From NCBI GenBank assembly GCA_949751835.1, contig CATKHK010000021.1:186001-250000 (forward strand): DNA of 64,000 nt, in the 5' to 3' direction. Positions 1-64,000 of the stretch are shown here, piece by piece (positions within the stretch are counted from its first letter, which is position 1; each line of letters starts with the position of its first letter). This stretch comes from Blepharisma japonicum (taxonomy: Eukaryota; Ciliophora; Heterotrichea; Heterotrichida; Blepharismidae). Under the pieces are notes generated by a model. The model saw only the letters and a program-made list of their open reading frames with translations, was not told where the DNA came from and did no database searches. Both the position numbers and the translations under genes were made by a program.

Positions 1-69
1 GTCTTTATTTTATGCTGCAAAGCTGTTGATGGAGAGCCTCAAGCTTCAGATCCTCCTGAAGGTCAATAA
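1..69 (+). CDS. Possible C-terminal end of an upstream gene (partial)
   Basis: A frame open from the first base ends at TAA (67-69) and gives 22 residues, VFILCCKAVDGEPQASDPPEGQ in two overlapping parts: it begins VFILCCKAVDG and ends ASDPPEGQ. Codon choice resembles neighbouring genes and the acidic, proline-rich ending looks like a natural C-terminus. The piece is too short to assign to a family. The 176 bases that follow, up to the reductase start, hold no recognisable feature. Confidence 0.35.
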   Translation, partial: VFILCCKAVDGEPQASDPPEGQ

Positions 70-245
70 CAGATATTAAAATTTAACAAATTCCCAAATT
101 AAGTCTTTACCTTTTTAATTTTTGATTAAAATATGAAATTACTTAATTATGTTTACTATTAAAGCATTTCTATCTTCTTGGAATATCGCAAATTTTTTAC
201 TATAATTTAAAAATGATTTCCTAAACCTGCCATTTTAATAATAAA

Positions 246-2204
246 ATGAGAAAAGTCTTCACTCTTGACCGAACATTTCTGAAAAATTATTTATCAAGGG
301 ATCCAAACTTTGGCTTCAATGGGCTTGGCGAAATTGTTTATCGTCGTTCCTATTCACGCCTCCGTGAAGACCACACATATGAAAATTGGCATCAAACAGT
401 AGAAAGAGTTGTAAATGGGACTTTTTCTTTACAACTAAATAGAGCTGAAAACTTAAAAAATATCAGAGGACATGCAGAAATTATGTATGACAAGATCTTT
501 AATTTTAAGTTTTTGCCACCTGGAAGAGGTCTATGGGCTATGGGTACAAAAATCACTGAGGAAAAATTTCTTTATGCTGCATTAAATAATTGCGCCTTTG
601 TATCAACCAAAGATTTTACACAGGAAACTGGATATAAGCCTTTTACTTTTCTCATGGATGCTTCTATGCTTGGTGTAGGCGTAGGATTTGACACTAAAGG
701 TGCGGGAAAATTAGAAATTTATAAGCCAAATGGGAGTGATACTTATCAAATTCCTGACACAAGAGAAGGGTGGGTAAACTCTCTCAAACTGCTATTGGAT
801 TCATTTTTTATACCAGACAAACAAGAAATTATTTTTGATTATTCTTTAATCCGCCCAGCAGGCAGGATTTTGAGTACTTTTGGTGGAATTGCAGCAGGTC
901 CGGGCCCTCTTATATCAATGCATGAAAATATAAAAAAGATTTTGACAAGAAAAATAAACCAGAAAATAGACACAAGAGATATTGTTGACATTATGAATAT
1001 GATAGGGAAATGTGTTGTCTCTGGAAATGTTAGACGATCTGCTGAAATTGCGTTTGGAGAGATTGAGGATGAACAATTTTTAGAATTGAAAAATTATGAT
1101 AAATACCCTGAAAGACAAGAATTTGGATGGGCAAGTAATAATTCAGTACTAGGGAAGCTAGGCATGGACTATAGCAAAATTGCTGAATGTATTAGAAGAA
1201 ATGGAGAGCCTGGCTTGGCATGGCTTGAAAATATGCAAAAATATGGAAGGCTATGTGATCCACCTAATTGAAAAGATCACAGAGCATTAGGTGGAAATCC
1301 TTGCTTAGAGCAGACTTTGGAATCTTATGAATTATGCTGTCTAGTTGAAGTTTTTATAAACAACCATCATAATTTAGATGAATTTTTAGAAACACTGAAA
1401 TATGCTTTTATGTACGCAAAAACAGTTACATTAGGCCTGACTCATTGGGAAGAAACTAATAATGTTATGGGCCGAAATAGAAGAATTGGCTGCTCTCTGA
1501 CTGGACTTTCCCAATTTTTAGGCCGAAATGGCAGTGATACTCTAAAAAAATGGTGCAATGAAGGCTACAGATTTTTAAAAGCATATGATAAGGAAATATC
1601 GCAAACTTTTGGGGTTCCAGAAAGTATTAAAATAACTTCTGTAAAGCCAAGCGGAACTGTATCTTTATTGGCTGGCTCAACCCCTGGAATGCATTTTCCA
1701 CATGCTCATCATTACATAAGAAGAGTAAGGGTGCCAAACACTGATAAAATCATGCTGAATAAGTTGAAAGAGGATGGTTATCAGATGGAGCCAGATGTAA
1801 TTGACCCAAATGCGACTGTTGTGTCTATTCCAATTAAAGAAAACCCAAAGGTAAAAGTCCTTAATGAAGTAAACATTTGGGAGCAATTAAGCTTTGCAGC
1901 ATTTTTGCAAAAAAATTGGGCTGATAACCAAATTTCATGTACAGTGTCATTTGATCCTGAAAAAGAAGGCTATTTAATTCCTGAAGCCTTGGACTATTTC
2001 CAGCATCACTTAAAAGGGATAAGCTTTTTACCAAAAATTCAAAGTATTCCATATCCCCAAATGCCATATGAAGAAATATCAGAAGAAAAATATCATTCTA
2101 TGATTAATCATATACATAAGCACAGAAATTCACCTACACAAGAAATAGAGCCAGAGCGTCCATCTTATCCAGATCGATTTTGTGATTCATGCTCTGTTGA
2201 GTAA
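246..2204 (+). CDS. Adenosylcobalamin-dependent (class II) ribonucleoside-triphosphate reductase
   Basis: The 652-residue product resembles the monomeric class II enzyme of Lactobacillus leichmannii and Euglena, which makes deoxynucleotides from ribonucleotides using vitamin B12 coenzyme and needs no small subunit. The redox cysteine pair is visible as Cys116 (NNCAFV) and Cys364/365 (YELCCLVEVF). The thiyl-radical cysteine and catalytic glutamate lie in NPCLEQ (Cys353, Glu355). Other family blocks are PDTREGW, AGNVRRSAE-like SGNVRRSAE, WASNNS and VKPSGTV. A C-terminal Cys646-x2-Cys649 pair would re-reduce the active site; L. leichmannii has a wider spacing there. One TGA (1269-1271) encodes Trp just before KDHRALGGNPC. 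Shorter than the 739-residue bacterial enzyme, mainly in the substrate-effector insertion region. Function is confident; cofactor dependence is inferred from family. Confidence 0.93.
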
Positions 2205-2293
2205 TAATTAACAACAACATTCTTTATGTAACTACACTTATGATATTTTTAATTTAAAATTTTGTACTTAGGCGTTTTTTGTAATTTAAATAT

Positions 2294-3334
2294 ATGGCTT
2301 CTAAAATGTCACCAAAGGAAGGGCATAACTCATCTTATTCTTCCGAAAGTTTTGAACTGCCCAAATCTGATGAAATTGGGTCAGAAAGATCAACTTCCTT
2401 TATACGTCCAAGAAAAACCAAAGATAAAAAGAAAAATTTTTATTCAAGAAACGAAGATGGGAAAACTTTAAACATTCGCCCAAGGTTTGACTCTGAGTAT
2501 ATCACTGACACATTTGAGGCAAAAATTAAAGAAGTTAAAAAAATACCAATGGATTATTACGAAGTAGTGTTATATGACTTGTGTAGGAAATATAATACTC
2601 AATTATCCGGTTTTAAGGTGTCACCTGTTTGCATTTCGACCATCCATCACGTGCATCGACTGAAAACTATCGAACATACTTTGTCTTGTGAACAAAAAAA
2701 CAATTTAAAATTTGACCCGAATTCACTATTGAACTCTCGGTTAGGGGTTTATGAGGAATATTTACTATTTACAGAAACCTTAAAATTTATATCAGCAGTG
2801 GCTATAAAATGAGGGATAATAAATGTTGATAATTATGCGTACAGGATAATAGGAAGGGGATTAAATATTAAGCTTCTGGATTTGCATGAGATTAATAGTG
2901 ATGTATTTACAATGGAAACTTTATGGCTTTCAATGATGATTGACAGAGAGCCACTAAGTTCAATTATAGATGATGAAGTATCCCAGTATGCATCATTATT
3001 GACCGAGACTGCATGCCAACTTGTAAACGACTTTTTGTCGCTAAATCAAAACTGTGATTTTGAAAGGGTTGAAAGCATCGCATCGCTGGCAGCAGCCAAA
3101 ACTCCTGAAATAACACAATATACAGGAATTGAGGCAAATCCTAACGCAGAAGTAATAAGTTATCAAACACTCAGATTTAAAAGCAATATTTTTTGCTTCT
3201 GCGTTAAGAAGCCAGAAATTCAAATTATAAAATCTATAAAAGATTTATTAATTGATTTCGAAAGTGTCTATAGACAATTTGAAAAAAATCTGATGGCAAA
3301 TATATTAATTGTTTTTCACTTGGAAAACCAGTAA
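2294..3334 (+). CDS. Hypothetical protein, 346 residues
   Basis: Starts 89 bases after the reductase stop at ATG 2294; TGA at 2810-2812 is read as Trp (AIKWGIINVD), joining two open stretches in the same frame. Residues 1-65 are Ser/Lys rich and probably disordered. The rest is a mostly helical region with mixed polarity and no clear motif. No membrane segment or signal peptide is visible. I do not recognise a family; a cyclin-like helical fold was considered but no diagnostic residues were found. Confidence 0.75.
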
Positions 3335-3403
3335 GCTTACAAAATTTAATTTTCGACAAAAGATGAAGTTTTAATTAAAAATTTTAAACTAATTGTGCCA
3401 CTT

Positions 3404-4600
3404 CTAATTATTTATTAAAGGTGTTCTTATAACTTGTTCTTGAATGGAGTAGCTGTAGGTATCATTGAATGGCATTTGGTGTCGGTCTCCTGCAAAAACA
3501 TATAAGTACCCATCAAATAAAACAGCTGAATGCCCATCACGGCTATGTGGGACTTTTCCTCTAATCCTGCCTAGACTTGGGTTGGACGGGCCTGAATACA
3601 ATGGCTTTTGTTTTCTCGATGGCGAAATTTCTTCTGCTGCAGGGCTTTTTTGTTGAACAGTTGATCTTTGTCTAGCTTGTTTTCTATATTCGTCTATTTC
3701 TGAGGGTGTAACTGGATCTTCAATTAAGGTTTCATTTTGTATCATAATCCATTGATTACTGCTGAAGTCATAAGTGTACATTGAATTGGTTTCTTTAATA
3801 AGATCTCGAATTCCTCCAAAAAGCAGCATGACGTCTCCGCATACAGTTAAAGAGTGGCCTGAAACAGTTCCAGGCGAATTTCCGACGTTTTGGATTTCTT
3901 CCCATTGATAAGTATCTAAATTTAGTCTCCAAAAATCGCTAAGTCTGTTGCTTTGATCGCCTAATCCTCCATATACCCACATAGCATTTTGATATAAGAC
4001 AGCTCGGTGATCTACTCTTGGCTCTGGGCCAGGTCTTATATCGGGCCTATTTCATTGCAGTGTTTCTAAGTTAAACATAAAAATATCATTACTATGTTGA
4101 CCATTTATATATCCGCCAAATACCAACATTGTTAATCCATTGGAAGATTCATATAAAATTGCTGAATGCGAATCTATTGCTGGAGGCATCCCAGGTGCTG
4201 AGCCAATTCTTGTCCACACAAGTGTTTGAAAATCTAGCACAAAAACTGAGCTATTTTCATTTCTATGGTCGGTTCCTCCAAATACGTACATTCTGGTGCC
4301 ATTCACAACTGCAGTATGTCTGCACAAAGGACCTGGGTTATCGCCGGTGGTAGAAAGCTCAGTTCATATCTCTTCTTCAGGAATTAATGGAGAAATTGTT
4401 AAGGCCCAAAGGTCGCCTAAAACTCCTTCTTTTATATCTTGGCCTCCATAAATAACAAGTTTATCTCCAATTAATACAGCTGAATGGTAGCAGCGGCGAG
4501 GAGGAAGAGGAGTAGTTCTAATTTCTTCCCACAAACCGAGATATTGATGCTTAAAAGTGTCAATACGTAGCTTTCTTACAGGCTTTTTCGATTCTTCCAT
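3404..4600 (-). CDS. Kelch-repeat protein
   Basis: 398 residues from ATG 4600 to TAG 3404-3406, with two TGA codons read as Trp at expected kelch positions (EEIWTEL and TLQWNRP). Repeats are seen as PPRRCYHSAVLIGDKLVIYGG, CRHTAVVNGTRMYVFGG, DSHSAILYESSNGLTMLVFG, VDHRAVLYQNAMWVYGG, SGHSLTVCGDVMLLFGG and DGHSAVLFDGYLYVFAG, enough for one six-bladed beta-propeller. A charged Ser/Gln/Lys-rich insertion of about 70 residues separates blades five and six. Kelch propellers are protein-interaction modules; the partner cannot be told. Convergent with the preceding gene. Confidence 0.9.
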
Positions 4601-4638
4601 TTATACGAGTAAAACGTAGTTTTTATTCATAGTTATCG

Positions 4639-5622
4639 TTATTTCTTAATTAATTTAGAGAGACGGATCTTTGGAAAATCTCGGATTTGTTTGTATGAAA
4701 AATAATCTTTTTCACGCTCGATTGATAGGAATTTGTTGAAGCTTGAATTTGGGAGAAAATTTTGTTTTATTTTCTTGTAATATTCTTTTGATGAGGAATT
4801 TTGGGAATTTTTTATCGGTTTTATGATTTCAGGACCTTCTAAGGGAGGTTTAGTTTCTTCTTTATTAATTTCGTCAATAGAGTTTGAATTTGAGCTATCA
4901 TCTCCTAATAAGTAAACAAACATGGTTTCGCTTCCATAACTGATCGGAGCAATAGGAGGCGAATCTGCATTTTTTCTTTTGAACTTTGCTTGATATTTTG
5001 CTTTAGAAAGTCTTAATGTCCAATGAAGCTTATTGTGAGTTTGTTTTCTATGTTTTGATTCTGAATTTACTAATTCATTATCAATTGAGTAATTTTTCCT
5101 ATGACTTGGCAGCTTTATATTATTAGTTTTCACATATTCTTCTACTCAGCTGTCAAAAGAAACGTTGCCATTTTTAGATTTTCCCAGCTTTAAATATTTT
5201 TCTTTTAAACTCTCTAAGTCAGCTGTTGTAAGTCTCTTTTGATCAACTCCATCAAAATTACAAAAGTCTTCTTTGTTTCAATACATTCCTTTGCCGTATG
5301 TTTTGCTATTTCTTTTTCTATTAACATTGATAAAATCAATATCGCTATCTTCAGAATTTTCAGCTGGATATTCTTCATAGTTCAAATTATTGCTCTTAGG
5401 TTTTGCCTTCTGGAATTCTTTTCAATTAAATTTAATTTTTTTTCGTTTAGCGAACTCCTTTAGATACTCTAATTCTGCCTTATGATTTGTAAAATATTTT
5501 TCACTATCATCTTGCTGCCTCATTTTATCATATGAAATTGAGTTTGACCTTTTTTGTTCCCTTGGAGGACTTTTCAGCTTCTTAATTTGACATTCAGCTA
5601 TTTTTATAGGATTTGGCCACAT
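4639..5622 (-). CDS. Hypothetical basic protein, 327 residues
   Basis: ATG 5622 to stop at 4639, joined through three TGA (Trp) codons (KFNWKEFQ, MYWNKEDF, DSWVEEYV). Lys/Arg/Asn rich, with predicted disordered stretches and no membrane segment. Only 38 bases separate it from the kelch gene start, on the same strand. No family recognised. Continuity is supported by TGA being the only stop across the joins. Confidence 0.75.
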
Positions 5623-5742
5623 TGACTATATATTTTGAGTTAATTAAACTCCATTGCAAAATTCAATGGAAATAATTTAAAAATCTAGCTTAAAAAAAGC
5701 TTAAAATAGAATACTCAAGATATTTACTTTATTTATAAATTA

Positions 5743-6504
5743 TTATCTAAAGTTTGGACTCTGAAAAAACAATAAAGACGATGGAGATGGAGTTGTTTCT
5801 GTCTGCGCAGAAGACCCCATTCCCATATTGTAGCACATCTTTATCTGATCAGCTAAAGAAGAAAACCCAAGATCATTAAAAGTATACGGTACAAATCCTG
5901 GACTGCCAGTACTCATTTGTACAGGTGGCGGCTTGACATCAGACAGTGAATTATCCGTCTTGACTTCATTTTCCATGCTTTTTTTCTCTGAAATCAGAAA
6001 AGAAATTGGATCAGCACCCTTTGGACAAGACTTTTCGGCTTTTTTAGACATACTTTTCCATCTATTTTTTACTTGATTTTCTGTTCTTCCATGAAGGTTT
6101 TTCGCAATTTCACTCCATTTGTTGCCAATTTCTAGCTGCTTTTCTAAGATATAAATATCTTCCTCAACTTTCCAGTTACCTTTTAAAAGCCCTGGATCAA
6201 GATGATTATATCATCTTTCTCGGCATTGTTTCCCTTGTCTAAGAGGAAGGCTTTTATGTACAATGGAGTTTAATTCTCTTGCGATAGTGCTTCAGTGCCT
6301 AGGCCCGCGCTGTTCTATTATAGCTCGCAGAGAATCGTCTTCGACTAAGGTCCATGGTTGTCTTGTTTGCAATTTCTCCCAATCGATGTCTGAACTGAAT
6401 GGTTTGCAAAGGGGCTGATAGAAGTTTTCTTCTCTATTCACAAAGCAAGGAATCATCCATACGTCTTCTGTTATTGGGTAAGGGGTTAAATTTGGTATGT
6501 CCAT
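5743..6504 (-). CDS. R2R3-type Myb-like DNA-binding protein
   Basis: 253 residues from ATG 6504. Two Myb repeats are visible after reading TGA as Trp. The first has tryptophans at about 51, 71 and 98 (PWTLVEDDSL, RHWSTIARELN, CRERWYNHLDP). The second has them at about 111, 130 and 149 (GNWKVEED, NKWSEIAKNLHGRTENQ, VKNRWKSM). Two of the six structural tryptophans are written as TGA, which independently supports the code. The C-terminal 100 residues are Ser/Pro rich, typical of a regulatory tail. Myb R2R3 proteins bind DNA as transcription factors or cell-cycle regulators; targets are unknown. Confidence 0.93.
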
Positions 6505-6831
6505 AAATTATATATATAATAAGGAGAAATTGAGTAGAAAAGATATCATTGGAAAAAATATTTTATTTATTAATTGCTAAACTTAGATATTTTATATTCA
6601 TAATTTTAAATCTTAACAGGACAGATTGAAATTTTTTGGCAGTGAAAATTAGCAAAGTTATTGTTTTTGAAAAAAAAATGACAAGCGTTTTGAGAAACTT
6701 TAAGAATATCAGAATTGATAAAGAATTGATTTTAAATATAAAATTATCACACTGAAATATTATTAGAAATATTTAAAAAGATATAAGAGTTTGGCTCAAT
6801 TTTTAACAAAAATTATTTATATAACTTAAAA
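6505..6831. other. Intergenic, AT-rich, nothing recognised
   Basis: About 330 bases between the Myb gene start and the decayed duplicate. I see no open frame with coding character, no tRNA-like fold and no clear repeat. Confidence 0.6.
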
Positions 6832-7410
6832 GTAGGAAACGTTTGATTTAAGTTATCGACATTTTTAATAATAGAAATTGTAAAGAAAAATAAAATTTTC
6901 TATTAACAACTAGCATTTCTTATAACAACTTGCTTTATAGCTCGTCTATTTTTATATTTTTTAATCGCATACTTGCAAACTAAACATAAGCACATGCAAG
7001 TCAAAATCGATGCTGGCAAAATTATCATTAAGCATAAACAATGATTTGCATTGCAATATATCACTTTCAATATAGAATTCATGCTCTCTAAAGGTAACTT
7101 GAATATAAGTTGAGTCTTCTGTTGGATATTTTAACTTATAGCCTTCACTTATTTCATTTACATCATTTATTGCATCATTTCCTTTTTTCAAAAAATATCT
7201 GCATTTTATATGCTGCTGCTTAAAAATTCTAAACAATCTTTACAATCAAAATAATATCATGCTGGCATTATTATCATGTCGCTGCATTCCCTAATGCTTG
7301 AGCAATGTGTTTATTGATAAGGAAAGGCCCATTAATCAAATTTTGTGCAGAGAAAACTAAAGCTTCTGATTCCTCTTTTATATTCGGGCCCACCCCTGGC
7401 AAGCCTAGAT
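6832..7410 (-). pseudogene. Decayed partial copy of the membrane-protein gene at 8707-9441
   Basis: This stretch aligns base for base with 8635 to about 9205, including downstream flank: TAGGAAACG at 6833 matches TAGGAAACG at 8636, and both share the long block around 6966-7030 and 8775-8840. On the minus strand the copied frame carries a stop in the Cys-rich part, a one-base loss in the block matching SDYIAMQ, and no counterpart of the N-terminal third. A 91-residue open piece (6961-7236) is a remnant and not a gene in its own right. The copies differ at roughly a fifth to a quarter of positions by eye, so this is an old tandem duplicate. Confidence 0.8.
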
Positions 7411-8634
7411 CAAGACTTCAGATGATGAAAGTAAATCTGATGATGGTGGTATTTTGAAGGAAAGAACTACAGTAGGATAGAGAATTAAAAATAAGAAAAC
7501 TCAAACAGATTGACCAAATAGAGGCAGCGCTGTATGGAAAGAGAATAGAGGATATGATGGAACAGATGATGAAGGAGGGTGAAAATGAATTAGAGAAAAT
7601 TGGCTCATCAATCAAGCTCTTTCATGAAGAGATTATGACTGATAAAGAGGGGTACTTTGCATTAAAGGGACACTTTGTTTAACAATTGGGGAAAAATAAA
7701 ATAGCAATGACATCTGAATAGCAGATTAGAATTGATGAGTTATTATTTAAGGCAGAAAGACATACTAATTATTTAAATTATCGAATTTACAAAAGTAATC
7801 AATATGATCTATAATATAGCCCATGAGCCCATGAGAGATTTTAGATTGCCCAGGCTGGGATAGGATATAATACAGATTGTACCACAGGAATCGGACACTA
7901 TTATTCTCAGATTGTGCAATTTGAGGAAAAAAATTATTTCGGAGATAGTTCAATTCAAATCCAAAAGAAGAGCTGGGAGCAATTGGTTCAAGAGTTGATA
8001 GTCCAAAAGTGATGGATGTTCCTCCAAGAGTAGATATCAAATTCCAAGACGAAGAATTTAAAAATAATTAATAATTTCAATAAAAAATATGGAATTAGCT
8101 TATTCATATATGCCTTTTGCATAGAATAAATAATCAATATGGCCTGCAATCAGAGCATCACTCTATGAATTCAATATACTAAAAGAAACTTTAGTTGTAA
8201 ATAGTTTTATAGTGTAGTGCACTATATTAATTGCCCTTATATTTAATCCATATGAAATTTGCCTTTATGGTGATTAAGCACACTTCTAAAATATTTTAAA
8301 AAGATTAATAATATCATAAAGTGAGCTAATCCCCACAAGAGCAATTAAAAAAACTAAATATAAACTGAAGAAGAATAAGTATGCTACAAGTTGTTTATAA
8401 GGAGAGAAATGTGAAGCTTATGTAAGGATAATATGAGAGATGAACTAGACAAGTTAATATGTAGAGAGATCATGCAATTAAGAAATTTTATATGGAATTA
8501 CTTTAATAAATCATGGAGATTCAAGGAAGAAGCAAGAAAATTCAAAAGAATAAGGAGAAATAACAGAAAATGGATACTAGTTAATAAACCACCTATAAGG
8601 TTTACAATATGTATAGCACTACTATAAGTAATGA
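7411..8634 (+). pseudogene. Decayed coding sequence of unknown family between the two copies
   Basis: From about 7417 to 8130 one plus-strand frame reads like protein for over 200 codons, for example KLKQIDQIEAALYGKRIED and KLFHEEIMTDKEGYFALKG, but it contains several TAA/TAG codons and no good start. Near its end a second frame reads like a natural C-terminus (SPKVMDVPPRVDIKFQDEEF...) ending in TAA, which suggests a frameshift. A further short Lys/Arg-rich open piece (8433-8627) follows. I recognise no family. It appears to be a dead host gene or mixed debris lying between direct duplicates. Confidence 0.5.
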
Positions 8635-8706
8635 ATAGGAAACGCTTGATTTAAAGCTATCGGCATGATTATTAATATAAATTATAAGGAAGAATATAAA
8701 ATTCAC

Positions 8707-9441
8707 TTACAAAACACTCACATCATTTATAGTAACTTGCAATATAGCTTTTCTATATATATATTTTCTAATTGTATACTTGCAAACTAAATATAAGCAC
8801 ATGCAAGTCAAAATCGATGCTGGCAAAATTATCATTACGCCTAAAGCAATAATTTGCATCGCAATATAGTCACTTTCAATGTAGAATTCATGCTCCCTGA
8901 AGGTAACTTGAATATACGTCGAGTCTACTGTTGGATATTTTAACTTATAGCTTTCACTTATTTCATTTACATCATTTATTACATCATTTCCTTTTTTCAG
9001 AAAATATTTGCAATTTATTTGTGTTTCATTTAAAAATTCTTTACAGCTTTTGCAATCAGAACAATATCATGCTGGCATTATTATCATATCATCACACTCC
9101 GAAACCATCGGACATGATGTATATTGATAAGGATAAACTTGATTAATCAAACTTTGTGCTGAGGAGGCTGAAGCTTGCGAGCATCCACATCCAAAGCCTT
9201 GAAGTCACTTTCCCTCAACATTTACTCTTACGTCAATTAATGTATAATCTATTTCGTGGTTGCTACCAGATTTATCTCGAAATCAAAATATTTTTGACGT
9301 GCTTATTGAATTGACAATACATTTTGATTCTTCTCAAGGCAAATTGAAATATGGGTCATAAATAGCATATTGGCAGGGAAAATAGATCACACAGCCTAAA
9401 ATTAATAAAGCTCCTGATATATAAGAAATTATTTTCCACAT
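8707..9441 (-). CDS. Small membrane protein with Cys-rich luminal/extracellular domain
   Basis: 244 residues, ATG 9441 to TAA 8707-8709, continuous only when TGA is Trp (LPWEESK, IFWFRD, GKWLQGF, PAWYCSD). A hydrophobic segment near the N-terminus (SYISGALLILGCVIYF) and a second near the C-terminus (IIALGVMIILPASILTCMCL) bracket a loop of about 150 residues with many cysteines (GFGCGCS, WYCSDCKSCKEF). A short basic tail follows. The topology suggests both ends in the cytosol and a disulfide-bonded loop outside. It resembles two-TM Cys-rich ciliate surface proteins in layout, but no family is recognised. A decayed partial copy lies at 6832-7410. Confidence 0.8.
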
Positions 9442-9682
9442 ATTAATTATAAATTAAAGTTTTTTTAGTTTGATTGTGTTTTAATAAATAATAAGATAAA
9501 TCATGATTTAGGTAAATTTGAATTTTCAATGGAATCCTTAAAATCAGCTTAGTTAAAATGACTTAACTTCTAATTTTTTTATTATATAGCCGATAATTAA
9601 TTTAATAGCCTATAGAGCGTTGATTTTTTAAAAATGAGTTTTGCAACTAAATATGAAAATTACTCTAAAACTAAAATCTTAA

Positions 9683-12600
9683 ATGGCGGGCAACGAAAGT
9701 GATTCAGGAAACAGCACAATTGAGCAGATCTACCAAAAGAAAACGCCTCTAGAACATATTTTGCTTCGTCCAGATACATATGTTGGTTCAATCGAAATGC
9801 AAGATAACAAGCTGTGGGTTTGGGATTCTGACCAACAAACTATGGTCTATCGACAAATTCAATATGTTCCGGGACTCTATAAAATATTCGATGAAATACT
9901 GGTGAATGCAGCAGACAACTATCAGCGTGATAAAAGAATGAATAAAATTGAAGTTACTTTAGATTCTGAAAGAGGAATGATTTCTGTATGAAATAATGGC
10001 CGAGGAATTCCAACAGCAATCCACCAGGAATACGGAATTTACGTCCCAGAGCTCATTTTCGGTCAGCTTTTGACATCAAGCAACTATGATGACACCAAGA
10101 AAAAAACCACAGGAGGTAGAAATGGGTATGGCGCCAAGCTTGCAAACGTTTTTTCAAAAAAGTTCATAGTAGAAACTGCTGACTCAGAAAGAATGCAAAA
10201 ATTCACAATGGAATGAACCTCCAATATGAGCAAAAAATCAGAGCCTATTGTCACAAAGCTCAAAAAATCAGAAGATTATACTTGTATTACTTTTTACCCA
10301 GATTTAGAAAGATTTGGCATGACTTCACTAAATAAAGACATCCTCGATCTTATGACCAAGAGAGTTTATGACATGGCTGGCTCGACTGGAAAATCTGTAA
10401 AAGTGTTTTTAAATAAAAAAGAAATTCCAATAAAAAGCTTTAAAGATTATATTGATTTTTACATAAAAGACTCAACTATGCCCAAAAGTTTTGAAATTCC
10501 TGGAGAAAGGTGGGAAGTTGGAGTTTCTATAAGTGAAGGCGTTTTTCAGCAGGTTTCCTTTGTAAACTCAATTTGCACATCTAAAGGAGGAACCCATGTC
10601 ACTCATGTGGCTGACCAGCTAATAAATGCCATTTCAGGGGCTATTCAAAAAAAGTTTAAGAAACTTGAAGTTAAAAATAACCAAATCAAACAGCATTTAT
10701 GGATTTTTGTTAATTGTTTAATTGAAAACCCTTGCTTTGACTCCCAAACAAAAGAAACAATGACGTTAAAGCCATCTGCATTTGGCTCAAAATGTGAGCT
10801 AAGTGAGAAATTCATAAAAGAAGTGGTAAACTGTGGAATTATTGACCATGTTGTAGCTTTTGCTAAAGCAAAAACAGAAGCCCAGCTTGGCAAAAAGGTA
10901 AAATCAAAGAAAAATGAAAAAATTTATTTAAACAAGCTAGAGGACGCAAACTTAGCAGGAAGCAGAAGCAGTAAAGAATGCACCTTGATTTTAACAGAAG
11001 GAGACAGTGCCAAAACTATGGCAATTGCAGGAATTGAAGTAGTCGGAAGAGATAAATTCGGTGCATTCCCATTAAAAGGAAAACTTTTAAATGTAAGAGA
11101 AGCTTCTCACAAGCAGCTGATGGCAAACGAAGAAATACAAAATATCATGAAAATTGTAGGGCTGCAGCCCAAAAAAGAATACGCTGACCTAAGTGAGCTT
11201 CGATATGGCTGCATTATGATTATGGCTGATCAAGATCTTGATGGCTCTCACATTAAAGGACTTATCATCAATTTAATCCATTTCTTTTGGCCTGGCCTAT
11301 TAAAAACTACAGGATTCGTCAAAGAATTCATCACTCCTATTGTAAAAGCAACCAAAGGCCAGCAAAGTATCTCATTTTATACACTGCATGAATATGAAGC
11401 CTGGAGCAAAGCTGAGGACAGGAAGGCTTGGAACATAAAATACTACAAAGGATTGGGAACATCTACAAATAAAGAAGCCCGTGAATATTTTGAAAATATT
11501 CAAAGGCATAGGATTGAGTTTTTGTATGATAATGAAGAGCATGATGGTGATTCTATTGACATGGCTTTTAATAAGAAAAGAGCAGATGACCGAAAAAGGT
11601 GGCTTGCAGCTTTGGACCCTAATACTTTTCTTGATATGAGCGAGCCTCAGATCTCAGTGTCTGATTTTATCAATAAAGAATTGATTTTGTTCTCAAACTA
11701 TGACAACATTAGATCAATTCCTAGCATTGTAGATGGATTAAAGCCTGGGCAAAGAAAAATTATTTTTTCTTGCTTTAAACGAAAACTAAAAGCAGAAATA
11801 AAGGTTGCTCAGCTTTCTGGATATGTAGGAGAGCATTCTGCATATCACCATGGCGAACAATCTTTAGCTACTACAATAGTAGGTTTGGCCCAAAATTTCG
11901 TTGGCTCAAATAATGTAAATTTGTTACTACCTATAGGCCAGTTTGGAACAAGAATTTTAGGAGGTAAAGATATGGCAAGCCCAAGATATATTTTTACAAA
12001 CCTTTCCCAGGTGACTAGAAAAATGTTTATATTAGAAGACGATTATTTATTGGATTATCAAGAAGAAGAGGGTCAGCGAATTGAGCCGAATTGGTATGTT
12101 CCTATAATACCACTTGTATTGGTAAATGGAGCAGATGGTATTGGAACTGGCTGGAGCACGAATGTCCCGCCTTATAACCCTATAGAGCTGATCCAGGCTT
12201 ATAGAGATAGAATCAACGGACAATCATTTGATAGCATAGACTTAGCGCCTTGGTTTAAAGGATATACAGGGACTTTAGAATGGATGGATAGATCAGGAGG
12301 CGGCTATGAAGTCAAAGGTGTTTTTGAAAGACTTAATGGGAATATTCTTAGAATCACAGAGCTCCCCATTAAAAAATGGACCACAGATTATAAAAAATTC
12401 CTCGAAGATCTAGCACAGCTCGAAAACCCTATAGTTACTGACATCAAAGAATACCATACAGAAAATCGTATCGATTTTCATGTAGAAGTCCCCACTCTTA
12501 GCAATCTCACAGACTCCGAAATAATGAAAACTTTTAAACTTCAAACCACTCTCTCTTTGAGCAACCTCGTCTTATTTAACAGTGAGCGTAAAATTAAAAA

Positions 12601-13483
12601 ATACCAAGGGATAAATGAAATCATGGAAGAGCATTACCTTATTCGTGAAGATTTCTACAATAAAAGAAAAGAATTTCTAGTAGGCAAACTCAGTGTAGAA
12701 GTCACAATGATTTCTAATAAAGTCAGATTTATTTTAATGGTAATCAATAACGAGCTAATCATCAATAAGAAACAAAAAACTGTCCTTGTTGCTGAGCTTA
12801 GGAGAAAAGGCTTTACCACAAAGTCAGAATTAGACAAAATGTTTTCAAGCCCACAAATACACCAACCTGATAAAGAAATCCAAGAGAATGATCAAGAAGA
12901 ATCCGATGCAGGCGCAATAAAAGCAAAGGAGTATGATTATTTATTATCAATGCCTCTATGGTCACTTACACATGAAAAGGTAGAACAGCTTAAAAGGGAG
13001 GAACAAGACAAAATTCATGAACTAGAAGTATTAAAAAATACGAGCATTTATGATATGTGGAACTTAGACTTAGACGAGCTGAAGAAAGCTATTGAAGAAG
13101 AATGGGAAATTGAAGAAAGAGAAAGAAACAAAAATCCTGCTGCAAGAGGAAAAGGGAAAAAAACTACAAAAAGAGCCCCCAGAGCCACTAATAAAGAAAA
13201 TAAACCACCAGTAAGTAAGCCTCCAACTAAAATTACCACACAGTCAGACGACGAAAATAAAGTAAAGCCTATCAAACCTAAGCCTGCTAAAGAAATAAGC
13301 AAAGAAAACATTGAAGAAGTCACAGAAACCACCAGTGACTCTTCAGATTTCAAAAACCCATTCGGCGCCCGCAAAAGAAAAGGAAACAACCAAGCAGCAT
13401 CCAAAGGTAAAAAAGCTAAATTAATGCCCTCTGCAGATATGATCATTGCATCAGAAACTGAAGACGAAGAATTTGAACTTTAA
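9683..13483 (+). CDS. TOP2: DNA topoisomerase II
   Basis: 1266 residues. The enzyme passes one duplex through another using ATP and acts in the nucleus in replication and chromosome segregation. Domains in order: GHKL ATPase (EQIYQKKTPLEHILLRPDTY, NGRGIP after a TGA Trp), transducer, TOPRIM with LTEGDSAKTMA (Glu439) and the metal-binding DQDLDG (Asp516, 518, 520), and the cleavage domain with catalytic Tyr769 in GGKDMASPRYIF. A charged C-terminal tail of about 150 residues is rich in Lys/Glu with likely nuclear signals (ARKRKG, KGKKAK). Two TGA Trp codons occur at 9989-9991 and in METW-like MEWTSNM. Length is shorter than human TOP2 (about 1530), mostly in the tail. Confidence 0.98.
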
Positions 13484-13510
13484 TGATAGTTAAATGGTTA
13501 AATATCAAAA

Positions 13511-14170
13511 TTAATTATGGATGCTTGACTGAGAATATGAAGGGAGATTCGAAATCGTCGATTTTAGCTCATATGACCCAGGTCCTGGTGTGTTTTGTGG
13601 CTTCATATTACTTCGTCCGCCAGAGCCAAGTCCCCATTTAGGACCTTCTAAAGTGCTTCTCATAGGATAGGACCCTGGCCCAGGAAATGTGGAATATGTG
13701 ATATCCCCTCCTCTTTTCGCAGTTCCCATCCTAGGTGCTGGCAAATTGTCGACAGTCGATAATTTTGGATTATAATGTCCAGGACCTGGCGAATTATCTC
13801 GTTTGTCTTTCCTAGCTCTTCCGTATAAGCTGTAAGATGGTCCTTCACTTCTAGGTCGGAATTCGTAGCTTCCTGGGCCTGGAGTGTCGCTCATTCCATT
13901 AAGTGGTAGCCTATTTGACCTGCCAAATCTGCATAATAATTACATTGGTCGTCTTGCACTCGGTGTAACAGCTCTAGGCATATATGAGCCTGGCCCAGGC
14001 GAGCCTTGCTTTCCTACCAACGCAGGTCTTGCAGATCTCCCAAATCCAAAATTAGGTCCCATTTCAAGTACATATGATGTGGGATTATATGCGCCAGGCC
14101 CAGGGACTACTTCTGTGTGCTTATAAGATTTTCGTCCAAAAATACTCCATGCAGGAGCTGAATTCTTCAT
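13511..14170 (-). CDS. SHIPPO-repeat (ODF3/CIMAP-like) axonemal protein, one 15-nt intron
   Basis: Spliced product of 214 residues, complement(join(13511..13928,13944..14170)). Six PGPGxY repeats are present: VVPGPGAYNP, GSPGPGSYMP, DTPGPGSYEF, NSPGPGHYNP, TFPGPGSYPM, NTPGPGSYEL. Repeats of this kind occur in outer dense fibre 3 and related cilia/flagella microtubule-associated proteins. The intron GTAATTATTATGCAG removes an in-frame TAA and restores SARRPIFGRSNRLP. Placed tail-to-tail with topoisomerase II, 27 bases apart. Ciliary location is inferred from family. Confidence 0.92.
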
Positions 14171-14236
14171 AACGGTTTAATAAATTAACTAGATTTCATG
14201 AAGAGATGATTAACTGTAAAATTAACAATCGTATAA

Positions 14237-15115
14237 ATGGAAAATTTCAGCAATCTTACGAGATTTACTCAACTTTTGAAGGAGAACTTGGGGATACCGG
14301 ATGACGATGTTATTGATTCGGCGATGCAAAATATGCTGTCGCAGTATTCTCTAAATGAGAATACTGGTATGAAAATAGGGAAAAATAAACCCAACAGCTG
14401 TTCAAAACCAGCTGTTGAGAAATCTCAAATAAGGAGAGAGATAGAAGAGAAAAGTCCTATCCAAACAAGGCCAAAAATAAATAAAAAATCTGAAGAATAT
14501 GTAGAAAATTATATCCCAATCCATAAGAGGGTTGACGATATTATTAAGAAAAAAGAAGAAGACTTAAAAGCCAAAAAAATAGCTGAAGATAAAAAGAAAA
14601 GAGAAATGGAAGAATCAGAGTGCACTTTTAAGCCAAATACTGGAAATAAAATAAGAAGAAACCCAGCAGAGTTTGCAGAGCATGCTTATAATTGGCAGAA
14701 GAAAAAACTTAAAGATCAAGCAAACCTTGCAAAGCAGGTTGAAGAAGAAATCCAAGCCAATAGTAGAGAAAAGCCTGCGATTTCCAAGAAGTCACGAATA
14801 ATGACTGCAAATAGAAGTACTACCCCAATATATGAAAGACTATACGATTTACGTAAAAAAGAAGAAGCTCCTGCTGTTCTGACTCAACAAAACCGAAGTA
14901 TTACTCCAAGAAAAGAAATCACAAAATCGCCAAACCGGAATAATAAAAATCTTCTATCAAAAGAAAATATTTTAAATAAAAGCTGAAATTTAGACGTGAG
15001 TTTTGATAATCGCACTAGTGCTAAAACTAGTAGAATTACACACAAAGAAGAAGCAATTATTAACAACGTTGAGTTTACCCCAAATCTTTGTTTTCTTTTG
15101 AAAGGTCTTAGATAA
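14237..15115 (+). CDS. Hypothetical Lys/Glu-rich coiled-coil protein, 292 residues
   Basis: ATG 14237 to TAA 15113-15115, with one TGA Trp (NKSWNLDVSF). A charged helical stretch (residues about 95-190) looks like coiled coil. The short block ECTFKPNTG resembles the TFxPxxN motifs common in ciliate and ciliary disordered proteins. A Ser/Thr/Pro/Arg-rich tail (RSTTPIYERL, RSITPRKEI) may be phosphorylated. Divergent from the SHIPPO gene with a 66-base spacer. No established family. Confidence 0.75.
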
Positions 15116-15305
15116 ACTACTAATAACATTATTTTCCTAAAATAATTTTAAGAAATAATCAGAATTTAAATTTTTTAAGACATTATAATGTAATAAAATA
15201 TGCCAAATTTTCAAATTAATGCTGATTACTCCTTAAAAAACGATCAGATGTACATATTATAGACTATGAAATTTTTACAAAACTAATTTAAAATAAAAAA
15301 TCAAA

Positions 15306-16892
15306 ATGGATGAAGAAAAATTCTACCTATTCTGCATAGTCCATCCTCCACGCATGGAAGCAATTGCAAACATTGAAGATTTATCAAGCTTAATAGATGC
15401 ACTTAAAGTGAAATCTATTTAGTTATCTGTTTTTCTGCCAAAACTTTTGGAAATGCTAGCTTTGCTTACCCCCGAAACACATAACATTGATATACAATTG
15501 ATATTTAGGGTTCTTGATGATCCTGAATTTTGAAGAAACATAAGAAATTTAGCGAATGGATATGATACGACAAGCAACATTAGAACTATAAAAGCTGGAC
15601 TGTATATATATTGTAAAAGGAAATTATCGTAATTATCAATTAGAATCGAGATATTGAAAAAAGTTTTTTTAGCTTATATGAGGATTGATCCAGATTTTCA
15701 CCCTAATGGGATAAAATTAGAACTCAAGGCTATATTTCAAAGCTTTATCAACATTTCTCGATTTTTGCCAAGAAAACTGATAGAGATGTGGATAAATTTT
15801 AATAAAAAAAGCTTCCGCAATGAAAACTTGCTATGCGCTAATGAATATTTCTTTTTAGCTGCAAGTACGCTAGATAGAGACACACTTATAAATGAAAAAT
15901 TATCTAATAGATTTGCATGGTCTTTAGAAAAAGATGTAAAAACAGGAACTTATGCACTAGAAAGCCTTATCACAAGCCCAGACCCAGATCAGCGACTAGA
16001 AAGAGTGCTAGGTTTTACTATCAATTCTACCAATGTTTTCTTTATAGATTCCGATAAAAGGCCCGAACTTTTCAATAAAAATGTACAGAATAAAGAAGGG
16101 ATAGAAGGACTAGCTGCATTGCTAAAAGATCAAGAATTAACAAAAAGTGTAAGAGAAACACTAAATTTAGCGAATTCTCTTAGGAGCTCTAATTATTTGA
16201 TTGGAGAGCTTTTTGGTGATTATGATGATTCTATTAATAGAAGACCATCAATAAGAAAACACAAGCAAAGTTCTTTTTCTTTTATTCCTTTTTCAAGCTC
16301 ATTGAACTCAAAAAGACCACAGTCTGCTAATAGTTTGTCACATTTAATGCCATCTGAGAATGAGCAGAGGAATTTCCTGAAGAGTCTGACTAGAAAAGAG
16401 ATAAATTCGTATATACCGTCGTTTATGCTATTTCCTGAGAAATCTCAACAAATTATTAGACCATTTTCAGCTGAAAATGGAATTACAAGAAAATATTCTT
16501 TGAGAACTCCAAGGAAAAAAATAAGACCTAGCTCAGGCATAAGCTGGAAACAAGCTGATAATTCTGTAGCTATAATGCCGCAGTCAAGGCCTGTTACAGC
16601 TCCTTTATCAAATCAACAGTCGAGACCTAATACAGCCCATATACAATTTTCACCGAGGAGTCCTAAAATTCAAAGGCCTTCAAGTGCTATCTCACAGTCG
16701 AAAACTCCTATGTCTAAAACTTCGATTTTGCAATATGCTCTTACACATGTAAAATCTCCTACAGTTATCTTAAAAGATGAGCCTTATGAAGTTAGTCCTT
16801 TAATAGATAGTCTTTGCGAGCAGCCTGTTAAAAGCAATTCTGCGATAATCCACACTAAGAAAGTCCATAAAAAGAAAATTTGGAAATATTAA
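15306..16892 (+). CDS. Hypothetical protein with two 15-nt introns, 518 residues
   Basis: join(15306..15407,15423..15628,15644..16892). Introns GTGAAATCTATTTAG and GTAATTATCAATTAG each remove an in-frame stop and keep the frame, giving MDEEKFYLFCIVHPPRME at the start and KLSIEILKKVFLAYMR across the second junction. One TGA encodes Trp (PEFWRNIRN). The N-terminal 220 residues are helical with Leu-rich repeats suggestive of an armadillo-like solenoid. The C-terminal half is Ser/Pro/Arg-rich with repeated RPxSA and RPxTA motifs (RPQSANS, RPNTAHI, RPSSAIS), likely disordered. The first intron uses GTGA rather than GTAA. Function unknown. Confidence 0.8.
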
Positions 16893-16925
16893 TAAATCCT
16901 TAATTGTATTTAATTATAAGTTAAT

Positions 16926-17111
16926 ATGGAAGAGCAAAAACAAGCAGTAAATAAGACAGGAAAAGTCATTAAAGGGCCTTGCTGTGTATGCAAAGAAACA
17001 AAAGCAGCAAGAGATCAATGTCTTTTACTAAAATCAGAAGAAGAATGCAAAAATGAAATCGATTTCCACATCCAGTGCTTGATCAAAGAAGGCTTTGACC
17101 CTAGAAAATAG
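16926..17111 (+). CDS. COX17: Cytochrome c oxidase copper chaperone COX17
   Basis: 61 residues carrying KGPCCVCKETKAARDQC, then C and HIQC further on, giving the twin CX9C coiled-coil-helix fold and the Cys-Cys copper site of COX17. The protein delivers copper to SCO1/COX11 in the mitochondrial intermembrane space for cytochrome c oxidase assembly. Length matches family (60-70). Lies 33 bases after the preceding gene. No TGA and no intron. Confidence 0.95.
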   Translation: MEEQKQAVNKTGKVIKGPCCVCKETKAARDQCLLLKSEEECKNEIDFHIQCLIKEGFDPRK

Positions 17112-17425
17112 TTTATTCATAAAATACATGGATTAAATAAAATCTTTAAAATAATCAAAATATAAACAAATAAAATTGGTCAAGATCTTTTTCAAGAGCT
17201 TTACTCAGCAATCAAGATGCCATAAAATATTTTATCACTAAAATATGAATATTTTTTATGGTGATTCCAATAGAAATATCGAAAATTCATGCATCTTCAA
17301 TTATTTACTTAAAATTCTTTTATCAGCTAGAAATTATGCAAAATCTCATGGGTGAACTAGAAGGGTTATGGATTTAATTGAGACTTAAAATTTAAGGAAA
17401 AAAATTTGTAAAATGAATCTTTAGA
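17112..17425. other. Intergenic, convergent genes, AT-rich
   Basis: About 310 bases between the ends of COX17 and eS27. An imperfect inverted repeat (CCATAAAATATT at 17220 against AATATTTTTTATGG near 17248) could fold into a hairpin at the shared 3' side. Nothing else is recognised. Confidence 0.4.
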
Positions 17426-17674
17426 TTAATCAGCCTTTCGCCTTACTGAGCAACCTACTGTAAGTTTGCATTTTCCTCCAGATGGCTGTGCAAGTATTTG
17501 TTGGCATCCTTCACATGTGATGACGCTTTGTGCATGGCTGAAAGCTGTTGTGAGTGCATAACAGCTTGAACATTTGATGTCCATGAAGTAGCTATTGGGA
17601 CTTTGCACCAATCTCTTCTTCTTGTGGCATATTCTTTGTTGTTCTGAGTCTGGGTGCAGAAGGTCAATCTCCAT
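17426..17674 (-). CDS. RPS27: 40S ribosomal protein eS27
   Basis: 82 residues with the C4 zinc ribbon of eS27: [20 protein letters not shown] followed by [19 protein letters not shown]. The N-terminus [13 protein letters not shown] and end VGCSVRRK match the family, and length is typical (82-84). Structural component of the small ribosomal subunit. No intron and no TGA. Confidence 0.97.
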
Positions 17675-18167
17675 TAAATTTCTATTTTTATTAACTAGCA
17701 GGCTTTTGAACAGGTATTCATTAAGAATTTCGAACTTAGACGACTTAAAATGACTTAGAAGTATATTTAGTTAACAAAGTGCTATTTCTTATGAAGAAAA
17801 AATGCGTTGTAAGCTTCTGAGAAAGTATTTGCAGTTTACAAATTAAATAATTGTAAGTTAGATTTCCCATAGAGACTTTGAATTTATAATTATTATTTCT
17901 TATCATTTTTCTTTGTTTTTTTAATAATTTTGCACTCAATTTAATGAAAAAAATTACTATTTGGCATAGCGACTTGCATTTTTAAGTTTGCTTAGCTTAT
18001 GGAGGGTGAAGTAAAATCCTTAAATCAATCAAATATCTGAATTCTAATCTGTTTTATATCTATATTATTTTTATCATACTCTATCACTTATAGAAAAAAT
18101 ATTGTTTAAGCATCAAAATCTTCCAATCAAGTGATTTTATTATTACATAAATTCAACAATAATAAAA
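17675..18167. other. Intergenic between divergent genes, nothing recognised
   Basis: About 490 bases upstream of both eS27 and the OPA3-like gene, so it should contain both promoters. It is T/A-rich with poly-A/T tracts. I see no RNA-like fold and no coding frame. Confidence 0.5.
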
Positions 18168-18686
18168 ATGATCCCATTAATTAAAGTTTTCTCTTTGACC
18201 CTAAAACTTTTTACAAGGCCTATTACAAACCAAATGAAAATTTCATTGAAGAGCAACCAGAACCACCACCCAGTCTTTAGAAACCTCTTGCTGTACCTAG
18301 GACAATCTTATCATAGGATTAATGTAAAAATTCAAAGAAAACTAATAGGTATGGAAAGTGACGATTATGTGAAACCTCTAAAAGATGACAAAGCTTTAGA
18401 ACAAGGAGCAGACTTTTTTGGAGAAATAGTAGCATATAGCATTTTATTGGTATGAGGATCATATGAACTAATTAAATCTGCAAGAGATAGTAGGATAAAG
18501 GAAAGCAGTTATGCAGAGACTTTAAAGAAAATTAATGCTCAGCTTGAAGGATTAAATAGCGGATGCACATCTTTGATGGCTGAAATGGAAAATTTGAAAG
18601 AGAAAATAGCAGAAGAAGAGGCTGAGTTATCAAAAGTTGAAACTAATTGTTTAAATGAAGCTTTGAATGAAATAGACAAAAATTAA
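18168..18686 (+). CDS. OPA3-like mitochondrial protein
   Basis: 172 residues, ATG 18168 to TAA 18684-18686 with one TGA Trp (LLVWGSYELI). The first 95 residues follow the OPA3 family pattern: MIPLIKVFSLTLKLFTRPIT, FRNLLLYLGQSYHRIN and the segment KPLKDDKALEQGADFFGEIV. A hydrophobic segment (FGEIVAYSILLVWGSYELI) and a C-terminal coiled coil of about 60 residues follow. OPA3 proteins sit in mitochondrial membranes and affect mitochondrial shape; the exact activity is unsettled. Confidence 0.88.
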
Positions 18687-18743
18687 GATGAGTATAATAT
18701 AAATCCCAAAAATTATATATTAGATTTTATTAAATTAATTATA

Positions 18744-21638
18744 ATGAATACAGATCTGAACAGATACTCAAGACAAATCATCACCCATGGTCTTGAAACT
18801 CAACAGAAAATATTTGATTTGAAGGTTCTTATCTCAGGACTAAGAGGCCTAGGAGTAGAAGTTGCTAAAAATTTACTGATGACAGGTGTTTCTACAATTA
18901 CTCTTCATGATGATACGAAAATCACTCTAAATGATCTTTCATCAAATTTTCTTATAAAAGAGTCTGATATTGGAGCAAACAGAGCAGAAGCAATAATCAC
19001 AAGACTTTCTAATTATCATCTCCTAGCAAAACTTGCTATCCATAAAGGAAATTTAACTAAAGAAATTATTCGAAATCATGATATTGTTTTTATTAGCGAA
19101 AGCGATTTAAATACCTTACGAAATATCAATAATATCTGCAGAGAAATCTCTCCATACATCGGATTTATCTCAGGTGAAGTTTGGGGAGCTACTGGCCACA
19201 TTTTTGTAGATTTTGGTGATGAATTTTTGGTTAGGGAGAAATATGAGAAAAAATCACATACATTTTCTATTGCAGATATTTCTCGGTCGAATCCTTGCAA
19301 AATTACATTGAGTAGCAATGTAAAGAAAAACACTCTGAGAAATGGGGATTTTGTTGTGTTTAGAAATATCGAAGGAATGGATGCTTTAAATGATGGTAAG
19401 CCTAGGAAAATTAAAAGGCAGTCATTTTTATGCTTTACTATAGATGAAGATACAAGCCAGTATCCCACTTATCAAGGATATGGAATTGTAGAGCCATTTC
19501 CTGTAGAAACTGAATTGTCGTTTAAATCTCTAAGTGAATCTATTGATATTATCAACTGTGAAGACATCAGTAGAGTTGGATGGGATGAAGAAAGAACTCA
19601 GCAATTAAATTTAGCTTATATCACTATTAGGAAATTTCAAGAAATCCATAATGAACTTCCAGAAATTAACAATAAAAATCATATAGAAGAGTGCTTAGCT
19701 TTAGCATATGAGCTTAAAAATTTATCCACATATACATTTGAAAACATTGACCAGGATATTATTTTTAAAGTCGCAAATTATGCCAGATACTCAATAAGTC
19801 CAATCGTTTCTATATTAGGAGGAATTGCTGCACAAGAGATCATTAAATTCACTGGTAAATGATCTCCTATTCATCAATGGTGGCATGTAGATTTTTTTGA
19901 TATTTTAAAACCTGGTCATGAAAATCCTACTTTTTCAAGATACCATGAAATTGAGTATATGATAGGCAAAGAAGCTTACACAAAATTATCATCTTTAAGC
20001 CTGTTTTTGGTAGGGGCAGGATCAGTAGGAAATGAATTTTTAAAAAATTGTGCACTATTAGGCATTTCTTGTGGGGATAATGGGCATATTACTATCAGTG
20101 ATAATGATTCTATAAAATGATCCAATTTAAGCAACCATGTGCTTTTCAATGAATTTGATGTAGGACAGTTAAAAACAACTACTGCAGAACGGAAGGCAAA
20201 AGAGATAAATGCCGATATTAAATTGGATTTAAAGAATTGGAAGGTTAATGAGAAGACAGAAGAATATTTTAATGATGAATTTTGAGAAAACCTAGATATC
20301 GTTGTTGCAGCTGTAGACAGTACAGAATCAAGATTAAGTGTTGATAGCCAATGCTTGTGGCATAAAAAGCCAGTGATAATGAATAGAGTACACGGCATAG
20401 AAGCATATTCGAAGACTATTTTACCATATCTTACTATTCCTTATAATGATCATCCTCATAAAGAAGAATCTATTCCAAACGAGTTTCTTATTAAATATTC
20501 TCCTCATAGCATAAGTAACTGCATTGAATGGGCAAAACAAAAAGTTATAAACATCTTCATTAACTTGCCAAGAGAATTCAATGAAATGCAACCAAGTCGA
20601 ATTCATGATGAAAACAATCAAGAGAAATTTGACTTTTTGGAGAAAATCGCAAAATTCTCGAGGTATGATGAATGCGTTTTAGAGGCAAGAAAAAATTTTC
20701 ATGATATAATTAATGGAGAAATAGATGAATTATTGGCTACATATTCCCCTAAATCTGAGAGCTTTAGAGGCTTAGATTTAAGATGCAAAGTTTTACCGTG
20801 CGAATTTAATATTGATGATGAAGAACATATAGAATTTATTATAAATTTTTCTAATTTGCTTGCATTTACAGTTGGCTTAGACCAGAATCATGACAAAAAT
20901 TACACTAAACAAATTTTATCTAATCATGGTAGTTTAGAAATAGAAAATTCATCAGATATTTCTGATCCTCAACAAAAAAAACCTCTAAATTTTTATAGTA
21001 TCTATGATAATGAAGGCTGCAATCTTTATATTGATATGATTCATTCAATGTCAACTATAAGAGCCAAAATGTTCGAAATTAATAAAATTGATAAGGTCGA
21101 AACCCGTATGAAAATATTGAGGACTGAAGCTTCAATAATAACATCAACTTCATTGGTTGCTGGAATTGTTAGTATTGAGCTTATCAAATATGTGCAAGGT
21201 TTAGGATATGAAGGTGCTTATGATTCAATTTCTAACTTATCATCGTCAATTATGTGACTAATTAAACCGACTCCTTCAACAATACATGAAACTACTCCTT
21301 TAGATGAAAATACACATTCTCCGGCTTATGCATATAAAGACAAATTTAACAGATGGGATAATATTGATATTGTAGGGTCATTTTGTTTGAAAGATTTTAT
21401 CAAAATTTTAATTGAGGAGCATAAAGTTTTTCCTGACAAATTACTGTATAAAGGAGTCGAATTTTATAGTAGCAACTTAATAATCGAAGAAAACCAACAA
21501 ATTCCTGTGCAAAATTTAATTGAAAAACTCTATAATCCCAATATTTCGCATAAAAAATCATTAGAAATCGAACTCAAAGGTAAAACACTTGACGGAAAAG
21601 ATTTAATAGCCCCTATAATTAAATATAAAATTAAGTAA
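18744..21638 (+). CDS. UBA1-family E1-like protein lacking the catalytic cysteine (probable pseudo-E1)
   Basis: 964 residues, continuous through four TGA Trp codons. Order of domains is that of ubiquitin E1: inactive adenylation half (LNRYSRQIITHGLETQQKI, SGLRGLGVEVAKNLLMTG), active adenylation half (LFLVGAGSVGNEFLKNCALL, ITISDNDSIKWSNLS), catalytic-cysteine domain, and a C-terminal ubiquitin-fold domain (VGSFCLKDFIKILIEEHK). The active-site block, SIPxCTLRxFP in UBA1, reads SIPNEFLIKYSP here, placing Glu580 where Cys should be. The NLNRQFLFR motif of the ATP site reads NLSNHVLFN (461-469), losing both arginines. GTKG is replaced by RVHG. Ubiquitin activation by the usual route therefore looks impossible; a scaffold or regulatory role is inference. 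Shorter than UBA1 (about 1020-1060). Confidence 0.88.
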
Positions 21639-21659
21639 ATGCTATTTATTACATCTAAT

Positions 21660-22361
21660 TTATATCATTACAACACTTTTTGATTTATGCTCAGATAAGC
21701 ATAAATGATTTTGTATTCTGTTTTCTCCATATCCAAAAACTTTATTTTTCTTCATATTACTCTGTATTTTATTTATCCTATTGCAAGGACGTAAGCAATT
21801 GCTTGGCTGTCTATTTATTTGTAAATTTTCTTTAGGACTAAAATTTATCAATGATTTTCTACTTGACTGCTTTTCAAACGGAATCCCTTTAATTTTCTTT
21901 TTTTCATTATCAAATATATAAGTGGATTCCACTGAAATGTCGCAGCTATTTGGTCTAGTTTTCCTTGAAGAGTCAAACTCTCATGGGAACTTTGGCTTCC
22001 CAAATGCAGTTTTTGGTAAAATAAAGTCTTGATTTGGAGTGTATCTTCCGTTTATTGAGTTTATTGACGATGAATCTCGCCTGATGGAAAGTTCAGCTCT
22101 TTCTTTTGTTGGCAATGCAGAAGTCCCTCTTCTGGCTGTAATTTTTTCTTTTGAGGTGCTTTGCAAAGATTTTTCAAGCGTCCGTTGGGCTGAGATCTCA
22201 ACTAAAGCTTTATCCGAAAAATTCGTTATTTTTGAATTTTGTCTGGTTGATCTGGCCATAAGCGATCTTTTTAAAAATTCATTCTTTTTTTCTTGGATGT
22301 GTCCAATACTTGATATCATAGGCTTCATATACTGAAAAAAATCAAAAGATTTACTTCTCAT
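21660..22361 (-). CDS. Hypothetical Ser/Lys/Arg-rich protein, 233 residues
   Basis: Start chosen at ATG 22361 (MRSKSFDFFQYMKPM); one TGA Trp (KFPWEFDSS) joins two stretches in one frame. Low-complexity and basic with many Ser-Arg pairs, no membrane segment, no recognised domain. Starts 34 bases from the divergent HEAT-repeat gene and ends 21 bases from the E1-like gene. Confidence 0.72.
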
Positions 22362-22395
22362 CCTCAAATTTTATAAAAATGGAAATAGTTATAAT

Positions 22396-24588
22396 ATGGA
22401 TAATAATTCATCACATATCGACTTTAATATAGATGATCTCCCTTTCATTGGCACTGAAAAAACTGAAGAAGAAATCCAAAGAGTAACCATCAATGAAGAT
22501 TACACAACTGGAGAAAAAGCAATTTATATACTGGAAGATGGCACCAAAGATCAAAAAATTGCTGTTCTTTCGAACCTTACTATGTATGCTGAAGAAAAAA
22601 ACTGGAATGATATCTTAGATATTATTATTGAAAATATTAAACGGTGGGAAGATACTATTCAAATAGCAGCTGGAATTGGGTTTAATAAAGTGATTAAAAA
22701 AATTGAGCTAGATTATGAAGATTACGAAGTGATTTTTAAAGCCACAGTCACTGTCCTTGGAATGTGAACTTCAGAGCCTTCAGAGGTTGTGGAAATATGA
22801 AACACACTTTTTGGAAATTTATGTGAAAAAGGTGACAGGATTTTAACCCAAATCCATTTTATTCCATTTATTATATCCCAAGCTGAATGTGTTCAGTATT
22901 ATATGACAAGAGCCAATGCATGCATTTTGATAGGAAAGTTATCAAAGCACGATTTTGATTCAAAAATGCATGAGCTTGTATATAAGCTTATGCAAGATGC
23001 ATTTATCAAAGTAAGAGTCAAAATGGCTGAAAATTTGCCAAAGATCTCTGATTATTATTTGCCTCATAAAGAAGATGAATTGTATGTATTGCTTCTGTCT
23101 TTGATAGAAGACCAAAGCTCAGAAGTTATTGTGGTATCAATTAAAACTTTTGCAGAAATTGTAGAAAGTCTTCCAGAAAATATGAATAAAAAACTCCTGC
23201 CAAGTATTTATAAATTATGGTTCAAGGCTAGCAATCAGACTATTATAGATGAATTATCAAAACATCTAGGGAAAATTCTCTTTGGATTAAAACAACAGCT
23301 AAAAACAGCAGAGATTAAAACTGATTTATTGATATTGCTTAATAGGCTAATTACACATGATAGAGTTGATATAAGGAAAAATGTAGCTTATAATTTCCCA
23401 GGAATTATCCTAGCACTTGGAACAGCTTGCTTTAAAGATCGGCTAAAAATTGGATATGAAGCATTATGCCGTGACTCTTCATTAGAAATAAGAAAAATTA
23501 TTTCTTTAAGCTTTCACGAGATTGTAAAAATTTTGAATCCGAAAGTTCAATCTTTAGTCCCTTTATTTAATGAAATGATAAAAGACCCTGTCACACAATG
23601 AAATATTATATCAAATTTACATCTAATTTCACAGTACATAAATTTAAATGAGCAAGAAAATTTATATCAATATTTAATACAATTATTAGATATTATTCCC
23701 AACTGGAGAAGCACGAATACATTATTATCGCAAATGAATCTTATTTTACCTCAAATTCCTTTGTGCATTGTTTCAGCACTTTTATATCCAAAACTTGTAA
23801 TGTTAATGCACAATGCTAATATACCAATAAAGCATCAAAGCTCAAAACTTGTTATTCAAATTCTAAAACTTTGCCCATATGAGCTTCGACAGTTGTTATC
23901 TGATAAAATAATCCAAAACTTTGCTCAATCAGCTCATGCAGCTGACAGAAAAATTTTTATTGATTTTTGTATTCACACAAAAGAATTTTGTTCAAGAAAT
24001 GCGTTTAAAAATTTATATTTCCAGCCATTATTACAGCTATCAAAAGACAGTGTCAAAGATATCAGACTTAAATTTCTTATTGAGTACCCAAATTTACGCG
24101 AAAGAATTTCCTCAAATGACATTGTAGCTTCTAATGATATAGATTTAGTGCTAGAAGAAATGCATGATGATAACGAACTAATCATTAGGGAAATGGCTGA
24201 AAAGGTGCAAGGAATTGTAACAAGCGATGGGTACTGAAAGGCCATTAATAGCCCTGATGCTTTGCTAAAAGATAAGTTACTACTTCATACAGAAACCGAT
24301 TTAAAAGAAGGAGAAGTACCAAAAGCTATTGAAGAAGAAACTAAAGGAAAAAGGACGATGAAGAAAGCTAGCACTTATACTGTAAAAAGTGGGACTAATG
24401 GAATAAAATCACCGAATTTAACGAGAGCAAGTCTGCATCAGGCACAGAAAATATTAAGCCCAAGTGCACCAAGAGTGTCCATTTTTAGAAAGGATGGAAA
24501 AAGAATGTCTTTAGATGATAAAGTTAGCTCACCTTTAGGCTCACATTTAAGTAAGACTTTGGGAGCAGGATCAAGAAAGCAATTATAG
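22396..24588 (+). CDS. HEAT-repeat protein, PP2A/PP4 regulatory-subunit-like
   Basis: 730 residues with four TGA Trp codons. The core is a solenoid of HEAT repeats, seen as FIKVRVKMAENLPKISDYY, SEVIVVSIKTFAEIVESL, VDIRKNVAYNFPGIILAL and LEIRKIISLSFHEIVKIL. The spacing and motifs are those of PP2A scaffold A and PP4 regulatory subunit 1. Acidic N-terminus and Ser/Lys-rich tail of about 110 residues suggest the PPP4R1-like branch, which guides a PP2A-family phosphatase; this choice is inference. A PP2A catalytic subunit is encoded at 43452-44381. Confidence 0.82.
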
Positions 24589-24852
24589 AAAATCGATGTT
24601 TAGCATTATTAGATGAATATTTAATATAAATTTGGTATAATTCATATATTATTTCCTGTTCTAGAAACTTCTAATAATAAAATTTAAAAAAATGAGAATG
24701 CAATTTAAATCTTAAGTATATTAATTAATTTTATTTCTAATAAATTCATAAGTTAGAGACTTAATTACAATCTCTAAAAATTTAACCTCTTTGTGTTATT
24801 CTAAAACCTTTACATATATGCTCATATTTGTAGTTAATAGCCATAGAAATAA

Positions 24853-26112
24853 ATGAAAGCTGTTCTCTTTTTATGCTCTTTATCAATATTCGTTCTTTCT
24901 GAGAAAACTCTTAATAACCAGTTTTTAACTGGTGTTCTCGAAGGTGCTGACTTGATCACGAACGTTGACGCAGCAACTTGTGATTATTCACCGAGCGAAG
25001 ATGCTCACAATAATTTATTCGACAGCGCTTGGGAAAAGTTTGTCTTCGATTTATTTGATATTACAGTCAATTGTCAGTTTGGGCACGCATTAAGACCACT
25101 TACTAACCTTAGATCTTCTAAGGAAATGATGGCAAGAGCTCAGCAAAGATTTGAAGACGCCAAAGCTAAAGGTCAGTTTCCTGTACTCCATGACTTGAAT
25201 ATGTATGGAAAAATCCTTGGGAAGTGGCTTACTCAATATATAAGAATGGCTTCTCCAAGTGCTTTTAAGTTTGCCGATGATGATTCGTCATTGGTAGCCT
25301 TCGCTGACAGCTCTGCATTGCCTGTTGCATTTTTTCATGGGATTAACGGAGCTTGCGCTGATGAAAATTATAAGGTGTTTGAGAATTACCTAAGATTTCA
25401 GCTTGGGACTTATGTCAGTTGCATTGAGATTGGTAATGGATATTGGGCAAGCAATTTGATGCCAATGACTGAGCAAGTAAATGAAGCCTGCACCAAAGTA
25501 AAAGCTGACCCTAATTACCAAGGAAAATTCAATTTAATTGGCATTTCTCAAGGCGGGATGATTGCGAGAGGAATCCTGCAGCTTTGTCCTGGTCTTCAAG
25601 TCAATAATTTAGTGACTATTGGATCACCAGTTATGGGAGTTAGAAAATTCCCAGAATGCGAAATTGGTGTAAGATGTGCCATGTATGACAATGCTGCCAA
25701 ATTAGGAGTCTATTCTAGTGCTTTTCAAGCTCTTGGGCCTGGCGGTTATCTAAAAGATCAATATCAGTATAAAACTTATCTTAAAAAGAGTAGTTTTTTG
25801 GCCGATTTAAATAATGAGAGACATATCAATAAAAAATATATCGATGCCTACTTGAGCTTAGAACATTTCGTGCAGTTTTACTTTACCGAAGATAGCGTTG
25901 TTATTCCTAAACAGAGCGAATGGTTTGGCTATTTCAAAGAAAATTCTGAGGTAATGCTAGCTTATAACGAAACTTCAGACTATATAAACAACTACCTAGG
26001 CTTTAGAACTATGGATGAACAAGGGAAGATCATTAGAGTTTTGATTGAAGCTGGACACTGCGATTTGACCGCCAGGCAAGTTAAACGATATCTGCTTCCT
26101 TATCTTCGGTAA
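24853..26112 (+). CDS. Palmitoyl-protein thioesterase 1-like lysosomal hydrolase, copy 1
   Basis: 419 residues with a signal peptide (MKAVLFLCSLSIFVLS). The C-terminal 270 residues match PPT1, which removes fatty acyl groups from cysteine in lysosomes. The triad is Ser232 in GISQGG, Asp347 in TEDSVVIPK and His402 in AGHCDL; FFHGINGAC is the oxyanion-side loop. Ahead of it lie about 140 residues not present in animal PPT1 (306 residues), with WEKFVFDLFDITVNCQF and HALRPLTNLRSS. Tandem with a paralogue 203 bases downstream. No TGA and no intron. Confidence 0.93.
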   Translation: MKAVLFLCSLSIFVLSEKTLNNQFLTGVLEGADLITNVDAATCDYSPSEDAHNNLFDSAWEKFVFDLFDITVNCQFGHALRPLTNLRSSKEMMARAQQRFEDAKAKGQFPVLHDLNMYGKILGKWLTQYIRMASPSAFKFADDDSSLVAFADSSALPVAFFHGINGACADENYKVFENYLRFQLGTYVSCIEIGNGYWASNLMPMTEQVNEACTKVKADPNYQGKFNLIGISQGGMIARGILQLCPGLQVNNLVTIGSPVMGVRKFPECEIGVRCAMYDNAAKLGVYSSAFQALGPGGYLKDQYQYKTYLKKSSFLADLNNERHINKKYIDAYLSLEHFVQFYFTEDSVVIPKQSEWFGYFKENSEVMLAYNETSDYINNYLGFRTMDEQGKIIRVLIEAGHCDLTARQVKRYLLPYLR

Positions 26113-26315
26113 CCATAGATGAATAATTAAAAATATTAAAACTAAGATAAATATCTTTAATTAATATTATTTATATAAAGAAACATAATCCAATCCTGGA
26201 TTCTGACATTATTTTTTATAAAATATAAGCCCTTTATGCTAAATTTAAAATATTCATATAAATATTGACTCTCTTGAAATTCCTCATATTTGTGACTAAT
26301 ATTGGTAGAAATAAA

Positions 26316-27572
26316 ATGAAAGCCGTTCTCTTTTTATGTGTTTTATCATTCGTCCTTTCTGAGAAGGCTCTCAATAACCAGTTTCTAACTGGAGTTCTTG
26401 AGGGTGCTGACTTAATCTCAAAAGTTGACTCTCTAACCTGCGATTATTCACCAAGCGATGATGACCAGGAGAATAAATTCGCCAGCGCCTGGGAGAAGTT
26501 TGTTTTCGACCTCATTGACATTACAGTTAATTGCAAGTTTGAGCACGCTCTAAGACCACTTACCAACCTTAGAACTTCTGAAGAAATGATGGTTAGAGCT
26601 CAACAAAGATTTGAAGACGCTAAAGCCAAAGGTCAATTCCCAGTATTATCTGACATCAACTTGTATGGGAAAATCCTTGGATCATGGCTTACCCAGTACA
26701 TAAGAATGGCTTCTCCAAGTGCTTTTAAGTTCAGCTATGAGTCTCCTGCATTAGTCGCCCTAGCTGATAGCACTGCGTTGCCTGTCCTATTTTTCCATGG
26801 AATTAATGGAGCTTGCACTGATGAAAACTACGTAGAATTCGGGGATTATCTAAGAGAACAACTTGGAACCTATGTCTCTTGCATCGAAATTGGCAATGGA
26901 GCCCAGTCAAGCATCTTGATGTCAATGACTGATCAAGTCAATGAAGCCTGCACCAAAGTAAAAGCTGACCCTAATTATCAAGGAAGATTCAATTTAATTG
27001 GAATTTCCCAAGGTGGAGTTGTGGCTAGAGGAGTTTTCCAGCACTGCTCTGGTCTTCAAGTCAATAATTTACTGACTATTGGATCACCAGTTATGGGCGT
27101 TAATAAATTCCCTAACTGCGAACTTGGTGTCAAATGTGCCATTTATAACAATGCTGCTAGATTAGGAGCTTATTCTAGCGCTTTTCAAGCTCTTGGGCCT
27201 GGAGGATATGTTAAAGATCAATATCAGTACGAGACTTATCTTAAGAAGAGCAGCTTTTTGGCCGATTTAAATAACGAAAGAAGCATCAATCAAAACTATA
27301 TTGACCTTTATTTGAACTTAAAATATTTCGTGCAATTTTACTTCACCGAAGATACCGTTGTTATTCCAAAGCAAAGCGAGTGGTTTGGCTATTTCAAAGA
27401 AAATTCGGAAATAATGCAACCTTATAACGAAACCTTGGACTATGTAAACAACTACCTTGGCGCCCAAAACATGGATGCTGAAGGAAAGATTATTAGAACT
27501 TTAATTGAAGCTGGGCACTGCAAATTGACTCATGAGCAGGTTGACCAATACCTTATTCCATATCTTCAATAA
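26316..27572 (+). CDS. Palmitoyl-protein thioesterase 1-like lysosomal hydrolase, copy 2
   Basis: 418 residues; start taken at ATG 26316, which gives the same signal peptide as copy 1 (MKAVLFLCVLSFVLS). All active-site motifs are kept: GISQGG, TEDTVVIPK, AGHCKL. About three quarters of residues equal copy 1 by eye, with most change in the N-terminal extension and surface loops. The pair is a tandem duplication with both copies apparently functional; such expansion of secreted hydrolases is common in phagotrophic ciliates. Confidence 0.93.
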   Translation: MKAVLFLCVLSFVLSEKALNNQFLTGVLEGADLISKVDSLTCDYSPSDDDQENKFASAWEKFVFDLIDITVNCKFEHALRPLTNLRTSEEMMVRAQQRFEDAKAKGQFPVLSDINLYGKILGSWLTQYIRMASPSAFKFSYESPALVALADSTALPVLFFHGINGACTDENYVEFGDYLREQLGTYVSCIEIGNGAQSSILMSMTDQVNEACTKVKADPNYQGRFNLIGISQGGVVARGVFQHCSGLQVNNLLTIGSPVMGVNKFPNCELGVKCAIYNNAARLGAYSSAFQALGPGGYVKDQYQYETYLKKSSFLADLNNERSINQNYIDLYLNLKYFVQFYFTEDTVVIPKQSEWFGYFKENSEIMQPYNETLDYVNNYLGAQNMDAEGKIIRTLIEAGHCKLTHEQVDQYLIPYLQ

Positions 27573-27768
27573 TTTAAGCTTCCGAATTATTATTAAAACT
27601 GACTTATAATTTTTTAATTTTCTTTTAGATATTCTAGTCATACGTTTATATTCTATAATTGATACAATAATAAAAGTGATCAATATAATAGATATTTAGA
27701 CGATTTTGTGGATGCATAAATGGAGATAAGTGCGACGCCTTAACTTTTACAAATAAAATCTTAAATAA

Positions 27769-28389
27769 ATGTCTGATTCGATAATCGCGCCAACATATGA
27801 GACACCCGAAAAATTACCGCTTAAGGCGTCTAAGGTAAAAAAAGGAGAAATACAAGTTATTTTTGGCCCCATGTTCTCTGGAAAGTCTACAGAGCTACTA
27901 CGCAGAATCCGGAGGTACAAAGTTCGTAATGATTCATGCATTTTGCTTAAAACTAAAGATGCTCGCTATGAAAATGATGAAGATAAAGTCATTACTCATG
28001 ACTTGGTAAACTACTTTGAAGCATTTGCATGTGATACTCTATATGAGGCTGAAGATGTAGCTGACTCTCATGACGTTATAGGGATAGATGAAGGGCAATT
28101 TTTCTCAGACATCATCAGTTTTGTCGAAGATATGGCGAATAGAGGTAAAATTGTAATCATTGCTTGCCTAGATTCTGATTTCAGAAGAGAACCATTTGGA
28201 ACTATTTGCCAATTAATTGCAAAAGCAGAAAGAGTTACTAAGCTAAGCAGTATCTGCCACTATTGCAAAGATGATGCAGCGTTTAGTGCAAGGCTGACAC
28301 AAGAGCAAGCAATAAAAGTGATAGGTGGCCCTGATAAATACAAGCCAGTGTGCAGAACTTGCTATTTTTTACACTCCCATTCTTCATAA
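27769..28389 (+). CDS. Thymidine kinase (TK1 type)
   Basis: 206 residues. P-loop GPMFSGKST, Walker B-like DEGQFF, the lasso-domain zinc cysteines CHYC and CRTC, and substrate loop VIGGPDKYKPVC identify cytosolic TK1-type thymidine kinase, which phosphorylates thymidine in the salvage pathway. The N-terminal 28 residues (acidic, Pro-containing) are extra. Works downstream of salvage rather than of the ribonucleotide reductase at 246-2204; both feed the dNTP pool. Confidence 0.96.
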   Translation: MSDSIIAPTYETPEKLPLKASKVKKGEIQVIFGPMFSGKSTELLRRIRRYKVRNDSCILLKTKDARYENDEDKVITHDLVNYFEAFACDTLYEAEDVADSHDVIGIDEGQFFSDIISFVEDMANRGKIVIIACLDSDFRREPFGTICQLIAKAERVTKLSSICHYCKDDAAFSARLTQEQAIKVIGGPDKYKPVCRTCYFLHSHSS

Positions 28390-28474
28390 CTAATTTATCA
28401 AATTTTATTTATTCCTTAATCAGATTTTAAAATAATTGTCTATTTATTATTGAAAGACAATATTATTTGCAAAA

Positions 28475-29984
28475 CTAGGCAGAAATTGTTGATAATAAAT
28501 AATTTTTAAGCTCCTCAAAAGAAATCTGGCCATCTCTATTTTCATCAGCTTCTTCAAAAAGTGTTTTCCACTCTGTATCAAGTATCTCTGGGAATTGTTT
28601 TTTCAGTTCATCTAGCGAAAGCTTTCCATCTTTGCTGGAATCATATTCATCAAAAGCATGCCTTAATTGATTTTTCTTAAAAATGCTTTTCCATTGTGAA
28701 GCTGCTATTAAAAATTCTGTAAAAGAAATAGTCCCACTGTTATCCAAGTCACAGTTTTTCATAATCTCATCAACATCTACTTGTGCTGACATCCCTAAAT
28801 GCTTGTATCCTTCTATAAGTTCTTCTCTACTTAATAATCCGTCTCCATTCTTATCAATTGATTTAAATATTTCAATTAATGACTGTTCTTCTTTTTTAGT
28901 AAAAAGCTGGTAGCTTATATAAAGCATAATAGATTTTGATAATTTGGAATGGCTCTATATAAAAAATACATGGAAATGATTAAGGTGTGTCAAAACATCT
29001 TTGCTGATAGGGACTTCTTCAATTCCATGCTTTTCCCACATATTGATTCATGGGTGTGCCAAAACTTCTTCAGCACTTAGCCTTTCTTTTGGGTTAATTG
29101 CAAGCATTTTTCTTATTAAATCTTTGCATTCTTCTGTCATAAAAAACCAAATCTGTGAGTTCAATTTTGGATAATGATTTTTAATGTTTGAAATTATTTC
29201 TGCTTCAGCTTCACCAATAAAAGGAGGACTTCCACCTTAGTAACTCTTACTGAGCATTATGAAGAGAATAACCCCTGCACTCCATATGTCGCATTTTTCA
29301 TCATAAGTGTGGTCAATTAAAATCTCAGGCGCCATATACCATAATGTCCCATTTATAACGGTGATTTTTTCTTCTTGGTTTATTTTGTGAGAAATTCCAA
29401 AGTCAATCACTTTTAAATTAGATTTATCGTCTGGCAATTCAAATACCAAGTTTTCAGGCTTAATATCTCTGTGTACAATTCCTTGCTTATGGCAATAATT
29501 AAGCGCAGACATGATATCTCTTAGATATTTGGCAGCTTGCTTTTCAGTAAACCTTCTTTGTTTAGTTAATTTTTCAAAGAGTTCTCCCCCTTCTAAGAGT
29601 TCAGTTATTACATAATAGAATCTTGATGTTTCTATGACTTCATATATTCTCATTATATTTGGATGATCCTATGTAGATCTTTACCATGTTTTTAACTAAC
29701 TCAATTTCTTCAATTATTTTTTGAAACTTGGCTTCATCTAAATTGTCTTTTGGGATTTCTTTCATAGCTCGACGCAAATCTGACCTTTTATCGCGAACTT
29801 CAAAAACAGTGCCAAATCCGCCTACTCCGATCTCTTTGATAATTTCATAATAATCGAGGATATTTCTCGTGGTCACTTTAATGAAGCCGCTTCTTCTTGT
29901 CGGTGATTGCGAAATTAGTAGTTGGAGAGACTTCGGTTGAGGAATTGGCCTGGTTAAATCTGCAGATGAGGAACAGCAACCCAT
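28475..29984 (-). CDS. Calcium-dependent protein kinase (CDPK), three tiny introns
   Basis: complement(join(28475..28954,28970..29235,29251..29668,29685..29984)), 487 residues. Starts MGCCSSS, a signal for N-myristoylation plus palmitoylation. Kinase domain has [39 protein letters not shown] and GTLWYMAPE. It is followed by four EF hands: DKNGDGLLSREEL, DLDNSGTISFTEF, DSSKDGKLSLDEL and DENRDGQISFEEL. Introns are GTAAAGATCTACATAG (16), GTAAGAGTTACTAAG (15) and GTATTTTTTATATAG (15). Their removal restores LVKNMDHPNIMRIYEV and FIMLSGSPPFIGEAE. CDPKs couple calcium to phosphorylation in plants, ciliates and apicomplexans. Confidence 0.96.
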
Positions 29985-30208
29985 TTTTAATAAATTTTAA
30001 GCATAAATCAATATTTTAATGGACAATGCATGGCAATTTGAAATGGTGAATATTTGTAAAACATCAAAATTAAGCAAGCAAGTGCTCAATGGCCTTATAT
30101 TATATTAAACAGAATATATCACTAATATCATATTTCTGAAATGGAAAAACCCAATGACACCCATCAGAATGTTAATTTCAATTATCAACATATATAAAAT
30201 ATTTTACA

Positions 30209-31591
30209 CTATATTTTTCGAGGGATTTTTGGTGATGATTCTCTATGCTTTTTCACTGCAGACTGAGATGATCTTCCATATGGTAAAATTTTTCTAGGAT
30301 CTTCATTTGCTTGCAAATGGAACAATTCATCTTGCTCAATGTTTTCTTTGCATGTAGTTGTTAAGGCTTCAATTAAGTATGAAAAATCATCCCCAAATTT
30401 TGAATTTTCTAATTTATTGTAATATTGTGCAAGCTTTAATAGTAGCCTTGTGCATCTTTCAATTTTTTCATTTTGCTGCTCCTGCAAAATATTAAGTTCT
30501 TTATATTTCTTTAAATTGCTTGCATTAGTTTCTGCCTAAATTACCATTACTTTCTTAATATCTTGCATCTTTTCTTCATTATAATTAATAATTCTTATCC
30601 TCATATCCTCAATTTTCATTTTTAATAGCTCTTCAGCTTGCCTTCTTTCTTCTAAAGCTTCATTATAATATTGATTTATTGCTTCTAAGTTTTGTAATAG
30701 AAATCCTTGATTTTTGTTTTTATTTTTAATTAATAAATCAATTTCTAACAATTTTGAGTATCCAGTCGATTTTTCTTCTCCCATGTCATTGTACATGTTT
30801 TGTATTGCTAATTTCAGTGTATATGACTCTTCACATAATTTTTGCTTTTCCATTTCTAGCTCTTGCAGCTCTTGACTTATTTGCTTTCTGAATTTTTTTT
30901 ACACTTTTACTTTTCTATCTCTTTCTAAGAAGTCTGCTTTGCTTCATTCTTTATTTGCATCGCTAATCAGCCTTGCTTCTCTGTTCATTTTGAGTCCGAT
31001 TTTTTCTAAAAATCCAGGCTTTTTTGGCTCAGGCGCTGATTATGTTTTACCTTCAACAATTTCGTCATTTATCGCTAAATATAACAGATCTTCAGCGTTC
31101 CCTTCGTTAGCCCAGTAAACTCTTTTAAGATTTTCTATATTGAATTCAGGGCTAACTAGACTATGCAAAGTATTCTCTTGTTCAGTCCAATCTTCACTTT
31201 CTGAGACCAGCTCACTTGGGTTGAATCTAAAAGTTGAAGACTGGCTTGGGACTGAGCTTATTCTTGACTGAGGAGGAACTTCAAGTTCAGAAAATTCTGA
31301 AGAAATCCTGATAGTTTCATATAACGTCTCTATCTTTAAACCTTTAACTAGAATTGGAAATTCTAGCTTTCCTTGCATATTAATTTCATTTGTACTTCTA
31401 CGAGGGACTCTTGGGGTACTCATGGAGTTTAAGTTGTCTTGAGATTCTTCTCATTGTATTGAGCTTATATTTTTAATATGAATTGGAGCTCTTTCTGAAG
31501 GCAAAACATGAATATCATATACCTCCTCATCTTTTTCTTCCTCAATTTCTTCATCAATAGCTCCAAGAGCTGTTGTGCTCTTATATCCCAT
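30209..31591 (-). CDS. Hypothetical coiled-coil protein, three 15-nt introns, 445 residues
   Basis: complement(join(30209..30535,30551..30887,30903..31035,31051..31591)). Introns GTAAAACATAATCAG, GTAAAAAAAATTCAG and GTAATGGTAATTTAG each remove a stop and keep frame (junctions IVEAPEPKK, RKVKVKQIS, DIKKAETNA). One TGA Trp occurs in SIQWEESQ. The N-terminal half is acidic and Ser-rich; residues about 215-370 form long coiled coils (LEEMEKQKL-like ELEMEKQKL, NEALEERRQAEELLKM). The C-terminus is basic. No family recognised. It begins 46 bases from the end of the histidine kinase gene. Confidence 0.8.
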
Positions 31592-31637
31592 AAAATATTT
31601 AGCTTATTATTCTTCTTATTAATATCAACAATTAAAT

Positions 31638-33831
31638 TTACTCAATAACCGCATTCGATGATTCTTCATCCGCACCGAGGTACTGATGTATCAGTTCCAT
31701 TAACAGCTCTGGCTTGGCAGGTTTCAGCAAATAAGTTGCCATACCATACTCAAAGCATTTTTGAATTTCCTCTTCAGAAGAACTTGCTGTATAGCCAATT
31801 ATCGCAGGCATATGTCGGATAATTTGACTTTTGTGCATTTCATGAATTTTCTTAGTTGCTTCTCATCCATCAATAACTGGCATATGGCAGTCCATAATAA
31901 TAACCTTGATATATTTCCCTTTATTATTTTGCTTCTGCACAATATGCAATGCTTTAGTCCCACTATCCGCTTCTATATACCCTACTTGATTTTTGTCTAG
32001 AATAGCTCCTAAAATGATTCTATTAAAGTCGTTATCATCTACGATTAGCACTTTTGCTTGAGTAAGGTTGTTAAGACATGAGCCTCTTCTAGCTTTCATT
32101 ACAATTGGAGATGTCAAGCCTTCGTCAACTAGACCCATATCAGATTCAGTTAAAGCAAACTCTAATTTTTCATTCAAATCTAAGTAAAACGTAAATTTTG
32201 AGCCTTTTCCTTCACGAGACTCCACCTGGATTGATGTACCGTTTAGGGCTTTCGCTAAGATTCCTGATATATATAAACCTAAGCCAACACCTTGAGGGTT
32301 GTAATTACCTGAGTTAGATGTAGAAAATGCAGTGAAAAGTGAAGCAAGACGAGACTGTGAGATCCCAGCACCTGTATCTGTGACTGAAAATTCAATCCTA
32401 TTAAAATGACTTGTAAATACGCATACCTCAATTGAGCCGGCAGAGGTGAACCTAAAATAAGGAATACTTCAAGCTATTTCCGATAAGATTTACCAAAATT
32501 TGTCCAATTCTCATTGGGTCAGAGTATATTAAATGAGGCAAGGTCGGGTCTAAACGAATTCGCAAATCAATGTGCTTAAGCTTAGCTTGGATTTCAAAGA
32601 GCTTGCATGACTCTTTGATGACGTCTCTAACATCAAAATTTGATTTATTTAAATTAAATGCACCTGCCATAATTCTTGAGTGATCTAACAAATCATTTAC
32701 AAAAGAAAGAAGAAGATGAGAAAGTACGTTGATTGTCTGCAATTTATCAACTGTTGCAGTTTTTAGCCTAGACCCTTCCTCCTCTATTATTTGTTCTTGA
32801 AAAAGAATTATTGAATTCGCTGGAGCCCTCAATTCATGTGACACAAAATTCAATAGATCCGTTTTCGCTCTGCATTCGGAAGATAGGGATTCGAGTTCTA
32901 TCAAATGATTAACATTTCTTGAAAAAATTACTAAAGATGGCTTACTGTTTCAATGCATTTTTTTTAGTTTTCACTCCAAAAGATTGTCTCTTAATTTCGA
33001 TATCCCTATCAAAGCTTCCTCATTTATAGTTAAAGTGAAGGCTGCTTTAATGTCATCTATTATAAATGAGGAATCTGTTAAGTGATTTAATTTTTTCCCA
33101 TTCCAATATGATTGACAAGAAATATTGTGAAGTAACTGATTTTCTTCACACTCAAAAAGCGCTAAAATATTTGAATTCAAATATTCAATTTTCAAGTCAT
33201 CTGAAAGCACCAAAAAACCATCACAAAATGATTGACATAAAAAATTCAGACACCTTTCTGTTTCCTCTGCTTTTTTTTGAAGAGAAAATGTTAGCAATCC
33301 ACTTTTAAATGTTGTACTAATATTCAGAAACTGGATGATTAAGCAGCTTGATACGACAATATAAGGAGAAAGATTACTAGTATAGCTCTCAGTAGTTTTC
33401 AAAATATCAAAAATATATCATTGATATATATGCTTAGCTATTAGAACACAGCAGAAAAATCTTGATTTTACACATGGAATTTGTAAAAGAAGTAAGTTAA
33501 AGGTTGCACCAATGATAAATATGGCTCTGTGCTCAGCCAGCGTAGTTCTTGAGAAATACCACATCAGAAAGCTGCAAAACTCAGTTGTCGAAATAACAAG
33601 AAATATTGTTCGAGAGTTGCTATTTCGTTTTATTGAGGCTGTTGAACAAATAACTAGCAAAGTAAGTACTATAGCCTTGAAAACTAAAGTGAAAACTTGG
33701 CTAGGTAATAAAAAGTCAAAGGAAAGCACTAGAAGGCCTGATAAGGCAGAGCTTATGATATGTGAAAATTTCAAATCTTCAATTTGTCTGGTAAAGTCGT
33801 CATCTCACCATGAGTTAGTTATCCCAGGCAT
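31638..33831 (-). CDS. Membrane hybrid histidine kinase with receiver domain
   Basis: complement(join(31638..32451,32468..33831)), 725 residues. Five or so hydrophobic segments fill residues 20-165, followed by a PAS-like region (SFCDGFLVLSDDLKIEYLNS). The kinase core has the H box NFVSHELRAPANS with His332, the N box ILVNLIGNSLKFTS, and G boxes VTDTGAGIS and GVGLGLYISG. The receiver has VLIVDDNDFNR, Asp642 in IIMDCHMPVIDGWEA and the Lys of YLLKPAKPE. The 16-nt intron GTATTCCTTATTTTAG lies exactly within the N box. This is a two-component phosphorelay sensor; ligand unknown. A separate phosphotransfer protein would be expected elsewhere. Confidence 0.95.
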
Positions 33832-34570
33832 GAGGATATTAATTATTTTTAGCTTATCAGAATCAAATTAGAAGAATTACAACCTAAGATGTTTAAATGA
33901 GAAAATATTCATCCATTTTAATTCTCGAACCATCTTCCTGTGGTCTGAATTGATGAAAAATTCTTGCATTAAAAACTCTGCATTTGAAATAGATTGTGGC
34001 TTTATGTAAGTCTTTAATTTCTGATGCTTATATAAGAAGGTTTCTGGGAATTTTAGGATAAGAGTTTGGAATAAAAAGAATTTCCATATTTTTTATCTAG
34101 AAAGTTCTTAATAGTTTTGAATCAAGGAAAATTTGCTAAATTAAGAGTATTATAAGAGATTGATGAAAAATGAGAAATTAAAGAACTTCGAAAAGAGGTT
34201 ACCTATTATTTATCAATTGAATAGCAGATGTTTTTATTTTATCCAAATATAGCTCATTTACTCGCAAAAGCTGTGATTAGTTATTTTCGAAGCTTAAATA
34301 TAATTTTTTACAGCTCTACAATATCTCCACACATTATTCTAAGAAATAGACAGCCTACTGTTATTTCTTTCTTTCTATCATATTCAATATTATAATAATT
34401 CTTGTCACCTAACGAAAGAGAGATTACAGGTAAAAGCGGAATATGATTGATGAATTTTCGAATAAATCCATAGTTTATAACTAATCAGTATAAATAGGGT
34501 GAATTTTATCTGAATTTCTAGCAATACCTAAAAATACGGTAATTATTTAAGCTGTTATTTGGTTTAAAAA
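33832..34570. other. Intergenic, 739 bases, nothing firm
   Basis: Contains the promoter side of the histidine kinase and the 3' side of the phosphodiesterase. One plus-strand stretch near 33880-34010 is open for over 40 codons but lacks ATG and homology. A weak C/D-box-like pair (TGATGAA near 33952, CTGA near 34021) has no closing stem. No gene called. Confidence 0.5.
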
Positions 34571-36820
34571 TTAAGTTGAGCGATCAGGTTTAGCTTTAGG
34601 ACCCAAGCCTAAAAATATTTTTTCTGCCTCTCTTCTAGCAGTTGTATCTATAATTTGCATTGATGCTCTCCTTACCCTTGTTTTTTCTTCCCAATAATTA
34701 AGGTTCTTCTTGAGCTGTTCCAAAACATACTTATTAATTGGATCATTATTTAAATATTCGCATCACACATCAAATAAAGGCAAGCAAATATTTTTAATAA
34801 ACCCAGCTTGAGATTTTGGAATTTCTGTTGTGTCTCTATCACAATACATAGAAACCTGTTGATTTCTCTGTTTCTCTAAATCCCCTTGCCTGAAAAATTC
34901 TTCACACACAAGTGCAGTCCATTTTTCATGAAGTTCAGACATTTTCGCTGAGTGCCCAATATCTGCACACTTTAATCCCATTGATAAAATCAATATTTTG
35001 TCATCATGTACATCTAGCGCTAAATCAGCTAAGTTCTTAGCTCTAGCTCTAAATCTTCCTAAAATTTCAAAATGCCTTGACATGTCAGTTTCTAATATCA
35101 TTTCGATTATTAATTTTCTGGCTTTTACTCAGTCGTCTGAGTCAATGTTTTCAAATATATTGCAACCTTTATTACCCATGATTCCATAAATTTTGGAGAT
35201 GTGCATGTTTTCTAAGACACTGCTATCATTATATATCATAGCAATTTCATCACGGTTATTTATTAAAAATCTGCTTGTCAAAGCTGGATGGCCTACATCA
35301 TGACCTAAGCAGGCAACCATAAGAGAAATGATTTCTATTGGATGCAGATGCTTCACAATCTCACTTGTAGTTAAAAAATAGAGCATGGTATGCAGCACAT
35401 CAGCTGCATGGCATGAGTTATGATAAGGGTTTTGATGATAATTCTATATAGATATTACTCTCTCTAACGTTTTAAAAAACCTATCAATTGTTTCTTCGTT
35501 AATGCTAAACGCTGTACTTAAGTTTCATTTTTCAAATAAAAATTTTGCAACTATAAAAATGCTATGTCCAGTGGCATTATACACAAACCATATATCAAAA
35601 TTTCAGTTTTTCCCTATACTTGAAAGAACTGATTCTAATTCAGCAACACCATAAGAACTAAACGGAAATGCTAAATCTCTTTCTTTTAGATCCATAACAG
35701 ATGGCCTTCTAGATAAGCTTTTGAATTTCGTGGCTAATGAATGGTCCATACAATATTCTGACAAAAACACTCTATCTTGCTCGTCCATGCCGTCACTGTT
35801 GACCTTAATTTCAGCCATAATTAGTCCATGTGCAATGCCTCGTTTAACTTTTTCTATATCACTTTGGGCTGATTTTAGCTTGTTTTTTATATCTTTGAAC
35901 ATAATCACAGCCGATGATTGTTTAATATTTGCCTTGATTTTATCACACATATGCAATAATAGCTCAATTTCAGTCCACATTTGTTGGGTAAATATATCAC
36001 CGTTTTCTTCATTGGCTAAAGGATCTAGAGCTTCTTCCTCTTGCTCACGTCTCCAAAATAGCTGTTTAGCTCTATAATCAATTTGTCAGGAATCTATTAC
36101 TTGAAGGATTAAAAATACAAGTAAAACCAAATAATCACTGAGAATGGCTAAATAAGATAGAGGGGAAAAAGCTAGCATAAATAATAAAAGCATGACAAGG
36201 GTTAGTAACGATAATAGAGCAACGAATACAAAATGATCGAAAATAACGAGTTTATAAAGCACTATGAAGCAAGCTATAACTAGTGTGTGATTTTGGTTAT
36301 TTTTTTCATAGTCAGAGTTTGTAATTCCACATAAAACCCTTTCATCACAAATAATTAAGTATGTCATAAAAACTGATCCTAAAAGGATAAATAGTTGTTT
36401 GTTTCTGTTTAAAAAGTATGAGGACTTGAAGATCACGTATATAATACAAAAACTCACAGTTAGGACTACTGTAAGAAAAATCACTCTTATGATTAAATGA
36501 TTTTGAGATTGCTTATTGCTGGAATAAAGAAGAATAGCTGTACTGACTGTGATTGCTATGTAGGAAAATAAGAAAATAAAAAATATTAGCATATTATTCT
36601 TGAACTCAGAAGATGGGCCTTTATTGATCCCTTTCTGGCATGTGTGCTGCTGGTGGAATCTTTTCTCAAGAAAATTATCATTGAAAGTAAGAAGATTTGG
36701 ATTTATTGGAATTTTTTTACTTTCTAGTGATTCGTTATCTGCTATGCTGTATATTGATGATTTTGCAAATTTAAAGAAAGCGGTCTCGCTTACCATCTCT
36801 AACATTTTGCTTCGGTTCAT
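34571..36820 (-). CDS. Membrane-anchored class I 3',5'-cyclic nucleotide phosphodiesterase
   Basis: complement(join(34571..35443,35459..36820)), 744 residues, several TGA Trp codons. Residues about 80-245 hold six hydrophobic helices, then a linker, then the PDE catalytic domain. Metal and substrate motifs: YHQNPYHNSCHAADVLHTM, ACLGHDVGHPALTSRF, LKCADIGHSAK and the invariant glutamine region KSQAGFIKNICLP. Intron GTAATATCTATATAG removes a stop just before YHQNPYHN. Hydrolyses cAMP and/or cGMP; specificity cannot be told. Six-helix PDEs of this layout are known in ciliates and apicomplexans. Confidence 0.95.
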
Positions 36821-37848
36821 TTTTTATTGGTAATTTAAATCAATAATTAAGCAATACCCATTTACTGATTTTTTCTTTGAATATGTGAGGTAAAATTTTT
36901 AAGAAAAACATTATCAGCTCTAACGTTAAATTCTAGGTTATTTTTAGATTTTTTTACTCCATTTATATTTATGTATCAATTTTATTTATTTTTTATTATG
37001 TATTCACAACATAACTTAATATTTATGGAAGAACTATTGTAATCCTCAGCGAAAATTTATAATCTATGAATTCGATTAATGTTTTTATTTTTTTTGATTA
37101 AAAATATAGATTTGTTGTGGTCTAGAATTAAACAGCTCATGCATATTTTTGTTTTTGAGTCCATTATTTTTTTAACAGCACATCATTCTTTATTCATAGC
37201 TAAAATATATTCTAAATTAAAGTTTCTGTATTTATAATATAAAAACTAACTTCTGTTGATCAGATTTATTAAATTATTAATTCTATTTTTATGCTCTCAA
37301 GTGATATGAGTATTATGCTTTTATTTTTCATAACTAAAAATTAATAAGCCCAAAGATTAATATTTTCCTCACTTTATTTATTCCGTTCTATAATTATTGA
37401 TTTATATTAATATGATTTTAAAATAACAGTTTTATTTTATCATTTATTTTAGCAAAGCTAATCTTTTTTATATATAAAAGTTAATTATTTAACTTTTAAA
37501 AATTTTATACAATATCTAAATTTTAATATTTGATTGAGTTCACATACTGAATAAAATATTGCGTCAAAATTAAAAGTCAAATAATTGCAGGAATTATAAT
37601 TAAAAATGCCTTGAAAGAAAATAAGCAATCCCTATCTAATTTATTGTTATAGAAGTATAGAGATACGTAAAAAAGCCAATAATAATACGTTTTAATAGCG
37701 ACATGATAGAAATAGCATAATAGTAAAGCTTATAAAAGGATAACTCATTATTTGTGTCTAAACATTATTACTTTTATCTTATCTTAAATATATCAACTAT
37801 TTTCAGTTCTCACTGACCTAAAATTATTTGAATTTCGCATATAAAAAT
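36821..37848. other. Long AT-rich spacer between divergent genes
   Basis: About 1030 bases, the largest gene-free stretch in the window, extremely A/T-rich with long T tracts. It lies between the starts of the phosphodiesterase and ATG101, so both promoters fall here. No coding frame or RNA fold is evident. Confidence 0.6.
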
Positions 37849-38430
37849 ATGAATCATGAACAGAACGTAATAAAAGGCCTAGTGCTTGAGCCTCGGCAAG
37901 TGAAAGACGCTTTACGAGTAATAATCCATTCAATCCTTTTTCAGCGAGAACTCGGAGTTGTTACCCCTCGTCAAGTAGAAAGTGATTGTGGAGTTTTTTA
38001 TTTAACCCTCAATGATATCAATACAGATAAGCACATAGAAGAACAGCTAACATTATTCGAAAACAGGCTCCAGGAAAGGCCAGTTTTAATTTTAACGCTT
38101 TCTTTCTATCAGACAGTTAAAAAGAAAACCTTTTTGTTCATACAAGAAAAAACCAAAGTCATATGGGAAGAGTGGAAAATCCCTATACAGCTCCAGCAGA
38201 TGACAATTCCTGAGCCAAGAAAATCGGACTCAAGATTGGCCAAAAAATTAAGAAAACGGCTTATGGCAATCATTGAGAGGATCTGTGAGAAAAAAGACCA
38301 TTTGCCGAGCATTGGAGAAGCTGATGATCCGACTGTAATAAGATTTCCGTATGAAATTAGTTCGATAGAGGCAGAACAAATGCCTGGAAATTATTTTGGG
38401 AAGAATATTCCGCATTTGGTGATAATTTAA
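37849..38430 (+). CDS. ATG101: Autophagy-related protein 101
   Basis: 193 residues; ATG 37849 chosen because upstream in-frame codons lack ATG. Matches the ATG101 HORMA-fold family: LEPRQVKDALRVIIHSILFQ, VTPRQVESDCGVFYLTL, LTLSFYQTV and the C-terminal CEKKDHLPSIG with FPYEISS. ATG101 stabilises ATG13 in the ULK/ATG1 autophagy-initiation complex. Typical family length is about 215. No TGA, no intron. Confidence 0.93.
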   Translation: MNHEQNVIKGLVLEPRQVKDALRVIIHSILFQRELGVVTPRQVESDCGVFYLTLNDINTDKHIEEQLTLFENRLQERPVLILTLSFYQTVKKKTFLFIQEKTKVIWEEWKIPIQLQQMTIPEPRKSDSRLAKKLRKRLMAIIERICEKKDHLPSIGEADDPTVIRFPYEISSIEAEQMPGNYFGKNIPHLVII

Positions 38431-38562
38431 GTGTAAAACAGAATATTTGTGAAATAAAACATGCTATATCAAAAATTTATGCATATTAATATAAATGAGT
38501 TTTAGTAATTAGCTAAGTTATCTATATCAAATCGGCTCAATTTAATGCCTTATCATTTCGAA

Positions 38563-39171
38563 TTAGTAATTTATGCAAGATAAGCTTGTTGGTGATTTAA
38601 CCATGAGCTTTTCTTTTAAGAGCATTCTTCTCCTTTGAATCCACAGAAATGGATCTGATTTTTTATTTTTCAAATTATCGTCAATATCAGGTGTTGCAGA
38701 TCTATGTGAGCGAGAGTCTTGGCATATTTTCACATTAGGCTCACTTGATCTATTTTTAGCCATTCTCTTATGTTCAGCAATATTTTTATTTCTGCTTTCA
38801 ATTATTTGAAAAGAGAGACTTGGGCTAGGTCGATTAATTCTTTTTGAATATACATAATCCATAGCTTCATATTTTTCTTTCAAATTAGGTGTAAGAAATG
38901 ATTTTTGCCTACGAATTCTATAACTTAAAGGAGCTATTGGCTTTGAAACTAGAGCTATTATTGGGCATTCTACAAGTTTTATTTCTTGATTATTAAATCT
39001 GTTGAGTAATGGAAAAAGACAATTTTTGCAGCTGATTTTACGATTTTTTAGGCTGCTTTTCTTTGGCTTTTTATCTTCAGATTTAATGTATTTTTTGGCT
39101 AGGGCAATGAGCTGTTTTCTGTTTTCACGTGTTTCTTTTAAGTATTGTTGCAGATCAGCGACATTTGACAT
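38563..39171 (-). CDS. Hypothetical basic protein, 202 residues
   Basis: Single open frame from ATG 39171. Rich in Lys, Arg and Ser; contains KNCLFPLLNRF and a short Ser/Pro segment (RINRPSPSLSFQII). No signal peptide or membrane segment. No recognised family. Adjacent plus-strand sequence 39194-39385 is open but lacks coding character. Confidence 0.68.
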   Translation of the reverse strand: MSNVADLQQYLKETRENRKQLIALAKKYIKSEDKKPKKSSLKNRKISCKNCLFPLLNRFNNQEIKLVECPIIALVSKPIAPLSYRIRRQKSFLTPNLKEKYEAMDYVYSKRINRPSPSLSFQIIESRNKNIAEHKRMAKNRSSEPNVKICQDSRSHRSATPDIDDNLKNKKSDPFLWIQRRRMLLKEKLMVKSPTSLSCINY

Positions 39172-39462
39172 ATTAGTTAAACTGCAATAAATAATGAATA
39201 ATCATTCTAATTCATTTAAGTTATCTACATATATTTTATCATTTCAAGCAATTAAATCATCTATTTTCTGTATTTTAAATCCACAATTAATTGTTTCTTA
39301 TCTTGGAAAATTTATTAACAAAGAAAATTATTTTATTTTATCATTAAATTTATCCATGCTATATAAATTTCATATTTCACGCTAAAAGCTTAGAATTCCA
39401 TATAAACATCCCAAATTTTTTAAAATGCACTTAAATGGTTCAAAATCAGAAAAGATTAGAAT

Positions 39463-40968
39463 ATGGCAACTCAGCTTCCTTCTAATACCGCAAACGGTGA
39501 CTCTGAAGAAATAGTTGCAAAATTAGTATCTAGCAATGAGAAAACAGCTCAAACATATGACATTCGACCATCAACTACAAGCGTCACGTTTGGTAGAGCT
39601 ACAGGATCTACCATTATTTTGCGAGATGTCAAATGTAGTGGTAAACACTGCACAATAAATGTTGTAAAAGCAAATGACGACTATGAATTTTTGATTGAGG
39701 ACACTTCATCAAACGGAACTTTTATTAATGGAAATCTAATTGGCAGAGGAAAGTCCACTAAAGCTGCTTTTGGTGACATTTTGACTATTCTTAGAGAGGC
39801 ACAGGTAGGCCCAGATGATAAAATCGAATTTGTGATCCAAAAACCAACTCAAAAAAGGGCGCGCGAGCCTGAAGAAGACAAATCTAACAAGAAATCCAAC
39901 ATGGACTCAAAGCTAGAAGAAGAAATCAAATGTTTAATATGCATGGAAGTCATGTATCAGCCTGTCACCTTATTCCCCTGTCTACACAACTACTGTGGTG
40001 GCTGTTTTTCAGACTGAAAGCAGCGTTCTCTAGAGTGCCCTAACTGCCGTACCAAAGCTAAAGAAGTCAAGAAAAATCATTTTTTGGTCAACTTAATCGA
40101 AATTTTCTTAAAAGAGCACCCTGAAGCACAACGACCAGCAGAAGAATTAAAAGATTTAGATGATCATAACGAGTTTAAAGCAGATAGAGTTAAATTAGCT
40201 AAAGACGGGTTTAGCTCAGATGGAAGCGCTTCATCTGAGGAAGAAGAAAAAAAGACACCTACAACTCCTGCTAGAGGCAGAGGCAGGGCTAAAGGAATCC
40301 AAGGAGGAACAAGACCACTTGCAGTAGCCCAAGCACAAAATATCCGCCAAAATATATGCAGACAATGCCAAAGGCGAGTAGATAATTTTCAATGTCAAGG
40401 AAACCAAGCACATGTGCAATGTTCAGCCTGCCATCAATATATGCCATTAAGGCCGAATAATAGACAAAGCTGCGAGGTCTGCAAGAAATACTTTTGTAAT
40501 TTATATTGGCAAAGTGGAGCAAAATGTAGAAATGGTCTTGGACAAATAGAAACTTATACGCAAACAACGTTTACAGCGATCCCTCCCAAGGCAATTAATG
40601 AGAATAAGTTTGAACAAACTGTATTAGGAGACTATTTAAGGGCTAAAAGGATAAATTTCCAAAGAGTGGCGAATGAAATGCTGACAGCAATGGAACAAAA
40701 TCAGTGGAATATGAATTTAAGTAAGATTAATGTAGATGGAAACCAAGTCATGCTGCATAAAAACAGCTTGGTGTGCCCTGAGTGCGCTTTATCAGTTTGG
40801 AATGAATTATTATACAAATATAGAGAAAAAATTCCTCCCAACGAACTACCAGCAATAGTAGGACAAAGACAAGACTGCTGGTATGGCAGAGAATGCAGGA
40901 CACAAATTCATAATATTGTGCACGCACAAAAGCTAAACCACATTTGTCCACCAGTAACCTCTATTTAG
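39463..40968 (+). CDS. CHFR: CHFR-type E3 ubiquitin ligase (FHA-RING-Cys-rich/PBZ), copy 1
   Basis: 501 residues, one TGA Trp (FSDWKQRS). FHA domain at about 30-130 (VTFGRATGST, SGKHCTINV, SSNGTFINGN), RING at about 160-205 (CLICMEVMYQPVTLFPCLHN, CGGC, CPNC), then an acidic stretch, a zinc-binding Cys-rich region, and a C-terminal PBZ-like finger CWYGRECRTQIHNIVHA with NHIC. This is the domain order of CHFR, a mitotic checkpoint ubiquitin ligase that binds phospho- and poly(ADP-ribose) signals. Tandem paralogue follows 76 bases downstream. Confidence 0.93.
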
Positions 40969-41044
40969 ACTCGATTGCAGCCTAAGTAAATTTTTATAAG
41001 TAATTAGAATTATAAATGGGTAAAAAATAAGTCAAAGTTTATAT

Positions 41045-42622
41045 ATGGAAAATCACACGGAAAACAATAGTTCTCAACATAAAACTGGAAAAATTGTAGC
41101 AAAGCTGGTGAGCAATAATGAAAAAACAGCAGAAAGTTATGAAATAAAAGAAGATGAAAAACAAATAATAATTGGAAGAAGCCCAAAGTCAAGTATAAAA
41201 CTAAATGATAGTAAGTGCAGTAAAATACATTGCATAATAGGAATTATAGATTCTAACAATGAAATTGAATTTTTGGTTGAAGATTTTTCATCAAATAACA
41301 CTTTTATTAATAATAACCCTGTAACACTTACCTAGATCGGGAAAGGAAAACTTTCAACTGCTCAATTTGGCGATATTTTAACAATTCTCAGAGAAAAGCA
41401 GGTTGGCCCAGATAAAAAAATTGAATTTGTTTTCCAAAAATCAACAGAAAAGCGTCCGCACGATAATGACGAGAATTTTTCGAATAAAATTAAAAAAACA
41501 AGCGCATCTTTAGAAGAACAGTTTAAATGTCAAATTTGTATGGGAATAATGTATCAACCAGTCACATTATTTCCATGTTTGCACAACTTCTGCGGTGGAT
41601 GCTTATCAGGCTGAACATCTCAGTCATTTAAATGTCCAAATTGCAGAGTAAAAGCAGAAGAGGTCAGAAAAAATAATTTTTTGACTGAGCTAATTGCTAC
41701 TTATTTAAAGGAAAATCAAAATGCTAGAAGAGATGAAGAAGAGCTGAAGGATCTGAAAGCAAGAAACAAGTTTAACAGAGAAACAGTTAAATTAGGGGTT
41801 GATATAAAACTGGCAAATGAAAATGATATAGAGGATGGGGAAGAATTGACGATGTTTAATATTGGAGACTATGTAATAGAAGAAGAAAATTATGATGACT
41901 GAGATATGGAAGAAGTAGAAAAATCGCCCAAACGACTGCCTAATCCTTATGAAATTAAAAGAGGAATAGGGCCTAATAGAAGAAGGCCTGTACAAATTGA
42001 TAGAAATAATTACGAAAAAACTGACTGTTTGCAATGTGAAAATATAATTGATGGATTTCAATGTCCAAGAAATCAGAATCATATACAATGCAATAATTGT
42101 CATAGATATATGCCACAAAGGCCTGGAATGAATCAAGATTGTGCTATCTGTGGCACACACTTCTGTAATAAATATTGAAAAAACGGTCTAGGGTGTATGG
42201 ATGGGTTAAATGAAATTATCAACAATATAAGGTTTTTCAATAAAATTCCTAAAGAATCTATGAAGGAAAATCCAATTGAGCAAACTATCTTGGCTGATTA
42301 TATAAATAATTATCAGATAAAATTTATGGATATTGCTAATGAGATGATACAAGCTATGGAAATGGAACGATGAAATATGAAAATAAGAGATGGGAAAAAT
42401 GTTATTTTGAATAGAAATTCACTTGTCTGTAAAAAATGCTCAAAGTTGGTATGATGTGAGCTAATTTATAGATTTAGAGAGAAAATTCCTAAAGATAGGT
42501 TGCCAGTTTCAATACTTCAAAAGAAAAATTGTTGATATGGGAGAGAGTGTACAACACAAACACATAACATTGAGCATGCGATGAAGTTGAACCATATCTG
42601 TGCTCAGGTAAAATCTATATAG
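41045..42622 (+). CDS. CHFR-type E3 ubiquitin ligase, copy 2, with one 15-nt intron
   Basis: join(41045..41320,41336..42622), 520 residues with several TGA Trp codons. Same domain order as copy 1: FHA (IIIGRSPKSS, CSKIHCIIG, SSNNTFINNN), RING (CQICMGIMYQPVTLFPCLHN), Cys-rich region (CLQCENIIDGFQC, CAICGTHFCNKYW) and PBZ-like CWYGRECTTQTHNIEHA. Intron GTAACACTTACCTAG sits inside the FHA domain at a place where copy 1 has no intron; splicing gives INNNPIGKGKLSTAQFGDIL, matching copy 1. The FHA glycine of SSNG is Asn here. More diverged and AT-richer than copy 1. Confidence 0.9.
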
Positions 42623-42767
42623 ACTAGAGATAATTAGCTTGTTTATTCCTGAAGAAACCATAAAGCGCTATTAAGGTAATAAAAATCAGTTAGCTAACTA
42701 TAAAACCGAGTATATTTAAACTCTCCTAAATTTTAAAATCTCAAAAAATTATTGTTATATTAACAAT

Positions 42768-43310
42768 CTAAGCGCTTTGCTCAAATTCCTTAATAAAATA
42801 CGCCATAGCAAGGTGAGAAGCTGATCTTGGGAATTTTTCTGAATTTGATACTGCAAGACGCTTAGGGGTTACACGTGATTTACATTTCCCATTTTGCTGG
42901 GAAGGCGGAGGGACTGTCCTTTGAGACACTTTTCTTGATAATGGAAGCCTTGAGCTGCTTCTGCGGGTGTTAGGAGGAAGCTTGCCAAAAGATATTGCTT
43001 TGGATTGAGCTTCAGATTCAGTCAAAAAAGAAGCAAAACCAAGAATAGCTGAAGCGTCTTCAGGAATTTTGGAAGCAAAATTGCTTATTTTAGCTCCTTT
43101 TCTGAGCTTTTGCCGCTTTGGAGGCTCTGAAGGTGAAAATGGAGAGCTTCGGGGCTTCTTGGAAAAGATGAATTTTATGTCGGAGTCAGTCATCTGTTGG
43201 AGATCACCCAGGATTTCTGAATAGGTGGCTTTGCTGTCAAATCTATTATTGTATATCATAAGTGATTGTTGAGAATTTTGCCTTTTATTCATTATTGTAT
43301 CTTTTGACAT
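42768..43310 (-). CDS. Hypothetical Ser/Pro/Lys-rich protein, 180 residues
   Basis: One open frame from ATG 43310, no TGA. Contains Pro-directed phosphosite-like motifs (SSPFSPSEPP, RRSSSRLPLS, TVPPPSQQNG) and basic clusters (KRQKLRKGAK), suggesting a disordered nuclear or cytoskeletal protein. No recognised domain. Convergent with CHFR copy 2. Confidence 0.68.
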   Translation of the reverse strand: MSKDTIMNKRQNSQQSLMIYNNRFDSKATYSEILGDLQQMTDSDIKFIFSKKPRSSPFSPSEPPKRQKLRKGAKISNFASKIPEDASAILGFASFLTESEAQSKAISFGKLPPNTRRSSSRLPLSRKVSQRTVPPPSQQNGKCKSRVTPKRLAVSNSEKFPRSASHLAMAYFIKEFEQSA

Positions 43311-43451
43311 ATTGCTATTTTAGCACAGTAGGCTTACTAAGGAAAGTGGCTAGAAATTTTTAAGAGCAACATTAAAGAAGAAATTATAGCAATTATCCTT
43401 TAAATTATCTAATACTCCTTTATTGCTATTTTTCATCTAAGTTCTAAAAAA

Positions 43452-44381
43452 TTACAAAAAATAGTCTGTAGTTCTTCTTGTGACTATTGGGCATGAGTTT
43501 CTAGGAGCAGGGTTATACTGCAAAAAAATATATTTTAGATTTTCGTCAATAACCATAATAGATCCTTGATTTCCGCATCGATAACAATAATTTGGTGCAG
43601 AAAAAACTGTGACTACATTATGGTCATGGCACCAATTGTACCCTTCCATCACTAATTGATGGGCCCTAGAAATTAGTGATAAATTATTTGTGTGATTAAA
43701 CTGTAAGGAAATATCTTGTCCAAAGGTTTGACCAAGCCCTCTAGGTGAAACACCTCACCCTTGCCTGTCATCTGGATCTGACCATAACAAATCAGACATA
43801 ACTTGATCTTGTGTGATATCTTTGAATCTATCTAAATCTCTTATTTGTTGAATTTGTTTTATGTCTGGAGATAATCCTCCATGGACACAAAAAATCTGAT
43901 TATCAACTAAAGCAGCTAATGGAATATAATTAAATAAATCTGTAAGTATATTTCATACTTTTGCTGACCCGTATTTTCTCATACATTCATCATAAAACCC
44001 ATAAGTGAGAGTTATTTGCTCACTTTCATGGTTCCCTCTAGTTAAAAATACACGCTTAGGGTATCTGATTTTTAAGCATAATAAATAAGTAAAAGTCTCC
44101 ACTGAGTCATACCCGCGATCCACAAAATCACCTAAAAATAAATAATTAATATCAGGTGGGTTTCCTCCGATTTCAAATAGCTGTATAAGATCCATGAATT
44201 GGCCATGAATATCTCCGCAGATAGTGACTGGGCATTTGACTGAAAGAACATTTTCTTCTGTCAGAAATATTTCCTTCGCTCTATTACTAATATCTTTGAT
44301 TTCTTCTTCAGTGGGTGTCTGAAATAGCGTCAGATTTTTAAGTTTTTCTTCAAACTTATCAAAATCTTCCATTTTATACAT
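43452..44381 (-). CDS. PP2A-family serine/threonine phosphatase catalytic subunit
   Basis: 309 residues from ATG 44381 (a second in-frame ATG lies three codons on). Metal-binding motifs GDIHGQ, GDFVDRG and RGNHE, plus [19 protein letters not shown] (TGA Trp) and YCYRCGN, identify a PP2A-type enzyme. The C-terminus RRTTDYFL corresponds to the methylated tail RRTPDYFL of PP2Ac with Pro replaced by Thr; the terminal Leu and the Tyr are kept. Two internal TGA codons are Trp. Likely pairs with HEAT scaffolds such as the product at 22396-24588. Confidence 0.95.
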
Positions 44382-44734
44382 AAAGAAGTTTCAAGAAATT
44401 AATAAATTTCAATAGACTGAGATGTGGGATTGTTTTTGAGAGAAATTAATTTAAATTAAATTTGAATTTATATGACATATTTCTCCATTATAAAAAGAAA
44501 GGAATATTAGCTTATGTTTTAGCAGGATTTTTAATATTTCTGGGGTCATTTTTATCGTAATTTGGCTAAAGCAGGCTATTTTGACTAAATTCCAAGGTCT
44601 GAACTTGAATATAGTATCTCGAACTTTGATTATGTTTAAAAAATTCGCTATGTAAACAATTTTTATTTAAATCATTTTTCAATTAGTTTTCTTAAAGACA
44701 TTATTATGATTATTCACCATTCTCTACTAATTCC
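44382..44734. other. Intergenic, AT-rich
   Basis: About 350 bases upstream of the PP2A gene and upstream of the RNA candidate at 44735. No coding frame seen. Confidence 0.5.
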
Positions 44735-44835
44735 CCTTTAGTGAAGAGTAAAAGGATTCGGTTCGTTCACATAGATGAGCGTTAATTTTTTTATTAAAAC
44801 CCTCTCATAGAGTGGGCGAGTTAGATGAAACTTGT
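44735..44835 (+). ncRNA. Candidate small structured RNA with Sm-site-like tract
   Basis: Within AT-rich spacer, three hairpins can be drawn in a row: CTCT-ACTAA with TTAGT-GA-AGAG; CGTTCA with TGAGCG around a six-base loop; and CCC-T-CTC with GAG-T-GGG around ATA. Between the second and third lies TTAATTTTTTTATTAA, resembling an Sm-protein site followed by a 3' hairpin, as in spliceosomal U RNAs. No U1, U2, U4 or U5 signature sequence is found on this strand, so identity is unknown and the call is tentative. Confidence 0.35.
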
Positions 44836-44911
44836 TCTTCATAATTTTTTACTATAGTTTACAATTTTCTTAAAAAAATTAATCTTAATGCTAATTTCTC
44901 TCTCTAGTAAA

Positions 44912-45622
44912 TTATTCCTTGACAGGAATGGGATTTCCATTCAAAGAATCATCAATATCAGTAATGACCCATTGCGAATCTTCAAACGGGTCTTTCCCTT
45001 CAAAAATATTCCAATTAGCGAATTTTAGAGCATCATGAACAATACGCTTATAAGCTACCATTTTTTCAAATTGGAACTTATGATACTCTATATCATCATT
45101 ATTATCGCCTTCAATCAAAATATCACTTTTGTCTAGAAGTGCTAACTTTTTCCTAGAGGCATAAAGAACACTCACTTTCAATATAATAGAGTTATTTGGG
45201 CCGTATAAGATAATGTTTGGTACTTTTGCCCTCTTGTCTAATCTACCTTCAGCTGGCTTATACTCAATATCATTTGTTGATCTATCTATGTTAACCCCTA
45301 TAAGGCAAACTGCATTGTGATAAGTCACATCAGCGCTTTCTTTCTCATTTATAATTTTAATTTTCTGCTCATTCACCTTTATTTCCTGAATTCCACTCTG
45401 CAATTTTCTATAAAGGTTTGACTCCATTGCATCTTCCAGCCAATTAATATCTTGACTTTCATATGATTTCAAAATTTCATCATAAACATATAGAAAAGAG
45501 TCTTTTTGTTTTAGCAATTCACTATTAAATCTGTCAGTAAGTGAAGGCAATTCATATGCTTTAGAGTTGCTGAATTTTCATGGTAAAATTGTTGAGCTGA
45601 AAAACCTTCGAATATATATCAT
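44912..45622 (-). CDS. Tim44-like domain mitochondrial protein
   Basis: 236 residues from ATG 45622. The N-terminus MIYIRRFFSSTILPWKF (TGA read as Trp) is a basic, hydroxylated presequence for mitochondria. The body matches the Tim44/mL45 fold (SFLYVYDEILKSYESQDINW, SNLYRKLQSGIQEI, VLYASRKKLALL, KMVAYKRIVHDALKFANWNI). Could be Tim44 of the import motor or the ribosomal protein mL45; the short length and missing coiled-coil N-terminal part of Tim44 favour mL45 or a relative. Confidence 0.75.
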
Positions 45623-45681
45623 AATTATTTAGGAAATATTTTATGATGGATCAGTCTAAGTGGATTTAATTTTAAGTAAAT

Positions 45682-46254
45682 ATGAAGCCAAGGCTAAAGC
45701 AGAAAAATTCGGCCAAGTCCCCCAAAACCCAAAAAATTCAAGAATATTCAAACTTACGCTTATGAAATCACCTTTACTCTAAAGGAGATGTAGCTCAAAT
45801 CTTGGAAAATTCTGACTCCTCTTCTTATGCAACGATTTTAAAAATACTCTGAAACAAAAACAAAGATCAAATCCCACAAGCCAGAATCAGGTGGTTTTTC
45901 AAGCCAAAAGATTTATACTCAAATACTGATATGTTTAGCCAAAATGAATTATTTGACTCAAATTTTATTCAAAATATCGATGTCACTGCTATCTATGGGA
46001 AAGCCAAAGTGCTCAGCCTAGACGAATACTTGTCCCATAGTGAGGGGGACAATATATTTTTTACCCGAGCAAAATGGAACATAAAAACAAAAGAATTGAA
46101 ACCTCCAATGCAAAAATGAATGAAAGTTTGTAATTGTAATCAGACTTATAACCCTGATAGAGACTATGAAAAGTGTATGAAATGCAAAAGGCTGTTTCAT
46201 AAAGAATGCATAGGGTGGAAAGAAGAAATAGTTTGCGAAGATTGTGAAGGATAA
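45682..46254 (+). CDS. BAH-PHD domain chromatin protein
   Basis: 190 residues, with three TGA Trp codons. BAH domain: SYATILKILWNKNKDQ, ARIRWFFKPKDL, NELFDSNFIQNIDVTAIYGK and YLSHSEGDNIFF. PHD-type zinc finger at the end: CNCNQTYNPDRDYEKC, then C, HKEC and CEDC. This compact BAH-PHD layout resembles plant histone-mark readers (EBS/SHL), which bind methylated H3 tails. Divergent from the Tim44-like gene with a 59-base spacer. Confidence 0.88.
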
Positions 46255-46537
46255 TTTAAAAATAATTAGTTTATTGTGAATAAGGTTAATGATAGAGAAT
46301 AGTGCATATTAAAATAAGTGTAAATATTTCAATTTTTTATTTTTTCCTTTATAAACTTGAGAGCAACAATGTATGTGCAATCAGTCATTACAGATTAAAA
46401 ATAAATTACTACTAAAACTTTTATTGAATTATATATTATTTAAATATTAAGCCATTAAAAATGCTATCAATGTAAATTAAAAATTTAATTGTCTTTAAAA
46501 ATTTAAACAATTTTAAAGATTTCTGTACTGGTTATAT

Positions 46538-47719
46538 TTAATGCTTAAGCCCTCTAAGTTTCCTATCATCTCTTTGCTTATTTTCTACTTTTATCTTCCA
46601 TTTCTGTGAAATCTCTGAATTTCCTTTAGCAAGCCATACTAAATCTTCCCTATATCTCCAATCACTTGGCAGAGGATTAATTGGAAAATAATGAAACACT
46701 GGCTGCTGGGCATTGATATTCCAATATTCTACTCCATCAATAACTAAATTTCTAAGCCAATTCCCTTCAATATCACACAATTTACCTCCATTTTGTTGCA
46801 ATTCTCCTTTAAAATCATCTACTTTTCCAATAGCTTTCTTAAACAAGCTTTTTTTCCTAGCCGCTCCAAAAACTAAGATTGCATTTAATTGGTTTTGTTT
46901 GTCTTCAAAACTCATGGTTTCTTCCCAATTCACAGTCCTGCTTCCCATAATAATTCCTCCAGCCCTAAACTGAGGGTATGTGAAAGCCACAATTTGGCCA
47001 TCATTAAACTCCACATTTACTTTTCCCTGCAATCCTCCTATTAATGAATTTTTTTTGAATCGTCCAGTCAGCTCTAAATTTCCATACATTTTGAACTCTC
47101 TTCCAAGTATATAAAAATTCGTCACTGGTGGATGATGGACTGTATGCTCACAATAAGCTTTGGTCCCATCTGGCCATTCTGCTTGTAAAGTTTCTCCTAA
47201 TAGAGGGTTAAATGGTTTTTCTTGAGACGGGCTGATATAAAGCCCAGACACAGCCATCGCGATAACCCTTTTAAACCTCTCTAAATGATTGCACTCTGAT
47301 ATATTATTGAAAAATACAGGCATAAAGCTCCAGCGATCAAGCATTCTTTCAAGTGTTGAGCGAGGCTCAAAAAGCCTTATAGGCAAACTTAACCCGACAA
47401 CTCCTTTACCTTTAATCAAGCAAGCGGAAACCTGAGCAATTACATCAAGAATGATTCCTCGCTGATTTGCTAAAACTCTTTCGTCTACACACTTTAAGCC
47501 TCCTTCAGGAATAAATTCGTAACCTTGAAGTTGAGATTCTTTATCTGTAGGACGAACTCTGTTTAAATAATTAATTGATAGATATGTGGGTGGAGGGGCT
47601 GCTTGATCATAAGGAGAGCCAATTAGTAATGAATATGGACCTGCTGAAAGCTCCTGGGAATAAATATTAGGGTTATTCCCGTCCCTAGGAGTTGTGCAAG
47701 GGTCATCTGCTCGATCCAT
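46538..47719 (-). CDS. Oxysterol-binding protein-related lipid-transfer protein
   Basis: 393 residues, essentially only the OSBP lipid-binding domain, without PH or FFAT regions. Signatures: KPFNPLLGETLQAEW, EHTVHHPPVTNFY (fingerprint EQVSHHPP with changes), MYGNLELTGRF and NPLPSDWRYREDLVWL. Transfers sterols and/or phosphoinositides between membranes. Not interrupted by TGA because Trp is written TGG here. Good match from residue 90 to the end. Confidence 0.94.
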   Translation of the reverse strand: MDRADDPCTTPRDGNNPNIYSQELSAGPYSLLIGSPYDQAAPPPTYLSINYLNRVRPTDKESQLQGYEFIPEGGLKCVDERVLANQRGIILDVIAQVSACLIKGKGVVGLSLPIRLFEPRSTLERMLDRWSFMPVFFNNISECNHLERFKRVIAMAVSGLYISPSQEKPFNPLLGETLQAEWPDGTKAYCEHTVHHPPVTNFYILGREFKMYGNLELTGRFKKNSLIGGLQGKVNVEFNDGQIVAFTYPQFRAGGIIMGSRTVNWEETMSFEDKQNQLNAILVFGAARKKSLFKKAIGKVDDFKGELQQNGGKLCDIEGNWLRNLVIDGVEYWNINAQQPVFHYFPINPLPSDWRYREDLVWLAKGNSEISQKWKIKVENKQRDDRKLRGLKH

Positions 47720-47929
47720 TTGACTTATAAAAATTATTAAAAATTGAAAAATTGATTTCTTGTAATTTTTATATAATTTTTTTTGAAATGATTTTATTGA
47801 TATAAAATAAAATATCCAATTTTAAACTTATTTTTATTATCTTTGGTTTTTAAAATGATTCCATTTTATATAGAAATTTGTGCTAAAGCTAAAGCTTGCA
47901 TTATTTACCTTAAGATTAAAACATTTGTT

Positions 47930-48502
47930 TTAGTTTTCTGAGTTTACTCTTTCCATCAAACAATATCTTTGATGAGTTTCGAGACGATATTTATTGTAAA
48001 ATTCCTTCTCACAATGCTCACAAGAGACCCTTGTCACCTTTTGGTGAACTTGGTCCATATGGAATTTTAATGCATACTTGTGCTTAAAGCTTCTATCACA
48101 ACAGTCACATTTTATTTCTTTTGGGGAGCCCTCATGCATCTTTCCGACATGCTGCTTGAGTCCCTTATAAGTTGTAAACTTTTTACTACAAATTGTACAA
48201 CTGAACTCTTTACTTTCTACTTTGTCGGTTTTCATCCATTTCATCAGTAATTGGCTTGATCTGTTATAATACTGCAAGCTGATTTCATAGTCTTTCAAAA
48301 AAGACATGTTAGCTCGCATCATCTCCTTGGTAATTTTTTCTGAATTTTTGTGAAGATTTAATTCTAAAACTGTGCTGAATTTCAAATAGCATTCGTGACA
48401 TTGATATTTGTCTTCAGCATTATTTTCTGATAGCTTGGTTGCAGTAAGGTGGAAAGGCTTTGGGAGTAGTTGCTTGTCTTGATCATTGAAAAAAATGGAC
48501 AT
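47930..48502 (-). CDS. C2H2 zinc-finger protein, four fingers
   Basis: 190 residues from ATG 48502. Zinc fingers: CHECYLKFSTVLELNLH (first, degenerate C-terminal His), CTICSKKFTTYKGLKQH, CDCCDRSFKHKYALKFH and CEHCEKEFYNKYRLETH. Fingers two to four are contiguous, the first is separated by about 65 residues of helical sequence. Likely nucleic-acid binding; target unknown. Confidence 0.9.
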   Translation of the reverse strand: MSIFFNDQDKQLLPKPFHLTATKLSENNAEDKYQCHECYLKFSTVLELNLHKNSEKITKEMMRANMSFLKDYEISLQYYNRSSQLLMKWMKTDKVESKEFSCTICSKKFTTYKGLKQHVGKMHEGSPKEIKCDCCDRSFKHKYALKFHMDQVHQKVTRVSCEHCEKEFYNKYRLETHQRYCLMERVNSEN

Positions 48503-48882
48503 ATTTATTAGCCATAATAGAAAAAAATTATTGAAATAGCTAGATTCCGTTTTTATTTTAACGCTTTATATGAATTTTATGAGTTTTTATACAAAATTTT
48601 GTTTAAATCGAAATTTTGAGCTGATTTGGATTTTAGTAAAATTGTTACTTGATAAAGCGACTTTCGAATGAGCATTTATATAATGAGTGCTCTTGTATAT
48701 AGTTAATTCTAGCACAAAATTTTGATGCATCCTTTGTTTTTTTGTAAAAAAGGTGCTTTTCTAAACTGACCATATAATGCCATATTATAAGCTTAACCAA
48801 GATTAATATGGGATTATTAAGACTTTAGAATATACGTTTTTCTTAATTTACACAAAAAATTTAAAAATTATTTTAAGTTAAT
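48503..48882. other. Intergenic, nothing recognised
   Basis: About 380 AT-rich bases upstream of the zinc-finger gene and downstream of the next minus-strand gene. No coding frame or RNA fold seen. Confidence 0.5.
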
Positions 48883-50166
48883 TTATATAATACAGCAGTC
48901 ACAAACGTTGCATGTTTTATCTTTTCCAAGTAATTTTTTTTCTGAAGGACGAGGAAAATTATCTGCATTTGGCTCTGAACTATATAAAATTTCAGAATCT
49001 CTTCTTGGCTTTGTTTCAAGCTGTTGAATAGAAACTCTCTTTACTTTATTAAATTCGTTATTATTTTTCATCAAAGCCCATACTTTTGATAAAATTCCAT
49101 TTTCACATGTGTCATATCCAAAAGCAAATTTTTGCATAAAAATCAAACTCAATGCATCACCCAGCCTATCTCTATTTTTGCTTTTGTCATATCTCTCTTT
49201 CTGCCTAAAAATTTCATTTTCTATCTGTTCAATACTTATTTCAGCATATTTTTCTCTTAAATTTCTATTAATATCCCTATCAAAATCATCAAAATTATAG
49301 ACTTTTTCAGAAAAAATTTTAAGTGTTTCATTTTCCTTCATTTTATGAAAATTTTCCATTCTAGTGACGTCTAATAAATATGACTCAATAATCTCATAAT
49401 TAATTCTATTAACATTTGGAAAAATACATTTAAGGACTTCTTCAATTGAGTCATATAAATCTGGTTGAGTTCTATCATAAACTAATGTTTCAGTTGAAGT
49501 TGTAGAGTCTGATTTTATGAAAGTTGTCTTTATTTCTCTTCACATATCAATTGGGTTATTTGGCTCAGAAATGTCAAAGACAGTCCCGTAGTTATCTTCA
49601 AAATTTGGAAATAAAGATAATGTAATAGAATTTGAATTAAATTCTTCTGTATCTGTAAAGCTTGTTTCTAAGGCATTTATTAAAGAAATGAGTGAATTTT
49701 TCCAAGATGCGCAAGAAGTTTCATCATGAAAAAGTATGCAAAGATAGTCAGAGTCGTCTATAAAAGCAATAGTTTGCGATGGAGATATTGGAGAGTTAGG
49801 ATATGTGTATTTTAAAAGGATTTCTAAAGCAATTGATCCTTGGAAGAATCCAGCATCATAAGAATTTTTGTATCGTAAATCTGCTATTGATATCAAATTT
49901 TTGGAAGGGTCATGAGGCCAAGTTCAGCATATATATTCTGGCAGATACTCAGGAATCATAACATTTCCAGGAAATAAAGCAGGGATTTTCCCGTTTTTGT
50001 GCCACTTTGAATGATAAAGTGCTACAGTTACTGGGCTTGTTAAGATCTTTTTAGCCTCAACAGACACAAATTTTCAAAGAGATAGCATACCACTGCATTT
50101 GTCTGTAGCAGTTTCTTCCTTGAGTATCATTTGCTGAGTATGTGCTGTAGAGTTAAGATTATTCAT
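48883..50166 (-). CDS. Hypothetical protein with Cys-rich, possibly lipidated C-terminus
   Basis: 427 residues from ATG 50166, continuous through three TGA Trp codons (LSLWKFVS, ICWTWPHD, DMWREIKT). It begins MNNLNSTAHTQQM and ends TCNVCDCCII: the final four residues fit a CaaX-type prenylation box and nearby cysteines could be palmitoylated. The middle is helical and acidic. No domain recognised. Membrane attachment is inference from the C-terminal motif. Confidence 0.78.
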
Positions 50167-50259
50167 TTTATGAAATTTTATAATTTAAGGTATCTATCTG
50201 AATTTATTGATTTTTAATTAGAAGTTCTAGATTAAGACAATTTTTAACTTTCCTATTTC

Positions 50260-50288
50260 AAGAGCAGCAAGAGTTTTTGATTGCTCTT
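50260..50288. repeat. Short inverted repeat
   Basis: AAGAGCA (50260-50266) and TGCTCTT (50282-50288) form a perfect 7-bp stem beside the RNA candidate; it may belong to its flank. Confidence 0.35.
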
Positions 50289-50314
50289 AAAGGGGGCTAA
50301 CGAATTAATGTATT

Positions 50315-50625
50315 AAAAATTATTAAAGTGGCTTTAAAGCTAGTCATCTTCATTTTCACTTCACCTGCCCTGGCTCGAATTTTTCAATGCCAGAGTCTGA
50401 CAGCCACTTTTCCCAACTATTTGAGGTCTTAGTTTCTAACGGCGAGGGTCTCCTCTAGGAGCGAGCATGTGGTAATCTCCCTATCTTTGGACAGTGGACA
50501 AAATCCCGAAGGTAAACTCATCGATCTCGATGGATAATGTTGTGAATTGCGATGGCTATCCCTTCCTCCTTCAAAAGGATAATCGTGGTACTGAGTGTTC
50601 GCTATCAGGCTTAAGCTTTATAAAA
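50315..50625 (-). ncRNA. Candidate structured RNA of about 300 nt, unidentified
   Basis: A visibly GC-richer island inside AT-rich spacer, without an open frame on either strand. Local pairings include CTGGC/GCCAG (50370-50374 with 50389-50393), CTCC-TCTA-GGAG (50450-50461), CATCGA-TC-TCGATG (50519-50532) and GGATA/TATCC (50532-50536 with 50557-50561). AAAGCT/AGCTTT ends could close the molecule. The minus strand is preferred because a T5 tract (50315-50319) follows there, as for RNA polymerase III. SRP RNA, RNase P/MRP RNA, U3 and telomerase RNA were considered; I could not match diagnostic motifs of any of them. Confidence 0.5.
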
Positions 50626-50971
50626 CTCTTCTATACTTATCAGATATCCAGTAATTCGAATTCTGTTAAATAGTCAGTTTAATGTAATCATAAATCTTTG
50701 AGAGAAATTAATATCATAATTATAATTGCTAATGCATTTCTCATGAAATAATTATCATTACCATTTAATTAATGCAAAACTAAGCTAACTAAAATTTCTC
50801 TCAATAAACGGTTTCTCTTTGAATGTTAAAATGATAATTAATATGTATTCGATAATTATTGGAAACCTATATACTTAATATTTATTTCTATATTTCAGAT
50901 CGGATAATAACCCTCATTTTTACTCTTTTATATTTGCTTAAAAATTCTTTTAGTTGATCTTTATATAAATT

Positions 50972-51346
50972 ATGCACAGGCATGCAAGCTTGCCCAAACT
51001 TTTTTATTCTAACCCAAGTCTTGAAGAAGGACTTGAAGATAAAATCAAGATAAAGCCATCTAAATGCAGCCAAAACACAAGGCTTATAACTCATAAACAG
51101 AAAGCTCCATTTGTTTTAAGCTTAAGAGCTAATGAACTTCAGGATTTTCGATTTGCTCCATCTAATTCAAAGCGACTGCCCCCACTTTTACCTTTGCAGC
51201 ATAAGTTTAAAAGAAGAAATTCCGAACAAACGACCCCGACTTTTGGAGTTTTAAAGGAAATTGCGATTCCTCTAGGTGTAAGATTGCATCGTAGAAATGA
51301 AAGTGCCATCAATTTAAGAAGACTGTTAAAGAACAGCAACTTATAA
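50972..51346 (+). CDS. Hypothetical basic protein, 124 residues
   Basis: Single frame from ATG 50972. Arg/Lys/Leu rich (HRHASLPKLFYSNPSLEEG, KRLPPLLPLQHKFKRRNSEQ, VRLHRRNESAINLRRLLKN), no Cys cluster and no membrane segment. Codon choice fits neighbours. No family recognised; possibly a disordered microtubule- or RNA-associated protein, but nothing proves it. Confidence 0.62.
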   Translation: MHRHASLPKLFYSNPSLEEGLEDKIKIKPSKCSQNTRLITHKQKAPFVLSLRANELQDFRFAPSNSKRLPPLLPLQHKFKRRNSEQTTPTFGVLKEIAIPLGVRLHRRNESAINLRRLLKNSNL

Positions 51347-51803
51347 GTATAAAATATACTAGCTAATTTTTATTCTGTATTAAAGACTTGAAAAACTATT
51401 AATTAAACAATATTGAAAAATTGATTTCAATGCCAATTTCTTCGATAAAGTCTGGAAAAAAACATTTTTTTAGCACTCTATGATCAATATTGTTGAGTTT
51501 TAAAACAAAGCTGTTCCTTTATGTTATTTATATTTATTTTATAGCTAGCTTTGGATAATTAGCGTTATTTCTTTAATTTTTGACATCAAATTATTATCCT
51601 TTATTGTTATCTTTATTAAGGCCAATTATCCAATATATATTTAGTTTACACTAAAATAAAAGCATTTTTCCTTATATTAATGGCATTTTTTAATTTTAAA
51701 TATCTATATATATGTTTATCAAATCATAAAATATCAAAATTTTGAAATAAATTCTCAATAGCCATTTACAAGTTTATTACCTTAAAGTAAATGGATAATC
51801 TTA
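51347..51803. other. Intergenic, convergent genes, AT-rich
   Basis: About 460 bases after the small basic protein and after the eS31 fusion. No coding frame or repeat recognised. Confidence 0.5.
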
Positions 51804-52232
51804 TTAAGCTTGCGAGAAAAGCTGTGTAGCATGACATGTTCCACAGTAGTGCCTATTAAAGTGTTTTGCCATAAAAGTTCCTGCTCCACATTTTTCGCAT
51901 ATGCGTTTAGTTCTTGTAACCTTTTCGCTTTTATCAACTTTGTAAATATTGAGAACTGCAAGTTTAACTTTCTTTTTCTTGTGTGCTTTTTTCTTAGGAG
52001 TGGTGTAAACTTTTTTCTTCTTTTTTCTCTTACCTCCTTCAAGTGCTAAAAGGGCTTCTAAAGTGCATTCACTCATAATGCCATAATCTGCAAGTGTAAG
52101 TTCAGGTCTTAGAGCACGGCCACCCCATTGTAAATTATCGCAGTTACTTTGCTCCATCACTTCTTCTACTCGTGCTTCCTCTGAAAACTCATAGCATTGG
52201 AGGCTCTCTAAGGACCTCACGTATATATGCAT
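51804..52232 (-). CDS. RPS27A: Ubiquitin-like domain fused to 40S ribosomal protein eS31
   Basis: 142 residues. The C-terminal part is eS31: basic linker [20 protein letters not shown], then the zinc ribbon [19 protein letters not shown] with GTC. The N-terminal 67 residues have a ubiquitin-like fold pattern ([27 protein letters not shown]) ending LEGG before the basic linker. This domain is far from ubiquitin: it lacks the usual lysines and is nine residues shorter. Cleavage after the di-glycine would free eS31. Highly divergent fusion partners of eS31 are known in other protists. Confidence 0.93.
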
Positions 52233-52345
52233 ATTTTATATTAGCTGATTAATTTTAGTGCTTTTCTGTAAGAAGCTATAATCTTAGTTTAGATATAATT
52301 TAAATTAAAGAAAATAAGCTAAGAATAAATCGAGAAGGTTTTCTA

Positions 52346-53542
52346 TTAGTTAAGCTCATGTGTGAGATCTTTAGGTGTTTCCCAAGTGAAATCAGGGTCG
52401 TCTTCTCTTCCGAAGTGTCCATAAGCAGCTGTCTTTTTGTAAATTGGTCTTAAAAGATTAAGATCTCTAATAATGCATCCTGGTCTTAAGTCAAAGTTTC
52501 TAAGGACGATGTGCAACAAATCTCTATCTGTTCTGCCATTCTTGACAGTGCCATATGAATCAACGTAAACTGATAAAGGTTGAGCAACTCCAATTGCATA
52601 GGAAACTTGAACCAAGCATCTATCACAGAGACCAGCCTTTACTAAACTTTTAGCAACCCACCTCATTGCATATGCAGCTGACCTGTCTACTTTTGAAGGA
52701 TCTTTTCCAGAAAAAGCGCCACCTCCGTGTGCACCCCAGCCTCCATAGGTATCAATAATAATTTTTCTGCCTGTTAGGCCAGCATCACCATGAGGTCCTC
52801 CAATAATAAATCTTCCGCTAGGATTTAAATGGTAAATGGTTTTATCATCTAAATACTCAGCTGGAACGACAACTCTAATGACATGCTCCATCAAATCAGC
52901 TCTAATTTGCTCGTTAGAAACATCAGGATCATGTTGAGTTGAGATCACAATGGTATGGACTCTAATAGGAATAACCTTCCCTCCTTCTTTTCTATATTCA
53001 ACAGTAACTTGTGTCTTTGCGTCAGGTCTAGCCCATCTGAGGACTCCAGTTTTTCTGACTTCAGCTAGTCTTCGGCCTAATTTGGTGGCTAAAAAGTGGG
53101 TCAGTGGCATGCATTCTGGAGTCTCATTTGTGGCGTAGCCGAACATATGGCCTTGATCTCCTGCTCCGATGTCTTCAGGAGCTTTGTTTAAGTGAACAGC
53201 TTGGGCGATGTCTGGGCTTTGACATTCAATATTGACCATCACATTGCAAGTGTCAGCAGCAAGGCCGATATCGTTTGAGGTGTATCCGACTTCTCTGGCG
53301 GTATCACGTATAACTTGCTCATAATTAATGGTAGCGCCAGTAGTGATTTCACCTAATATCATAAGAAGATTGGTCTTTGCTGTAGACTCGCACGCAACTT
53401 TGGAGCTGGGATCTTGAGCCAGGCATGCGTCAACCACAGAATCAGAAATTAAATCGCAAAGCTTGTCTGGGTGTCCTTCATTGACACTCTCAGATGTAAA
53501 CAAGAAATGATCCTCTGGAAGATTTACTGCTGGCCTTGCCAT
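52346..53542 (-). CDS. S-adenosylmethionine synthetase
   Basis: 398 residues, canonical length. Makes AdoMet from methionine and ATP in the cytosol. Motifs: [36 protein letters not shown] (ATP site), the hexapeptide-like [15 protein letters not shown] and [19 protein letters not shown]. No intron and no TGA, consistent with a highly expressed gene that prefers TGG. Confidence 0.98.
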
Positions 53543-53574
53543 ATTATTTTTATCATAATATATGTTGAATTAAT

Positions 53575-54630
53575 TTAAGCATCTAATAATACAAAACTGC
53601 ATGGAAACTTGCCAATATTTTCGCCAATCTTTCCAATCCATCAGCCGTCGTCGTTTTGAGAAATTATTGTTATGCGATCATGCTTATTAAATCCAAGCTC
53701 ATCTGGCTCTTTTGCTGTGAAGTTAAATAATGCCGTGGCTTGGCTTGAGTAAAAAGTTTCTGACGGAGAGTTAAAAGCACTTGTTTCCTTCCTAAATGTG
53801 ATAGTTTTTATTAGGGCATGATCAGTTTCTCCTGTAGATGGCGTTCTTCTAAAATTTTTTATTTGAATTATATTGCTTTCCTTGTCAATTTTTGGAAATA
53901 TTTTGCAGATTTCTTCAATTTTCATGTTATATTTTTGTATTTCTTCCGAAATATCATCAGTAATGATAGAATTTGAATCTTTCAAAAATAAGACATTCTC
54001 GTTTTTTTCTATCATTAAACTCTCTATCAGATCTTTGTTACACTTGAAAAACTCGTTTAATTTTTCATGATTTTCCTCATTCTGCCTTCTTAACTTTAAA
54101 ATTTCTTCGTTTAGTCTTGCTTCTATCTCGTCTTTATCGTCACTTAACTTTTTATTAGACATTGCTAATTTATCATATCTTTTCTTGGCATTATCCATCT
54201 CAAAACGGTGCCTAGTTTCCATCAGCCTTATCAAGCTTTCCATTTCTTCATTTTTTTGCTTTGCTTGGCTAAGTTTTATAGCCAAATCTTTTGCATGATA
54301 AGACGTCGAGGTATCCATACTACCCTTCCTTGGATTCATGCTATTTGGCAAAATATTGACATATTTCGGCATATCCCGTCTTCTGAATAAGCTTCTAACA
54401 CCTTTATTTTCACTACTTGAAGAAGGGGTTTTAGATCTCCGACAAATTTCAGCTAAGCTTGAGCTCCTGATGGTAGGTGTCAGCTGTTGATTTATATCTG
54501 ATTTCATACTTGGGGGTTGGCCTATTATGTCCTCCAGCTCCATTTCAGATATAAATCTAGGCAGTTCTATTTTAAACTTGTCCTGGGAATATTTGGAAGG
54601 GGAAATTCTTGATTTCTTTTCGCTGGCCAT
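53575..54630 (-). CDS. Coiled-coil protein with C-terminal SH3 domain
   Basis: 351 residues from ATG 54630 to TAA 53575-53577. The N-terminal 100 residues are basic and Ser-rich; residues about 110-245 are coiled coil. The end is an SH3 domain: ATALFNFTAKEPDELGFNKH, ITIISQNDDGWWIGKI (first Trp from TGA) and GKFPCSFVLLD. The last 21 residues become visible only when TGA is read as Trp. SH3 domains bind Pro-rich peptides; a cytoskeletal or membrane-trafficking adaptor is the likely role. Confidence 0.9.
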
Positions 54631-54766
54631 TATTGTGAATTAAGAATAATAAAACAGATTATTGAAAAACTATTTACTTTAAATTTTCTGTATTTCTTTA
54701 CTTAATTTTCAGTCACATTTTAATTATTTTGATTATTTTCTTTTCTTTCATATTTTCCACATATAA

Positions 54767-55858
54767 TTGCTTGCAAATTCATTAACAATATTTAATAAAA
54801 TTTCAGAAGAACTAAGTTATCGTAAATTTGCACCAAATTATAGCAAAGAAGGTGCATGGAGAACCAAGCAATGTGTAAACCCAGCTACACATAAATACAC
54901 CCGAGAAGAAATATTTCGAAGCTATAGTGACCAGACTCTTTCTGTTTCGTTGACAGAAGAGCTTATCCCTTTATTTTCAGTCAATTGTCTGCCACCTTTG
55001 CAGGATGCCGAGACTTCTTTTTACCATCCAATACTAGAAGACCCAAATAGTCGAAAACCTGTCCCATGAGAAAAAAGGGTTGAGCAAGTCCCTGAATGGT
55101 ATAATGAAGACCCTGAGCCATCAACAAATTCCAATGATACCAAATCTATAGAAAAAGCTATCGAAAACCTCGACCTCGAAGAAGAAATTTTTTCAAAAAT
55201 CGACTCTGAAGTCGAAAAAAAGCTAAAAAATGAACTAATTGAAGACGAAACAATGCCTGAATGGGATGATCCTGAAGAAGAAGCTCCAGCTGTCATTGTA
55301 GAGGAGCCAAAACCTGGCGTGAAACCTTTTCTTATATGTGACTCTGTTACGCTAAATTATCACTTAACAGCTGGAAATCCTTTTGCAAAAATCGTAGAAG
55401 AGTTTGCGAAAATTGGAGAAGACAAAAATGTTTATTGTGTGCCTATGTCAAAGCCCTTTGAAAAAATTTGGTATTATAAAGACCTAGAAAATAGGACGCA
55501 AGGCCCATTTAGCTCTGTTGAGATGTTTAATTGGGCAGCCCGTGGTTGTTTTCCTCAAGATTTAAAAATATCACAAGGTGATAATAATCCTTTTATGCCA
55601 ATGAATAGATACAGTTCTAAAATCCCTCCAAAATCACCTACAAAAGTTCCAGCCACAGCCAAAACAATAGATGAAATTGAAAAACTGCAAACTCCTATAT
55701 GGGGAAGAAATGTCCAAGAAGTACCTGCAGTTAAAAAAGTTACAGATATCACTGCTACGAATGACTTAAAAAGCATTCTTGGGTTGCAATGCAACAACTT
55801 AGTAAAAGACTCAAAGCAGGAGCAGAGATATAATAGAGGCCAAGCAAAACCATGATAA
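54767..55858 (+). CDS. GYF-domain protein (GIGYF-like), no ATG at the expected start
   Basis: Open frame from 54767 to TAA 55856-55858 with TGA Trp codons, up to 363 residues. GYF domain: IWYYKDLENRTQGPFSSVEM with FNWAARGCFPQDLKI. The N-terminal KFAPNYSKEGAW and HKYTREEIFRSY recall the 4EHP-binding YxRxExL region of GIGYF proteins, which repress translation. The first in-frame ATG is 55253, after these conserved-looking parts. No ATG in any frame lies between 54631 and 54855. The start is therefore unresolved: non-ATG initiation, an unseen 5' exon or a sequence error. Role assigned by similarity only. Confidence 0.78.
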
Positions 55859-56005
55859 GTTTAATTAATCAATTAAAGGTCTCAGAATCTTGTTTATAAT
55901 TATCAACATTCACTTGCCCTATCAATTTATTAGTTATACTACCAATTAAAATATTCAAAACACTTCCATCATATTGCAAAATATTATGAAAATCTAATAA
56001 TAAAT

Positions 56006-56140
56006 ATGTTTAGGACTACAAGAAGGAACTGGTTTTGGAAACGATACTACTTCAAACGAAGACTGCCATGGAGGATTGCCAGACTCTCAGTTTTAGTTTC
56101 TATGGGAACCTTCGCTTACTATTGGCATAGGAGTGAATAG
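56006..56140 (+). CDS. Possible small basic membrane protein, 44 residues
   Basis: ATG 56006 to TAG 56138-56140. It begins MFRTTRRNWFWKRYYFKRR, with a very basic aromatic start, followed by a hydrophobic stretch (LSVLVSMGTFAYYW) and a short end. It uses four TGG Trp and normal codon choice in otherwise AT-rich spacer, which argues for real coding. It could be a small mitochondrial inner-membrane subunit; this is inference from layout only. Confidence 0.45.
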   Translation: MFRTTRRNWFWKRYYFKRRLPWRIARLSVLVSMGTFAYYWHRSE

Positions 56141-56200
56141 CTTAATTAAATTAGAAAAAAATATTTTTGGAATAAAATTAACGTAATTTAATCATGCGGA

Positions 56201-57325
56201 CTAACTCAATCCACCAATTACACTTATAAATGGGGTCTCAACTTTTGAATCATTAAGACTTATCGAACTTAAAATGCTTTTTGGGTCATTTTTATCGTCT
56301 TCTATCATTTTTGAAATATTAAAATCCTTGTTTAGAGCTTCTTCAGCTTTTAGTTCTTCGCCATTAAGCCTTCGGGACTGAGATCGTCTGATTTTATTAG
56401 AGATTTCTAAATCAGACTTTTGGATATAAATACCTCTATCACCAAGAATTTTTTCTATATACCTTATGGTGGCTCTACTTTCTAATAATAACAAAGTCTC
56501 TTCGTAATTATAGGTGGCATCGCAACCTACTTTTTCAATTAAATAAACGAAAATTTCATGATAATCCCTGTGCATATTTTTCCGGCTTCCAGCCGCAGTT
56601 ATTTGTATAACACTTTCATTTCTTTTATTTTTTGCTTGAAAATTGGCATGGCAAGTTTCATATAAAAATTTTATCATAGGATAATTTCCATTTCTGCATG
56701 CAATCATTGCACAATTTTCCCCTTGATGCTCATCCTGATAATCAATGTCCAAATAATATGGCACATACCCAGCATTCCGAAAATAGGTATTCAAATAGTC
56801 AATTATATTAATATATCCTTTATCACATGCACTCAAAACTGCGGTAACTGAAGATTTTATAGGCATATCGGAAAAAGCAGCCCTTTCAAAATCAACAGTT
56901 AAGCTTTCTCCAGTGCTAACTTGAGGAGTAGTGTCTTTGTTGCTAGTCAAGTAAATCGGTAAATAATAAATCAAAATTTCTAAATACCCTTGTTGGCAAA
57001 TTATGTCAATTGAAGTTATCCCATGTTTCTGAAAAAGCTTTTCCATGATACCTATATCAGCGCCTAGTCTTTTATGTAAATATTTAAAAACTTCGGTACG
57101 GCCAAGTCAAAGAGCATAGCCTAGAGGGTTTAGCTTTATTTCTTGTACTGCTGTGATTGAATCATTTAAAAGAGAGAATTCTGTGATAGTCTTGGATTGA
57201 TCTACAGATGATTTAATTAGATGCTCAAGTGAATGAGGGTTGTTACGTTCAATCGCCTCTTTAATTCTTAGGTTTAAAGCTTCAATATTACTTTCGTGCT
57301 GGTTTTTGCTACAGGAACAGCCCAT
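56201..57325 (-). CDS. Ankyrin-repeat protein with N-terminal lipidation signal
   Basis: 374 residues; start set at ATG 57325, giving MGCSCSKN, a signal for myristoylation with adjacent palmitoylated cysteines. One TGA Trp (YALWLGRTEVF). Ankyrin-like helices: HGITSIDIICQQGYLEILIY, SSVTAVLSACDKGYINIIDY, GENCAMIACRNGNYPMIKFL and ESVIQITAAG. The C-terminal 100 residues are charged. A membrane-bound scaffold is likely. Confidence 0.85.
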
Positions 57326-57645
57326 ATACAACTTTTATATTATTTAATATAAATTTTTGCTTAATTAATTCGTCTTAATCTTGTCGAGAAATTCTACATT
57401 CTTTTAAATTTCAGCTCTTCATAAATGGGCAAGCAGTTTTCAGGTTTTAAAATCAATCTATTAAGACAATAACGGCCCAGGCGATAGAAGCAAGTAAGTT
57501 ATTTTTTAGTTAAATTCTCTCCCAGAATTTATGGGAATTTCCATTTATTATATTTTCATAACAAAACAAATTTCAGGCTCATTTACTGGTCTCCTCCATA
57601 TCAATTATTGCAATAATTCAAAAAATATATTTTAATTATTTTACA
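57326..57645. other. Intergenic; one short coding-like patch
   Basis: About 320 bases. Around 57475-57620 a plus-strand frame with a possible 16-nt intron (GTAAGTTATTTTTTAG) reads KTITAQAIEA and continues to a TAA, but there is no ATG ahead of it, so no gene is called. Confidence 0.3.
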
Positions 57646-59022
57646 TTATCTTTTCACACAACTGAAACTTGATAGCAAACTATCAAAAGTGCTTTCCTTC
57701 TTTACTGGTTTTTTTCTTTTACCTGAATGTTGCACAGGTGATTCCAAAATTATTTTAAGCTGGTTTAATTCTCTTATTTTTGCTTGCAAAGCTGACTGTG
57801 ATATTTCTAAATTGTCATAATTTTTTTCTTCAGATTCTACTTTATTTTCCTCAACTTTTTCAGTGTCTTCTCTATCAAGCTTAACTAAACCAATCCCACT
57901 TGCAGAATTTCTATAGTCTTCTTCATCTTTAAATTCTTTAAATGTGCATTTTTCAATTAAATCATTTATGATAAATTCATATCGTGTATCCCCAAACTCC
58001 ACTTCACATATAAGTCCACTGATATTTGTAATTACCCCATTTCCATAATCTGGATGGGAAACTACATATGCTTCCTCAAAATCAGGATTTCGGGCATATT
58101 TTCTTATTCATTCATGCTTTAGGATTTCTTTTATATTAGGTCTAAGATGTGCATCAGTTAATAAACTTCGAATAAGGGATTTCGCTTCATCTGAAATTCC
58201 ACTGCCAAAATTAAATGTCTTATCTAGGATCAGCTTGCATTTGGCTCGGTCACTTTTTGCTCTAAAAGGTTCATGGCCGTGCAGCATTTCATATAAGAGA
58301 ACTCCTAGTGCCCATATGTCAACTTCATAAGAATAGTGGTCTAAATTTAAGACTTCTGGGGCCATATAGTCAAGGGTCCCGCAAAAAGTTGACCGTTCTT
58401 CACTTCCAAACGCACATCATCCAAAATCACAAATCTTTATTATATCATGATTACCTAACAAAATATTTTCAGGCTTTATATCTCGATGAATTACTTGCTG
58501 CTCATGCAGGTAATTAATTCCCAGGCAAACTTGCGTGAAAAAATTTCAGGCTTCGATTTCAGTTAATTTTCTTTTTCTTTTTATATAAGTAAATAAGTTG
58601 CCTTGCTCAGCATATTCAAGGACTAAATAAACATTGGTAGAATCTTCTAAATGATCATAGAGATTAATGATATTTCTATGGCTTAATGATCTATGAATTG
58701 ATATTTCTCTGTATAGAGTTTTCAGTGGAATTTTGGTTTCAATTAAACTTTTGCTGATTGATTTTAATGCAAGTTTTTCTCCTTTTATTGTTGTAATTAG
58801 CCTGACTTCTCCATAAGATCCTCGACCGAGTTTATAAGAGTTTGGATTTGATACAATTTGAAGATCCTCTAAAGTATAAATGTGAGGTCGGCAGTGCTTT
58901 GAGTGGTTTAGCTCTCAGTCTAATTTTAAGCAAGCTTCTGAGCAATATCTAGCCATACAGCAGTTCCTGCATACAATGGTTTCAGAAGATAAACTTGAGC
59001 AATCTGGATTGCAGCATTCCAT
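57646..59022 (-). CDS. MYND zinc finger fused to Aurora-like protein kinase and a tudor/SH3-like tail
   Basis: 458 residues from ATG 59022, continuous through four TGA Trp codons. Residues 3-44 form a MYND finger ([29 protein letters not shown]). Residues about 55-315 form a complete kinase: [47 protein letters not shown] and [14 protein letters not shown]. The DFGW plus CGTLDYxxPE signature is that of Aurora kinases. A small beta-barrel-like segment follows ([20 protein letters not shown]), then an acidic coiled tail. The MYND-kinase combination is unusual; MYND fingers usually bind Pro-rich partners. Active-site residues Lys, HRD Asp and DFG Asp are all present. Confidence 0.92.
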
Positions 59023-59879
59023 CTTATATTGTATACGTTATTTTAATATATTGTAATAAATCTTTTAGGCTTTAATAAATTGAATATTAATCAAAACCTC
59101 ATTTTAAATGTCAAACTAGATAATAAAAGCTAAAAATTCAAAAATTGATCAAAAAAATATTTCGAAATTATATATACTTAGATGATTTTTTTGAAAAAAT
59201 AATACTTATGAAACACCCATGAAAATGGCTAAAAGATATAATCTCCAAAGCTTTAGTTTTAAATTTATCAATTCAATGGATGATTTATCTAGTTAAAATG
59301 TGAATATTATATCTGAACTCTTAAACTGTATTCCAAATTCAGCATCTATTTTAATACAAAATAAAATCAATTATTTCAATAGCATTTTTATTTAAAAGTA
59401 TGGTGACTGGTGAAAAGGCATTTATCATTTGAACTTATACTGATTTTACTATAAAAAATTTCATATTAATGCGTATAGTTAATGGAGACAATATTCCATA
59501 TATATAATTATAGTTTATAAATGGTCTTATAATACTAAAAACATTATAATTGAATATCAAATTTACCAAAATATTTTATTCTTTTCAATTTTTAAAAGAA
59601 TATTTAAATCTGAGCTCTAAATCATTTTATATCATTTTCATATTTTTATAAGTTACCGTTTCTAATTATAATTTAATTTTCTTTTCTGAAATATAGCCTA
59701 AATTCCTATAAAGCCTCCTCAATATATTTTTCATGTCAAAACCTCTTCTATCTTAATTTTCAATATTCAAATAATTTTCTGAAATTTTAAAAAATATCCT
59801 ATCCATTAACCTAAAATCACCAATATGACTGATAAGCTTATATATAATAATTAGTCCTCAAGAGATTATAAACCTGAAT
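59023..59879. other. Long AT-rich spacer between divergent genes
   Basis: About 860 bases upstream of both the MYND-kinase and the next gene. A 38-codon frame (59208-59324, MKHPWKWLKDIISK...) exists if TGA is Trp, but its composition does not stand out. No gene called. Confidence 0.5.
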
Positions 59880-60728
59880 ATGAACCTGGATTCGCATCTA
59901 GCTCAAGAAGATACTGAGATTTTAAATGCTTTGAGTTTTCTCATTAGCAAATATTCGAGCATTAAAAGGAATTTGTTGGCGAATGAATTATATATTCCGC
60001 ATCATGAAAAAAGGCTTAACAAAAGCTCGAGCTCCTCCAATCTTGAATGCCTTTCTACAGACTCAGAAGGTTCTATTTCTCAACCTTATGAGACTAGACA
60101 GCACTACTCTGCACCTAGCCGCTCTCGAGCTTCATCAATAGCCAAAAGAAGTCAAAAAGTTTCAGTCTACTCTATAGATCAGTATTACACAATAGACACT
60201 GTTTTCTCTTCTTTAGTAGATAAGTACATGGGAACCTCATGGATTCAGCTTTCTGATGATGGGCCAGAAATTCATAAAACCGCAATTAAGCAGTTCTTTT
60301 TAGATTGTTGTGTCTCAGACCAAACTTTTATGAACTTGTTGCTTCATCCCCTCATCCCTAAGGAATGAATTACCCTTGATGACTTTACAAAATCAATAGA
60401 AGGTGCAAACAAAATTACAGCTTTTGGGCTCTTTCATTTAAGTTTACTGAGACCGACTGATAAAGCGAAAAAAAAATCATATAAATTCGAAAGACTACTA
60501 TGTAAGAATTATTTAGTTTACTTTAGATTTGTGGAGCATGAAGCTGGAAATGGATTAGGAAGAGATAGTTTATTTAGAGTACTAGATATGGCTGATAGAA
60601 GAGCAAGATCTCAGCTAGAAATGTGGGTAGAAATGCTGATGAAGAAAGCAAATGCTATTAGAGGTTATCAAAAAGAAAAAATCAGCTTCAATGAATTTAG
60701 ATATTTGATGAGTGAAGGTGTGATGTAA
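59880..60728 (+). CDS. Hypothetical protein, 282 residues
   Basis: ATG 59880 to TAA 60726-60728; one TGA Trp (PKEWITLDD). Ser-rich segment at about 45-95, otherwise helical. Near the end EKISFNEFRYLMSEG and earlier PKEWITLDDFTKSI resemble the exiting half of EF hands, but calcium-ligand loops are not complete. Possibly a degenerate EF-hand protein; not firmly assignable. Confidence 0.75.
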
Positions 60729-61392
60729 AAAGAAAGTAAATTTATCAATTTGAGAAAAGTGTAATGATTGTATATTTTTATATGCTGTAAATAATCGATT
60801 GTTCTTAGAAAAATTGGTCGATTATTGAAAATGAGAGGCTTTTAAGAAGAGAGGGTTTGCAGAGGTGAATTTTATTTTTTTTTATTTTAGAATCTAAGAT
60901 AATTTCCTTTTCTTTTTTAAAATTCTCAATTAGATTGCGTAATCTCATTATCTTTATATCCAGATCTATTTCTTTAAATTTAATTATCCATATGAATAAA
61001 TTATCGAAGTCAATTTATAAATTGAAAATTGGAAGTGTACAAATTGGCAGAAGTTAGATGTGCAGCTTTTATAAATTTATAATAAATATAATGATGGTCT
61101 GATTATGCAAAGGATAAAGATTCTATACAAAAATCTCATAACTCAATTGCCTAAAAACCATATAAGGCACTGCTTCCAGCTAAAAAATTCATTTCAGCAG
61201 GCTTATTAGAATATTTTAGCAATAGAAGTTTTATAAGTTTTGAAAAAATCTAAAACTTATAAAGCAGAGGAAATCATTTTTGGAAGCTGAATTACTGAAT
61301 GAGCTCCCACAAATGATCACTCTAATTACCCCGACAATAAGTCAATTTGAATATTAAATTGAAACTTTCTTAAATATTTATTGCAATTAAAG
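60729..61392. other. Intergenic, convergent genes, with one strong hairpin
   Basis: About 660 bases between the 3' ends of two convergent genes. Apart from the inverted repeat at 61230-61263 no feature is recognised. Confidence 0.5.
61230..61263. repeat. Perfect 12-bp inverted repeat (hairpin)
   Basis: TTTATAAGTTTT (61230-61241) and AAAACTTATAAA (61252-61263) pair perfectly around a 10-base loop. Lies between convergent genes, so it could be a transcript 3' structure or the trace of a small element. Confidence 0.5.
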
Positions 61393-61857
61393 CTAATTTA
61401 ATAAATCCACAATTTCTTGCATAAGCTCCTGAGTATTTGAAGGCGGAAGTGATTTAATTTCAGCTATTTCGAGTTTCCTCACAGCTAAGCTCAGCTCATC
61501 AGGATTTTCACACATAATCAAATGATTTCTGTCACTTAACTCTTTTGCTATTTCCAATTGATGATTATCCATAAGCTTTTGGTTGACCACAACAATCAGC
61601 TTTTTATTCTTTCTTAAAGCTTCCAGAATACTTCCAGCGCCAGCATGGCTAATAATTAAGTCAGCATTTTCCATGAATTCATCAAGAGATGGGGCAAATC
61701 TAAAGAATTCAATTTTAGGAGTAAACTCCCCACTCCCGATCTGACATAAAACTTTTGTTAATCCTTGATCCCTAAGAGCGTCCAGCACCTCATCAGTATC
61801 AATTGATTTAATTAATTCTTCAAATTTCGTCGTTCCAACAGTCACAAATACAGACAT
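61393..61857 (-). CDS. ALG13: UDP-GlcNAc transferase subunit ALG13
   Basis: 154 residues. Start set at ATG 61857 because the family begins MxxVFVTVGTT; here MSVFVTVGTTKFEELI. Further motifs: IEFFRFAPSLDEFMENADLI, ISHAGAGSILEAL and VVVNQKLMDNHQLEIAKEL. With membrane partner ALG14 it adds the second GlcNAc to the dolichol-linked N-glycan precursor on the cytosolic ER face. Divergent from the reductase fusion with an 88-base spacer. An in-frame extension upstream to 62049 overlaps that gene antisense and is rejected. Confidence 0.95.
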   Translation of the reverse strand: MSVFVTVGTTKFEELIKSIDTDEVLDALRDQGLTKVLCQIGSGEFTPKIEFFRFAPSLDEFMENADLIISHAGAGSILEALRKNKKLIVVVNQKLMDNHQLEIAKELSDRNHLIMCENPDELSLAVRKLEIAEIKSLPPSNTQELMQEIVDLLN

Positions 61858-61945
61858 ATTATAAATTTCTCTAGAGAAGACAGGCTGCAAAATTAATGCA
61901 CCTGAAGCTTCAAATTTTTTAAGTTTGTCGAATAAATCAATAAAT
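61858..61945. promoter_or_regulatory. 88-base shared divergent promoter interval
   Basis: The starts of ALG13 (minus) and the DOMON-b561 gene (plus) are 88 bases apart, so both core promoters must fit here or inside the coding ends. No TATA or other element is distinctive. Confidence 0.4.
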
Positions 61946-64000
61946 ATGAAGCAATTATGGTTAAATTTCTTTCTACTTGTGGCATTTGTGAATTCAAAAC
62001 CAGTTAGTGTGGTGCTCAGCAAGTACATGAATATGAGCTGGGAATTCATTGATGATGAAGTTTATATGAATTTTCAAGTAAATTTTATTTAGTGCGCGGC
62101 TGGCTGGTGCGGAATAGGCTTTGCAAGAACAATGTTTGGTTGTGATTACATTATAATACGAGCAGACAACCAAAATCCGCTTGAGCTATGAGATCAATAT
62201 TCAGGAACCCACTTAACTCCTCCTAATGATGAAGACCTTGGAGGTAAAAATGACTTGGTCTATGTAAGTGGAGGTTTCATTCCTACCACAAATAACACTT
62301 CAGTTCGTTCCAGTGGAATAATCGACGTAACTTTTAAGAGAAAACAAAATACAGGCGATAAATTTGATGCAGTTTTGTACCCAGGAATTACATATGAAAC
62401 TAATTTTGCTTATAGGTTTGAAGATTCCGAATATGTTCAGCCTGACTACTTTGGTATTTTTTATATAGAATGCACGAAATTAACATTTTCAGTAGCTCAA
62501 GATGGCTTCAAACAATCCGCACTACCACATACAACGCACAATATGGAGCATCATGGATTTACAGTTTCTTATTTCTGGGTCGTTTCTTTGCCTTTAGCCG
62601 TTTTAGTTGCCCGATACTGTAAACAATATTGATGGTGGTATTATGTTCATTTAATATTAGCAGGAAGCACTGTATTCGCGACCTTAATTGCATCAGCTGA
62701 AGCATTTAAATTCCATGAGCAAGCTTTCACAACTTATGACAAAATAAACAGATTTCACTCAAGGCTAGGCTTTTCATTGGCTTCTTTGGTGGTTGTGCAA
62801 GGCTTGACTGGGCTTTTATTGAGATTTTTTCAAAATTATACCAAGAATTTCGGAATGACAAGGCAAACAAGAAGGATCCATAGGGTCGTTGGATATTCAA
62901 TGCTTATGGTAGGACTTATCAATTGCCATTATGGTTGGGAGCTTTATGATGATATGGTGCTATTTCCCTACTGGGCAATGATTTCTGTTATTGTGTTTGG
63001 GTATCTTATGTTTGAATTTAGATACCAATTTAGCCATTATTTCAAGATTTTTGCGCAACCGAAATGGAATCTTCCGGTCATGACACATCAAGAAGCAATA
63101 AAACTAATAAAAGAAAATAAGCAAGAACTAATGTTTATTGATGAATTTGTCATTGATATAAAAAAATTCAAATCCTCTCATCCAGCTGGTTCCTACTTAT
63201 TAACAGCCTCAATAGGTCAAGATGCCGGAAAGTTTATAGCTGGCTGCACCAGCTTTGATGGCTGAATGATGCCATACAAACACTCAAGAAATGCACTTAC
63301 TATAGCCCGATCTCTTGCTATAGCTGAAATCCCTTACCCCCAAAATTTCTTACTCTCCTCAAAATCCTCAGAAAATGAAAGCCAAGAATTCATGAAATGG
63401 ACAATTGCACAAAAAGAATTGGTCTCACAAGGCATGTATTTATTAGAGCTTAGCTCTGACTATTATAAAATGAATACTGTTTGTGAATCTCTGTCGAACA
63501 TTGGGAAGCATTTTAGAGTTACAGGACTACACAAAGGAGAAGAAATATTTAAATACTACAGCGCTATATTTTGCAGCTTGAGTGATTGGGCTCAAGAAGC
63601 AAATGAAAAAGGGTTTACTACTAAAAGCTACCCAAAAACAAAGCCTGGGAGTATACAGTTTGTAATAAAGTTATATGAAAAAGGAAAGATGTCCCAGTTT
63701 ATGTATAGTCAAAATATAGGTAGCCAAATTATATTAAAAGGGCCATTAGGCACTGGATTATGTTTATATCAATTAAAAGGACACTATTTAGCATTTGCAG
63801 GAGGTACTGGAATAATACCATATTTAGATTTAGTTTATTATATATGAAAAGATGCCATAACAAATCAAGATTATTTCGCTCCAGTTTCGTCCAATACACA
63901 AAGAGTGAGCCATTTTTCATTAAAAATTTATATCGCTTTTAAAAATGAAGAAGTAGCATTCGCTCACGACTTATTTAGAGCCACCTCCGAACTCGTTGGA
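61946..64000 (+). CDS. DOMON-cytochrome b561-cytochrome b5-flavin reductase fusion (3' end outside window)
   Basis: join(61946..62077,62093..64000), 680 residues seen, continuing past the window. Order: signal peptide (MKQLWLNFFLLVAFVNS); DOMON domain (WEFIDDEVYMNF, AAGWCGIGFARTMFGCDYI); cytochrome b561 region with several hydrophobic helices and paired His (TTHNMEHHGFTVSYFWVVSL, YYVHLILAG, INRFHSRLGFSLA, RRIHRVVGYSM); cytochrome b5-like segment (FKSSHPAGSYLLTASIGQDA); and a ferredoxin-reductase-type FAD/NAD module (ILKGPLGTGL, YLAFAGGTGIIPYLDL). Intron GTAAATTTTATTTAG restores the DOMON motif. Likely moves electrons from NAD(P)H across a membrane to a luminal or extracellular acceptor such as ferric iron or ascorbate radical. 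The usual b5 HPGG reads HPAG. Confidence 0.9.

Follow-up and report, generated by a model that had tools for sequence, protein, structure and literature searches.

How Aurora and Polo kinases are directed, through partners or through boxes, is well known, and we know of no zinc-finger dock for this kinase group. The MYND finger has been described with a C4-C2HC consensus ligand set whose first pair is spaced C-x2-C (PMC3555993) and with a peptide site holding three conserved non-zinc residues, Tyr, Gln and Trp, which are Y540, Q546 and W550 in BS69 (PMC4742278); in one paper, zf-MYND is given seven animal-specific partners (PMC2394772). The C-terminus of PcrA/UvrD is reported to bind RNA polymerase and has been compared with tudor domains (PMC3797733). 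As for the heterotrich ciliates, a massive kinome expansion is stated for Stentor, and according to the same account Aurora inhibition advances or delays the later stages of its regeneration (PMC9371601).

In a 64-kb window of Blepharisma japonicum DNA (the whole stretch that was analysed), parts resembling these kinases, the MYND finger and the PcrA/UvrD C-terminus are found in one protein. The gene lies on the minus strand and runs as one intact ORF from an ATG at window position 59022 to a TAA at 57646, exactly the span given by the original prediction. The order proposed there, a MYND finger followed by a kinase domain and a tail, is present in this single open frame. The features are the following:

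57646..59022, minus strand: whole ORF, 458 aa with TGA read as Trp, stop-bounded, ATG start and TAA stop.
58891..59013, minus strand: MYND finger, residues 4-44 (Pfam PF01753; PDB match to the CBFA2T1/ETO MYND).
58105..58836, minus strand: Ser/Thr kinase domain, residues 63-306 (Pkinase; PDB Aurora A), with K87, E106, D181 (HRD) and D199 (DFG).
58354..58428, minus strand: Aurora-like activation segment, residues 199-223, opening with DFGW (from alignments).
57970..58068, minus strand: predicted four-strand beta-meander, tudor/SH3-like, residues 319-351 (AlphaFold2 with low pLDDT, Foldseek, UvrD-tudor profile).
57649..57897, minus strand: C-terminal region, residues 376-458, with a predicted helix at 409-427 (very low confidence) and a basic patch.

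The ORF was translated with NCBI table 4, in which TGA is Trp and TAA and TAG are stops; UGA is also given as Trp in Blepharisma stoltei (PMC9942806). Long open stretches numbered 43 when TAA and TAG were read as Gln, 29 when TGA was read as Trp and 15 under the standard code, statistics that are insufficient by themselves to fix the code because a one-stop code gives more long open stretches anyway. The assignment of TGA to Trp is made because three of the four in-frame TGA codons (W36, W159, W202 and W305) fall on conserved Trp positions of relatives: W36 aligns with the MYND Trp of ETO, while W202, in the DFGW motif, and W305, in the H-x-W at the kinase end, align with Trp residues of Aurora A. 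By its TGA=Trp code, as deduced from these alignments, the ORF is a ciliate-type gene of the heterotrich kind.

The frame is closed by a TAA at window 59040-59038, starting 18 nt ahead of the ATG, and no GT..AG candidate of 15-16 nt, the predominant intron size in B. stoltei (PMC9942806), occurs within 58850-59300, a span covering 278 nt upstream of the ATG and 173 nt of the gene from there on; finger and kinase thus have one uninterrupted frame in common. Inside the ORF, 11 candidate introns of 15-18 nt were counted, five of which were spliced in silico: the 16-nt candidate 58065-58050 makes the protein end at 324 aa, a 17-nt candidate at 355 aa and two further candidates at 389 aa, and the 15-nt candidate 57899-57885 leaves 453 aa. 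All the truncating candidates were rejected, because the unspliced frame is open to 57646 and retains the barrel motif.

The zf-MYND match (PF01753) reaches 27.7 bits (E 2.9e-6) when residues 1-46 are scanned alone, past the Pfam cut-off of 22.7, and 19.2 bits, under that cut-off, within the scan of the full protein. The nearest PDB relatives of the finger are the ETO/CBFA2T1 MYND (E 0.018) and then DEAF-1 (E 0.43). Its eight zinc-ligand positions are complete (C4, C8, C18 and C21, then C27, C31, H40 and C44), a set that would be expected to bind zinc, and when the six frames of the window were searched with a regular expression for Cys/His spacing of the MYND kind, there was a single match, at the kinase gene. 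Eight Cys/His ligands and two of the peptide-site residues, Tyr and Trp (Y26 and W36 by alignment with ETO), are shared with the MYND fingers of ETO/CBFA2T1, DEAF-1 and BS69/ZMYND11, from which the present finger differs in its first pair, spaced C-x3-C, in Leu32 at the position of Gln and in its fusion to a kinase. The finger therefore lacks the full Tyr/Gln/Trp set of the PXLXP-binding MYND subset. Since the residue replaced by Leu is the hydrogen-bonding Gln, PXLXP recognition is doubtful, and so is the earlier suggestion of recruitment by Pro-rich partners; a role in protein docking is likely.

The Ser/Thr kinase domain is complete, matching Pkinase over its full length (residues 63-306, E 9.8e-74), and all five catalytic and activation residues that were checked are present (K87, E106, D181, D199 and T212), T212 being aligned with the activation-loop Thr of Aurora A. 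From these residues the kinase is apparently active. In an NCBIfam scan of the full protein, 18 kinase-type rows were returned, each far under its cut-off. The closest PDB kinase is Aurora A (E 5.4e-53), and the best 60 of 2770 matching PDB sequences are all Aurora A, by name or synonym. The Aurora signature that had been proposed for the activation segment was also seen, in the form of DFGW and T-x-C-G-T-L-D-Y, the latter within the longer Aurora pattern R-x-T-x-C-G-T-x-D-Y.

The position of the kinase relative to Aurora and Polo was assessed with a reference set of 18 kinase domains, four from the PDB output and 14 unverified sequences. BLAST places Cdc5 (an unverified sequence) first, with 42% identity and 187 bits, and Aurora A second, with 40% and 181 bits; HMMER reverses the two (Aurora A 182.5 bits, Cdc5 181.3 bits). 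Four trees were computed: one with the C20 model on the full alignment, one without the activation segment, one without the three longest rows and one under LG+G4. In the C20 tree the Blepharisma kinase, on a long branch (1.46), is sister to four Auroras (84/87), whose clade excludes it (96/93), inside an Aurora+Polo group (92/91). Once the activation segment is removed, the kinase, PLK4, Cdc5/PLK1 and the Auroras form one unsplit fork (90/90); leaving out the three longest rows gives a similar unsplit fork of the kinase, Aurora and Polo (85/90), and under LG+G4 the group of all three is not recovered. The kinase is accordingly grouped with Aurora and Polo in three of the four trees, stands outside the four-Aurora clade in all of them and is sister to it in one. 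The label "Aurora-type" used in the original prediction rests on the activation segment, because the sister position is lost without those columns; it describes that segment well and does not extend to membership of the Aurora clade. The sequence is best read as an Aurora/Polo-group kinase whose activation segment is Aurora-like.

The same data bear on the possibility that the gene is a true ciliate Aurora orthologue or paralogue to which a MYND finger and a tail have been added, and which does the work of an Aurora in division or regeneration but is targeted in a new way. With human Aurora A and B, yeast Ipl1 and Arabidopsis AUR1 it has in common the kinase fold, DFGW, T-x-C-G-T-x-D-Y and 36-40% identity, and this possibility is favoured by the Aurora-like letters of the activation segment, by the PDB ranking and by the sister position in the C20 tree. 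Moreover, at the eight columns where the four Auroras agree on one letter and three Polo kinases on another, the Blepharisma kinase has the Aurora letter in five, the Polo letter in one and neither in two. Of the five Aurora-letter columns, however, four are C-terminal to HRD, including two within the activation segment; the sister position does not survive removal of that segment or of the three long rows, or the change to LG+G4; and the kinase differs from the Auroras in standing outside their clade, in having an N-terminal MYND finger and a C-terminal barrel region and in being without the canonical Aurora N-terminus. True Aurora descent is thus considered rather unlikely, although it is the alternative that survives best.

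The tail was modelled with AlphaFold2 in single-sequence mode, once as an 87-residue piece and once at full length. Strands at residues 319-323, 327-335, 338-343 and 346-351 are predicted in both runs with low confidence; the tail-piece model has a mean pLDDT of 51.0 (70 in its best 10-residue block), and the full-length model (mean pLDDT 33.8) is unusable beyond the tail strands that agree with the tail piece. A fifth strand (residues 378-381) appears in the tail-piece model and is absent from the full-length one. Neither Pfam, scanned to E 10, nor NCBIfam assigns the tail to a family; a CarD-type match at E 0.13, under the cut-off, appears in the full-length Pfam scan only. Among PDB sequences the tail has no credible match (best E 0.5). 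The Foldseek search gave as top match the UvrD C-terminal domain 7egt_B (probability 0.99, with a weak E of 0.093), the PcrA tudor domain 5dma at rank 5 and, at lower ranks, several Hfq RNA-binding folds with E 0.6 and above; none of its 665 matches reaches E 0.001.

With a profile of 31 UvrD-type tails the Blepharisma tail scores 14.0 bits, a value reached by none of 2000 shuffles (best 7.2), and the ORF comes first among 328 window ORFs (11.2 bits, E 0.0048, with the runner-up at 4.0); with a two-sequence UvrD profile the tail scores 5.1 bits, equalled or exceeded by three of 2000 shuffles, and the ORF is fourth among window ORFs (2.4 bits). The core aligned to the UvrD-type tails is 10 residues long. 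The tail shows some likeness to the PcrA/UvrD tudor-like domain in the motif V-x-H-P-x-[YF]-G-x-G, in the predicted four-strand meander and in the top Foldseek match, and differs from it in belonging to another protein and another domain of life, in the weak Foldseek E and in having no match to PF21196 (PcrA/UvrD tudor) to E 10, whereas the tails of E. coli UvrD and PcrA do match this family. Of the "tudor/SH3-like tail" originally proposed, the four predicted strands with the look of a small beta-barrel are retained, and a Pfam tudor family, which would have joined MYND and Pkinase in the domain search, was not found. The tail is probably a tudor/SH3-like, protein-binding barrel, as far as the models can indicate the fold. 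The accompanying idea of a reader of chromatin or RNA marks finds no support in the searches and models made: the best structural match is a bacterial UvrD domain, RNA polymerase is the reported ligand of the PcrA/UvrD C-terminus, and no result pointed to histone marks. Given the Hfq folds lower in the weak Foldseek list, at E 0.6 and above, the tail may conceivably bind RNA. Beyond the barrel, the basic patch KRKKPVKK (residues 435-442, window 57720-57697, minus strand) is a possible nuclear-localisation-type signal.

Among 30 other window ORFs, a selection from the 63 of at least 120 aa (the kinase ORF being one of the 63), no further Pkinase or MYND gene was found at E 0.001. The ORF at 32452-33831 (minus strand) has a HisKA match (histidine-kinase phospho-acceptor domain) of 26.1 bits, just under the cut-off of 26.9. 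The gene adjoining the kinase gene (56201-57331, minus strand) encodes an ankyrin-repeat protein, where initiation at an ATG near the start would yield MGCSCSK, which could be a myristoylation/palmitoylation signal. On the plus strand, the ORF at 246-2204 encodes a B12-dependent class II ribonucleotide reductase, recognised in Pfam by RNR_Alpha and the RNR-II insertion domain and closest among solved structures to the triphosphate reductase 1l1l (E 2.7e-98); to our knowledge this is unusual in a ciliate nuclear gene, and it is possibly a transfer from bacteria. Also on the plus strand are a tandem pair of palmitoyl-protein thioesterase genes (24853-26112 and 26265-27572) and two neighbouring genes (39463-40968 and 41540-42622), both with RING-finger matches and zf-CRD; the first adds an FHA domain and, slightly under the cut-off, a PBZ match. 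We take the two to be tandem CHFR-like checkpoint ligases.

No relatives of the whole protein were confirmed in viral and prokaryotic contig collections, nor of the kinase domain alone in the viral one, an absence that says little, given what these collections contain. Among the open-licence papers listed, none gave a fitting MYND kinase of ciliates or protists; a Stentor kinome preprint, which announces novel domain architectures in its title, may already describe this order. The kinome expansion stated for Stentor (PMC9371601) and the failure to find a relative with the same order would both suit a second alternative, namely that the gene stems from a kinase expansion general to ciliates and that its finger and tail arose by accident in one species and do little. 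The scope of the collections deprives the second point of most of its weight, and the zinc ligands, the catalytic residues and the open frame have all been kept, features that would be apt to decay in an idle fusion; an accident is therefore judged somewhat less likely still than Aurora descent. Finally, descent from a Polo kinase, with finger and barrel taking over docking from polo boxes since lost, is improbable: it is favoured by the top BLAST match to yeast Cdc5 (an unverified sequence), the Polo kinase of highest identity at 42%, by H110 and the stretch EISIHRSL, common to the query and PLK1, by likeness in the C-helix region and by constrained trees that are not rejected on the full alignment (p-AU 0.116 with Cdc5, PLK1 and PLK4, 0.278 with Cdc5 and PLK1 only), but the Polo grouping is not the best tree, DFGW (against DFGL) and CGTLDY (with D218 against Asn) are not Polo letters, and no polo box family was matched in Pfam scans of the full protein and the tail to E 10, whose filters drop most weak matches.

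The explanation that we favour, with fair confidence, is that of a lineage-specific Ser/Thr kinase of the Aurora/Polo group, catalytically competent by its sequence and aimed by the MYND finger and the barrel as two protein-binding modules, the whole being best read as a new combination of known parts. In such a kinase, the N-terminal finger would dock on a partner protein, with a specificity probably unlike that of the classical PXLXP site, and the C-terminal barrel would bind protein as well, so that the two modules in the same chain would supply the targeting and fix the kinase to its partner proteins. Phosphorylation of T212, by the kinase itself or by an upstream kinase, would activate the enzyme, and a nucleus is its possible destination, given the basic C-terminus; partners and location are deduced from the domains. 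A further and more tentative proposal, which we regard as possible rather than likely, is that of a heterotrich kinase class near the Aurora/Polo split, where the MYND finger and the UvrD-like tudor barrel replace INCENP/TPX2-type activation or polo boxes and a zinc-finger dock chooses the substrate.

The weight of the finding is moderate, because it concerns a single gene whose function is predicted from sequence alone. If the reading is true, the MYND finger and barrel of an Aurora/Polo relative would amount to a further means of aiming this group of kinases, and a kinase of such a kind could be a player, or a confounder, in regeneration of the Stentor type under Aurora inhibition.
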